A stretch of 47,856 nucleotides of DNA from Deltaproteobacteria bacterium (GTDB taxonomy: Bacteria > Desulfobacterota > DSM-4660 > Desulfatiglandales > Desulfatiglandaceae), in the NCBI GenBank assembly GCA_021737785.1, contig JAIPDI010000043.1, positions 1-47,856 on the forward strand, given 5' to 3'. Position 1 is the first letter of the stretch. Each line of letters opens with the position of its first letter. Shown in pieces: positions 1 through 47,856 of the stretch. The translations under genes were made by a program, and so were the position numbers. The notes under the pieces were generated by a model. It was not told the origin of the DNA and did no database searches. It was given only the letters and a program-made list of their open reading frames with translations.

Positions 1-70
1 TGGGTGCGGTGGTTAGACCGCGCTAGGGCATAGTCCTCAGAGTTTTTCATTTAATTGCCAGAATTCCTTA

Positions 71-113
71 ACTTTAGGCACTTTAGATCACTTTAGACAT
101 TTTAGTCACTTCT
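71..113. repeat. Degenerate 9-10 bp direct repeat (ACTTTAG family)
   Basis: Units beginning ACTTTAG or ATTTTAG recur about every 9-10 bases across the stretch. It lies downstream of the leftward gene at 135-449. It is one of several short-period repeat families that fill the spacers of this window. No coding potential is seen in the first 130 bases. Confidence 0.6.
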
Positions 114-117
114 GGGT

Positions 118-134
118 TGCGGGCACAGCCCGCA
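118..134. other. Small perfect hairpin next to a stop codon
   Basis: TGCGGGC (118-124) pairs perfectly with GCCCGCA (128-134) around a 3-base loop, directly adjoining the stop codon of the leftward gene at 135-449. No T-run follows on the minus strand, so it is not a standard intrinsic terminator. It could still stabilise or end the transcript. Confidence 0.45.
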
Positions 135-449
135 TTAGGATCTATTGACTGTCTCTTCTGCAGGGTCATGTGTCAGGTCATCTTCAGCATTCTCGCCGGG
201 GAGATGCGTTCGCAGGCAGAGGTCGAATCCCATGGACCGGAGGGCCTCCATCCAATAAGTTGCCTGATCCAGGTCTTCATAAGTGCCCACCAGGAGGAGG
301 CACCTGTCCTGTTCGTCCCAGACCCAGCAGTATTCAACAAACCGGATGCCCTGTTCCTCCAGCCGGATCCTGAGAATTTCCCTGACCTGTTCCCTCTGAT
401 TAAACGCCAGCCCCCTGTAGGAAGGCCCCACGATTAATACGTGTGTACG
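135..449 (-). CDS. Hypothetical small protein
   Basis: I do not recognise this family. The predicted protein is about 104 residues and soluble, opening with a beta-strand-like MRTHVLIVG segment. It has an amphipathic helix around residues 18-32 and an aromatic stretch rich in W, Y and F near residues 36-45. The C-terminus is acidic. There is no signal peptide or membrane segment. The start is uncertain: in-frame ATGs occur at 575, 482 and 449, none with a clear ribosome binding site. I chose 449 because the residues upstream (Cys- and Arg-rich) look non-coding. It lies downstream of the exported-protein gene and is separated from it by a terminator, so it is probably a separate transcript. 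The alternating hydrophobic/charged pattern looks protein-like, but function is unknown. Confidence 0.5.
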   Translation of the reverse strand, partial: RTHVLIVGPSYRGLAFNQREQVREILRIRLEEQGIRFVEYCWVWDEQDRCLLLVGTYEDLDQATYWMEALRSMGFDLCLRTHLPGENAEDDLTHDPAEETVNRS

Positions 450-643
450 CATGGTAGAGGAGATCATCGCTTCTGTCGGCATACAGGTGAGAATATCATA
501 AGGGGGTTTGTCACGGCAATCCTTTGACAATCGGGTGAGTATCCAGAACACCCTGGCGAGGATCCGGATGAGCAAATCCGCGAGTGTTCTGTGCGTGTGA
601 GGAGGAGCGGGAGCTTATGAATTCGCAGTCATCGGATAATAAG

Positions 644-678
644 AAATGGGGGAACTGGATGAACAGGCTCCCCCATTT
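644..678 (-). terminator. Rho-independent terminator of the exported-protein gene
   Basis: A 10-bp perfect stem (AAATGGGGGA at 644-653 with TCCCCCATTT at 669-678) encloses a 15-base loop. On the minus strand it is followed by a T-rich run (TTTCTTATTAT). It lies 72 bases past the stop of the leftward gene at 750-1175. Confidence 0.7.
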
Positions 679-749
679 TAGAAGGCCAAAGGGCGTTGAC
701 AACAGTCAGGTGCGTCAGAAGCCCTGATAGGGACGATTTTTTTTATCTA

Positions 750-1175
750 TCACTTACCGCCTGCCCCTGAAGGTTGGACGTCAATCACCATGATATCCTG
801 CGTTCCTATAAATGCCTCGTTACCAGTAGTGAACCCAGTCAACGTTAGTGTGTTATAGTCGCCAATGATCAGTCCGTCCAATGTTTTTATTTCATCTGAC
901 ACGAATTTGGCAACAAAGTTACCCCGATCATCAGATTTCCACCAATCGATTGCAACACCGTTGAGAAATACAGACGCTCCAACCACCAGATTATAGGCAA
1001 TGTCCGTATGAACAGTGACAATAGTGCTGTTACTCTGAATGTTGAGGACATTTGGAGACACATCAATCTCAATGTCGAAGGCATGGCATTGGGAAGGCAT
1101 CTGGAACAGAACCAGCGCAAGGGCCAGGCAACACGCTAGCGGCAGACAGAATTTTCTTACGCTTTTGAAAATCAT
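750..1175 (-). CDS. Exported protein of unknown function
   Basis: The 141-residue protein begins with a clear Sec signal peptide: basic residues near the start (MIFKSVRK), a hydrophobic core of about 18 residues, then a small-residue cleavage region ending in CHA near residue 32. The mature part (about 109 residues) is rich in V, I, T and N with a beta-sandwich-like alternation (for example SNSTIVTVHTD and TLTLTGFTTG) and ends in a short Gly-rich tail, which suggests a single Ig-like or cupredoxin-like secreted domain. No cofactor-binding motif is seen. AAAGGAG sits 8 bases before the ATG and fixes the start. The gene is flanked by a terminator downstream and an AT-rich spacer upstream, so it is probably monocistronic. 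The fold is inferred and the function is unknown. Confidence 0.85.
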   Translation of the reverse strand: MIFKSVRKFCLPLACCLALALVLFQMPSQCHAFDIEIDVSPNVLNIQSNSTIVTVHTDIAYNLVVGASVFLNGVAIDWWKSDDRGNFVAKFVSDEIKTLDGLIIGDYNTLTLTGFTTGNEAFIGTQDIMVIDVQPSGAGGK

Positions 1176-1299
1176 TATGTCTCTCCTTTCAAACGCTTAG
1201 GGATTAAGGAAAAGCCGCCGAGGAACCTTTTTCATTTTTTTTCCCGGCAGATTTTATTCCTCTTCAGAAGCAATGTCAATCGGCGATTTGCGCATATCT

Positions 1300-2073
1300 T
1301 CACCAATGCATGAATTTTGAGTAGAACCTGTCAATGATTTCCAGGAGATCGGAGGGAAGGATGTGTCGGACCGTTTCTTGAATCGGTTCCGGGACCGGAC
1401 CGTAGAAGGCCTCGGCAATGCCCCCGGCAATGCAGGCAAGGGTGTCGCTGTCGCCGCCCAGAGAAACGGCATTTCGAATTGCGTCTTCATAGGAGGTGGA
1501 ATCCAGGAAACAGATGATCGCCTCGGGGACGGTGCCCTGACAGGATATGTCAAAGGTGTAGGTCGGCCGGATGTCGGCCGGGCTTCGGTTTAGATCGTAC
1601 AAAAAATCAGTGCTGATCCGCTTTCGGATCTCCTCTTTTAGATGACCGGTTCGAGCCATCCATATGGCGAGGGCCGTGGCCTGTGCGCCTTTGATCCCCT
1701 CCGGATGGTTGTGGGTCACGGCAGCCGTATTCTCCGCCTCCCTTATGACTGTGGACTCGTCGCCGAAGGCAAAGCCCACCGGGCTGACCCGCATGGCCGA
1801 CCCGTTCCCCCAGCTGTTATAGGGACGGGGATCGTCGGAGAGAAGCCAGCGGATGAACGCCCCGCCGTATCCCGCGTGAGGATACCGCTTCCCGAACTCC
1901 CGAAGACAACTCCCATATGACCGGCCGGTCAGGATCGCCTCTGCAACGGCTGTTGTGAGGACCGAGTCGTCCGTAAAAGTGCTCGAAGGACTGAACAGGG
2001 GGAAGTCCTTTGTCTTGATGGGAGACCCTTCATATACCGATCCGATAATATCTCCGGCAATAGCGCCAATCAT
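1300..2073 (-). CDS. ADP-ribosylglycohydrolase family protein (DraG-like)
   Basis: The 257-residue protein matches the ADP-ribosyl-glycohydrolase/DraG/ARH family, dinuclear Mg2+/Mn2+ enzymes that remove ADP-ribose from proteins or small molecules. Visible motifs are the N-terminal GAIAGDIIGSVYEG, the metal-binding FTDDS (residues 33-37; the family usually has FTDDT), and the C-terminal GGDSDTLA (206-213), whose Asp208, Asp210 and Thr211 complete the metal site. GNGSAMRVSP (around 90-99) is also typical. Length is usual for the compact bacterial branch. A strong AGGAGG precedes the ATG by 6 bases. No ADP-ribosyltransferase or nitrogenase gene is adjacent, so a DraG role in nitrogenase control is not supported. 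General ADP-ribose removal is more likely. Confidence 0.9.
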   Translation of the reverse strand: MIGAIAGDIIGSVYEGSPIKTKDFPLFSPSSTFTDDSVLTTAVAEAILTGRSYGSCLREFGKRYPHAGYGGAFIRWLLSDDPRPYNSWGNGSAMRVSPVGFAFGDESTVIREAENTAAVTHNHPEGIKGAQATALAIWMARTGHLKEEIRKRISTDFLYDLNRSPADIRPTYTFDISCQGTVPEAIICFLDSTSYEDAIRNAVSLGGDSDTLACIAGGIAEAFYGPVPEPIQETVRHILPSDLLEIIDRFYSKFMHW

Positions 2074-2399
2074 CTTTTCCCTCCTGACATATCACTTGAG
2101 CAGATTCGTTGAAACCCGATCGATGCAGTATTTGCACTCGCGCACCGCATATGATACGCTTCATTTTTTTTGGTCGCTTCTTTGGCCGGGAAGCTCACAG
2201 TAGGTGCCTCGTCCTACTCTACCACAAGGCGAGTCAATGTTAAACTACCGCTTCGCTTTCACTGCCGGCCCCGGCATCACTCGGAACTCAGCCTTGAAAT
2301 ATTCAATTTTAACAGGCGTGTTCCGGGTCCTTCACCGATTCGGGCAGAAAAATTCCGGGACGGGTAAATCTTTTTTCATCTTTATTTGATCGGAACGTT
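2074..2399. other. Intergenic region, divergent promoters presumed
   Basis: This 326-base spacer separates a leftward and a rightward gene, so both promoters should lie here. AT-rich patches occur near 2160-2175 and 2365-2395, but I see no convincing -35/-10 pair, no clear hairpin terminator and no short-period repeat array. The overlapping short open frames here have no ribosome binding site or recognisable motif. Confidence 0.4.
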
Positions 2400-4484
2400 A
2401 TGACGAACAAAGCTGAGATTCCCACCCTTTGCAGGATGTGTGACCATGGGTGCGGCATACTGGTTACTGTTGAAGACGGAAAACCCGTCCATGTCCGGGG
2501 AAATCCGGCCCATCCTTTCAATAAAGGGTGGATATGCGTCAAGGGCAAGGCCTGCCTGGACCTTTACTATTCGCCCATCCGTTTGAAAACCCCCCTCGTT
2601 CGACAGGGGGGCCGACTCCTTGAGACCACGTGGGATGAAGCGCTCGGGCATATCTCTGAAAAGCTTGCAAGGCTGAAGGAAAGATGGGGTCCTCAGGCCC
2701 TGGCAATCTATTATGGAGAAGGGGTAGGGCACCAGGAAATCAGATATTATATGAAGCGATTTGCCAATGTTTACGGCACACCCAATTTCATGAGTGTCGG
2801 GTCTATCTGCAATGCTTCCAGAACCCTCGGTGAGACCCTGACCCTTGGCGGGCTCACCAAACCTGACATGGCCCATTCCAGGCTCGTACTGGTCTGGGGG
2901 GCAAATCCCCTGGTTTCACACGAACCGGTCCCGCCGAAGATCATACACCGCCTCGCAAAATCGAGTGTTCCTCTTATTGTGGTTGATCCTCGAAAGACCG
3001 AGACCGCTTCCAAGGCGAACGTGCATCTGGCCGTCCGTCCGGGAACCGACCACACGCTGATTCTCAATATGCTTCATGTCATATTCACCGAAGGGCTCTG
3101 GGACCGGGACTTTACAGACAGATGGGTGAACGGGTTCGAGACCCTGTGTTCGGTGGTAATAACCGCCCGGTTTTCGCCCGAAAGAGGTGCCGCCATCACC
3201 GGAATCGATCCGGGTTCGGTCCGGCGTGTGGCGCGTGCCTATGCTGAAACCAGGCCCGCCTCCATGTTTACGGGAAACGGTGTGGAGCATCATCCTTCGG
3301 GCGTAAATACCGCAAGACTTCTGGCCGTGCTGAAGGCCGTTACCGGAAATCTTGATGTTCCCGGGGGTGACCTGTTTACGCCGAAGCCATTAATCAAAGA
3401 CATCACCGCCCCCCTTCCCCCATCCAAGGTCCCGGCTATCGGTGCGGAACAATTTCCGGTTTTCTGCAAGGCCCGCGGAGAAGCCCATGCACTCTGTGCT
3501 ACCCGGGCCATCCTGGAGGAAAAACCATATGCCATCAAAGGATTGACCGTCACCGGAGGAAATCCCACCCTTCAATGGCCCGACAGCGACCGCACCCGGG
3601 ATGCCTTAAAAAAACTGGAATTTCTTCTGGTCATCGATGTGGTGAAATCCCCGGACAGTTGTTTCGCGGATGTGGTCCTTCCTGCCTGCACTTTTTTGGA
3701 GCGGGATGAGCATCGCTCAAACGTCTATCTGAACCTGAGCCATATCACCCTGCGAAGGTCGGTGACAGCGCCTGTGTACGGTATCCCGGATCAGATGATC
3801 TGGATAAGACTGGCGCAGGCCATGGGTTACGGCGAGTATTTCCCGTGGCGTACCTGCGAACAAGGGATTGATGATCTCCTGAAGGATCTGGGGATATCCT
3901 ATGCAGGGCTTGCGGCCGACGGGGGAATCCACCAATATGCGCAAAGGACTTACAGAAAATATGAAACAGAGGGGTTTCACACCCCTTCCGGCAAGGTGGA
4001 GGTGTTATCGGAACGTCTCGAGAGTTTTGGATATGATTCTCTTCCGATCCAAGGACAGATGGCGGAAAAAACAGATCGAAATGAGATGGGCGAGGTTCCC
4101 TTGATCCTGAGCACCGGCGGAAATCTGCTTCCCTATACCCACTGGCAATTCCGATACATCCCCCGGCTCAATAAAAGGGCGCCCGAGCCGTTTCTCGAAA
4201 TTCATCCGGATACGGCCGCCCGATGGGGAATCTCTGATTCCGATAGGGTTGAAGTGATGACCGAGACCGGCACCCTCCAAATCAAGGCCCGTGTGACTGA
4301 AAACATATGCCCGGGGACCGTACACATGGCCCAGGGATGGGAGAACAGCAATGCCAATCTGTTAACATCCGTTGAAGATTCCGATCCCATTTCAGGCTTT
4401 CCCAACCTGAAGTCCGTGAGGTGCGCGGTCAGGAAGCTGTCCATTGTAAGTCCAAACGGACGTATCCTGCCGAAAGGGGCATAG
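2400..4484 (+). CDS. Molybdopterin oxidoreductase (DMSO reductase family, Cys-ligated Mo/W)
   Basis: The 694-residue protein is a catalytic subunit of the DMSO-reductase superfamily with bis-MGD Mo or W. The N-terminal [4Fe-4S] site is Cys11, Cys14, Cys18 and Cys46 (CRMCDHGC then GWICVKG). Cys137, in GSICNAS, lies where Nap, polysulfide reductase and acetylene hydratase carry the metal-ligating Cys. WGANP (about 167-171) and VVDPR (about 198-202) mark the pterin-binding Rossmann regions. The C-terminal molydopterin dinucleotide-binding domain covers about residues 590-685. No Tat signal is present, so it is probably cytoplasmic. No partner Fe-S or membrane subunit is adjacent, which is unusual for a respiratory enzyme and recalls single-subunit acetylene hydratase. 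No ribosome binding site precedes the ATG; it is kept because the Fe-S motif begins 11 residues in and no upstream start exists. The substrate cannot be deduced. Confidence 0.88.
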   Translation: MTNKAEIPTLCRMCDHGCGILVTVEDGKPVHVRGNPAHPFNKGWICVKGKACLDLYYSPIRLKTPLVRQGGRLLETTWDEALGHISEKLARLKERWGPQALAIYYGEGVGHQEIRYYMKRFANVYGTPNFMSVGSICNASRTLGETLTLGGLTKPDMAHSRLVLVWGANPLVSHEPVPPKIIHRLAKSSVPLIVVDPRKTETASKANVHLAVRPGTDHTLILNMLHVIFTEGLWDRDFTDRWVNGFETLCSVVITARFSPERGAAITGIDPGSVRRVARAYAETRPASMFTGNGVEHHPSGVNTARLLAVLKAVTGNLDVPGGDLFTPKPLIKDITAPLPPSKVPAIGAEQFPVFCKARGEAHALCATRAILEEKPYAIKGLTVTGGNPTLQWPDSDRTRDALKKLEFLLVIDVVKSPDSCFADVVLPACTFLERDEHRSNVYLNLSHITLRRSVTAPVYGIPDQMIWIRLAQAMGYGEYFPWRTCEQGIDDLLKDLGISYAGLAADGGIHQYAQRTYRKYETEGFHTPSGKVEVLSERLESFGYDSLPIQGQMAEKTDRNEMGEVPLILSTGGNLLPYTHWQFRYIPRLNKRAPEPFLEIHPDTAARWGISDSDRVEVMTETGTLQIKARVTENICPGTVHMAQGWENSNANLLTSVEDSDPISGFPNLKSVRCAVRKLSIVSPNGRILPKGA

Positions 4485-4492
4485 CTGCTGCG

Positions 4493-4540
4493 AGCAGGGA
4501 GCGCAGAGCAAGGGGCAGGGAGCAGGGAGCAAAGAGGGGT
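4493..4540. repeat. Degenerate heptamer array (GCAGGGA family)
   Basis: Copies of GCAGGGA and GCAAGGG-like units recur with a 7-base period between the convergent molybdoenzyme and HD-domain genes. The same family appears near 8324-8355, 12104-12142 and 12974-13000. Confidence 0.75.
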
Positions 4541-4556
4541 TTTGTTGTGCGTACCT

Positions 4557-5219
4557 TCAGCGGCCGCAGGTCTCATTCCCCTGGGAAGGCAGGTCATTGA
4601 TTTCATCTTTCCGGCTGACAAGTTCCTTCCGTGCGAGCGTCACTGCGGTGGCGGAAAAGAACCACCCCTTGCACTTCTCTGCCAGGAACTCAAGAAGGGT
4701 GGCGGGTTTCAGATGCTGTCGTTCGGTCTCCCGCCAGAAACCGGTTCGGGAGAAGCGCCACAGCTTGTCCGCATCCTTGACCAGGGCCTCTTCAAGGGAC
4801 GAGACGTCTTCTCCCGAGTCATGTCTGCTGATAATGGTCCGAATGGTTTGGATCAGTCCGGGATCATAGTTGAATGCACCCAGTATCCTTTCTGCAATAG
4901 CCGCGCCTTCTATTTCATGAATGCGGTTGAGGCGTTCGGCCTCTTCACCATTTGCCAGGACCCCATAGGCCACAGAGATGTACTCGGGTTTCAGCGCCGA
5001 CCACCCCACATCGTGGAGGATTACGGCGGGTTCCACTATCTTCCGATCTCCTCCCTCATGCTGCAGGAGGGTCAACGCGTATCCGTAGGAAATTACCGCA
5101 TGCTCCGAATCTCCTCTGATTTCGAGATAAGGATCGGCTGTTTCAAATAATCTTCCGGTGAATTCGGACCATTGCAGTATCCTTCCGCCTTCTGAAGGAA
5201 ATGCCGAAGGGTGCATCAT
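4557..5219 (-). CDS. HD-domain phosphohydrolase-like protein
   Basis: The 220-residue protein has an HD superfamily metal-dependent hydrolase core. SEHAVISYGYAL gives the first His (His40), VILHDVGW gives the His69-Asp70 pair, RHDSGED follows in mid-protein, and DADKLWRF supplies the late Asp. Members hydrolyse phosphomonoesters or nucleotides, and the substrate cannot be read from sequence. Its ATG overlaps the stop of the upstream LysR gene (ATGA). An AGGAGGAGG run just before it implies translational coupling. A second ATG follows immediately (5216) and is nearly as well placed. Pairing with the LysR regulator suggests it belongs to the regulatory side of the divergent metabolic cluster, possibly handling an effector nucleotide or phosphate ester. 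That role is inference. Confidence 0.85.
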   Translation of the reverse strand: MMHPSAFPSEGGRILQWSEFTGRLFETADPYLEIRGDSEHAVISYGYALTLLQHEGGDRKIVEPAVILHDVGWSALKPEYISVAYGVLANGEEAERLNRIHEIEGAAIAERILGAFNYDPGLIQTIRTIISRHDSGEDVSSLEEALVKDADKLWRFSRTGFWRETERQHLKPATLLEFLAEKCKGWFFSATAVTLARKELVSRKDEINDLPSQGNETCGR

Positions 5220-6103
5220 GCCTCCTCCTCGATCAACTGGAGAAATGCCTTCACTGGCGGTGAAAGATCGGCTCCCCTGGGAAATATGGTGTCTGTCTGT
5301 ACAAAGATGGGGCCTTCCTTCAGCGGCACAGGCTTGAGCAGCCCCAAGGTGGCCTCCAACCGGATTTCAGGTCTGTAGAGGAAGGATATGCCTTGTCCTT
5401 TCATGATATATTCCTTGATAAATTCGACGCTGCCCGCCTCTAACAGCACCGAAGGGTTCACCCCGTGAGAGCTGAGGAGGGATAGGATGGCATATCTGGA
5501 ACCCGAGCCGTTTTCCCGTATGATGATCGGCTCGTTCTCCAGTTCGCCGAGGGAGACGGCCTCGCATTTGGCGAAACGGTGCTGGGGGGAAACGACCAGG
5601 GAAAACTCCTCTCTCGAATAGGGGATAACGTTCAACCTGCTTTTATAGGGGAGCCTGCCGATGGTCCCCACGTCGTAGGTGAAGTCCAGGACTCCGTCCG
5701 CAACCTCCTGAGAGCTTCCCACCTTGAGAATCACCTTCACCTTTGGAAAACGTTTCTGGAACCGGGACAGAAGACCCGGCATGAGATGCCGCGCGAAACT
5801 TCGCGTGGTTCCGATGGTGAGGGAGCCATGGGCCGAGGTTGCGTGTCCCTTCAGGACATACTCCATTTCCTCGACGATTTCAAAGATCTTTTCTGCATAG
5901 CCGAAGAGGGCATGGCCCGCCCCGGTCAGTTCAAGACTCTTACCGTACTTTCTGAAGAGTTTTACCTCCAGGTCCTGCTCCAGGGATTTTATCTGCATGG
6001 TCACTGCAGGCTGGGTCACATAGAGGGATTCTGCCGCCTTTGTGATGCTCCTTTCCCTGGCGGCCAGAAAGAATGCCCTCAGCTGGTTGAGATTGATTCG
6101 CAT
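5216..6103 (-). CDS. LysR-family transcriptional regulator
   Basis: The 295-residue protein has the standard LysR length and plan. A winged helix-turn-helix occupies residues 3-60 (MRINLNQLRAFFLAARERS, then ITKAAESLYVTQPAVTMQIK). A linker helix follows, then a two-lobe effector-binding domain from about residue 90 (GSLTIGTTRSFARHLMPGLL). It resembles the CysB/CbbR-type group that binds small anions or aromatic acids. It is transcribed divergently from the 6340-25267 metabolic cluster and overlaps the downstream HD gene by 4 bases. Two LysR-type boxes lie just upstream of its start, which fits both self-control and activation of the divergent operon. No strong ribosome binding site precedes the ATG. 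The effector is unknown; an aromatic acid or acyl-CoA is a guess from context. Confidence 0.93.
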   Translation of the reverse strand: MRINLNQLRAFFLAARERSITKAAESLYVTQPAVTMQIKSLEQDLEVKLFRKYGKSLELTGAGHALFGYAEKIFEIVEEMEYVLKGHATSAHGSLTIGTTRSFARHLMPGLLSRFQKRFPKVKVILKVGSSQEVADGVLDFTYDVGTIGRLPYKSRLNVIPYSREEFSLVVSPQHRFAKCEAVSLGELENEPIIIRENGSGSRYAILSLLSSHGVNPSVLLEAGSVEFIKEYIMKGQGISFLYRPEIRLEATLGLLKPVPLKEGPIFVQTDTIFPRGADLSPPVKAFLQLIEEEA

Positions 6104-6112
6104 ATCAAGTCT

Positions 6113-6147
6113 ATAAGTAAAACTTTGAGTGTATAAGAAAAACTTAT
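6113..6147. promoter_or_regulatory. Tandem LysR-type binding boxes
   Basis: ATAAGAAAAACTTAT (6133-6147) is a perfect dyad matching the LysR T-N11-A rule. A second, weaker copy, ATAAGTAAAACTTTG, sits at 6113-6127. They are spaced exactly 20 bases, about two helical turns, in the spacer between the LysR gene and the rightward cluster. This is the usual geometry of a LysR recognition plus activation site. Confidence 0.65.
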
Positions 6148-6168
6148 GTGACTATAAAAATAAATGCT

Positions 6169-6198
6169 TTGACAAGTCAAGGGAGAAATTCGCAGTAT
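6169..6198 (+). promoter_or_regulatory. Candidate promoter of the metabolic cluster
   Basis: A perfect TTGACA (6169-6174) is followed after 18 bases by CAGTAT (6193-6198), a poor -10. A good -35 with a weak -10, just downstream of two LysR boxes, suits an activator-dependent promoter for the rightward genes. Assigned by eye. Confidence 0.45.
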
Positions 6199-6210
6199 TC
6201 TCGAAAATTA

Positions 6211-6270
6211 GATGAGGAATCGAGGATTCGGGGATTGAGGAATCGAGGGATTGAGGAATTGAAATTTTGA
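6211..6270. repeat. Degenerate 7-8 bp repeat (GGATTGAGG / GGAATCGA family)
   Basis: Alternating ATTGAGG, AATCGAG and GATTCGG units run through the leader of the gene starting at 6340. A near-identical array occurs at 37716-37780 before cheW, and a complementary one at 27657-27695. Confidence 0.7.
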
Positions 6271-6339
6271 AGCAATCAGGTGCAGGAACCTCTGTAATCC
6301 GGCGAATCTGCGGATGGGATTGAGGGGGAGAGGACTTCT

Positions 6340-8316
6340 GTGACGCCGCATCGCACCATGTTCTGGCAGATCGACCATGTTTGGGTGTTCTATACCCTGG
6401 CTGCCCTTGCGACGATCCTGTTCCTGGCGGGTCTGGGGGCTCATGTCCGGGTATGGAGATCATCTTCAGGATCCCGGGAAATTTCCTTTTCAGCAGAGGC
6501 CCTCAAAAGAATGATCCTGGACGCACTACTGGGAAGGCGCCTTTTCCTGGGGGATTGGCCCGCAGGTCTGATGCACCTCTTCATCTTCTGGGGATTCCTG
6601 ACGCTTTTTGTCGGCACCGCCATCCTCTCGATCCATCATTACGCTGCTTCGTTCCTGGCGGGTACGGCCTATCTGATCTTCTCCATCGCCATGGACGCGG
6701 CCGGGCTTCTCCTCCTGGCAGGGATCATCTGGGCCTTGATCCGCCGGTATCTTCAGCGCGTTCCACGGCTTGAACGCCGGCTCGAGGATGGGGTCGTGCC
6801 CCTGTGGCTCCTGATGATGGTGGTTTCAGGCTTTATGGTGGAAGGGGCGAGATTGTCTGCTCAACAACCGGAATGGGGTGCCTGGTCCTTTGCAGGCTGG
6901 TGGGCGAGCAGCCTTTTCACAGTCTCAACCGGCGAGACCGTTTATCCATCGCTCTGGTGGCTGCATACCCTCCTCTCTTTGAGCTTCATCGCCGTCATCC
7001 CTTTCACAAAGCTGTTTCATATCCTGGGGGCCCCTACCGCCATCTATTTCCAGGGCGCGGCCAAACCCGCAATACTGGGGATGGAAGACGGGGAAGGCGG
7101 GTTCGACCTGGGGGATGCGATCTTTTTTGACGGCTGCATGCGGTGTGGCCGGTGTGTGGCGGCCTGTCCCTCCGCAGGGGCAGGAGAACCCTTTTCCCCC
7201 CGGGCGTTTGTTCAGGCCATGCGGCACAGATTGTGGCGGGAAGAGTTTCCATGGGGGGATATCCGGTTCATGAGCCGGAATGAAGATCCCCTGGCGGATG
7301 ACGTCTTCTGGTATTGCACCACCTGCCGTGCCTGTCTCGAGGTCTGCCCGGTTTACGGCGCTGCATTCGAGGCGGTGACCAAAGAGCGGGTGCTGGCCGT
7401 GGAAGAGGGGACCGGGGTCCCCGCCCTGCTGAGCCAGACCCTTGAGAAGCTCTTCAAGTACAATAACCCCTGGGAGTCATCCAAACGAAAGCGGGGGGCC
7501 TGGGCCGACGGGCTGGACCTGATGGATCTCACCAAAAAGGGGGTGGAGGCGGATCTCTGCTATTTTGTGGGGTGCACCACCTCCTTTGATGACACGGCCC
7601 AGAGGATCGCCCGATCCTTTTCAAGCGTCCTTCAGACTGCGGGCGTTAATTTCGGCATTCTGGGTAAGAAAGAACCCTGCTGCGGCGATATCGCCCGCCG
7701 AGTAGGGGAACTGGGCCTGTTTGAGGAGGAGAAGGAAGGATGCATGGCGCTTTTTGACACCTGCGGCATTACCGAGGTGGTTACCTCTTCTCCCCATTGC
7801 TTCCACACCTTCCAAAATGAATATCCGGACGCCCCCTTCAGGGCCCGCCATTATACCCTGGTTCTAAAGGAGCTTCTGGACAAGGGAAGGCTTTCGTTCA
7901 AAAGGGACATCCCGGCCGTTGTTACCTATCACGATCCCTGTTATCTGGGCCGGCACAACCGGATTTTTGACGAGCCGAGGGAGATCATCCGCGCCATACC
8001 CGGCATCCGGCTCAAGGAGATGACCCACCACCGGGCCGACAGCCTCTGCTGCGGGGGCGGGGGAGGGCGGATGTGGCAGGACCTTCAGGGCGAGGTCAAG
8101 ATGAGTCATGTCAGGATCCGGGAGGCCGCGGCCACCGGGGCGGAAATCCTCATCACCGCCTGCCCCCTGTGCCTTATCATGCTGGAGGATGCCCGCAAGG
8201 CCGTGGGGCTGAAACCGCCTTTCCGGATTATGGATTTGAATGAACTGGTGTTGGAGGCGATATCGAACGCGGAATTCGGAACGCGGAACGCGGAACCGGG
8301 GACGCAAGGCCCATAG
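6340..8316 (+). CDS. Membrane Fe-S oxidoreductase, ETF:menaquinone oxidoreductase type
   Basis: The 658-residue fusion has a NarI/DsrM-like membrane domain of about 5-6 helices (residues 8-235), then two [4Fe-4S] motifs, CMRCGRCVAACP (about 267) and CTTCRACLEVCP (about 327). Two CCG (DUF224/HdrD) domains follow, starting at CYFVGC (about 407) and HDPCYLGRH (about 530), with LCCGGGGG and ACPLC closing the second. Proteins of this plan carry electrons between EtfAB and menaquinone in syntrophs and sulfate reducers. The adjacent etfA and etfB support that role here. The start is GTG, with GGGGGAGAGG 7 bases upstream; an ATG at 6358 is the alternative. The last ~18 residues (NAEFGTRNAEPGT) are encoded by a GGAACGC heptamer array that runs on past the stop, so the natural C-terminus probably ended near residue 640. 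Its C-terminal half is closely similar to the protein at 13248. Confidence 0.88.
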   Translation: MTPHRTMFWQIDHVWVFYTLAALATILFLAGLGAHVRVWRSSSGSREISFSAEALKRMILDALLGRRLFLGDWPAGLMHLFIFWGFLTLFVGTAILSIHHYAASFLAGTAYLIFSIAMDAAGLLLLAGIIWALIRRYLQRVPRLERRLEDGVVPLWLLMMVVSGFMVEGARLSAQQPEWGAWSFAGWWASSLFTVSTGETVYPSLWWLHTLLSLSFIAVIPFTKLFHILGAPTAIYFQGAAKPAILGMEDGEGGFDLGDAIFFDGCMRCGRCVAACPSAGAGEPFSPRAFVQAMRHRLWREEFPWGDIRFMSRNEDPLADDVFWYCTTCRACLEVCPVYGAAFEAVTKERVLAVEEGTGVPALLSQTLEKLFKYNNPWESSKRKRGAWADGLDLMDLTKKGVEADLCYFVGCTTSFDDTAQRIARSFSSVLQTAGVNFGILGKKEPCCGDIARRVGELGLFEEEKEGCMALFDTCGITEVVTSSPHCFHTFQNEYPDAPFRARHYTLVLKELLDKGRLSFKRDIPAVVTYHDPCYLGRHNRIFDEPREIIRAIPGIRLKEMTHHRADSLCCGGGGGRMWQDLQGEVKMSHVRIREAAATGAEILITACPLCLIMLEDARKAVGLKPPFRIMDLNELVLEAISNAEFGTRNAEPGTQGP

Positions 8317-8392
8317 TGCATAGGGCAGGGAGCAGGGGGCCGGGAGCAGGGAGGAGAAGGCGGAGGACCGACGACAGAGGACGGAAGCCCCC
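8264..8392. repeat. Heptamer arrays overrunning a gene end (GGAACGC, then GCAGGGA)
   Basis: GGAACGC-like heptamers start inside the coding sequence at about 8264. They continue to the stop at 8316 and are followed by a GCAGGGA-family array and GGAGGAC/GACGGAAG units. Two sequence families of the same 7-base period are thus joined end to end across a gene boundary. Confidence 0.75.
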
Positions 8393-8481
8393 GTGACCAT
8401 ACATAACCACCTCATAAGGGCGGAGCATATGACCGCCCATGACCATCTATGACGAACCACGGGCGTATATTCGAGGTTTTT

Positions 8482-8516
8482 AATCGACAATCTGCAATCA
8501 TAAATCATCAATCCGA
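8482..8516. repeat. Heptamer array (AATCATC family)
   Basis: Five consecutive AATCNNN heptamers (AATCGAC, AATCTGC, AATCATA, AATCATC, AATCCGA) lie just upstream of the etfA ribosome binding site. Confidence 0.75.
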
Positions 8517-8529
8517 TAGGGGGTTCAGG

Positions 8530-9519
8530 ATGACTGATGTATTGATACTGGGAGAGATCAAGGACGGATTGCCGGATCTGAGGACCCTTGAGCTTTTGAG
8601 CGCGGGAAAGAATCTGGCGGATGGCGCCGGGGGCGGGTATTCCGTCCTGTTCATTGGGGACGCGGTTTCAGTGGCTGCGGACAAGGCCGGGGCCTATGGG
8701 CCTCACAGGGTGTACAGGGTGGAACATCCTTTGCTGAAGGGCTTTCAGCCCGATCTTTGGTTGAGCGCCCTGGAGCAGGCGTGCAGCCGGATCCATCCGT
8801 CCGTGCTTCTCATGAGCCACGGATTTGTGGGCATGGATCTGGGTCCGAGGCTGGCCTGCCGATTGAACAGCCGGCTGACCACCGACTGCATCGACCTGTC
8901 CATCGATCCTGAAGACGGCCTTCTGCTGCGGACCAAGGCGGTTTCAGGGGGAAATGCCATCTCGGTGTTCAAGTGCCCTGGCGAGCCCCAATTGGCCACG
9001 GTGAGGGGAAAGGTCTTTGCGCCTGCCGAGCCGGGTCAAACGCCGGGGGAGATGGTGGATATTCAAGTGGAAATCGATCCATCCATGATCCGGGTGGAAT
9101 CCATCGAAATCGTCGAAGAGGAAACCGTCTCGCTGGACAAGGCCAACGTGGTGGTGGCCGGCGGCGCCGGACTGGGCGAGGCCGACGGGTTTGAACTTCT
9201 GGAGGAGCTGGCAGCGGCCCTGCGCAGATCCTTCGGCAATGTGATGATCGGGTGCAGCCGGGTTGCCGTGGACAAGGGGTGGATCTCCTCCGACCATCAG
9301 GTGGGGCTCACCGGCACCATGATCTCTCCGGATGTCTACGTGGCGGTGGGGATATCGGGGGCCATTCAGCACCTGGTGGGCATGGTCCATTCCAAGAAGA
9401 TCATCGCCATCAACACGGACCCTGCATGCAACATATTCAAGGTGGCGGATTACGGCATTGTCGAGGATTATGAAGATATCGTTCCCGCGCTGGTGGAGAA
9501 ACTGGAGGAGTTGTCATGA
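8530..9519 (+). CDS. etfA: Electron transfer flavoprotein subunit alpha
   Basis: The 329-residue protein is ETF alpha. The N-terminal domain begins MTDVLILGEIKDG. The conserved C-terminal FAD domain starts near residue 195 and includes GCSRVAVDKGW, DHQVGLTGTMISPDVYVAVGI, SGAIQHLVGM and INTDPACNIFKVADYGIVED. With EtfB it forms a soluble FAD heterodimer that takes electrons from acyl-CoA dehydrogenases. Here the likely acceptor is the membrane Fe-S protein encoded just upstream. I chose ATG 8530 because AGGGGG lies about 7 bases before it. The longer frame back to 8449 would translate a heptamer repeat array. EtfB follows with an ATGA overlap, so the pair is co-translated. The order alpha then beta is less common than beta then alpha. 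Confidence 0.94.
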   Translation: MTDVLILGEIKDGLPDLRTLELLSAGKNLADGAGGGYSVLFIGDAVSVAADKAGAYGPHRVYRVEHPLLKGFQPDLWLSALEQACSRIHPSVLLMSHGFVGMDLGPRLACRLNSRLTTDCIDLSIDPEDGLLLRTKAVSGGNAISVFKCPGEPQLATVRGKVFAPAEPGQTPGEMVDIQVEIDPSMIRVESIEIVEEETVSLDKANVVVAGGAGLGEADGFELLEELAAALRRSFGNVMIGCSRVAVDKGWISSDHQVGLTGTMISPDVYVAVGISGAIQHLVGMVHSKKIIAINTDPACNIFKVADYGIVEDYEDIVPALVEKLEELS

Positions 9520-10307
9520 CAGAGATACGCATCATCGTATGTGCGAAACAGATCCCGGACCCGGAGGCGCCCCTTTCCGACGTGAGCGTGGATGCGGAGA
9601 AGCTGGAGGTGATCGTCGATGCGCCCCAGGTGATCAGCCCCTTTGACGAAAATGCCCTGGAGGCCGCGGTTCGGTTGACGGAAAATATGGGTGGGAAGAT
9701 AACTGTCTTGAGTCTGGGGAAAAAAGTCTCCGATACGGTATTGAGAAAGAGCCTGGCGGCCGGAGCGGACGAATTGATCCTTTTGGAGGACGATCAGTTT
9801 GAGAAGCTTGACAGCCATTCCACTGCCGCGGCCCTGGCAAAAGCCATTCAAAAGATAGGAGACTACGATCTGATATTGACCGGCAGGCAGGCAGGCGACT
9901 GGGATTCCGGCCAGGTCGGCTTGCTCCTGGGAGAAATGCTGGGGCTTCCCTGCATCAGTCTGGCACGGGACATCACCATCGAAGACGGCAGCGTGGTGGT
10001 AAAAAAGGGCATCCCCGAAGGCTGCGAACGGGTGAGGGCAAAGATGCCTGCCCTGGTGACGGTCAGTAATGAGGTAGGAGAGCTCAGGTACATCTCCAGG
10101 ACCCGGATGCTCAAGATGATCCAGGGGGCCCGGTCCATCCCTTCATGGAGCGCGGTGGAGATCGGCGTAAACCCGGAGGCCCTCCAGAAAATGGCCATAA
10201 CGGCCCTCTCATCCCCCCCGGATATGGGGAGGGATTGTCAGTTCATGGAAGGAGCGCCCGAAGAGATGGCGGAAAAGCTGGCGGCGGTGTTCATGGGGCT
10301 CAAGTAA
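9516..10307 (+). CDS. etfB: Electron transfer flavoprotein subunit beta
   Basis: The 263-residue protein matches ETF beta: IIVCAKQIPDPEAPLS at the start, SPFDENALEAAVRL, the nucleotide-binding LILTGRQAGDWDSGQVG (about residues 115-131), then LGLPCISLAR and a C-terminal arm that would wrap the alpha subunit. It starts at an ATG overlapping the etfA stop by four bases. I see no acyl-CoA dehydrogenase gene in this window, so the electron donor must be encoded elsewhere, unless the flavoprotein at 10445 or the dehydrogenase at 12207 feeds it. Simple electron carriage is more likely than bifurcation given the neighbouring ETF:quinone oxidoreductase, but sequence reading alone cannot settle this. 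Confidence 0.94.
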   Translation: MTEIRIIVCAKQIPDPEAPLSDVSVDAEKLEVIVDAPQVISPFDENALEAAVRLTENMGGKITVLSLGKKVSDTVLRKSLAAGADELILLEDDQFEKLDSHSTAAALAKAIQKIGDYDLILTGRQAGDWDSGQVGLLLGEMLGLPCISLARDITIEDGSVVVKKGIPEGCERVRAKMPALVTVSNEVGELRYISRTRMLKMIQGARSIPSWSAVEIGVNPEALQKMAITALSSPPDMGRDCQFMEGAPEEMAEKLAAVFMGLK

Positions 10308-10444
10308 TCAGAATGCCGTTGTCGTGTTGGGTTTCGAGTGAGACCCTGCATGACAATGGGAGTGTCACGTTTTTGGAATTGCAAATCCGAGACGGATTAT
10401 TGAAAGAGATTTCATTACATTTTTAATCTTAGGAGGGATAACGA

Positions 10445-12088
10445 ATGGCGGACAAATCTTATGACGCGATAGTAATTGGCGGGGGACATCACGGGACGAT
10501 TATCGCCCCCTATCTGGCCAAAGCCGGTTTGAAAGTCGGGGTCTTCGAGCGGCTGGATCATCTGGGCGGGGGGGCCGTTTCCTTTGACGACTCGCCGGCC
10601 CCCGGTTTCCGGGGCAACTTCTGCGCCCATTTCACGCGGTTTTACGGCCATCCGGCCTACAGGGAATTCAACCTTCGCGACGAGGGGCTGGAGTATGCGT
10701 TTCCGGACACCAATGAAGCGGCCGTGTTTGACGACGGGACCTCGTATGTGGCCTATGCCGGGTTTCCGGTAAAGGACCCTCAGACCGGAACAACCGAATA
10801 CAGCGAGACCAATGTCAAGAAGACCTACGACCAGATTGTCCGCTTTTCCAAGGCCGATGCCGAGGCGTATCTGTACTGGACGGAAAAATACAAAGAAATC
10901 ATCCGTCCGGCATTTGGGAGGCACAGGTACTCGGTGCCCACGCCCTATGGCGTGCCGGATGAAATCGAAAAGCTCATGAGCGATCCCAGGAGCGGACTGG
11001 ATCCCTCCATGCAGTTCATGACCGCCAAGGAATGGGCCCACTTTGTCTTTGAAAGCCCGGAGTTGCGGATCCTCACCATGCGGGGCTTCCTCACCTCATG
11101 CGGTATCTACCCGGACGATGTGCCGGGCATCATGTATGCCTTTGCCACCCTCCATCTGGTCCTGGGATGGGAGACCGCGGCCATTGCCCGGGGAGGCACC
11201 CAGTCCATTACAGACTCCCTGGTGTCGGCCGGAAAAAAACTGGGGGTGGAGTACTTCATCAATTCCGAGGTGGACAGGGTCCTGATCGAAAACGGGAAGG
11301 CCAGGGGCATCAAACTGCTGGACGGCACCGAGATCGAGGCCAAGCAGATGGTGGTCTCGGACAATGCCACCCCCCAGTTGTTTCTCCGAATGATCGGGGA
11401 AGATCACCTGAACACCCCGATGAAGCGCAAGGTGGACACCTATTTCTTCGACCGAGCCCAGCTCTTCTGGGGACCCATCGCCGTTCACGAACTCCCGAAC
11501 TACAAGGCGGCCAAGGACAACCCGGACATCAACCGCACCCCCCGCACCTATTATCTGCCAAAGGATCTGGCATACACGGAAGACAAATACATGCACGAGA
11601 TCTTCCTCCTGGGCATGCCCTCCAAGTTCCACCTCCTGTCGGCCCCGGACAGTATCTGGGACCTCACCCGTGCCCCGGAAGGGAAGCACAGCATCCATGT
11701 GGAAGAGTTCACTGCGCCCGCCCGCATCTTCTCCCGGAAGGAATGGCGGCAACTCCATGATGAGTTCATCGACGCCATGATGGAGCAGTGGCGCAAATAC
11801 GCCCCCAACATGACCAAAGACAATCTGATCGGGGAGCGTGTGGCCACGCCCATTGATATTCAGGACACCCATCTGGACATGCGGGAAGGGGGCTGGTCCG
11901 AAGGGAACTGCGGCGGTTCCCAGAGCGGCCGGTTCCGGGGGCTGCCGGGCGGACTCAGGACCTTTGTCAAAGGCCTGTACATGTGCTCCTCGGGCGTTGC
12001 CGGGGGACCTGCCATCGGACGGGGGTCCAGCTACAACTGCTACCAGGTGATCGCCGAGGACTACGGGCTCCGGAAGCCGGAGTTTTAA
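10445..12088 (+). CDS. FAD-dependent oxidoreductase, phytoene-desaturase-like
   Basis: The 547-residue flavoprotein opens with a Rossmann FAD motif (IVIGGGHHGTIIAPYLAKAG, residues 10-29) followed by VFERLDHLGGGAVS. The C-terminal FAD-contacting segment (LYMCSSGVAGGPAIGRGSSY) is typical of the phytoene desaturase/CrtI-CrtO and amine-oxidase-like superfamily. No carotenoid genes are nearby, and the ETF and SDR neighbours suggest it oxidises or reduces a C-C bond of a catabolic intermediate. A clear TAGGAGG lies 8 bases before the ATG. The 137-base gap after etfB holds no gene. Length is normal for the family and no membrane helix is evident. Substrate and electron partner are unknown. Confidence 0.85.
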   Translation: MADKSYDAIVIGGGHHGTIIAPYLAKAGLKVGVFERLDHLGGGAVSFDDSPAPGFRGNFCAHFTRFYGHPAYREFNLRDEGLEYAFPDTNEAAVFDDGTSYVAYAGFPVKDPQTGTTEYSETNVKKTYDQIVRFSKADAEAYLYWTEKYKEIIRPAFGRHRYSVPTPYGVPDEIEKLMSDPRSGLDPSMQFMTAKEWAHFVFESPELRILTMRGFLTSCGIYPDDVPGIMYAFATLHLVLGWETAAIARGGTQSITDSLVSAGKKLGVEYFINSEVDRVLIENGKARGIKLLDGTEIEAKQMVVSDNATPQLFLRMIGEDHLNTPMKRKVDTYFFDRAQLFWGPIAVHELPNYKAAKDNPDINRTPRTYYLPKDLAYTEDKYMHEIFLLGMPSKFHLLSAPDSIWDLTRAPEGKHSIHVEEFTAPARIFSRKEWRQLHDEFIDAMMEQWRKYAPNMTKDNLIGERVATPIDIQDTHLDMREGGWSEGNCGGSQSGRFRGLPGGLRTFVKGLYMCSSGVAGGPAIGRGSSYNCYQVIAEDYGLRKPEF

Positions 12089-12206
12089 GGGGCGGGGGGC
12101 TTGGAGCAGGGAGCAAGGGGCGGGGAGCAGGGCATGGGGCAGGTCATTGCGGGCGCTTCGCTATGCGCTTTGCCCTTAGCGCTTGGCGCACGAAAGGAGT
12201 TTTAAC
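12089..12206. repeat. GCAGGGA heptamer array plus GC-rich spacer
   Basis: From 12089 to about 12142 the spacer holds GAGCAGGGAGCAAGGGG-type units of 7-base period. The rest, to the SDR ribosome binding site, is a short inverted GCGCTT/AAGCGC-like patch without coding signal. Confidence 0.65.
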
Positions 12207-12971
12207 ATGCGGCTGAAGGAGAGGGTGGCCATTGTGACGGGCGGGGCGCGGGGACTGGGCAGGGCCTTCGCGCTTCGGTTGGCGCAGGAAGGGGCCCGTG
12301 TCATGGTCATGAACATCGTGCTCAGGGACAAGGACCTGGAGGATATGAAGGAAACGGTGCGGCAGATCCAGGACCTAGGGGGGGATGCGCGGTATTTTCA
12401 GGGGGATGTCTCCAGCGAGAACGACTGCCGCGCCATGGCCGAGGCAACCGAAGCGGCATTCGGACGTATGGACATCCTCATCAATAATGCCGCGGTGTAC
12501 GAGGGTCTGGTGCGGAAGCCGTTCGACGAGATCGGCCTGGACGAATGGGACCGGGTCATGAGGGTGAACGTCAAGGGGGCCTTCCTGTGCGTGCGTTCGG
12601 TTTATCCGTACATGAAGGCGCAGCAGTATGGAAAAATCGTCAATCTCTGCTCGGAAACGGCCTTTACCGGATCCCACGGCTTTGTCCACTATGTGACATC
12701 CAAAGGAGGCATCCTGGCCATGACCCGGGCCCTGGCCGTGGAACTGGGCCCCCACAACATCTGCATCAACGCGGTTGCGCCGGGGTTCACCGACACCGAA
12801 TCGAGCCGTTCTCTCACCGATGTGACCAAATATGATACCTCCAAAACCCCGCTTCAGCGCCTGGGGACCCCGGACGACATCACCGGTGCGGCCCTGTTCC
12901 TGGCCTCCCCGGAGAGCGACTTCATCACCGGGCAGACCGTGGTGGTGGATGGGGGGCGGTATATGCATTGA
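12207..12971 (+). CDS. Short-chain dehydrogenase/reductase (SDR)
   Basis: The 254-residue classical SDR has cofactor motif TGGARGLG (residues 11-18), NNAA (93-96), Asn121, and catalytic Ser149, Tyr162 and Lys166 (YVTSK). NAVAPGF then follows, with the C-terminal FITGQTVVVDGGRYMH. FabG-like SDRs of this type oxidise or reduce hydroxy/oxo groups with NAD(P)(H), for instance 3-hydroxyacyl-CoA or cyclic alcohol intermediates. The ATG at 12207 is chosen because AAAGGAG lies 8 bases upstream. The earlier in-frame ATG at 12183 precedes this site and is unlikely. It lies between the phytoene-desaturase-like flavoprotein and the Hdr genes, suggesting a step in the same pathway. Substrate unknown. Confidence 0.92.
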   Translation: MRLKERVAIVTGGARGLGRAFALRLAQEGARVMVMNIVLRDKDLEDMKETVRQIQDLGGDARYFQGDVSSENDCRAMAEATEAAFGRMDILINNAAVYEGLVRKPFDEIGLDEWDRVMRVNVKGAFLCVRSVYPYMKAQQYGKIVNLCSETAFTGSHGFVHYVTSKGGILAMTRALAVELGPHNICINAVAPGFTDTESSRSLTDVTKYDTSKTPLQRLGTPDDITGAALFLASPESDFITGQTVVVDGGRYMH

Positions 12972-13247
12972 AGGCAGGGAGCAGGGAGCAGGGGGGAGAA
13001 AAAAGGCGCAAGGCGCAAGGCGTGAGACGAAAGTGGTTCGTTTCTTGTCGTTCCGCGTTCCGAGCTCCGCGTTCAACAGGGTGGGCATGAGGCTGCTTTC
13101 AATGTTCGTAGCTCCAAGCTCCCTGCTCCTCGCTCGAACCGTTCCGCGCTCCGCGTTCCGAGCTCCGCGTTCGAACGTTTGTTGATGAGGGGGGTCATGT
13201 CATTCTTCATTATTCACTCTTCATTATTCACTGATAGAGGCTGATTC
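12972..13247. repeat. Mosaic of four heptamer families
   Basis: In order: GCAGGGA units (about 12974-13000), AAGGCGC/AAGGCGT units (about 13004-13030), GTTCCGC/GTTCCGA/GCTCCGC units (about 13047-13075 and again 13140-13173, with GCTCCAA/GCTCCCT between), then ATTCTTC/ATTATTC units (about 13202-13231). All share a 7-base period, and the block fills nearly the whole spacer between the SDR and HdrD-like genes. Confidence 0.8.
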
Positions 13248-14396
13248 GTGGAAGCGGTAGCACCGATCAAAGAGGTTTCGGACCTGATCAGGGATGCAGG
13301 GGGCGATGCGTTCAGGCTCTGTTTTCAATGCGGGCTCTGCACGGTGAGCTGTCCCTGGAACAGTGTCAGGAGCCTTTCGCCCCACCAGATGATCTGTCAG
13401 GCCAGGTTCGGACTGGCGGATATCGAGGATGAGGCGTGGTGGCTGTGCACCACATGCAACCTGTGCGTGAGCCGATGCCCCCGGGGCGTGGCTGTTACGG
13501 ATATCATGCGGTCGGTCCGGTCCATCCTGTTGGAATACCAGTACAGCATGGCGCAACCCAGCCTCCGGAGCGCCATGGGGAGTCTGGGAGGCAACGGCAA
13601 TCCATGGGGGGAAGAGCGGGCGAAACGGGCCGATTGGGCGCGGGACCTCCCTGTCCGGACATACACCCCGGACATGGACCTCCTTTATTTTCCCTGCTGC
13701 GTTCCTGCCTGTGACCCGAAACTCAAGAGCATTGCCCGTGCCACGGCGTCTATACTGCAGGCGGCAGGGGTCTCTTTCGGCATCCTGGGGGAAAAGGAAA
13801 CCTGTTGCGGAGAGAGTGTCCGCAAGGCCGGGAACAACGAACTCTTCGAGAACCTGGCAAAGGAAAATATCAGCGCGTTTCATGATGCCGGCGTAAAGGA
13901 GATCGTGGCCAGTTCTCCCCATTGCTATACCACCTTCAAGGAGGATTATCCCGGACTCGGAGGAGACGTCAGGGTGGTTCACTTTACCCAGTATGCAGCA
14001 GGCCTCATCCAGGAGGGAAGGCTCGGGTTTACAAAGGAACTTAACAAAAGGGTGGTATATCACGACCCCTGTTATCTCGGCCGCCACAACGGGATATACG
14101 ATGAACCGAGATATGTTCTGGGGAGCATTCCCGGTCTGGAACTGATGGATGAGACCGACTCCCGGGAAAACAGCCTCTGCTGCGGGGGTGGGGGGGGAAG
14201 GATATGGATGGAGACAAAAAAAGGGGAGCGGTTTTCCGACATCCTGATAAACCAGGCCGTGGCCCGGGGCGCTGAGATCGTGGCCACGGCCTGCCCCTAC
14301 TGCATCCTCAATTTCAAAGACAGCATCGTCACCAATGAGCTGGAAGATGTCATTCAGGTGAAGGATATTTCAGAAGTGGTGGCGTCGGCACTCTAA
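13248..14396 (+). CDS. HdrD-like iron-sulfur protein (BamD-like)
   Basis: The 382-residue soluble protein fuses an HdrC-like ferredoxin domain to an HdrB-like part. The two [4Fe-4S] motifs are Cys25/28/31/35 (CFQCGLCTVSC) and Cys67/70/73/77 (CTTCNLCVSRC). Two CCG domains follow: FPCCVPAC with ETCCGE, then HDPCYLGRH with LCCGGGGG and ACPYC. In HdrB such motifs bind noncubane clusters that reduce disulfides or relay electrons. BamD of class II benzoyl-CoA reductase has this plan. It is followed by the double HdrA, AOR and ferredoxin genes, matching a BamDEBC-like set. It starts at GTG with GAGG 7 bases upstream. It is closely similar to the C-terminal half of the membrane protein at 6340 but lacks membrane helices. 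It probably acts as an electron relay inside a cytoplasmic complex. Confidence 0.88.
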   Translation: MEAVAPIKEVSDLIRDAGGDAFRLCFQCGLCTVSCPWNSVRSLSPHQMICQARFGLADIEDEAWWLCTTCNLCVSRCPRGVAVTDIMRSVRSILLEYQYSMAQPSLRSAMGSLGGNGNPWGEERAKRADWARDLPVRTYTPDMDLLYFPCCVPACDPKLKSIARATASILQAAGVSFGILGEKETCCGESVRKAGNNELFENLAKENISAFHDAGVKEIVASSPHCYTTFKEDYPGLGGDVRVVHFTQYAAGLIQEGRLGFTKELNKRVVYHDPCYLGRHNGIYDEPRYVLGSIPGLELMDETDSRENSLCCGGGGGRIWMETKKGERFSDILINQAVARGAEIVATACPYCILNFKDSIVTNELEDVIQVKDISEVVASAL

Positions 14397-14444
14397 ATTT
14401 TACACGTCGAATTTCGGCGCTTGAACCCTACAGGAACTCGGCCC

Positions 14445-17400
14445 ATGGACCCCACACATTCTGTCCCGTCATCAGATAGACACAAGGTCGGCGCGGTCCT
14501 GGTGGTAGGCGGAGGTGTCAGCGGAATTCAGGCCGCGCTGGATACGGCCGATTCAGGCTTCAAGGTCTATCTTGTGGACAGGGGGCCGTCCATCGGGGGG
14601 AGGATGTCGCAGTTGGACAAGACCTTCCCCACCAATGACTGCTCCATGTGCATCCTGTCTCCCAAGTTCATTGAATGTGCCACAAACCCCAATATATCCG
14701 TCATCACGGACACGGAGGTGGACGGGATCGAGGGTGATGCCGGGAACTTCGAGGTCTTCCTGAGCCGGAAACCGAGATATGTCGACCCCGCGAAATGCAC
14801 CGGGTGCGGGACCTGTTCCGAGTATTGTCCGGTAAGTGTCCCGGATCCCTACAACGAGGGCCTGAGTACCCTCAAATCGATTCACCTCCCTTTTGCCCAG
14901 GCCGTGCCGGCGGTTTCCGTCATCGATCCGGCACACTGTCTGTTTCTCCTAAGAAAAGAATGCCGGATCTGCGCACCGGCTTGCAGGAATCAGGCGATTG
15001 ATTTCCACCAGCATGAAGAAACACTGAAGATAGAGGTGGGCAGCGTAATCCTGGCGCCGGGCTATGAGCCGTTTCAGCCTGAACAGCAGAGCCAGTACGG
15101 ATACGGGAGATTTCAAAATATCGTTACCAGCCTCGAGTTTGAGCGTCTCCTGAGCGCCTCGGGACCCAATCGGGGGGCATTGCGAAGACCGTCGGACGGG
15201 AAACCGCCCAAGAAGATCGCATGGATCCAATGCGTGGGATCCAGGGATGCCACCGCCGGCCATACCTATTGTTCGGCGGTCTGCTGCATGTACGCCATGA
15301 AACAGGTGATTCTCTCAAAGGAAAATCTCCCCGATCTCGACGCCGTTATCCTCCATAACGATATCCGGGCCTATGGCAAAGGATTCGAGCGCTATTACGA
15401 ACGGGCAAGAAAGACCCCGGGTGTCCGCTTCATCTGGAGCAAGACCTCCGTTCTGACAGAGACACCCGGGACCGGAGACGTGGTGCTCAGGTATCGCGTG
15501 AACGGCACGGGCGTACAGGATGAGGCCTTCGATCTGGTGGTGCTGTCCGTCGGCATGTCCCCTCCGGACGGCAACCGGGCACTGGCGAAGCGTTTAAGCG
15601 TCGCGACCAACGGACACGGGTTCTGTGAAACCCGGGGGTTTTTCCCATTGGAGACCTCCCGGCCCGGAATCTTTGCGTGCGGAACCTTTCGCGGCCCCAT
15701 GGATATCCCCGATTCCGTGACCATGGCCAGCGGCGCCGCCTCCTTGGCGTCAGAATTCCTTTCAGACCGCCGGGGGACGCAGATCACAGAGATATCCTAT
15801 TCCCCTGAGCGGGATATTGCCGGGGAACCGCCAAGGATCGGCGTATTTGTCTGTGACTGCGGGACCAATATCGTCAAGGGAGTGGATGTGGCCGGAGTGG
15901 TTGAATATGCCAAAGGGTTGGAGGGGGTCGTCCATGTTGAGGAGGATACCTTTGCCTGTTCCATCGATGCCATTACCCGGATGGCGGGCACCATCCGGGA
16001 GAAGCGTCTGAACCGGGTGGTGGTGGCCGCATGTACGCCCAGGACCCATGAACCGGTATTCCAGGGTGTGCTCAAAAAGGCCGGATTGAACCCGCACCTG
16101 TTTGAGATGACCAATATCCGGGAGCACTGTTCCTGGGTCCATATGGGGGATCGGCAGACAGCTACCCGGAAGGCAGAGGATCTGGTGAGGATGGCGGTTT
16201 TCAAATCGCGCCTCCTGAGTCCGCTGGGCCGGTTATCCTATGCTGCAGCCAAGGCCGCCCTGGTGATCGGGGGCGGGATTTCGGGCATGGTCAGCGCCCT
16301 GGCCCTGGCCCGGCAGGGAGTCCATGTCCACCTGGTTGAAAAGGATGAAGAACTGGGGGGCATGGGGCGTCGCATCCGGTTTACCATCGAAGGGGGCGAT
16401 GTGGGGGCCTATGTCCGGGGATTGATCCGCGAGGTGTATGCCGACCTCGGGATACAGGTGTATACGGAGGCGGAACTGGTGGACCTCTCCGGTTACGTGG
16501 GGAATTTCTCCAGTCGGATACGCACGGGAAACGGTCGCCTGATCAAAACCATCAGTCACGGGGTAACGATCGTCGCCACCGGGGCCGAGGAATTCAGGCC
16601 GCACACCTTTCTGTACGGCGAAGACCCGAGGGTGTCCACCCTCCTCGAGTTGGAGGATGCGATGGACGCCCATCCGGAGGCGTTCAGGGAGTGCAGCGCC
16701 CTGGTCATGATTCTGTGTGTGGGATCGAGAGATCCGGAGAGGCCGTACTGCAGCCGGGTATGCTGCGCCCAGGCCGTAAAAGACGCGTTGAAACTGAAGA
16801 CCATCCACCCTGAGATGGAGATCACCGTGCTGTATCGCGACATGCGGACCTACGGGTTCAGGGAGGACTACTATCAAGAGGCGGCTGATCGAGGGGTGGT
16901 CTTTATCCGGTATGATGCGGACGACAAACCGGATGTCCGCATGGTGGAAGCGGGGGGGCGGTCTGTCCTGAGGGTGACGGTAACAGAGCCGGTATTGGGC
17001 CAGCGGTTGATGATAGATGCAGACCGGGTCGCCCTGGCAGCTGCAACAATCCCCCCTGCCGGCAACCGGACCCTGTCGCAGCTCCTCAAGGTTCCCCTCA
17101 CCGAGGACGGCTTCTTCATGGAGGCCCATATGAAGCTCCGGCCGGTGGATTTCGCCACGGACGGCATCTTCATGGCCGGTCTGGCCCACGGCCCAAAGTT
17201 CATGGATGAGAGTATTGCCCAGGCAAGGGCTGCGGTCTCCAGGGCCATGACCATCCTGTCGAGATCGGAGATTATGGCGGGGGGGACCATCTGCGTGGTC
17301 AATGACCAGAGGTGCGCCGGTTGCGGGGTCTGCCAGGAGATATGCCCCTTTCATGCGATCGAGGTGATGCCGGAGACACAGAGGGCGGTGGTCCATGAGG

Positions 17401-17513
17401 CCCTGTGCAAGGGGTGCGGGCTCTGCGTGTCTTCGTGCAGAAGCGGCGCCCTGGACATCAAGGGGTTCAGCGAGGAACAGACCTTGTGTTTGATTGAGGC
17501 GGCGACAGGGTAA
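14445..17513 (+). CDS. Double HdrA-like flavoprotein with terminal ferredoxin domain (BamE-like)
   Basis: This roughly 1022-residue protein is two HdrA units in tandem. The first has FAD motif GGGVSG (22-27), the HdrA-specific cluster Cys66/69/78 (CSMCILSP then IEC), an inserted ferredoxin motif (Cys118/121/124/128) and a further Cys group near 176-190. The second FAD motif, IGGGISG, is near residue 607. The C-terminus has two [4Fe-4S] motifs, CAGCGVCQEIC (about 956) and CKGCGLCVSSC (about 988). HdrA is the flavin electron-bifurcating subunit of heterodisulfide reductases, and BamE is the benzoyl-CoA reductase counterpart. All redox positions seen are Cys, with no in-frame TGA suggesting selenocysteine. 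ATG 14445 (AGGA 9 bases upstream) is preferred over TTG 14421. No MvhD/BamF or NADH-dehydrogenase-type partner follows, so the electron partner is open. Confidence 0.88.
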   Translation: MDPTHSVPSSDRHKVGAVLVVGGGVSGIQAALDTADSGFKVYLVDRGPSIGGRMSQLDKTFPTNDCSMCILSPKFIECATNPNISVITDTEVDGIEGDAGNFEVFLSRKPRYVDPAKCTGCGTCSEYCPVSVPDPYNEGLSTLKSIHLPFAQAVPAVSVIDPAHCLFLLRKECRICAPACRNQAIDFHQHEETLKIEVGSVILAPGYEPFQPEQQSQYGYGRFQNIVTSLEFERLLSASGPNRGALRRPSDGKPPKKIAWIQCVGSRDATAGHTYCSAVCCMYAMKQVILSKENLPDLDAVILHNDIRAYGKGFERYYERARKTPGVRFIWSKTSVLTETPGTGDVVLRYRVNGTGVQDEAFDLVVLSVGMSPPDGNRALAKRLSVATNGHGFCETRGFFPLETSRPGIFACGTFRGPMDIPDSVTMASGAASLASEFLSDRRGTQITEISYSPERDIAGEPPRIGVFVCDCGTNIVKGVDVAGVVEYAKGLEGVVHVEEDTFACSIDAITRMAGTIREKRLNRVVVAACTPRTHEPVFQGVLKKAGLNPHLFEMTNIREHCSWVHMGDRQTATRKAEDLVRMAVFKSRLLSPLGRLSYAAAKAALVIGGGISGMVSALALARQGVHVHLVEKDEELGGMGRRIRFTIEGGDVGAYVRGLIREVYADLGIQVYTEAELVDLSGYVGNFSSRIRTGNGRLIKTISHGVTIVATGAEEFRPHTFLYGEDPRVSTLLELEDAMDAHPEAFRECSALVMILCVGSRDPERPYCSRVCCAQAVKDALKLKTIHPEMEITVLYRDMRTYGFREDYYQEAADRGVVFIRYDADDKPDVRMVEAGGRSVLRVTVTEPVLGQRLMIDADRVALAAATIPPAGNRTLSQLLKVPLTEDGFFMEAHMKLRPVDFATDGIFMAGLAHGPKFMDESIAQARAAVSRAMTILSRSEIMAGGTICVVNDQRCAGCGVCQEICPFHAIEVMPETQRAVVHEALCKGCGLCVSSCRSGALDIKGFSEEQTLCLIEAATG

Positions 17514-17848
17514 GGCATTAGGCGCAAGCCGTCAGGCATGAGGCGTGAGGCGTCAGGCATGAGGCGTGAGGCGTTCGTTTTTTGTCGTTCCGCGTTCCGA
17601 ACTCCGCGCTCCGAGTTCAAAAGCGTGGTTATCACGCTGTCACTTTAGAGTCTTTGACTGTAATCCCGCCTTGCGGGACAACGTGCGGAGAAGTTTTGGT
17701 GAACCGCGAAGGCGCAAAGGACGCGAAGAGGTCTTGATGGGTTCGTTATTCGGTAATGGCCTTTGGATAAAAGAGATCTTTGTGTCTTAGTGGCTTTGGG
17801 AATTTATAATTTTGGCATTTTCGGCGCTTGCTATCTGAAAGGATCATC
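17514..17848. repeat. Repeat-filled spacer before the AOR gene
   Basis: AGGCGTG/AGGCATG/AGGCGTC heptamers run from about 17514 to 17572. GTTCCGC/GTTCCGA/ACTCCGC/GCTCCGA units follow to about 17622. The rest holds a TCCCGCC/GCGGGA hairpin (about 17667-17682), a CGCGAAGGCGCAAAGGACG stretch and an AT-rich TTTGTGTCTTAGTGGC segment near 17780, followed by the AOR ribosome binding site. This 335-base gap may contain a separate promoter for the AOR gene, but none is convincing. Confidence 0.65.
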
Positions 17849-19660
17849 ATGTTTGCCTGGAAGGGAAAACTGCTGAGGATCGACCTCTCGCGGCAAAACT
17901 GCTCTGTTGAAGAGGTCCCGTCCAATCTGCTCAGGGAGTATATCGGCGGTCGCGGTGCGGGCCTGAGACTCCTCTTTGATGAGATGGACCCGGGAATCGA
18001 TCCCCTCGGCGCTGAAAATAAACTGATCTTCGCGACCGGTCCGCTGGTGGGGACCGGGGTCCCGGCCGGCGGGAGATATATTGTGGTATCCAAATCCCCT
18101 CTGAGCGGCGCCATCGCCAACCCCTGCTGCGGCGGATACTTCGGGCCGAACCTCAAGTTTGCCGGGTATGATCTGTTGATCATCGAGGGGCAATCACCGG
18201 ACCCTGTATACGTGGTTATCCGGGATGACAGGGTGGAGATCAGGCCTGCCGCACACCTCTGGGGGAAGTGGGCCACAGCGACCGAGCACCTGCTCCGCTC
18301 GGAGATGAGCGGGGAGTTCGACAACTGGGAACTCAACAACATGAGCATCGTGACCATAGGGCCTGCCGGAGAGAACCTGGTCAAATTCGCCTGCATCATG
18401 TCCGATGGGGGGAGGGCCGCAGGGCGGTCTGGCCTGGGCGCGGTCATGGGCTCCAAAAAGCTGAAAGGACTTGTGGTCAGCGGCACGGGCGATGTGACCG
18501 TGGCGGACGTGGACGGCTTCAAGAAGGCGGTCATGGAATTCTTTGAAGAGGGCCGGGCCAATCAGTCACTGGAGAAGCGACGCCGGTACGGGACATGGAG
18601 TCTTCCGGGGCGGGCCAACAAGACCGGGACCCAGGCCGCGCTCAACTTTCAGTCCGGCTATTTTGAACCCTTCTGCAAATTTGAAGACCCGGATGTCATC
18701 CGCGACAGCCTCCGTGTCAGGGACGAGGGATGTTTCGGCTGTCCGTTCGCATGCGGGAAACGGAGCCGGATACAAGACCTGGCATATCCGGGCACGGCCA
18801 AAGGTCCGGAACATGAGTCCATGGCCCTCCTGGGGTCCAACTGCGGCATCGGCGATCTGGACGATATCTTTCGCGCCAATTATCTCTGTAATGAACTGGG
18901 CATGGACACCATCTCTGCCGGGGCCATTATCTCCTGCGCCATGGAACTTTCTGAAAGCGGGTATCTCCCGGAAAAGGACGTCGGCTTCCCTTTGAGATTC
19001 GGCAGTACGGACGCCATGTTTCAGCTGATGAAAATGACGGCCCTTCGGGAAAATTTCGGGGCCCTGTTGGCGGAGGGGGGGGATGCCCTGGCCCGGCAAT
19101 ACGGCCACCCCGAGCTTTTTATGGGGATCAAGGGGATGGGGATGCCCGCCTGGCATCCCCAGGGAATCGAAGTCATCGGGCTTCAGTATGCCACCAATAA
19201 TGTGGGCGGATGTCATACCAAGGCCACCCTCCCTTTTTATGAAGGGAGGAAAGACCCCTTGCACCATGTGGCGCAGACCAAACAGGACCAGGACTACGTG
19301 GCCGTGGTGGACTCAGGCGTCCTGTGCTGGATTATTTACCATGGTCCGCTTTGGGGCGAAAAACTCCTCTCCTGGCTCCGCATCACCACCGGGGTCGCGT
19401 ATACCGAAGCGGAGCTGTCGCTGATCGGCGAGCGGATCTGGAACCTGGAACGGATATTCAATCTGAAGGCGGGACTCAGCAAGAAGGATGACCGGCTTCC
19501 CAAGAGGATGACGGATGAGCCCCGGGTCAAGAATCAGGTGGTTCATCTGGATCGGATGCTGTCCGAGTATTATGTCCTCAGAGGCTGGGATGAAGAAGGC
19601 GTGCCGACGCCCGCGAAATTGAAGGAGTTGGGCCTGGAAAAGGAAGGGGCGGAGATGTGA
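17849..19660 (+). CDS. Tungsten-containing aldehyde:ferredoxin oxidoreductase family protein
   Basis: The 603-residue protein belongs to the AOR family, in which W-bis(pyranopterin) enzymes interconvert aldehydes and acids with ferredoxin. The proximal [4Fe-4S] ligands are Cys295, Cys298, Cys302 and Cys493, a spacing very close to the Pyrococcus enzyme. GPEHE (319-323) supplies the usual Glu, and GGCH (His456) the usual His. The family N-terminus (KLLRIDLSRQN, then YIGGRGAGLRLL) and AIANPCCGGYFGPNLKFAGYD are present. BamB of benzoyl-CoA reductase is in the same superfamily, but as I recall its active site differs, so a true aldehyde/acid oxidoreductase is more likely than BamB. The ATG at 17849 has GAAAGGA upstream; TTG 17828 is less likely. 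The next gene's GTG overlaps this stop. Confidence 0.9.
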   Translation: MFAWKGKLLRIDLSRQNCSVEEVPSNLLREYIGGRGAGLRLLFDEMDPGIDPLGAENKLIFATGPLVGTGVPAGGRYIVVSKSPLSGAIANPCCGGYFGPNLKFAGYDLLIIEGQSPDPVYVVIRDDRVEIRPAAHLWGKWATATEHLLRSEMSGEFDNWELNNMSIVTIGPAGENLVKFACIMSDGGRAAGRSGLGAVMGSKKLKGLVVSGTGDVTVADVDGFKKAVMEFFEEGRANQSLEKRRRYGTWSLPGRANKTGTQAALNFQSGYFEPFCKFEDPDVIRDSLRVRDEGCFGCPFACGKRSRIQDLAYPGTAKGPEHESMALLGSNCGIGDLDDIFRANYLCNELGMDTISAGAIISCAMELSESGYLPEKDVGFPLRFGSTDAMFQLMKMTALRENFGALLAEGGDALARQYGHPELFMGIKGMGMPAWHPQGIEVIGLQYATNNVGGCHTKATLPFYEGRKDPLHHVAQTKQDQDYVAVVDSGVLCWIIYHGPLWGEKLLSWLRITTGVAYTEAELSLIGERIWNLERIFNLKAGLSKKDDRLPKRMTDEPRVKNQVVHLDRMLSEYYVLRGWDEEGVPTPAKLKELGLEKEGAEM

Positions 19661-20022
19661 GGATAAAGATCGATTATACCAAATGCACGGGATGCAAGCT
19701 CTGCGAGGTCATCTGTTCCCTACAGCACACGGATGCCGTCAATCCCCGGAGGTCGAGAATCCGGGTATTTCTCGGGGAAGACTTCTGCATCCCCGTCATT
19801 GCGGGACCCTATACCGAGGCCATGTGCAATTCAAAGGATGTGGTGCGGGTGGAGGGGAGGGAGGTTGACGGATGTGTTGTGTGTCGGGCCTCATGCCCGG
19901 TCAAGTCCATATTCAAGGAGCCTGTTACGGCGATCCCCTTGAAATGTGATTTTTGCGGTGAGCCCCCGGATCCACAGTGCGTCTTGTGGTGCGATGCGGA
20001 TGCACTCACGATCGTCGAGTAA
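19657..20022 (+). CDS. Polyferredoxin partner subunit of the AOR
   Basis: The 121-residue protein carries 13 cysteines. Cys10/13/16/20 form a standard motif (CTGCKLCEVIC). Cys73/76/80, Cys97/100 and Cys108/112 (CVVCRASC, CDFC, CVLWC) could build at least two more clusters, and Cys44 and Cys57 are isolated. The plan resembles AorA-type or BamC-type electron-transfer subunits and CooF/HycB-like ferredoxins. It starts with GTG overlapping the AOR stop (GTGA) after GGGGCGGAG, so the two are almost certainly co-translated and form a complex. It would wire the tungsten subunit to the HdrD/HdrA proteins. Confidence 0.88.
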   Translation: MRIKIDYTKCTGCKLCEVICSLQHTDAVNPRRSRIRVFLGEDFCIPVIAGPYTEAMCNSKDVVRVEGREVDGCVVCRASCPVKSIFKEPVTAIPLKCDFCGEPPDPQCVLWCDADALTIVE

Positions 20023-20274
20023 TAAAATGAGACCCGCACCAAATCTGTTTGTGTTTGATGGTGTCTTCTTGATGTGATGATCCACGTCGGAAATTACCTG
20101 CAACCAGGCGAGCCCTACAAGGGCGCTTCATCTCTTGTTGTGCTTTCTGTGATCGATTGAGATGTCTTGCAGGCGATGCCGCTGACGTATTGCATATTTT
20201 GAGGGAGGGCGACCGCATTGGGGACCCGTTCGTTGGCAGAAACCGTCAATCTCGTGAGTAGGGAGGGTGCAAAG
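20023..20274. other. Spacer before the Pps-like genes
   Basis: No gene is supported in these 252 bases. A small GCCCT-ACA-AGGGC hairpin lies near 20112-20124. The spacer has less repeat content than most others here and may hold a separate promoter for the Pps-like pair, but no clear -35/-10 or -24/-12 was found. Confidence 0.35.
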
Positions 20275-21957
20275 ATGAAAATGTATGACGTGGTACCTGG
20301 GTTGGAGTTTGATGAAAAGGTGGACCTTGAAAAATCACCGGCGTGGTTTCTGGACGCCACCCATTCCGTTCCCCCCTGGACGCCGATGTTCGGATGGTTC
20401 TGGATCAATTTCTGCCGTCACGGGATGCAGTACGGGGCCGAGAAACTGAGCCTGCCCACAGTCAAGGGATGGGACTGGCGCTTCAAGGACGGCGGGGGAT
20501 ATTTGACCCTCAACCTGGTCATGGATAAGGAGGAACAAGACGCACGGGGAGTCCGGTTCCGGGAGGCCATTCGCCCCTTCATCGACGACTATGACGGCCT
20601 GTGGGGGGGATATGTAAATGAAATGCTCGGACACTACAAGCGGTTGAAATCGACGGACGTGGAGACCGCCACCAACGCCGAGCTTCTGGCCAATTTCGAG
20701 GACACCATCAATGTTTGCCGGCGGATGTGGGAAATCCACATGCATATGATGTACGGGGTGGACACCGCCTTCATCCTCTTTGAGAATATCTGCAAGGAGG
20801 CCTTGGGAATTGATGACACCCATCCCACCTTTCACGACCTGCTGCGGGGCTTCGACAACAAGGTGTTCCAGGTGGACAGGGAACTGTGGAAACTCTCCAA
20901 GACGGCCGAGGAATTGGGGATTGCCGATGTCATACTGAACAGCGGGGCAGGAGAGGCCTTGGCTTCCCTGGGGGATAGCGAGGCCGGAAGAAATTGGCTG
21001 GGACAACTGAAGATATTACTCGATGAGGACGGGTGGCGCATGCAGCGCATGGCGGAGATCAACCTCCCGGCCTGGGTGGAAGACCCGACACCGGCCATTA
21101 CCAGTGTGAAGTTCTTCCTCAAACAGGGGGGGGAATTCAACCTGGACAAGGAGAGGGAAGGGCTGGCGCGACGTCGCGAAGAGGCCACAGAGGAGGTCCT
21201 GGAGAGAATCCCTGAGGACCAGCAGGGATGGTTCAAGATGCTTCTCGGTCTGGCCCAGAAGACAGGCGCTTTCAGCGAGGAACACAATCATTATCTGGAT
21301 CTTCACACCCACGCCCTCATGCGAAGATCGTGTCTGGCCATCGGGAAGCGGCTGGCGGCCGCCCAGGTGATCGATGACCCTGAAGACACCTTCTTCCTCA
21401 TGCCTGATGAGATGCGGGCCGTTGCCATGGTCCCGGATGGTTTCAACCTCCGCCATATCACCGAAAGAAGAAAAAAGGAGTGGAAGGAATGGTGCAGTAA
21501 GGAGAACCCACCAGCCATCCTCAGGGAAGGATTTACCATGGACGACGCCATGGGGGTCCTGGTTCAGTCCAATGATCCCATCGCCCTGAAGGTGGTGGTG
21601 GGCGCCATGCCGGTGCCCAAGCCTGAACTGAACGCGGATCTGTATGGGATCTGCGGTTCGGGGGGCGTTGCAGAAGGTCCGGCCAGGGTCATTATGAAAG
21701 AGGAGCAATTGGAAGAGGTCCAGAAAGGGGATATCCTGGTCGCTGCCTCCACGGCGCCGAGCTGGACCCCGGTGTTCGGGCTTCTGAATGGGGTAGTGGT
21801 GGACAGGGGAGCGAGCCTCTCCCATTCGGCCATTGTCAGCAGGGAGTATGGCATCCCCTGTGTCATCAACGTGTTTGAGGGAACCGGCAAGATTAAGACA
21901 GGCCAACGAATCAAGGTGGATGGAGACAACGGCGTGGTCTATATATTAGACAAATAA
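20275..21957 (+). CDS. PEP-synthase-like phosphotransfer protein, PpsA-like (phenylphosphate synthase alpha)
   Basis: The roughly 560-residue protein ends in a PEP-utilising-enzyme mobile (swivelling phosphohistidine) domain: RGASLSHSAIVSREYGIPCV with phospho-acceptor His517, then GQRIKVDGDNGVVYILD. The N-terminal ~430 residues are helical and lack the PEP/pyruvate TIM barrel, so the protein cannot be a complete PEP synthase. In phenylphosphate synthase, PpsA carries the His and binds phenol while the separate ATP-binding PpsB charges it. The gene after this one is such an ATP-binding partner. ATG 20275 follows GGGAGGG by 7 bases; the TTG at 20218 has no such site. PpsC (a CBS-domain activator) is not present. 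The acceptor may be phenol or another hydroxylated compound. Substrate assignment is inference. Confidence 0.75.
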   Translation: MKMYDVVPGLEFDEKVDLEKSPAWFLDATHSVPPWTPMFGWFWINFCRHGMQYGAEKLSLPTVKGWDWRFKDGGGYLTLNLVMDKEEQDARGVRFREAIRPFIDDYDGLWGGYVNEMLGHYKRLKSTDVETATNAELLANFEDTINVCRRMWEIHMHMMYGVDTAFILFENICKEALGIDDTHPTFHDLLRGFDNKVFQVDRELWKLSKTAEELGIADVILNSGAGEALASLGDSEAGRNWLGQLKILLDEDGWRMQRMAEINLPAWVEDPTPAITSVKFFLKQGGEFNLDKEREGLARRREEATEEVLERIPEDQQGWFKMLLGLAQKTGAFSEEHNHYLDLHTHALMRRSCLAIGKRLAAAQVIDDPEDTFFLMPDEMRAVAMVPDGFNLRHITERRKKEWKEWCSKENPPAILREGFTMDDAMGVLVQSNDPIALKVVVGAMPVPKPELNADLYGICGSGGVAEGPARVIMKEEQLEEVQKGDILVAASTAPSWTPVFGLLNGVVVDRGASLSHSAIVSREYGIPCVINVFEGTGKIKTGQRIKVDGDNGVVYILDK

Positions 21958-22107
21958 GCGTCACCGGTTAAGGACTTCTGTAGAGAAGCGGACGCGTGAT
22001 TCCTTCCGGAGATGGGATCGGCCGGGGATCAGGCAGGCTTGCCGGTTGATCATCGATGGAAGGGACGCCCGTCCGGCAATTCGGCGAATGGGCAGGAGGA
22101 GAACAAC

Positions 22108-23187
22108 ATGGTATCCGACTATCAATATGTCCTCTGGTTTGAAGAATGCAGCAAAAAGGCGCTTCCCCTGGTGGGCGGAAAGAATGCAAATCTGGGAGAG
22201 ATGGTGAACGCCGGCATCCGGGTTCCCCCTGGATTTGCCGTAACGAGCAGGGGGTTTCAGCGCTACATGGAGGGCGCGGGACTCTGGGATCTGGTGCGAG
22301 AGAGCGTGGCGGGCGTGCCTCCCGATGACATCAAGGCAGTATCCAGGGCCGGGACCAGGATTCGCGAGGCCATCATCTCCACGCCCATCCCGGATGATGT
22401 CCGGGCCGAAATCCTATCGGCCTATGGCGCCCTGTGTGAGAGGTGCGGCAGCAGGGACCTCCCGGTGGCCGTAAGGTCCAGCGCCACGGCAGAAGACCTT
22501 GAGGAAGCCAGTTTCGCAGGACAGCAGGATACCTATCTCTGGATCTGGGGGAACGATGCGGTTATCGCCGCCACGCATCAGTGCTGGGCGAGTCTCTTTA
22601 CCGACAGGGCCATCGCTTACAGGACGAAAGTCGGATTTCCCCAGGACGGTGTGTACATCAGCGTAGGCATACAGAAGATGGTCAACTCCAGGTCCGCTGG
22701 GGTGATGTTTACAGTGGATCCCATCACCGGCGATCGGTCCAGAATTACCATCGATGCCAACTGGGGGTTTGGGGAAAGTATCGTACAGGGGATGGTTTCC
22801 CCCGACAATTTCGTGATCGCAAAAAAGTCCCTCTCCATCAGACAGAGCATTATCGGTCAAAAAGATCAGATGGTCGTGGCAAATGGGCGCGGAACGGTGG
22901 TGGAGGGTGTCCCTTCTGATCAGCAGGCAATCCCCTGCCTCAGCGTCGGCGAGGTGGTGGAGATCGCAAAGATGGGCATTCGCATAGAAGCGCATTACGG
23001 ATCCCCCCAGGATATCGAATGGGCCATTGACAGGGATCTGCCCTTTCCGGAAAACATCTTTTCAACCCAATCACGACCTGTAACCGCAGCGGGCAAGACA
23101 CATTTCACTGAAGAGGTCCTGAAGCAGCCCGAAAAGGGCAATACCGATCATATCATCGACCTGATGCTCAAGGGGTTTAAGCGGTAG
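22108..23187 (+). CDS. Pyruvate phosphate dikinase N-terminal ATP-binding protein, PpsB-like
   Basis: The 359-residue protein is only the ATP-grasp (PPDK_N) part of PEP synthase/pyruvate phosphate dikinase: LVGGKNANLGEM (near 18-29), GIRVPPGFAVTS, VRSSATAEDLEEASFAGQQDTYL, GVMFTVDPITGDRSRI, NWGFGESIVQG and QDIEWAID with FSTQSRPVT at the end. It lacks both the phosphohistidine and the PEP domain, so it must work with the preceding protein, just as PpsB works with PpsA in phenylphosphate synthase. There ATP is split to AMP and phosphate while the partner His is phosphorylated. GGAGGAG lies 7 bases before ATG 22108; the upstream extension to 22012 is compositionally unlike the family. The length (about 40 kDa) agrees with PpsB. 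Confidence 0.8.
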   Translation: MVSDYQYVLWFEECSKKALPLVGGKNANLGEMVNAGIRVPPGFAVTSRGFQRYMEGAGLWDLVRESVAGVPPDDIKAVSRAGTRIREAIISTPIPDDVRAEILSAYGALCERCGSRDLPVAVRSSATAEDLEEASFAGQQDTYLWIWGNDAVIAATHQCWASLFTDRAIAYRTKVGFPQDGVYISVGIQKMVNSRSAGVMFTVDPITGDRSRITIDANWGFGESIVQGMVSPDNFVIAKKSLSIRQSIIGQKDQMVVANGRGTVVEGVPSDQQAIPCLSVGEVVEIAKMGIRIEAHYGSPQDIEWAIDRDLPFPENIFSTQSRPVTAAGKTHFTEEVLKQPEKGNTDHIIDLMLKGFKR

Positions 23188-23419
23188 GCGCAAGGAAAGA
23201 AGCTCAAAGCTGAAAACCCAAAGCCGAGCAAACTCCGTAAACCCAATAAACTCAATGAACTCAACAAGCTCACTAAACCCCAGTATCCGGCAACCCGTAT
23301 CCACAAGCGCTTTTTCCTTCTCATTTGTCCCTTTCTGGTATATACAAACGGGCGTGAGAATGTTCCAATTTGCCGGGCAGGCTCACCCTGCCCGTCTCAA
23401 TCAAGGAGGTCAGTCAGTC
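23188..23419. repeat. Spacer with 9-bp repeat array
   Basis: From about 23230 to 23282, AAACTCAAT / AAACCCAAT / GAACTCAAC units recur every 9 bases. The same family appears at about 30095-30130 and, on the other strand, at 34378-34412 and 43858-43888. The rest of the spacer has no clear feature other than the AAGGAGG of the next gene. Confidence 0.7.
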
Positions 23420-23929
23420 ATGGCGGATACGATGCTGCTGGATGGCAAGAAGGTCTTGCTGGTGGATGATGAACCGGACGTACTGGATGTGCTGGAGGAG
23501 ATACTGGATATGTGCGAGGTCACCAGTGCCTCCACCTTTGAGGATGCCAGGGAACTCCTGGAGAGAGAGGCCTTTGACCTGGCGATCCTGGATATCATGG
23601 GCGTTGACGGGTACAAGCTGTTGAACATCGCCAAACGGAGAAACATAACGGCCGTCATGTTGACCGCCAACGCATTAAGTCCTGATAATCTGGTCAAGTC
23701 CATGCAGGGAGGCGCCGATTCCTACCTCCCCAAGGAGGAGATGCCGAACATCACGACCTTCCTGATAGATATACTGAAATCCCAGGACAAGGGTGAATCC
23801 CCGTGGGAGTCCTGGCGCCGGCAGGTGACCGCTTCCTATTTTGACAGAAAATGGGGCCGCGACTGGAAGGGTCACAATAAGGAATTCTGGGATAAATTCA
23901 AGGCTGGAAAAATCGAAGGGACGTCGTAA
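23420..23929 (+). CDS. Receiver-only response regulator with C-terminal tail
   Basis: The 169-residue protein is a CheY-like receiver: acidic pair Asp16/Asp17 (VLLVDDEPD), phospho-acceptor Asp58 (LAILDIMG), the Thr/Ser switch in MLTAN, and Lys105 (SYLPKEE). After about residue 125, a Trp- and Lys-rich tail (SPWESWRRQ, KWGRDWKGHNKEFWDKF) replaces any DNA-binding domain. The tail may bind a partner or the membrane. ATG 23420 follows AAGGAGG. It sits after the Pps-like pair in the same direction, so it may control or assist that system by protein contact. No cognate kinase is adjacent; the kinases of this window start 6 kb away. An imperfect GTAATCCGGT/ACCGGAATTAC hairpin (23926-23960) begins at the stop codon, without a T-run. 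Confidence 0.88.
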   Translation: MADTMLLDGKKVLLVDDEPDVLDVLEEILDMCEVTSASTFEDARELLEREAFDLAILDIMGVDGYKLLNIAKRRNITAVMLTANALSPDNLVKSMQGGADSYLPKEEMPNITTFLIDILKSQDKGESPWESWRRQVTASYFDRKWGRDWKGHNKEFWDKFKAGKIEGTS

Positions 23930-24064
23930 TCCGGTCTCTCAGGCCGGTGACCGGAATTACCCATAAGAAAAGGACGCGGATTCATCCGGTGTAATCCGCT
24001 GTATATTGACGATATCGATTACCGCCATCCGAAGGCTGGGGATGGAAGGGAGGACCTGTTGAAC

Positions 24065-25267
24065 ATGACCCATCGCGTTCTGATTATCGCCACCATGGAT
24101 ACAAAGGGGAAAGAGACGATGTTCCTGAAGGAGTGCCTGGAAGAGGAAGGCCTGGACGTCATCGTCATGGATGCAGGGATACGGGGACAGAGCCCCTTCC
24201 CTGTGGAAATCAGCAGAGACCGTGTGGCAAAATCGGCCGGGAGCGTTCTCAGCGAGGTTCAGAATATCGGTCACGAGGGAGATGCATTGGATGTCATGAT
24301 AAGGGGGGCAATCCAATGCACTGCTCCCCTTTACGAGAAGGGGGAGATAGAGGGCGTCATAGAGATCGGCGGTTCCATGGGAACCACCCTCGGCACGGCA
24401 GTCATGCGGACGCTCCCCATCGGGTTTCCCAAGGTCATGATCTCCACCATGGCCTCCAAAAATACACGGCCCTTTGTGGGTACCAAGGATATCCTGATGC
24501 TTCATTCGGTCTGCGACCTCTCCGGTCTCAACAGGATCACCAGAAAGGTGATCCGGGAGGGGGGACTGGCCTTGGCCGGGATGGTAAAGGGGATCCGGAA
24601 GAATCTCAGTGAAACGTCTCCCCTGGTGGCGCTCTCCACCCTCGGGACCACTGAGGCGTGTGCATTGGAGGTGAGAGCGGGGTTTGAGAAAAGGGGAAAA
24701 GAGGTTATTACATTCCATACGGTGGGTTCCGGCGGCGAGGCCATGGATGAGCTGATCCGCGATGAAGAGGTGGAGGTGGTGGTGGACCTTTCGCTCCATG
24801 AACTGGGCGATCACCTGTTCGGCGGGGATTACGACGCGGGTCCGGCCAGGGGCCTGGCGGCCCTCGAAAAGGGGGTGCCTACGGTATTGGTTCCGGGCAA
24901 TACAGACTTCCTGGTGACAGGCCCCCTTGCCCTGGCAAAGGAACGCTATCCCGGCCGGCGTCTCCATGCGCATAATGCGGCCATCAGTACCGTGGCGACA
25001 GGTCCGGAGGAGATGAAAGCCATTGCAGGCCGCGTCGCGGAGTTGTGCCGGAGGGCAAAAGGTCCGGTATCGGTCCTCATCCCGATGGGCGGCTTTTCCG
25101 CCTTTGATTCACCCGGAGGTCCATTGGAAGCCCCGGAGGTAAGACGGGTATTTTCAGAAACACTCCGGGCCAACCTCCCTGCCGGCATCCGGTGCATCGA
25201 ATCCCCCGCCCATATCAATGACCCGGAATTTGCCGCCAGCGTGTTGGACGCCATAGATCGCTTTTAG
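24065..25267 (+). CDS. Tm-1-like ATP-binding domain protein (UPF0261)
   Basis: The roughly 400-residue protein matches the UPF0261/Tm-1-like family: VLIIATMDTKGKE at the start, VIVMDAGI, GVIEIGGSMGTTLGTAVMR, FPKVMISTMASKNTRPFVGTKD, and the C-terminal VLIPMGGFSAFDSPGGP. In plant Tm-1 the ATP-binding domain is fused to a TIM-barrel domain; bacterial forms are often split. Here only the N-terminal part is encoded and no TIM-barrel partner follows. Biochemical function in bacteria is unclear. It is the last gene of the rightward cluster. The start could be ATG 24065 or TTG 24059; GGGAGG lies 11 or 5 bases upstream respectively. Its link to aromatic metabolism rests on position only. Confidence 0.85.
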   Translation: MTHRVLIIATMDTKGKETMFLKECLEEEGLDVIVMDAGIRGQSPFPVEISRDRVAKSAGSVLSEVQNIGHEGDALDVMIRGAIQCTAPLYEKGEIEGVIEIGGSMGTTLGTAVMRTLPIGFPKVMISTMASKNTRPFVGTKDILMLHSVCDLSGLNRITRKVIREGGLALAGMVKGIRKNLSETSPLVALSTLGTTEACALEVRAGFEKRGKEVITFHTVGSGGEAMDELIRDEEVEVVVDLSLHELGDHLFGGDYDAGPARGLAALEKGVPTVLVPGNTDFLVTGPLALAKERYPGRRLHAHNAAISTVATGPEEMKAIAGRVAELCRRAKGPVSVLIPMGGFSAFDSPGGPLEAPEVRRVFSETLRANLPAGIRCIESPAHINDPEFAASVLDAIDRF

Positions 25268-25290
25268 AATTTTTCGGCCCTGAAATAAAA

Positions 25291-25318
25291 AAGGCACTTC
25301 CCTTTAAGAAAGTGCCTT
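25291..25318 (-). terminator. Terminator of the tRNA-Sec gene
   Basis: A 9-bp perfect stem, AAGGCACTT (25291-25299) with AAGTGCCTT (25310-25318), is followed on the minus strand by TTTTTTATTT. It lies 18 bases past the tRNA CCA end. On the plus strand the T-run is weak (AATTACTT), so it may only partly end the upstream metabolic cluster. Confidence 0.8.
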
Positions 25319-25336
25319 AATTACTTGATATCATTA

Positions 25337-25434
25337 TGGCGGAAGTGCATGGGAATCGAACCCACCTACCGAGGTTTTAGCCCGGTACACCGGATTTGAA
25401 GTCCGGGAGCCCCACCAGTGAGCTTTCCACTTCC
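25337..25434 (-). tRNA. selC: Selenocysteine tRNA (anticodon UCA)
   Basis: Read on the minus strand, the 98-base gene has acceptor ends GGAAGTGG and GCACTTCC followed by G and an encoded CCA. The D-stem is AGCTC/GGGCT and the anticodon arm is CCGGA-CTTCAAA-TCCGG with anticodon TCA. A long variable arm closes TACCG/CGGTA, and the T-arm is GTGGG-TTCGATT-CCCAT. The long extra arm, extended acceptor plus T stem and UCA anticodon identify tRNA-Sec. The eighth acceptor pair reads G-G, a mismatch in my hand alignment. The genome should therefore encode selenoproteins, though none is evident in this window. Confidence 0.95.
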
Positions 25435-25455
25435 CCATGGCTGTATGGAGATCCT

Positions 25456-25483
25456 ATTTTAGTCACAGGGTTCGGTTTGTCAA
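25456..25483 (-). promoter_or_regulatory. Promoter of tRNA-Sec
   Basis: On the minus strand, TTGACA (25483-25478) is separated by 16 bases from TAAAAT (25461-25456), giving a predicted start about 15 bases before the tRNA 5' end. This is a near-consensus sigma-70 promoter placed correctly for selC. Confidence 0.75.
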
Positions 25484-25527
25484 CATATTCCCGTTCCCGG
25501 ATCAGAAAACCGGCCGAGGCTGAACAG

Positions 25528-26643
25528 CTAGGACAGATGTTCAATGACGATGTTGAGTATTCTCCGTATTGGCTCGGCCGCCCCCCACAGGAGCTGATCC
25601 CCAACGGTGAAGGCTGTCACGTATTCGGGTCCCAGGAGCATCTTCCGAAGTCTCCCCACCGGGACCGTCAGGGTCCCGTTCACCGCTGCGGGAGTCAGGT
25701 ATTTCAAGGTGGATTCCTTGTCATTGGGAACCAGGGTTACCCAGGGATTCCCTTTTTGAATGATCTCTGAAATCTCGCTCAAAGGAATGTCCCGGGTCAG
25801 TTTGATGGTAAGACCCTGGCTGTGGCACCGCATGGCCCCCACCCGCACACAGAGGCCGTCCACCGGTATTGGCGCTTTGCTGTTCAGAATCTTGTTGGTC
25901 TCGACCTGGCCTTTCCATTCCTCCCGGGTCTGGCCCGATTCCATGGGCGAATCGATCCAGGGGATGAGGCTCCCGGCAAGGGGGGCCAGGAAGTTGTCCG
26001 TGGGAAAGGCGGCCCCCCGCATCTGCTCGGTTACGATCCGGTCGATGTCAATGGCCGAAGATGCCGGATCATCCAGGAGTTCCTTTGAGGCGTTGCCCAG
26101 CACACGCATCTGGGCGATGAGTTCTTTCATGTTTTTGGCCCCTGCGCCCGACGCGGCCTGATAGGTCATGGCCGAAATCCATTCAATCAGGCCCGCTGAA
26201 AACAGGCCTGAGAGCCCCATGAGCATGAGACTGACCGTGCAGTTGCCGCCCACATAGGTTCTGATGCCGGCTGACAGCCCGGCCTCAATGACAGGCCTGT
26301 TCACCGGATCGAGGACAATAATGGCATCGTCGGCCAGCCTCAGGGCCGAGGCCGAATCGATCCAGTAGCCATCCCAACCGGTCGCTTTGAGCCTGGGATA
26401 GACGTCTTTGCTATAGTCGCCCCCCTGGCAGGTGACGATGATGTCGAGCGAGGAGAGGAGGCTGATGTCATAGGCATCCCTTAAAGGCGGGATATTGAGA
26501 CCCACGTCCGGACCTTTTCCGCCCACATTGGAGGTGGTGAAGAAGACCGGTTCAAAATCTTTAAAATCCTGCTCCTGGTTCATCCGGCCCATGAGGACCG
26601 ATCCAACCATGCCCCGCCATCCAACAAACCCGATTCGCAACAT
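25528..26643 (-). CDS. asd: Aspartate-semialdehyde dehydrogenase
   Basis: The 371-residue protein is Asd of the enterobacterial-length type, making L-aspartate-4-semialdehyde from aspartyl phosphate with NADPH for lysine/diaminopimelate, threonine and methionine synthesis. N-terminal [13 protein letters not shown] binds [13 protein letters not shown] follows, and catalytic Cys135 sits in [14 protein letters not shown], at the same residue number as in E. coli. The later basic and His residues lie in [23 protein letters not shown] precedes the ATG at 26643 by about 8 bases. The longer frame to 26724 would translate a heptamer repeat. It is an ordinary housekeeping gene. Confidence 0.95.
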
Positions 26644-26668
26644 GAAAGATCTCCTTACCGTATTAAAA

Positions 26669-26706
26669 AAACATCCAACATCGAACGCCCAACATCGAAC
26701 ATAGAA
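26669..26706. repeat. Heptamer array (AACATCG family)
   Basis: Five consecutive units (AACATCC, AACATCG, AACGCCC, AACATCG, AACATAG) lie 25 bases upstream of the asd start. The remaining spacer to 26890 shows no gene. Confidence 0.78.
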
Positions 26707-26890
26707 ACAAAAACGCCTCGACATTGAACCCGTGGGCCAGACCGATGATGACGACTATAACCGAGAGGCGTTGTACAAGCCTGCGAATGCACACACTGAG
26801 CATTTTCCGACACGTCGCACCAGGGCGGACTTTGAACCCTTGAATCTTGGAACCTGTTTATACGATAAATAGCCTGAATACATCATGGTT

Positions 26891-27652
26891 TCAAGAAAAA
26901 AAACTCCCCAGCATCTGGTCCAGGGCCTCTGACACCGGCATGCGGATGACGACATCCGCCTCCGTATCCTGAGGCGTGGGGTCCCGGTTGACGATCATCA
27001 GCCTGGCCCCGCTCCGGGCCGCGTGCAGGGGCACGGATGCTGCAGGGTAGACCACCAGGGAAGAGCCCAGGACGATACAGAGGTCGCATTCGCCTGCATA
27101 GCGGATGGATTGTTCCATCTCCGCCTCGGGCATGGCCTGGCCGAACGAGATGGTATCGGGCTTTAATATGCCGCCGCAGTCATCACAATAGGGGACCTTG
27201 GTCCCTGAACGCAACCGGCCCTGGATCTCATCCCTGTCATATCTCTTTTTGCAGCTCAGGCACGATACCGAGATTGCCGTACCGTGGAGTTCAATGATCT
27301 TTTCCGGGGAGTTGCCCGCCTTGTGGTGGAGATGGTCGATATTCTGTGTCACGATGGCTAATAGTTTTCCCTGGTCTTCCAGGGTTTTGATGGCAACGTG
27401 CGCCCGGTTGGGCATTGCATCCTGTATGACGCCGTAAAACTCGGTGCTCATCTGCCAGTATTTTTCCCGGGCGGTTTCATCAGAAATAAACCTCTGAAAA
27501 TAGAAGTCCGCAGGATCATACTTCTCCCATATGCCCCCGGGACTTCTGAAATCGGGAATTCCCGATTCCGTGCTGAGTCCGGCCCCGGTAAATACCAGGA
27601 TCTTTTGGGCCGCAGCGATGATCTCGGCCCCCTTTGCGATCAATGGTTCCAT
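26891..27652 (-). CDS. Sir2-family NAD-dependent protein deacylase
   Basis: The 253-residue sirtuin carries FTGAGLSTESGIPDFRS (21-37), TQNIDHLH (102-109), catalytic His123 in IELHGT, and a zinc knuckle of Cys131, Cys134, Cys156 and Cys159. GSSLVVYPAASVP and VNRDPTP complete the NAD pocket. It removes acyl groups from lysines using NAD. In anaerobic acyl-CoA degraders such enzymes counter spontaneous or enzymatic acylation, but that link is inference. The ATG at 27652 is chosen because GAGGAG lies 7 bases before it; the ATG at 27667 lacks a site. Its leader overlaps an 8-bp repeat array. Confidence 0.93.
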   Translation of the reverse strand: MEPLIAKGAEIIAAAQKILVFTGAGLSTESGIPDFRSPGGIWEKYDPADFYFQRFISDETAREKYWQMSTEFYGVIQDAMPNRAHVAIKTLEDQGKLLAIVTQNIDHLHHKAGNSPEKIIELHGTAISVSCLSCKKRYDRDEIQGRLRSGTKVPYCDDCGGILKPDTISFGQAMPEAEMEQSIRYAGECDLCIVLGSSLVVYPAASVPLHAARSGARLMIVNRDPTPQDTEADVVIRMPVSEALDQMLGSFFS

Positions 27653-27656
27653 TCCT

Positions 27657-27695
27657 GAGCTCCTCAATCCCTGAATTCCTGAATTCCTGAATTTT
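27657..27695. repeat. 8-bp repeat array (ATTCCTGA family)
   Basis: Units GCTCCTCA, ATCCCTGA, ATTCCTGA, ATTCCTGA and ATTTTGAT follow each other with an 8-base period at the 5' end of the sirtuin gene. On the minus strand this matches the GGATTGAGG family at 6211 and 37716, and it supplies part of the sirtuin ribosome binding site. Confidence 0.7.
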
Positions 27696-27865
27696 GATCC
27701 ATTTTATAACAGATCTGCGGCATTGATGCCATCCATTTAAGTCGATTTGAGTGAATTGTTTGACATCCCAAACGGTCATGCATACAATGCGTCTGTTCAG
27801 AGGAGTGCGGATGCACTCACCCCTTAAACAATACAGAAAATGGGTCCACATCAGGAGAAAAATCC

Positions 27866-28258
27866 ATGGGATTACTCATAAGATGGTTGATTTTGACTGC
27901 TGCGATTACAGTTGCCTCTTATCTGATAAGCGGGATCCAGGTGAGCGGCTTTTTCAGCGCGTTTTTTGCGGCCGCTATTCTGGGGGTCCTGAACGTCTTT
28001 TTCCGGCCGGTCCTCCTCATCCTGACCCTCCCCATCAATATCCTGACCCTCGGTCTCTTTACATTTGTCATCAATGCGCTCCTGTTGAAGATGGCCTCGG
28101 GCGTCATTTCCGGCTTCGTGGTGCAAGGGTTCTGGTCGGCCGTATGGGGCGCCCTGATTATCAGCCTGGTAAACTGGCTCCTGAGTTCGTTTATCACGGA
28201 CCAGGGGAGGGTGGGGTACACGGATCTCAGGAAGAGGGATGACGGCCGGTGGGAGTGA
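27866..28258 (+). CDS. YvlD/phage-holin-like four-helix membrane protein
   Basis: The 130-residue protein has about four transmembrane helices: residues 4-24, 28-48, 52-75 and 88-112. The sequence FFAAAILGVLNVFFRPVLLILTLPINILTLGLFTFVINALLL is characteristic of the Mycobac_4TMS/YvlD family (PF04020). The C-terminal ~20 residues are charged and presumably cytoplasmic. CAGGAG lies 9 bases before the ATG. The family is widespread and associated with envelope stress in Bacillus; exact function is unknown. It stands alone between the divergent sirtuin gene and radA. Confidence 0.88.
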   Translation: MGLLIRWLILTAAITVASYLISGIQVSGFFSAFFAAAILGVLNVFFRPVLLILTLPINILTLGLFTFVINALLLKMASGVISGFVVQGFWSAVWGALIISLVNWLLSSFITDQGRVGYTDLRKRDDGRWE

Positions 28259-28521
28259 GATCGAATCTCCGGCATAGCCGTAAGTCAAAACTATCTCACA
28301 CAAAGCCACCCCGGTGAAACAACGGTAAAAGGTTTCCCAGGGCTGGAAATACCACAAGGGCCGATTTCCTGTTTTGCGGCCTCCGTGCCCTGTTCATATT
28401 TCTCTGTCTATTGAACCGCGATCAGCAAAAGCATAAACATAAGTCCCTTTGCGTTCCCCGTGCCTTGCGGTGATAATCAGGATATCCATTTTCGTCTCAG
28501 GATTCATTCAACTATTTAGAA

Positions 28522-29931
28522 ATGACTAAAAAAGAAAAAACCAGCTTTGTCTGTCAGAACTGCGGGTATGAGGCCCTCAAGTGGATGGGCCGGTGCCCTG
28601 ACTGCGGTCAGTGGAGCAGTATGGTGGAGGAACTCCGCAAGAAACCGGGGAAGGAGACCCGGGGCCCGGCCTCTGGAATGGGGCAGGCGGAACGTCTGGA
28701 GGCCATTTCCCTGGCCCCGGAGATGCGATTGAAAACCGGGCTTTCCGAATTCGACCGGACCCTCGGGGGCGGCGTGGTCCCCGGCTCTCTGATCCTGATC
28801 GGCGGGGACCCCGGAATTGGGAAATCGACCATTATTCTCCAGGTGCTGGATCGACTGGCGCATCAGGACTTGCGGGCCGTGTACCTTTCAGGCGAGGAAT
28901 CCCCCCAGCAGATAAAGCTTAGGGCCGAGAGGCTGAGCCTTCATTCGAAGGATCTGTATGTCATGACAGGCACCTGTATCGAGGATTTTTTTAAGCGTGT
29001 GGCCCTGCTGAAGCCGGACATCGTGGCCGTCGACTCGATCCAGACCTTCTATACGGAGGATATGCCCTCAGCCCCCGGAAGCGTGGGGCAGGTCAGGGAG
29101 GTGGCTTCCCGCTTGATGGCCTATGCCAAGGGAACGGGGATACCGGTCTTCCTGGTGGGCCATGTGACCAAAGACGGGGCCATTGCCGGTCCAAAGGTCC
29201 TGGAGCACCTGGTGGACACGGTCCTATATTTCGAGGGGGACCGGGGACACCTGTTCAGGATATTGCGTGCCGTAAAGAACCGATACGGCTCCACCAACGA
29301 GATCGGCGTATTCGAGATGACGGACTCGGGGCTCGATGCGGTGGGAAACCCTTCCAGGATCTTCCTTCAAGAGAGACCCGAAGACGTGCCGGGATCAGCG
29401 GTGATTTCGTGCATGGAAGGGACTCGGCCCCTCCTGGTGGAGATCCAGGCCCTGGTCGGACCGAGCCCGTTGGGCATGCCCCGAAGAACGTCCATCGGTG
29501 TGGACCACAACCGGATTTCCCTCCTGGTGGCCGTACTGGGAAAACGGCTGGGCATGGAACTGGGGGATCAGGATATCTTCGTGAACGTGGCCGGAGGCCT
29601 GAAGGTGGACGAACCGGCCGCGGACCTGGGGATTGTTTCGGCCATGATGTCGAGCTTCCTGAACCGGCCCATCAGCCGTGACCTGGTGGTGTTCGGCGAG
29701 GTAGGACTTGCCGGCGAGGTACGTGGGGTGAGTCAGCCTGAGATGCGGCTCAACGAGGCCGCCAAGTTAGGATTTTTACACGCCATTCTCCCCAGAACCA
29801 GCCTTGAGGGCCTGAAATCTCCCAAGAAGATGAAGGTATCGGGGGTGGGATCGGTCCAGGACGTTTATGACTGCCTGTTTGGGGATGACGTGACCGGAGA
29901 TCGGGAAAAACCAGTAGGCGGTAGGGAGTAA
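28522..29931 (+). CDS. radA: DNA repair protein RadA
   Basis: The 469-residue protein is RadA/Sms, a RecA-like ATPase promoting branch migration in recombination repair. The N-terminal zinc finger is Cys11, Cys14, Cys25 and Cys28. Walker A is GGDPGIGKST (94-103). The RadA-specific KNRYG motif (RAVKNRYGSTNEIG) is in mid-protein, and a Lon-protease-like C-terminal domain follows with DLVVFGEVGLAGEVRGV. The ATG at 28522 has no strong ribosome binding site. The last residues (EKPVGGRE) are encoded by an AGTAGGC/GGTAGGG heptamer array that continues beyond the stop, so the C-terminal tail is repeat-derived. Confidence 0.95.
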   Translation: MTKKEKTSFVCQNCGYEALKWMGRCPDCGQWSSMVEELRKKPGKETRGPASGMGQAERLEAISLAPEMRLKTGLSEFDRTLGGGVVPGSLILIGGDPGIGKSTIILQVLDRLAHQDLRAVYLSGEESPQQIKLRAERLSLHSKDLYVMTGTCIEDFFKRVALLKPDIVAVDSIQTFYTEDMPSAPGSVGQVREVASRLMAYAKGTGIPVFLVGHVTKDGAIAGPKVLEHLVDTVLYFEGDRGHLFRILRAVKNRYGSTNEIGVFEMTDSGLDAVGNPSRIFLQERPEDVPGSAVISCMEGTRPLLVEIQALVGPSPLGMPRRTSIGVDHNRISLLVAVLGKRLGMELGDQDIFVNVAGGLKVDEPAADLGIVSAMMSSFLNRPISRDLVVFGEVGLAGEVRGVSQPEMRLNEAAKLGFLHAILPRTSLEGLKSPKKMKVSGVGSVQDVYDCLFGDDVTGDREKPVGGRE

Positions 29932-30208
29932 GCAGTAGACAGTGTGAGCAATGAAGGGAAATGAGTAACCGGCTGTTGGAAGAAGAAGGTGAGAAGTTGA
30001 GAGGGTGAGAGGGTGAGACCCCCAACCGGCAATCAGTAACGATTAACGAAAACCAGGGGTCAGACGCCAGGAGTCAGAGTTCAGCAAAAACCCAACGAAT
30101 TCAATAAACCCTATCAACCCAACAAACCCCAAGAACGAGTAACTAGTAACGAGCAATCCCGCTAAAGACGGGATCTCCGCTACGCTTCGACCAGCACCGA
30201 GGTTCAAC
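29909..30208. repeat. Repeat mosaic with palindromic element
   Basis: AGTAGGC-type heptamers (29909-29950) run out of radA. They are followed by GAGAGGGT octamers (about 29998-30020), CAGGGGTCAG/AGTCAGA units, and a 9-bp AACCCAACG array (about 30090-30130). AACGAGT/AACTAGT/AACGAGC heptamers then lead into a palindromic element at 30151-30196 (ATCCCG...CGGGAT, then CTCCGCTACGCTTCGACC). The whole spacer before the large kinase gene is repeat. Confidence 0.78.
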
Positions 30209-33200
30209 ATGCCTGAAAAACCTACTTACGAAGAACTGGAACAGAAGGTACGTGATCTCGAACGGACTGAAGCATCCCTTCGGGAAAGTGAGGAGAAATA
30301 CCGGTTCCTGGCTGAAAACGTGACGAATGTCATCTGGACCATGGATATGGAGATGAGACTCACTTATCTCAGCCGGTCTGTCGGGCTGCTGCTGGGGTTT
30401 ACCCCTGAAGAAGCGATGGCTCGAACCCTAAGGGAATTGATGACCCTTGATTCGTATGAACGCTGTATAAAGGTTTATGATGAAGAACTCGCGGAACACA
30501 ATAAAGGGACGAGAACCAAGGAGCCTGTCCAAGTGAAGGTTGAACTTGTCGGCAAAGGCGGCGTAACGGTCATGACCGAGGTACAGGCAAATTTTGTGTA
30601 CAGTGCGGACGACGAGCCGACAGGCATTATCGGCGTTGTACGGGATATTACTGAAATCAACCGCGCGCTTATGGAACTGAAAGAATCCCAAATCATTTTG
30701 AGGACGGTTGTTGATGCGACACCGAATGGTGTGTTTGTAAAAGACCAAGACGGCAGATATTTGTTGGCAAACAATGCACTTGCCAGTCTTTATCATGCCT
30801 CGCCGGATGAGCTGGTCGGCAGAACGGACATGGAACTGGCGCAATTGGGAAAACTGAGCGAAGACGAAGCCAGATCATTCATAGCGGACGATCAAGAGGT
30901 CATGCAAACGAAACGCTCAAAGATAATTACCGATGAACCGTTGACAAGAAAGGATGGCACGACCTGCTGGTTTTATACGGTCAAAGCCCCTCTGTCGCTG
31001 CCGGACAAAGAGAATTGCATCCTGGGCGTCGCAATTGATATCACCAAACTCAAAGAGGCTGAGAAGGCCATTAAAGATGCTGAGATTGAAAAAACGACCA
31101 TTCTGGATCACCAGCCTGACCACGCTGTTTTGCAGGACGTGGGAGGCCGCATTCTGTGGGCCAATCTGGCGGCCTGTCAATCCGTGGCGATGCAAAGGGA
31201 GGAATTAACCGGAAAATTTTGCTATGAAATATGGCAAAGGCGTCAAGATGCCTGTCCGGACTGCCCGGTTCGAAAATCACTTGCAACGGGAAAATTGGAA
31301 ACAGTAGTCAAGACCACGCCCGACGGTAAGATATGGCGCATCCAGGGCATCCCCATACTGAACGAAAAAGGAGAGATCATTCGGGCTCTCGAGCCTTCAG
31401 AGGATATCACCGAAAAGACACGACAAGAGGAACTGCTTAAACAGAGTGAAGAGAAATATCGTGATCTTGTGGAGAGGATTAACGACGTCATCTTCAGCGT
31501 CGATCTGGATGGCCGCATCTCTTATATGAGTCCTTCAGGCGGGAGGTCCTGGGATATGAGCCGGAACATATAGTAGGCGGGGATTATATCGAATTTGTTC
31601 ATCCTCAGGATCGCGCTATGGTTACACTGGCTTGGGAGAATGTGTTAAAGGATCGCCTCCAGCCCAGTGAGTACCGTGTTCTGAACAAGTCGGGAGATGT
31701 GGTGTGGGTGAGGACATCGAGCAGCCCGGTTTTCAAAGGTGGGGCGGTAACGGGCGTCCGGGGTGTTCTATCCGATGTTACAGAGAAAAAGCTGGCAGAG
31801 GAGGCTCTGGAGGAGAGCGAGTGCCGTATCAGGGCCAAATTGGACGCCCTTCTGTCCCCCGCAGGAGATGTGGGGGCACTTGACCTGGCCGATATCCTTA
31901 ATGCGCGGGTCGTTCAGACCATAATGGACGATTTCTATCGTCTCACAAATATCGGTGTTGCAGTGATAGACATGAAAGGGGAGGTCCTGGTGGCCACCGG
32001 GTGGCAGGACATCTGCACCAGGTTTCATCGCATCCATCCGGAGACTCGGAAGAATTGTATGGAAAGCGACCTTGAACTCTCCTCAGGCATCAAACCCGGA
32101 GAATTCAAAATCTATCGCTGCAAAAATAATATGTGGGATATTGCCACCCCAATTGTGGTGGGCGGTAAACATCTGGGAAATCTGTTTTTAGGTCAGTTCT
32201 TTTTTGAGGACGAAACGCCGGACTATGACGTATTCAAGGTACAGGCCCGGCGCTATGGTTTTGATGAGACAGCCTATATGGAAGCCCTGGATCGGGTTCC
32301 CCGGTGGGGCCGGGAGACCATCGATGCGGTGATGGGCTTTTATGCACGTTTTGCCGATCTCATTTCCAATTTGAGCTATAGCAGCCTGAAGCTGGCTCGG
32401 GTCTTAGAGGAGGGAAAAAAGGCTGAAGCGGCGCTGAAGGAAAGCGAGCGGCGGTTCCGCACACTGGTGGAGTCGGCGCCCCTTGCCATCCTTGCTGTGC
32501 GCGATGGAAAGTTCGTTTTTGTGAACCCTGCGGGTGCGCGTCTTTACGGATATCAAAGCCCCGACCAAATGATCGGCCTGGACGCCATTGACAGGGTCGC
32601 GCCGGAGTTCAGAGACCTCATTCGCGAACGAATTTCGCAAATCCACATGGGCCAGGAAAATCCACCCATTGATTTCCAGGTTTTACGACGTAACGGCGAA
32701 CGGGTATGGTTCAAGTCCTCCTCGGTCGTCATTGATTTTGAAGGGAAACCCGCGGCCCTTATCCTCGGTCGGGACATTACCCGAGAAAAGTTGGCTGAGG
32801 AGGAACGTTCACGGCTGATGTCCGCCATCGAGCAAGCCGGCGAGGCGATCGTCATTACAGATGACAAGGGAAACATCCAGTACGTCAACCCTGCGTTTGA
32901 ACGAATCACCGGGTACAGGGAGGCCGAGATCAAGGGAAAGAACTCGCGGATCTTGAAGAGCGGTGAACAGGATGAGGCGTTTTATAAGGACCTGTGGCAG
33001 ACCATCACCAGCGGAAAGACATGGACGAATCGCATGGTCAACAGACGGAAGGACGGATCGCGCTACACCGAGGAGGCCTCCATCTCGCCGGTCAGGGACA
33101 AGGGAGGCGTCATCGCTAATTTTGTGGCGGTCAAGCGGGATGTGACATCCGAGATGGAGATGGAAAGGAGACTGACCCAGGCCCAGAAGATGGAGGCCAT

Positions 33201-34302
33201 CGGCAATCTGGCTGGGGGAATCGCCCACGACTTCAATAACATCCTCTCCCCCATCATGCTCCATGCGGAGATGGCCATGATGGATCTCCCGCCGGAAAGC
33301 CCGCTGCAGATGAATATGAAACAGATCTACAAATCAGGTGAGCGGGCCAGAGACCTGGTGCAGCAGATCCTGACCTTTGCCCGGGTTAAAGAGGAAGAAA
33401 AAATCCCTTTGAAGGCCTCCCTGATCGTGAAAGAGGTGGTTAAATTTCTGAGATCCACCATTCCCTCCACCATTCAAATCCGCTATAGACTCAAGACCGA
33501 CCGGGATACGATCCTGGCCGATCCGACCCAGATGCACCAGATCCTGATGAACCTCTGTACCAATGCGGCCCATGCCATGCTGGAGAAAGGGGGTGAATTA
33601 ATGGTGACCCTGACGGAAACGCATGTGGGACCGGAGGAGGCAAGCAGACTTGGGGAGATTGCCCCGGGAGGTTTTCTCAGGATGTCGGTCAGCGATACGG
33701 GCTCGGGAATTCCGCCGGAGATCATCGACAAGATTTTTGAACCCTATTTTACCACCAAAGAGCAGGGTCAGGGGACGGGCCTGGGACTGGCCGTGATCCA
33801 CGGGATTGTGAAGAACTGTGACGGCCACATTATGGTGGAGAGTGAGGAGGGCAAGGGGAGCGCCTTTCATGTCCTTCTCCCGGTGGTGGATGCGGACGTC
33901 TCCCTAAAGCGGGTAGTGAGCGCCGATCTTCCCACGGGCACGGAGCGGATTCTGTTTGTGGATGACGAACAGGCCACGGTGACCGTGATTAAGCAGATGC
34001 TCGAAAAGCTGGGCTATCGGGTGCTGGCAAAAACCGACAGTCTGGACGCCCTGGGTCTCTTTCGTGAAGCGCCCGAAGGGTTCGATCTGGTGATTACCGA
34101 CCAGACCATGCCCCATATGACGGGCAAGGATCTGGCAAAGGAACTCATGGCCATCCGACCCGACATCCCCATCATCCTCTGCACCGGATTCAGTGAACAG
34201 ATCGATGAAGATATTGCCAGAGAGATGGGTATCCGCGCCTTTGTCCCGAAACCGATTGCCATGCACGAAATGGCCCATGCCATTCGAAAGGCGTTGGATT
34301 GA
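30209..34302 (+). pseudogene. Multi-PAS/PocR hybrid histidine kinase, interrupted by a one-base deletion
   Basis: Two frames, 30209-31573 and one continuing to 34302, together encode a hybrid kinase of about 1364 residues. The first ends inside a PAS domain after YMSPS. Restoring one base near 31536 gives YMSPSRREVLGYEPEH and joins the frames. Domains in order: PAS (25-150), PAS (155-285), a PAS containing CPDCPV, the broken PAS, a PocR ligand domain (about 31860-32400), two more PAS, HisKA with GIAHDFNNIL, HATPase (DTGSGIPPEI, GTGLGLAV) and a C-terminal receiver (LVITDQTMPH, KPIA). There are no transmembrane helices, so it is cytoplasmic. The downstream frame is undamaged, so this is a very recent mutation or a sequencing error. 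It probably pairs with the sigma-54 regulator at 35489. The PAS-rich 5' third looks lower in GC than the kinase part. Confidence 0.85.
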
Positions 34303-34633
34303 TGACGGGTTGCTGGTCGGAGCGAAGCGTAGATCCCGCGGTACGCGGGATTGCTGGTTACTGGTTGCTCGTTTTTGGGGTTTGTCGGGTTTCTTGAGTT
34401 CATTGGGTTTTTTGCTGGCTTCCGCTGCGAACCCGGCAAACGCCCGACGGCGTCACTACGAACAAAGGAACGATTTAGCTGTTTCGTATACGCGCAAAGT
34501 TTGTGATGCGCCCGTAAGGGCATTAGGTGTCGCTGTCTTTCCCGTTTATTTTCAGTGATATTATATGGTTGATGTTGTTTGAGAACAGTGGTATGGTAAA
34601 ATCACGGACAGGGATGAGACAGCTATTTTTCGA
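34303..34633. repeat. Spacer with palindromic element, 9-bp array and a second dispersed repeat
   Basis: A reverse copy of the palindromic element lies at 34310-34370 (GGAGCGAAGCGTAGATCCCG, GTACGCGGGATTGC, then TTACTGGTTGCTCG heptamers). A 9-bp GGGTTTCTT array runs 34378-34412. A GCAAACGCCCGACGGCGTCA block (34436-34455) is followed by GTTTGTGATGCGCCCG with AAGGGCAT (34499-34522). Both latter blocks recur at 44039-44105. No gene is seen before 34634. Confidence 0.72.
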
Positions 34634-34792
34634 ATGTCGGAGCGTAGAAATGAGATGGCCGTTCCCGGGACACCCGCAGAGCGAATCAGTCTTGTTTGGC
34701 CTTTGACGCAGGAATTTGTCTCCTTAAGCCAGAAGGACGATGTTAAACGAAGACTAGAGAGACATGTTACACCCCTTATCCGGAAAGACTAA
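34634..34792 (+). CDS. Small 52-residue hypothetical protein
   Basis: An open frame encodes MSERRNEMAVPGTPAERIS, then LVWPLTQEFVSLSQKDDVKR and a basic end. Compact proteins with an N-terminal PGTPxERIxxVWPLT pattern are common in bacteria and are often found near nucleotidyltransferase-type genes; I recall the pattern but cannot name a family. No such partner is adjacent here. The ribosome binding site is weak (GGGATGAGA about 10 bases upstream). Composition is protein-like, and the spacer on each side is otherwise unoccupied. It may be a remnant of a lost two-gene module. Confidence 0.5.
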   Translation: MSERRNEMAVPGTPAERISLVWPLTQEFVSLSQKDDVKRRLERHVTPLIRKD

Positions 34793-34906
34793 ATTCCTTG
34801 TATTGTGTGTCTCCGATACGTATTGAGAAATTTCTATCAAACGAAAACCAGATGAGGTTGAATATTTTCCGTCGTGCCCCATACCGCATAAGTGGAGGCT
34901 TGTCTT

Positions 34907-35146
34907 ATGGGTACAATAACTTTTGACACATTTGAGAACGTGAAGCGGCTCAAGGCCGTCGGCTTTACGGAAGAGCAGGCTGCAGAGCAGACTAAAATTA
35001 TTGCAGAACTCGTTGAAGACAGACTTGTTACAAGAGAATATCTGGATGAAAAGCTGGCCTTAACTGAAATGAAAATTATCAGATGGGTCGCAGGGATGCT
35101 CATTGCCCAGGCCGCTATTGTTGCCACTCTGGTTAAACTGCTTTAA
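34907..35146 (+). CDS. DUF1640-like small membrane-anchored coiled-coil protein
   Basis: The 79-residue protein begins FDTFENVKRLKAVGFTEEQA and continues with a helical, coiled-coil-like segment. It ends in one transmembrane helix (IIRWVAGMLIAQAAIVATLV, about residues 57-76). This is the pattern of short bacterial DUF1640/CCDC90-like proteins. GTGGAGG lies about 8 bases before the ATG at 34907; the GTG at 34892 overlaps that site and is unlikely. Such proteins are frequent orphan genes in accessory regions. Function is unknown. Confidence 0.75.
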   Translation: MGTITFDTFENVKRLKAVGFTEEQAAEQTKIIAELVEDRLVTREYLDEKLALTEMKIIRWVAGMLIAQAAIVATLVKLL

Positions 35147-35488
35147 CCATCCTGGTAACCGTTCACGGGTTCAGAGGTTTCCCGCTGAAGCGGGATTCAG
35201 GGTTGAGATTTGGCATCAGCAGTGTCGTTTTGCACTGCAAGCATTCCATTGCATCCAAAATTCGGCCCTCAAAATAAAGACATACGAACCGCAGGCTCAA
35301 AAGAGCCGTACAAGAACGTCTGCCGTGACCAGAAAACCAGAGGTCAGATGTCAGATGTCAGCAAAAACCAGAAAACCAGAGGTCAGATGTCAGCAAAAAC
35401 CAGCAACCAGTAACGAGCAATCCCGCTGAAGACGGGATCTCCGCTACGCTTCGACCAGCAACGAGCAACCAGCAACGAGTAACCAACC
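35147..35488. repeat. Repeat-filled spacer before the sigma-54 regulator
   Basis: It contains a CCCGCTGAAGCGGG hairpin (about 35181-35194). Two tandem copies of an about 45-base block built of GGTCAGA/TGTCAGA/TGTCAGC heptamers and AAAACCAGA units lie at about 35328-35402. AACCAGT/AACGAGC heptamers follow, then a forward copy of the palindromic element (35415-35460), ending with AACGAGC/AACCAGC/AACGAGT/AACCAAC heptamers immediately before the ATG. Confidence 0.78.
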
Positions 35489-36888
35489 ATGGCCCACATT
35501 CTGATCATCGATGACGACTCGGCCCTGTGTGAAGCGCTTTCAAGGTTCTGCATCTCCATGGGGCATGAATCCGCGTATGCCTTGAGCCTGAAACAAGGAA
35601 TGGCGGTGGCATCCGCGGGTAGTTTTGACATTGTCTTTCTTGACGTCAACCTCCCTGATGGAAATGGGATCGAGGCCATCTCGCGTATCAAGAAGGTTTT
35701 CGGTTCTCCTGAGGTGGTGATCATTACAGGAGAGGGAAGCAGGGACGGGGCCGAACTGGCCATCAAGAGCGGTTCATGGGATTATATTGAAAAACCCCTG
35801 TATGCTGAAAAAATAAAACTCCCCCTCATTCGAGTGCTTCAATACCGCGAGGAAAAATCCACACGGAAGACCCCCCTGGTTCTGAACCGGGAAGGGATTG
35901 TCGGGAATAGTCCTGAGATCAAGCGGTGCCTCGACCTGGTGGCCAAGGCGGCTGATACCGATGCCAATGTGCTCATCACCGGGGAGACCGGGACCGGAAA
36001 GGAGCTGTTTGCGAGGGCAATACACGATAACAGCCAACGCAGGGAACATGCCTTTGTGGTAGTGGATTGCGCGGCCCTTCCGGAGAACCTGATTGAGAGC
36101 ACTCTCTTCGGGCACGAAAAGGGAGCGTTTACCGGCGCAGACCGTGCGCGGAAGGCCTGATCAAGGAGGCGGACGGCGGCACCCTTTTTCTGGACGAGGT
36201 GGGGGAGCTTCCACCGGCGCAACAGAGGGCCTTTCTGCGGGTCTTGCAGGAACGGCGGTTCCGGCCGGTGGGGGGCAAAAAAGACACGGCCAGTGATTTC
36301 AGGCTGATCGCCGCGACCAATCGCAACATCGACGGGATGGTCAAGGACGGAACATTCAGGGAGGATGTCCTTTTTCGCCTCCAAACCCTGGCCATACAGG
36401 TCCCGGCCTTGAGAGACCGCTCAGGAGACATCCGGGACATCGCCTCATTTTACCTTGCGAGGCTGTCCGGCAAATACGGGCCAGGTCAAAAGGGCTACTC
36501 ACCCGAGTTTCTGGAGGCGATTACGCAATACCGCTGGCCTGGAAATGTCCGCGAATTGATTCACGCCATTGAAAGCGCCCTTTCATCATCCTATGATGAC
36601 CCGACCCTTTTTCCGATTCACCTCCCAACCTACATCCGGTCCAGGCTGGCCAGGGCGTCCGTCGGCGGGGACCGCCGGACGTCGCACGAGCACGATAAGG
36701 ACGGGGCCACGGGTGGGCCCTTGCCTCAATTGAAAGCATTCATAGAATCGGCCGAAAAGGACTATTTTGAGCGCCTGATCGCGATTACAGGCGGGGATAT
36801 ACAGGAGATCTGCCGCATCTCCGGAATCACCCGCTCCAATGTGTACGCCCGGTTCAAAAAATATAACCTCTCCAAAACCCCTTCATGA
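35489..36888 (+). pseudogene. Sigma-54-dependent response regulator, interrupted by a one-base deletion
   Basis: Two frames (35489-36160 and one resuming to 36888) together encode an NtrC-type regulator of about 466 residues. The receiver has Asp pair IIDDD, phospho-Asp in [11 protein letters not shown] and Lys in YIEKPL. The AAA+ domain has Walker A GETGTGKE, the sigma-54-contacting GAFTGA, and, after the break, GGTLFLDEVGELPP and an arginine-finger region. A Fis-type helix-turn-helix ends the protein (DIQEICRISGITRSNVYARF). Restoring one G in the AAGGCC at about 36153-36156 gives [11 protein letters not shown] and rejoins the frames. As it stands, the product stops inside the AAA+ domain and would not activate transcription. 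The intact remainder argues for a recent event or sequence error. Its ATG directly abuts a heptamer array with no ribosome binding site. Confidence 0.85.
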
Positions 36889-37301
36889 TTTTGTCAAGTG
36901 TTCGCGTGGTCAGTGGCTTAAGGTTGACGCGGATACCCGGAACTAATCCCCCCAGACGGGACTCACACAAAGCCACGGAGCCACAAAGGGGTTTTATTTT
37001 ACGACCTTAAAATGTTTTGTTGCGTAACTCTAAAGCTCTCATCATAATCACACCCTCACATTTATACTGATTTCAGGACAAGGCATTTCCTGAAATCAGG
37101 ACGGACCCTGAAGTCATCCGCCATCCCAGCCCTTCAAATATCTTTACGTTTCTTATCTAAGCAATTGTAATCATTTTGAATATCTATTCTATTTCATTCC
37201 TGTGACAGCCTGGCATGTAACTTGTATTGGGTCGTGGGGGTGGATAAAACCGTTGATCAACCTTCAGAATATTGGCCCATTGCAAAGGAATTTTTTTAAC
37301 G
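36889..37301. other. Intergenic region with CACAAAGCCAC remnant and AT-rich leader
   Basis: A CACACAAAGCCACGGAGCCA stretch (36964-36983) belongs to the ACAAAG-type repeat seen also at 28300-28310, 17780-17800 and 40664-40752. An imperfect TTTCCTGAAATCAGGA dyad lies near 37086-37101. The 37100-37205 segment is AT-rich. The candidate sigma-54 site is described separately. No gene is seen. Confidence 0.5.
37210..37226 (+). promoter_or_regulatory. Candidate sigma-54 (-24/-12) promoter
   Basis: CTGGCATG, four bases, then TTGTA matches the TGGCACG-N4-TTGCW consensus with intact GG at -24 but GT in place of GC at -12. It lies about 75 bases before the next gene and just after a sigma-54-type regulator gene, which makes it plausible. 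It is a weak match. Confidence 0.35.
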
Positions 37302-37715
37302 ATGTCCGTCTTGCTGTTTTCATCTGGAATGCGGAAAGAGGAGCACCAGGTCAGACAAATCCTGCGGAAACTGGATCAGGATGTGGAGGTTTACAGGTCC
37401 GTCCACAGACTGTCCCGCAGATTTGAGCAGCCAAGGGGCAATATCTGTCTGATGATTTTTGTCGTAGGCAGCCAGGATATCCTGAACCACCTGTTATTGA
37501 TGAGAGGCGAGATATACAATTTGCCCGTTGCCCTGATACTTCCTGATGCGGGCAGGGAGACCATGTTAAAGGGCCACAAATTCTATCCCCGCTTCATCAC
37601 CTTTACGGGCGGCGACTATTCCGATTTGTCGCTGGCCCTTCAAAATATGCTCCGTCGCGAACGTATCAATCTTAATCAGGGAACAGGGGAGGTGGTGAAG
37701 ATGGATGTGGTCTAG
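37302..37715 (+). CDS. Small protein with degenerate receiver-like fold
   Basis: The 137-residue protein starts MSVLLFSSGMRKEEHQVRQI and continues with alternating strand and helix segments: LDQDVEVYRSV, ICLMIFVVGS, LPVALILPDAG and YPRFITFTGGDYSDL. The pattern resembles a CheY-like receiver that has lost the acidic pair and phospho-Asp; no catalytic Asp aligns convincingly. It may be a pseudo-receiver output or adaptor for the chemotaxis genes that follow. AAAGGAA lies about 10 bases before ATG 37302; the earlier ATG at 37272 would place this site inside the coding region. Function is unknown. Confidence 0.65.
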   Translation: MSVLLFSSGMRKEEHQVRQILRKLDQDVEVYRSVHRLSRRFEQPRGNICLMIFVVGSQDILNHLLLMRGEIYNLPVALILPDAGRETMLKGHKFYPRFITFTGGDYSDLSLALQNMLRRERINLNQGTGEVVKMDVV

Positions 37716-37780
37716 TGATTGAGGGGTTCCGGGATTGAGGAATTCTGGGATTCAGGGATTGAGGGATTGAGGGATTTAGA
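37716..37780. repeat. 8-bp repeat array (GGGATTGA family)
   Basis: ATTGAGGG, TTCCGGGATTGAGG and GGGATTGA units recur every 8 bases between the receiver-like gene and cheW, as at 6211-6270. Confidence 0.75.
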
Positions 37781-37864
37781 TAGGGGTGGGGATCCGGCGA
37801 CACGTCGACACCCGGGAGTCTCTCGTATTTTTGGGAAATTATCAAGAAAGGATGTGAAACAGAA

Positions 37865-38377
37865 ATGTCGGAATTGGCGGAAAAGATGGACCAGGCCGTA
37901 AAGGCCATGGCGCACCAGGAGGGCAAGTATCTCACCTTTACCCTGGCCGAAGAGGAGTACGGCATCGGGATTCTGAAGATCAAGGAGATTATCGGGATGA
38001 TGACGATCACATCCGTGCCCCGGACCCCCGATTTTGTGAAAGGGGTCATTAACCTTCGGGGCCAGGTGATCCCGGTGGTGGATTTGAGACGCAGGTTCGG
38101 GATGGACGAGATCGATTACACGGAACGGACCTGCATCATTGTGGTGGAGATTCAAGGCGAGACCGGGACGGTCATGATCGGCATTGTGGTGGATTCGGTG
38201 TCCGAGGTCCTGAACATCAAAGGGGAAGACATTGAGGCCACTCCCACCTTTGGTGCGAGGCTCAATACGGATTATATCCTCGGCATGGCAAAAGTGGGAG
38301 GGGGCGTCAAGATCCTGCTCGATATCGACCGGGTCCTCAGCGATCAGGAGATAGATCTGCTGGAGCAGGCGGCATAA
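37865..38377 (+). CDS. cheW: Chemotaxis coupling protein CheW
   Basis: The 170-residue CheW has KYLTFTLAEEEYGIGILKIK (about 21-40), then VKGVINLRGQVIPVVDLRRR (about 58-77) and VDSVSEVLNI with a C-terminal LLDIDRVL. It links chemoreceptors to CheA at the membrane array. A ~20-residue N-terminal extension precedes the domain. AAAGGATG lies 9 bases before the ATG. It is followed by a chemoreceptor gene, but no CheA, CheR or CheB is in the window, so this is a partial chemotaxis unit that must share a kinase encoded elsewhere. Confidence 0.94.
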   Translation: MSELAEKMDQAVKAMAHQEGKYLTFTLAEEEYGIGILKIKEIIGMMTITSVPRTPDFVKGVINLRGQVIPVVDLRRRFGMDEIDYTERTCIIVVEIQGETGTVMIGIVVDSVSEVLNIKGEDIEATPTFGARLNTDYILGMAKVGGGVKILLDIDRVLSDQEIDLLEQAA

Positions 38378-38456
38378 TGGGATATGATCTTTACCGGTTA
38401 TACCCGTTGATGATTCACCCAAAAAAAACAACACAAATAGAGAAAGGATAAAGATT

Positions 38457-40370
38457 ATGGTCAAAAATATGAGGGTAGGAAAGAAGATTGTTCTTGGATT
38501 TTCAGCGGTCCTCCTGTTGCTGGTTATTGTGGGGGTCGCTGCATACAACGGACTGATAACCGCTTCGGACGGCTTCACGGAGTACCGTGAAATGGCAAGG
38601 GATACTAATCTCGCCAGTCTTCTTGAATCAGACATGCTCATGGTTCGGATGAATGTAAAGGACTTTATTATCAGAGGAAATGACCAGGATCTCCACGAAT
38701 ACCAGGAGCATCTAAAAGATATGCATAACCATTTAGAGGCGGCGAAGAAGAATATAGAAGATCCCGAACGCGCCAAGAAGATTGCCTTTGTTGATAAGGA
38801 AGTGGAGGAGTACCAGGGGGCATTTGAGAAGGTCGTCGAGTATAAAAAGCAACGAAATCATCTGTTCCAAGATATTTTGAGTGTTGACGGGCCAAAGATG
38901 GAAAAAGATCTGTCCGCTATCATGTTATCGGCGGAAAGGGATCAGGATGTAGAAGCGGGCTTTCATGCGGGGCTTGCCCTGAGGAGTCTATTGTTGGCCC
39001 GTCTGTACGTGCTGAATTTTATGGAATCGAATGTCCAGAAGGACGTCGACAGAGTGGACGCGGAATTTGCTCAACTTGACGCAGAATTGGAGAAACTGGA
39101 CAGGCATCTGGAAAACGCAGAGCGGAGAGAATTGCTCAGCAAGGTCGACGGAGCGGATCAGGAATATCAAGATGCCTTTAAGGAGCTTGTCAACATCATA
39201 TTTGAGCGGAATGAGGTCATTTCCGGGACATTGGACAGAATCGGACCGGAGATCGCAGAGGCGGTTGAGGAGGTCAAGTTGGACATCAAATCCGCACAAG
39301 ACGAGCTGGGGCCGAAGATGGTGGCATCCAACCAACGGGCAGAGCTAATTGTAGGGGTGGTTGGGGGCATTGCCCTGCTACTCGGCGCCTTTCTGGCGCT
39401 TATCATCACCCGGGGGATCACCAAACCCCTGAACCGTGTGATCGAAGGTCTGAGCGAGGGTTCGGACCAGGTGTCTTCCGCGTCTCAGCAGGTCTCGGCC
39501 GGGAGCCAGTCTCTGGCAGAGGGTGCGGCCGAGCAGGCGGCGTCCATCGAAGAGACCTCTTCGTCTCTGGAAGAGATGTCGTCCATGACCAAGAAGAATG
39601 CGGATAACGCCAATGAGGCCAGGTCCAGAATGGGAGAGGCCGGAAAGATCGTGGAGAAGGTGGACCGCCATATGGCCGACATGCTGAGCGCCATCCAGGA
39701 GATCACCAAGTCCAGTGAAGAGACCGGAAAGATCATTAAGACCATTGATGAAATCGCCTTTCAGACCAATCTTCTGGCCTTGAATGCCGCGGTGGAAGCC
39801 GCCCGGGCAGGAGAGGCGGGAGCGGGCTTTGCCGTGGTGGCGGACGAGGTCCGGAACCTTGCCTTGAGGGCCGCGGACGCGGCCAAGAACACGGCCGATC
39901 TGATCGAGAATACCATCAAGGCCGTCAAAAACGGAAATGAACTCACGCAAACCACCCAGGAGGCCTTTAAAGAGAACATGGAAATCGCCCGAAAGGTGGG
40001 AGGTCTTGTGGATGAGATTTCTGCGGCATCAAACGAGCAGGCCCAGGGGATCGAGGAGATCAACAAGGCCGTGGCGGAGATGGACAAGGTGGTGCAGCAG
40101 GTGGCTGCCAATGCCGAGGAGTCTGCCAGCGCCTCTGAAGAGATGAGCGCCCAGGCCGAACAGATGCAGTCCTTTGTGGGCGAACTGGTCAACATGGTTG
40201 GAGGGAACGCATCAGGTGGAGATCCCCGGTCTTCAAAACCCCACACAACCCAGCCCACACAGAAAACAGGCAAAGCAAACCTGAAGGCACTTGTCGGTCC
40301 GATGGGGAAGGCAAAGACGAATCCGAAAGAGATCATCCCCATGGATGGTGACGATTTCGATGATTTTTAG
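38457..40370 (+). CDS. Methyl-accepting chemotaxis protein
   Basis: The 637-residue chemoreceptor has a transmembrane helix at about 12-31 and a long helical periplasmic ligand domain (about 32-297; a four-helix-bundle or HBM type judged from its helical, coiled-coil-like composition). A second transmembrane helix lies at about 298-320, with a short HAMP-like join ([12 protein letters not shown]). The cytoplasmic coiled coil carries the highly conserved hairpin tip ([20 protein letters not shown], then [20 protein letters not shown]) near residue 430. The C-terminus is a flexible Lys/Pro tail ending in acidic [15 protein letters not shown] precedes the ATG. The ligand cannot be deduced. A terminator follows at 40493. 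Confidence 0.94.
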
Positions 40371-40779
40371 ACCCAAATAGCGAGGTTAACCGACAAAAGG
40401 GGAAAGGAGAGGCGAGTGCAACTATGGCGATATAACGCCTCTTGATTTTCCAGACTCAGACGATTAACCGATATTCAATTTTTAAAGAATAGCCCCATCT
40501 CTTTAGGTGGGGTTTTTCATTTCATTTTTGTCTGTATTTTGATATTTAATTCACGGGTGTAAGGGCCCTCTTGGTTTAGTCCCTTATTCCCAATACCCCT
40601 TTAACAAATTAACAAAAAAAACAAGAAAATCTGTTTGTATCCCGGTGCGTCGTATAGGGTCACACGGCGTCACAAAGAACACAGAGAAAAGGGCATGCTC
40701 CCGTTTCTCTACAAAAAAATCCTTTGTGTGCTTTGTGTGTCTTTGTTCGGGATATCTTGATTGCGGGTAACTGAATCCA
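40371..40779. other. Intergenic region with terminator and TTTGTGTG repeat
   Basis: After the terminator at 40493-40517 the spacer is AT-rich. It holds a CACAAAGAACACAGAGAAAA segment and a 9-bp TTTGTGTGC/TTTGTGTGT array (about 40731-40752) that are near inverted copies of each other (about 40664-40690 versus 40728-40755), able to form a long imperfect hairpin. No gene is evident. Confidence 0.5.
40493..40517 (+). terminator. Rho-independent terminator of the cheW-chemoreceptor unit
   Basis: CCCCATCT (40493-40500) pairs with AGGTGGGG (40505-40512), one G-T pair, around a 4-base loop, followed by five Ts (40513-40517). Confidence 0.85.
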
Positions 40780-43700
40780 ATGAATTCCTCAAGCATCATC
40801 GGCCTGGTCAACAATGGAGCGCTTCTGCTGGCCCTGGCCTTGATATACGACATGTTGGGAATGCGGCCTCGCGGCGGGAAGCCGGAGCCCCGGCAGTTGG
40901 TTACCGGCATGATTATCGGCCTCATGGGCATCGCGGTCATGATGAACCCGTGGCAGTTTGCACCAGGGATTGTATTCGATACGCGCTCGGTCCTGCTCAG
41001 CATGTCGGGGCTTTTCTTCGGGACGGTGCCGACACTGTTGGCTGCGCTCATGACGGCCGGTTTCCGCCTCTCCCTGGGCGGGGCAGGGGCATGGCCGGCA
41101 GTCGCCGCAATTGCGGCTGCGGCAGGCATCGGCCTGGCATGGCGACATCTGCGGCGCAACAAAGACCGCGAACCCTCCATAGGCGAATTGTTTCTCCTGG
41201 GCGTTGCGACCCATGTGGCCATGCTCCTGTGCATGCTCCTTCTGCTGCCCTGGCCCGTGGGCCTGGGGGTGGTCCGCAAAATCGGTCTGCCGGTCATGCT
41301 GATATATCCCCTGAGCACTGTGCTCCTGGGGCGGCTAATGTCAATCCGGGGGGAGCGTCGACGGATGGAGGCGGCGCTTCAAAAAAGCGAGAAGCGTCAT
41401 CGGACCATCCTCCATACCGCCATGAACGGGTTTCTCATGACGGACACGGAAGGCCGCATCCTGGAGGTCAACCACGCCTATTGCCGCCTGACCGGGTACA
41501 GCGAAGCGGAACTCCTGACCATGCATATCCATGATCTGGATGCCTTCGAGGAGGCGGACGACAGTGCCCGGCGCATGCAAAGGATAGCGGAACAGGGCCA
41601 GGACCGGTTCATGTCCCGGCACCGGCGCAAGGACGGGAGCATATTTGATGTGGAGGTGAGCGCCCAGTACAGCGCTGAGGAAGGCGGGCACTTCGTCGCA
41701 TTTGTTGAGGACATCAGCGAGCGGATCGTCAGGGAACAGCGGCTCAAGGAGAGCGAGGAACGGTTCCGCATGATTGCAGAAAACAGTGGATCCATGATCG
41801 GCGTAATGGACGCACTGGGAAACTATGAATACGTGAATCCGGCTCATCGAATACTGGGATATGAACCTGAAGAACTGGTAGGCACTTCCGCCTTCGCCCT
41901 GGTCCATCCCGGGGATGTAGAGCGGCTGGCCGGGATCCTTCATCAGAAAGGGCCCAACCGCGAACTCTCCAGAACCACCGCAGAGTACCGCGCCATAGGC
42001 AAGGACGGCAGCACGTTTATTCATGAAGGGAACTTTGATTCAATTCGAAACAGCAAGGGGGAGCTGAGAAAGATCGTATTTGTATGCGATGACATTACCG
42101 AGCGAAAACGCGTGCAGGATGAACTGGTCCACGAGCGGAAAATGCTGGCCATGGTCATCGAGGGGACCCGTGCGGGGACATGGGAGTGGTACGTTCAGAC
42201 AGGGGAGACGGTGTTCAATGATCGCTGGGCTGAAATGCTGGGGTACACCCTGAAAGAACTTCAGCCCATCAGCATCCGAACCTGGATGGATTTATGCCAC
42301 CCGGAAGACCTTGAACGGTCCGATCGGTTGCTGAAGGAACATTTCTCGGGTAAGCTTCCTTATTACGAGTGCGAATTCCGGATGCGGCACAAGGACGGTC
42401 GTTGGGTGTGGATAGAGGACAGGGGCAAGGTGGTCAAATGGTCTGAGCAGGGGGCGCCTCTCTTGATGACCGGGACCCACTTGGATGTGAGGGGGCGCAA
42501 GGAGGCAGAGGCGGAGCGACTCGTCCTGGAACGTCGGCTTCAACAGGTGGAGAAGGCCGAAAGCCTTTCGCGCATGGCCGGGGCCGTGGCCCATCACTTC
42601 AATAACCTGTTGGGCGCTGTTATGGGCAACCTGGAGCTGGCCCGGATGGATCTCACGGAAGGAGAAGGTGTTGCCAAACGGCTCACAGAAGCTCATAAGG
42701 CGACGCGGCGGGCGGCGGATATGAGCCGTTTGATGCTGACCTTCCTGGGGCAAACCCCTTCAAGCCCTATTCTCATCGATCTTTCCAAAACCTGTCTGGA
42801 CCGCCTGGCAGAGCTTCGGGGAGAGATCCCGGATCGGGTGGCCGTGGAAACCGATCTTCCCATGCCAGGGCTGGTGGTCAAGGCCGATTCGGGCCAGATA
42901 GGTCAGGTTCTTGCCATCCTGGTCACCAATGCCTGGGAGGCCATGGGTGATGCAGGAGTTCGGATTCGCGTGTCGCTTTCAACAGCAAACAGGCGCGATA
43001 TTCGGGGAGATCACCGTTTCCCTGTAAATTGGCAACCTTCAACGGATGTCTACGCCTGTCTGACCGTGTCTGACAGCGGCAGCGGGATAAGTCCCGCGAT
43101 TATCGACCGAATTTTTGACCCGTTCTTTACGGAAAAGTTCACAGGGAGGGGACTGGGGCTGGCGGTGGCTCTGGGGATCGTTAAATCGTTCAAGGGATGC
43201 ATTGCGGTGGAGAGCCACGTCGGAACGCGGCGAACGGGGAACCCGGATCTCGGAACGCGGGACGGGGCCAATGCGGAACAAATAGGGCTCGGAGTTACTT
43301 CGCATCCGGGAGGGGGATATGGAGGGAGTGTGTTCCGGATCTTTCTGCCTATGTCGTCCGAACGGCTCCCCGAGACAGTCCTGGAGAAACCGGTGACCGA
43401 GCAAGAGATGGCCGTGGGCGGCGTTATCCTGCTGGTGGAGGACCAGAAGATGGTCCGCGATGCAGCCGAAGCCATGCTGGAGCATTTCGGGTTCGAGGTG
43501 CTCACGGCCGGAGACGGGATCGAGGCCGTAAATATCTTCCGCGACAGGCAGGCAGATATCCGTCTGGTGCTCACCGACCTGAGCATGCCGCGCATGAACG
43601 GCTGGGAGACACTTAAGGCTCTGCGAAAGATACGGCCCGATATCCCCGTGATCCTGGCCAGCGGCTATGATGAGGCCCGGGCCATGTGCGGAGACCATGC

Positions 43701-43785
43701 CGATAATCCCCAGGTCTTCCTCTCCAAGCCGTATCAGATGGCAAGCTTAAAGGCGGCCGTGAACAAGGCTCTTGGGGAAAATTGA
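40780..43785 (+). CDS. Membrane hybrid histidine kinase (5TM-PAS3-HK-REC)
   Basis: The 1001-residue sensor has a 5TM-5TMR_LYT-type membrane domain (residues 1-190; GIVFDTRSVLLSMSGLFFG is typical). Three PAS domains follow (about 200-320, 325-450, 455-585), then HisKA with AVAHHFNNLLG, HATPase (VSDSGSGISP, GRGLGLAVALGI) and a C-terminal receiver (phospho-Asp in LVLTDLSMPRMNGW, Lys in FLSKPYQM). The HATPase domain carries an insertion of about 32 residues between VESHVG and GGSVFRIFLP (residues about 815-846). Its first half is encoded by a GGAACGC/GGGAACC repeat array (43219-43266). The ATG lacks a strong ribosome binding site. It stands alone, without an adjacent output regulator. The ligand may be a cell-wall-related or small molecule by analogy with LytS; this is speculative. 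Confidence 0.9.
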   Translation: MNSSSIIGLVNNGALLLALALIYDMLGMRPRGGKPEPRQLVTGMIIGLMGIAVMMNPWQFAPGIVFDTRSVLLSMSGLFFGTVPTLLAALMTAGFRLSLGGAGAWPAVAAIAAAAGIGLAWRHLRRNKDREPSIGELFLLGVATHVAMLLCMLLLLPWPVGLGVVRKIGLPVMLIYPLSTVLLGRLMSIRGERRRMEAALQKSEKRHRTILHTAMNGFLMTDTEGRILEVNHAYCRLTGYSEAELLTMHIHDLDAFEEADDSARRMQRIAEQGQDRFMSRHRRKDGSIFDVEVSAQYSAEEGGHFVAFVEDISERIVREQRLKESEERFRMIAENSGSMIGVMDALGNYEYVNPAHRILGYEPEELVGTSAFALVHPGDVERLAGILHQKGPNRELSRTTAEYRAIGKDGSTFIHEGNFDSIRNSKGELRKIVFVCDDITERKRVQDELVHERKMLAMVIEGTRAGTWEWYVQTGETVFNDRWAEMLGYTLKELQPISIRTWMDLCHPEDLERSDRLLKEHFSGKLPYYECEFRMRHKDGRWVWIEDRGKVVKWSEQGAPLLMTGTHLDVRGRKEAEAERLVLERRLQQVEKAESLSRMAGAVAHHFNNLLGAVMGNLELARMDLTEGEGVAKRLTEAHKATRRAADMSRLMLTFLGQTPSSPILIDLSKTCLDRLAELRGEIPDRVAVETDLPMPGLVVKADSGQIGQVLAILVTNAWEAMGDAGVRIRVSLSTANRRDIRGDHRFPVNWQPSTDVYACLTVSDSGSGISPAIIDRIFDPFFTEKFTGRGLGLAVALGIVKSFKGCIAVESHVGTRRTGNPDLGTRDGANAEQIGLGVTSHPGGGYGGSVFRIFLPMSSERLPETVLEKPVTEQEMAVGGVILLVEDQKMVRDAAEAMLEHFGFEVLTAGDGIEAVNIFRDRQADIRLVLTDLSMPRMNGWETLKALRKIRPDIPVILASGYDEARAMCGDHADNPQVFLSKPYQMASLKAAVNKALGEN
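43219..43266. repeat. Heptamer array inside a kinase gene (GGAACGC family)
   Basis: GGAACGC, GGCGAAC, GGGGAAC and GGAACGC units sit in frame within the HATPase-coding region. The same family occurs at 8264-8305 and 47105-47130 and, as the complement, at 13047-13075 and 17586-17622. Confidence 0.75.
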
Positions 43786-44179
43786 GCATAGGTTGCTGGT
43801 CCGAGCGAAGCGTAGATCCCGCGGTACGCGGGATTGCGGGTTGCTCGTTGCTGGTTCGTTGGGTTTCTTGAGTTCATTGGGTTTTAGCTGACTTCTGGCC
43901 TCTGTCTTCCGACCTCCGTCTTTGTTGCTCGTTGCTGCTTACTCGTTGCTGGTTACCGCTTCTTGGTTTACATCTTGCTTTCAGCTTTCAGCTTAGAGCT
44001 TGTTTCTCTGACTTTTGACCTCTGCTCCTTGCTGCCCCGTTTGTAATGTGCCCGTGAGGGCATGAGGAGTGAAGCCGGCAAACACGTGACGGCGTCACTA
44101 TGAACAGCGAATGAGGCACCGTGTTGCAGGGCGCCCGTTTGTAGTGCTCGTAAGGGCATCTCAGGGAAGGACTGTTTGT
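43786..44179. repeat. Repeat-filled spacer between two kinase genes
   Basis: It contains the reverse palindromic element (43793-43855), a 9-bp GGGTTTCTT array (about 43858-43888) and CTTCCGA/CCTCCGT heptamers (about 43895-43925). GTTGCTC/GTTGCTG/GTTACCG heptamers (about 43924-43965) and CTTTCAG/CTTAGAG units (about 43976-44000) follow. The GTTTGTAATGTGCCCG with GAGGGCAT block (44039-44063), the GCAAACACGTGACGGCGTCA block (44079-44098) and another GTTTGTAGTGCTCG with AAGGGCAT (44138-44159) come last, just before the kinase ribosome binding site. Confidence 0.75.
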
Positions 44180-47100
44180 ATGACGCAATTTCTTGATATT
44201 CGAACCCTATCCTTCGTCATGGGGGCGACGTTTTTCGTCTTCGCCCTTTCAATGGTCTATTATGCGGTGAGCAGCAAGACATATCCCGGATTCAAGGCGT
44301 GGACTGTGGGAATCCTCCTGGAATGTCTGGCCTTCATGCTCATTGCACTGCGTCACCTTCTCCCTGATGCCATCACGATTATTGTTGCAAATTCACTTAA
44401 TTATTCAGCCTTGATCCTCCTCTATCTCGGGTTCAGGTCTTTTGCCGGATGGCCTGTGAAACCCCGCTTCCATATTGTTGTAGGATTTCTGGTCATGCTG
44501 ATTTTTTTCCCTCTCTTTACCTATATCAGGCCGAGTGTGAATGCGCGCATCTGCATCATCTCCGCTGCATCGGCTTTTTATTTCCTCTCCTGTGCCGTCG
44601 TCCTTGCGAGGGATATCCGTCAGGTTCTTGGAAGCCTGAACAGGCTCCTCATGGGGTCTCTACTGGGAATGTCCATGGTCATGGCACTCCGGGGGATTTT
44701 TTTCCTGATCCCTGCAAATGCCGTCGATAATTTTATGTCTTCGGGAGCTTTTCACGGGATGGCCCTGCTTGGCGTATTTGTCTTTTCGGTTCTGTTTATT
44801 ATCGGTCTGATACAGTTGAACTCCCAGATGATCGAAAAAGAATTATTCTGGGAACAGAAACGGCTCGGAGAAAGAGAAGAAAGCTACAGACACCTTGTGG
44901 AAGATTCGCTTCAAGGTGTGGTCGTTGCACAGGCCGACCCGCTGAGACTCAGCTTTGTCAGCAAACCGATGGCACTCATTACAGGGTACTCACATGAAGA
45001 ATTGAAAGCCTTCGGTTCCGAGCAAATCATGGAACTGATCCATCCGGAAGACCGGGGAAGGCTTTTTCAACATCTCAGAGACCGTCTTGCAGGAAAAGAG
45101 GCGCCCACCCAGTACGAGGCCCGGATCATCCATAAAACCGGGGAAACCCGGTGGGTCCTGATTTACAGCACCCGGATCATGCACGGAGGCGCCCCTGCCA
45201 CCCATACCGCGTTTCTGGACATTACCGATCGAAAAAAGGCGCAGGACGCCATGCAAAGCGCCAACGCGCGGATGCGTGCCGTGATGGAGTCGGTTCAGGC
45301 CGGGATCATTCTGGTCCGGGTTGAAGACCGCGTCATTGTGGAGGCCAATCCCGCGGCCGTACGAATGATCGGGGCCACGGCCGATCGTGTGATCGGCAGG
45401 GTCTGCAATGAATTCATATGCCCTGCAGAGACCGGGAAATGCCCGGTGATGGACCTTGGGCAGGAAATGGACAATGCGGAAAGAAGCATCCTGACTTCGA
45501 GCGGGACGATCCCGGTGCTGAAGACCGTCACGCGACTGTGGATCGATGGCCGGGAATATCTCCTCGAAAGCTTTGTGGATATCTCCCAATTGAAACAGGC
45601 AGAGGCGCAACTTCTGGAGATCAACCTGGAACTTGAAACCGCTACGGTCCGCGCCAACGAGATGGCTGTTCAGGCGGAGCTGGCCAGCGCGGCCAAGAGC
45701 GAGTTCTTAGCCAACATGAGCCACGAAATTCGGACCCCCATGAACGGGGTGATCGGCATGACCGAACTCCTGCTGGATACGAATTTGACCGAGGAGCAAC
45801 GACGGTATGCCGAGACCGTACGGGCCAGCGCCCAATCGCTGATGGTGCTTATCAATAACATCCTCGATTTTTCCAAGATTGAGGCCAGCAAACTCGATCT
45901 TGAAATCCTCGATTTTGACCTGCAATCTCTAATTGACGATTTTGCGGACACCCTGGCCCTCCAGGCGCACAAAAAAGGCCTGGAGCTGGTGTGCGGCATG
46001 GACCCGGATGTCCCGGCCCTCCTACGGGGCGACCCCGGGCGCCTTCGCCAGATCCTGATCAACCTAGCGGCCAACGCGGTCAAGTTCACCCATGCAGGTG
46101 AGGTGCTGATCCGCGTTTCGATGGTGGAGGAACTACAAAATAAGCAAAAGGGTGAGAGCGATATACTTCTTCGGTTTTCGGTGCGCGACACCGGGATCGG
46201 GATTCCTTCCGACCGGTTGCAGGATCTCTTCTCTCCCTTTACCCAGGTGGATGGGTCCACCACCCGCAAGTACGGCGGCACCGGGCTGGGGCTGTCCATC
46301 TCCAAACAGTTGGCCGAGATGATGGGCGGAAAGATCGGCGTGAAAAGTGAAGCGGGAAAAGGTTCGGAGTTCTGGTTTACGGCGCGTCTGGAAAAACAAC
46401 CCCAGGGAGGGATGGCCCAACCGCATCCTCCCGCGAACCTGCACGGGATACGCGTATTGATTGTGGATGACAACGCCGCCAACAGAGAAATCCTGAATGC
46501 CCGAATGACATCGTGGGGGATGCGCGTATCCGAAAGCATGGACGGCGAAAGGGCGATCGAGTCGCTTAACAAGGCGTTGGATGAGAACGATCCCTTTCAG
46601 TTTGCCGTCATCGACATGCAAATGCCGGGCATGGACGGTGAGGCCCTCGGCCGCATCATCAAATCCGACAGCCGTTTGGCAAGTACCCGAATGGTCATTC
46701 TGACCTCCATGGGGGTTCGCGGCGACACCGGCCGATTTATTGAGATCGGATTTGACGCCTGCCTGACGAAACCGGCACAAACCCTGGAACTGAAGGATGC
46801 TCTTTCCCAGGTACTGGAAAAAAGCAGGGATGAGACGCCGATATCCCGTCCCATAGCCACGCGTCCCACGGTCCGCGAAATCCAGAATCTTTTTGCCGGC
46901 CGCAGGGCCCGTATCCTCCTAACCGAGGACAACATCACCAATCAGCAGGTGGCACTGGCCATCATCAAGAAGCTGGGCCTGGACGCCGACGCCGTAACCA
47001 ACGGCGCCGAGGCCATCAAGTCGCTCCAGACGATTCCCTACGACCTGGTCCTCATGGATGTTCAGATGCCCGTGATGGATGGGCTGGAAGCCACGAGGAG

Positions 47101-47746
47101 AATTCGAAACGCGGAACGCGGAACGGGGAAGGGGGAAGAGGCACCTCCGACCTCTGACTTCCGTCTTCCGAGCTCCGGGCTCCGGGCTCCGACTTCCGGC
47201 ATCCCCATCATCGCCATGACCGCCCACGCCATGCAGGGGGACCGGGAGAGATGCTTGAAGGCGGGAATGAATGACTACATGGCGAAACCGATTTCGCCCC
47301 AGATCCTGGCAGAGACCTTGAAGAAGTGGCTCCCTAAAGAGAATAATGAACTCAGAGCAATGGACAATGAACCCGCGAAACCCGCATCACTCATCTCTTC
47401 ACATGCCTCATTGATTTGGGACCGTTCCGGCATGCTGGAACGGATGATGGGGGATGATGAAGTGGCCGGGGTGATTGTGGGAGCCTATCTGTTGGAGATC
47501 CCAAGGCAGATTCAGACTCTTAAGGAACACCTGTCGAGGGTAGACGCTCCGGGCGTTCGGCTTCAGATCCACACCATCAAGGGAGCGGCTGCAAACATGG
47601 GCGCCGAGGCCCTGCGTTCGGTGGCCTTTGAGATGGAAAAAGCGGCCGTGGACGGAGATCTGGACGCGGTCGGGAGAGCCATCCAAGAACTGGAAACGCA
47701 GTTTCAGCGCTTAAAGAATGATGGTCTCGTAAAAAGTAAAAGTTAA
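44180..47746 (+). CDS. Membrane hybrid histidine kinase with two receivers and HPt domain
   Basis: The 1188-residue phosphorelay sensor starts with about seven membrane helices (residues 8-215), then two PAS domains (about 232-355 and 360-480) and HisKA with NMSHEIRTPMNGVIGM (near 510-525). HATPase (VRDTGIGIPSDR, GGTGLGLSISK) spans about 620-745, the first receiver about 755-885, the second receiver about 909-1050, and the HPt domain about 1080-1180 with phospho-His1131 (QIHTIKGAAANMG). This is a BarA/ArcB-like tripartite relay. Between RRIR and IPIIAMTAHAM the second receiver contains about 32 extra residues encoded by heptamer arrays (47105-47200). ATG 44180 follows AGGGAAGG; the ATG at 44111 lies within a dispersed repeat. 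The partner regulator is unknown. Confidence 0.92.
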   Translation: MTQFLDIRTLSFVMGATFFVFALSMVYYAVSSKTYPGFKAWTVGILLECLAFMLIALRHLLPDAITIIVANSLNYSALILLYLGFRSFAGWPVKPRFHIVVGFLVMLIFFPLFTYIRPSVNARICIISAASAFYFLSCAVVLARDIRQVLGSLNRLLMGSLLGMSMVMALRGIFFLIPANAVDNFMSSGAFHGMALLGVFVFSVLFIIGLIQLNSQMIEKELFWEQKRLGEREESYRHLVEDSLQGVVVAQADPLRLSFVSKPMALITGYSHEELKAFGSEQIMELIHPEDRGRLFQHLRDRLAGKEAPTQYEARIIHKTGETRWVLIYSTRIMHGGAPATHTAFLDITDRKKAQDAMQSANARMRAVMESVQAGIILVRVEDRVIVEANPAAVRMIGATADRVIGRVCNEFICPAETGKCPVMDLGQEMDNAERSILTSSGTIPVLKTVTRLWIDGREYLLESFVDISQLKQAEAQLLEINLELETATVRANEMAVQAELASAAKSEFLANMSHEIRTPMNGVIGMTELLLDTNLTEEQRRYAETVRASAQSLMVLINNILDFSKIEASKLDLEILDFDLQSLIDDFADTLALQAHKKGLELVCGMDPDVPALLRGDPGRLRQILINLAANAVKFTHAGEVLIRVSMVEELQNKQKGESDILLRFSVRDTGIGIPSDRLQDLFSPFTQVDGSTTRKYGGTGLGLSISKQLAEMMGGKIGVKSEAGKGSEFWFTARLEKQPQGGMAQPHPPANLHGIRVLIVDDNAANREILNARMTSWGMRVSESMDGERAIESLNKALDENDPFQFAVIDMQMPGMDGEALGRIIKSDSRLASTRMVILTSMGVRGDTGRFIEIGFDACLTKPAQTLELKDALSQVLEKSRDETPISRPIATRPTVREIQNLFAGRRARILLTEDNITNQQVALAIIKKLGLDADAVTNGAEAIKSLQTIPYDLVLMDVQMPVMDGLEATRRIRNAERGTGKGEEAPPTSDFRLPSSGLRAPTSGIPIIAMTAHAMQGDRERCLKAGMNDYMAKPISPQILAETLKKWLPKENNELRAMDNEPAKPASLISSHASLIWDRSGMLERMMGDDEVAGVIVGAYLLEIPRQIQTLKEHLSRVDAPGVRLQIHTIKGAAANMGAEALRSVAFEMEKAAVDGDLDAVGRAIQELETQFQRLKNDGLVKSKS
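47105..47200. repeat. Two heptamer arrays inside a receiver domain
   Basis: CGGAACG/GGGAAGG units (47105-47140) are followed by about eight CCTCCGA/CTTCCGT/GCTCCGG units (47145-47200), all of 7-base period, and together an in-frame insertion. The first half is roughly the complement of the second, so it could also fold back on itself. Confidence 0.8.
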
Positions 47747-47852
47747 TTAAACGATTGAAATAATTGTAAATAGACTCATTTTTAGCTTGCTTTTTGCCCT
47801 ACATTTTGGTATAGAAATAGACCAGTTGTTAACCCATTGTAGGTGAAAAGCA

Positions 47853-47856
47853 TGAT
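47853..47856 (+). other. Possible start of a following gene
   Basis: An ATG at 47853 follows TAGGTGAAAAGC, a fair ribosome binding site, three bases before the window ends. The preceding 106 bases after the kinase are AT-rich with no repeat array and could be its promoter region. Confidence 0.25.

Follow-up and report, generated by a model that had tools for sequence, protein, structure and literature searches.

Tandem heptanucleotide elements lie within and between the genes of Geobacter metallireducens, where 49 GGGACCG elements and a second class with the consensus MTYCTGA were reported (PMC2700814). In Xanthomonas and Nostoc, GGGNATC repeats are mostly intergenic, with some located in genes (PMC4692102). 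TAACTGA repeats occur in marine Beggiatoaceae and cyanobacteria, and proteins could tolerate them at their ends or between modules (PMC4679880). Among long simple repeats, heptamer arrays are reportedly the most frequent kind in many bacteria, and polymerase slippage was proposed for them (cited in PMC4679880). Furthermore, the repeated DNA of the Rickettsia palindromic elements stands in frame in unrelated protein genes and is thought to be compatible with the protein fold (reviewed in PMC10969869).

The arrays described here are similar to the G. metallireducens heptanucleotides in being multicopy, tandem and located in and between genes. However, the latter are putative regulatory elements, whereas many mixed unit families were found here, with inserts in conserved catalytic and receiver loops (PMC2700814). 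The GGGNATC repeats comprise one or two unit types and were studied as G-quadruplexes, and the available part of that work leaves the recipient protein loops unanalysed (PMC4692102). The TAACTGA repeats are likewise heptamer direct repeats, but they consist of a single fixed heptamer located mostly upstream of start codons, whereas the present units are heterogeneous and fall in mid-domain loops (PMC4679880). The Rickettsia palindromic elements are ~150 bp long and MITE-like and carry a conserved peptide, in contrast to the short direct heptamers without a conserved peptide found here (PMC10969869). The conserved family peptide that marks such elements was lacking, i.e., the peptide of the insert studied here was unique and inserts at the same site in three kinases (HK1, L016 and L017) had no peptide in common. 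Two features of bacterial heptameric tandem repeat arrays were observed, namely a 7-nt period above chance and units dispersed genome-wide.

The window, which is the whole stretch of 47,856 nt that was analysed, encodes a hybrid histidine kinase of 1001 residues, termed HK1 (40780..43785, plus strand; ORF and Pfam). The reading frame and the Pfam matches gave the domain order 5TM-5TMR_LYT, PAS domains, a HisKA-like region (HHFNN), HATPase_c and a receiver. HisKA scored 21.0 bits, under the cut-off of 26.9; the H-box AHHFNN was present and the profile matched the DHp-CA of CckA. The HATPase_c match (42886..43350, plus strand; residues 703-817, profile positions 2-102 of 111) scored 56.0 bits against a cut-off of 26.4 and ended at the insert, by which the domain was broken near its end. 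The receiver (43426..43761, plus strand; Response_reg, residues 883-994) scored 67.5 bits against a cut-off of 30.2 and was in the same frame as the kinase. The nearest solved structure was that of CckA (5idj), and the fold was that of the CckA and ZraS kinase domains. Despite the insert, the reading frame was unbroken and the motifs of both the kinase and the receiver were preserved, in agreement with the initial annotation that the insertion keeps the frame and leaves the rest of the domain intact. The insert is a deviation in one HATPase_c loop, with membership of the histidine kinases kept, and kinase activity would presumably be retained. The adjacent gene, HK2 (44111..47746, plus strand; ORF and Pfam), encodes a hybrid kinase of 1211 residues with PAS, HisKA, HATPase_c, receivers and Hpt.

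The insert of HK1 comprised 96 nt and 32 residues (TRRTGNPDLGTRDGANAEQIGLGVTSHPGGGY; 43225..43320, plus strand; residues 816-847) between the flanks VESHVG and GGSVFRIFLP, as defined by homologue alignment and loop length. The extra residues reported initially at 43219-43320 were thus recovered, with the start of the exact insert moved to 43225. The insert is repeat-derived DNA. The heptamer core (43228..43267, plus strand) was composed of NNNGGAA-type units (GGAACGC, GGAACCC and GGGACGG), and GGAACGC began at 43222. The lag-7 self-match score of the region was 14.9, whereas all remaining lags between 2 and 29 gave 7.1 or less. Shuffling of the codons of the insert reached the lag-7 score with P = 5e-5, and shuffling of the bases reached it in 0 of 20,000 trials. 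Moreover, about 13 further arrays in the same genome matched the insert core (26-39 nt aligned, 80-90% identity, best E = 5e-4), and the earlier claim that the first half consists of GGAACGC-type heptamers like those of intergenic arrays was borne out. The lag scan detected no repeat in the second half (~43268..43320, plus strand), which may be decayed array or filler; hence, only ~40-45 nt of the insert are directly array-like. The source assembly consists of 96 contigs with an estimated contamination of 3.11%, and repeats are prone to misassembly, so an error of assembly or binning was considered, as was an insertion unrelated to the arrays whose repetitive look is due to chance. Such an explanation is extremely improbable in view of the codon-shuffle result, the exactly kept frame and the similar loop arrays found in six genomes that were assembled separately.

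The usual short turn between the last two HATPase_c strands was absent from HK1. The distance from GLGL to GSxF was 54 residues in HK1 versus 22-23 in each of the 33 further kinases sampled from its genome that could be measured. Of 92 HATPases taken from 80 other genomes, 89 had a distance of 21-23 residues; the remaining three had ordinary short turns as well, which were missed by the search pattern. The closest homologues, L014 (60% identity) and L015 (58%), come from two genera of the family other than that of HK1. Both of them, together with the own-genome paralogue L004, aligned with a gap of 32-33 residues at the insert and were complete otherwise, so that alignment with close homologues confirmed the residues as extra. 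The same residues without the nucleotide repeat were encountered in no unrelated genome, since a search of 60 other genomes for the insert peptide and its flanks gave no match, and the peptide was unique in 61 when its own genome was included. No orthologue of HK1 was recognised in either congener. In the tree, HK1 joined the insert-free L014 and L015 (support 100/99), and the insert-bearing kinases L016 and L017 paired apart from it (96/96), which indicates at least two independent arrivals at the hairpin.

The structure of HK1 was predicted with AlphaFold using 41 homologues, and the mean pLDDT was 82.7. The two strands bordering the insert (229-235 and 271-280 in model numbering) were both formed in the model. 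The pLDDT of the insert (239-270) was ~42-57, compared with 84-96 for the neighbouring strands. The insert is therefore placed by the model at the tip of the last HATPase beta-hairpin and is predicted to be disordered, with the adjacent strands intact. Its position in a hairpin loop and its predicted disorder suggest that it would be exposed to solvent. The held frame and the intact remainder of HK1 would also suit a selected functional loop, e.g., a partner-binding or regulatory element. This is very unlikely, because the loop is missing in the closest homologues, its peptide was seen only once across 61 genomes, it is predicted to be disordered, and the paralogue inserts at the same site have unrelated residues. 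The loop would probably be nearly neutral.

Arrays at the hairpin of HK1 were found in two further kinases, namely an own-genome paralogue on contig C22 (L017) and a congener kinase (L016), and in both of them the receiver was out of frame. The heptamers differed from those of HK1, being GGGAGCA in L017 and GGGAGCG followed by GGTCAGA in L016. The array of the C22 paralogue (C22:30108-31510) lay at ~10643-10675 on the minus strand of L019 (C22:20001-40000). An A7 run (GGAAGAAAAAAAGAAG) was observed within the kinase/receiver overlap of this paralogue; the receiver frame was open across the array, and an ATG was located within it. The composite hairpin array of the congener kinase, with GGGAGCG types and then four GGTCAGA units, occupied 8876-8957 on the minus strand of L161 (G001 C214), and the gene was frame-broken before the receiver. 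L160 was a weaker fourth case (score 8.1, P = 0.005). L175 and L173 were long by the hairpin measure, yet no 7-nt period was found there. A receiver on contig C18 (L003), which shared 74% identity with the HK1 receiver, was considered as part of another array-split kinase, but the idea was dropped: the contig end was 400 nt away, and no array preceded the receiver.

The frame moves by 1 per unit, and the hairpin arrays of L017 and L016 leave the receiver in another frame, as would be expected if gain and loss of units toggled the kinase-receiver frame and the array were kept as a phase-variable module. However, the arrays are all degenerate, which lowers slippage, and plain gene decay fits the frame-broken cases equally, so a contingency switch of this kind is unlikely. 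Keeping of the frame is no property of the insertion itself, given that L016 and L017, both related to HK1, have arrays in the hairpin and a broken frame.

The hairpin also offers native heptamer-like codons (VES-E-PG-QGS, e.g., GAAAGCGAACCGGGGCAGGGCAGT), which might have been expanded locally by slippage or template switching. In 31 insert-free kinases, the site resembled an array more closely than the remainder of its gene did (mean GC-matched rank 0.72, SE 0.04) and scored slightly above its synonymous recodings (difference 0.36, SE 0.11), and the change in HK1 is an addition of 32 residues and nothing else. However, the synonymous recoding indicated that the encoded peptide accounts for most of the resemblance. 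In addition, the paralogues mix unrelated heptamer types within an insert, as HK2 does with two, which makes imported composite arrays likelier than one seed. Birth in place from native codons is thus a possible origin, to be held only tentatively. The proposal that the hairpin is a hotspot at the DNA level was rejected as such and retained only as a rival, because the site is array-like but most of the effect was lost on synonymous recoding.

Arrays were also found in other loops and proteins. A composite in-frame array of GGAACGC and then ACTTCCG types lay in the alpha3-beta4 loop of a C-terminal HK2 receiver (47105..47204, plus strand). Its lag-7 scores were 22.3 and 29.0, ~44 combined, and it was a stronger repeat than the HK1 insert. 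The model of this receiver had a confident core, and the part of low confidence was the array-derived stretch from alpha3 to beta4. The loop was short in nearly all of the HK2 orthologues read, and L060 and L069 had loops of different heptamers. Among 59 receivers of the family, arrays were present in 10 of the 13 long alpha3-beta4 loops, a proportion that is no population frequency because long loops were fetched on purpose, and in none of the 45 shorter ones; one further row was an overrun of the pattern. No significant 7-nt period was found in receiver loops of native length. The array-bearing loops came from six separately assembled genomes of five genera and had different heptamer units. 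Another HATPase loop carried arrays in two congener kinases (L167 and L172). Composite in-frame heptamers were inserted between the halves of a KDO transferase-like glycosyltransferase of a congener (L168, G001 C168, 9635-9749, minus strand), and a tandem ArsA-type ATPase of 772 residues (L033, own genome C79, 9269-9413) was lengthened by ~50 residues through two in-frame arrays in its first half. In L177 (G038 C166, 2475-2536, minus strand), an array made up the linker that follows a receiver domain in a hybrid kinase. The 94 kb sampled from G038 contained three arrays, each of them within a kinase or receiver gene.

Intergenic arrays were also found in the window. Arrays of CTGACTT/CTGACCT, CTCGTTG and TTTCAGC types lay between HK1 and HK2 (43888..44001), a CGTTCCG/CGCTCCG array, which is the unit of the HK1 insert on the opposite strand, lay at 13140..13172, and a composite of AGGCATG/AGGCGTG and then GTTCCGC types lay at 17513..17618. 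The lag-7 scan also detected a composite array of GGAACGC and then GCAGGGA types (8265..8385, plus strand) across the 3' end of a gene; the array running over this end (8265-8316) gave the C-terminal extension NAEFGTRNAEPGTQGP. Another array crossing a gene 3' end with a C-terminal extension was observed at 18689-18760 of L019. Octamer arrays were seen beside the heptamers at 37717-37776, 6213-6262 and 27651-27693 of the window (GATTGAGG, TGAGGAAT and ATTCCTGA). Lag 8 was the second most enriched period and was weaker than lag 7.

The census covered 849 kb of the genome, of which 400 kb was unbiased and most of the remainder was picked for kinases; the division into coding and intergenic DNA rests on gene calls made in the present analysis. 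The whole sample contained 94 arrays of many unit families (~1.1 per 10 kb), the loci of 80 other genomes contained 0.15 per 10 kb, and simulated sequence contained none at the identical threshold. In the unbiased part, 27 arrays were found at lag 7 versus 0-1 at lags 5, 10 and 11. None of these 27 was mid-gene, though ~80% of the DNA was coding, and the genic ones touched gene ends. This depletion agrees with the published suppression of simple repeats mid-gene (cited in PMC4692102). The kinase-rich 408 kb had mid-gene arrays in HK1, HK2, a paralogous kinase and the tandem ArsA ATPase, and one more kinase with a mid-gene array was found on contig C31. The initial suggestion that repeats can enter genes at surface loops was extended to further loops and proteins, with the reservation that frame-keeping does not belong to the process. 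Moreover, the depletion of arrays from gene interiors indicates that surface loops are sites of survival and not evident targets.

Taken together, the extra residues of HK1 are very probably a degenerate heptamer array translated at the HATPase hairpin, and the loop would have passed the filter of selection, most likely as a tolerated rather than a useful element. The array, mobile or expanding, would have arisen at the tip of the last HATPase beta-hairpin or have been copied to it. Such arrays probably recur across the genome through replication slippage, template switching or recombination between similar arrays. The remainder of 7 on division by 3 is 1; hence, the unit is translated in each of the three frames in turn along an array, a unit free of stops stays open whichever frame is entered, and one unit gained or lost shifts the exit frame. 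Openness in all three frames was observed for 92 of 188 array strands versus 63.6 expected from base shuffling. The exit frame is set by the total length, and about one in three new arrays would restore the frame. Selection would purge most arrays that fall in the core of a domain or exit in the wrong frame, and those giving an exposed, disordered loop with the correct exit frame would persist.

Heptamer arrays and in-frame insertion of repeats were already known, and the new part is the recurrence at the same loops of catalytic domains. A limited check of the open-access literature found no report of different heptamer families repeatedly colonising the same histidine kinase or receiver loops, which is weak evidence of novelty because the check was limited. 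It is conceivable, if rather doubtful, that heptamer arrays are an ongoing source of loops in this family, that their stop-poor units, readable in every frame, settle again and again in the same tolerant loops of signalling proteins, and that turnover of units couples and uncouples kinase and receiver, thereby rewiring two-component signalling. By the time a new loop in a conserved domain is noticed, it is usually an old, unrecognisable indel, whereas the source DNA is legible here. Empty sites, in-frame loops and frame-broken copies coexist in related genomes, and these coexisting stages, together with the legible source, allow direct tests of how protein insertions are born and of which loops tolerate them. 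Residues such as GTRNAER or IQHPVSRI in the proteins of such genomes may be repeat-derived and not functional motifs.
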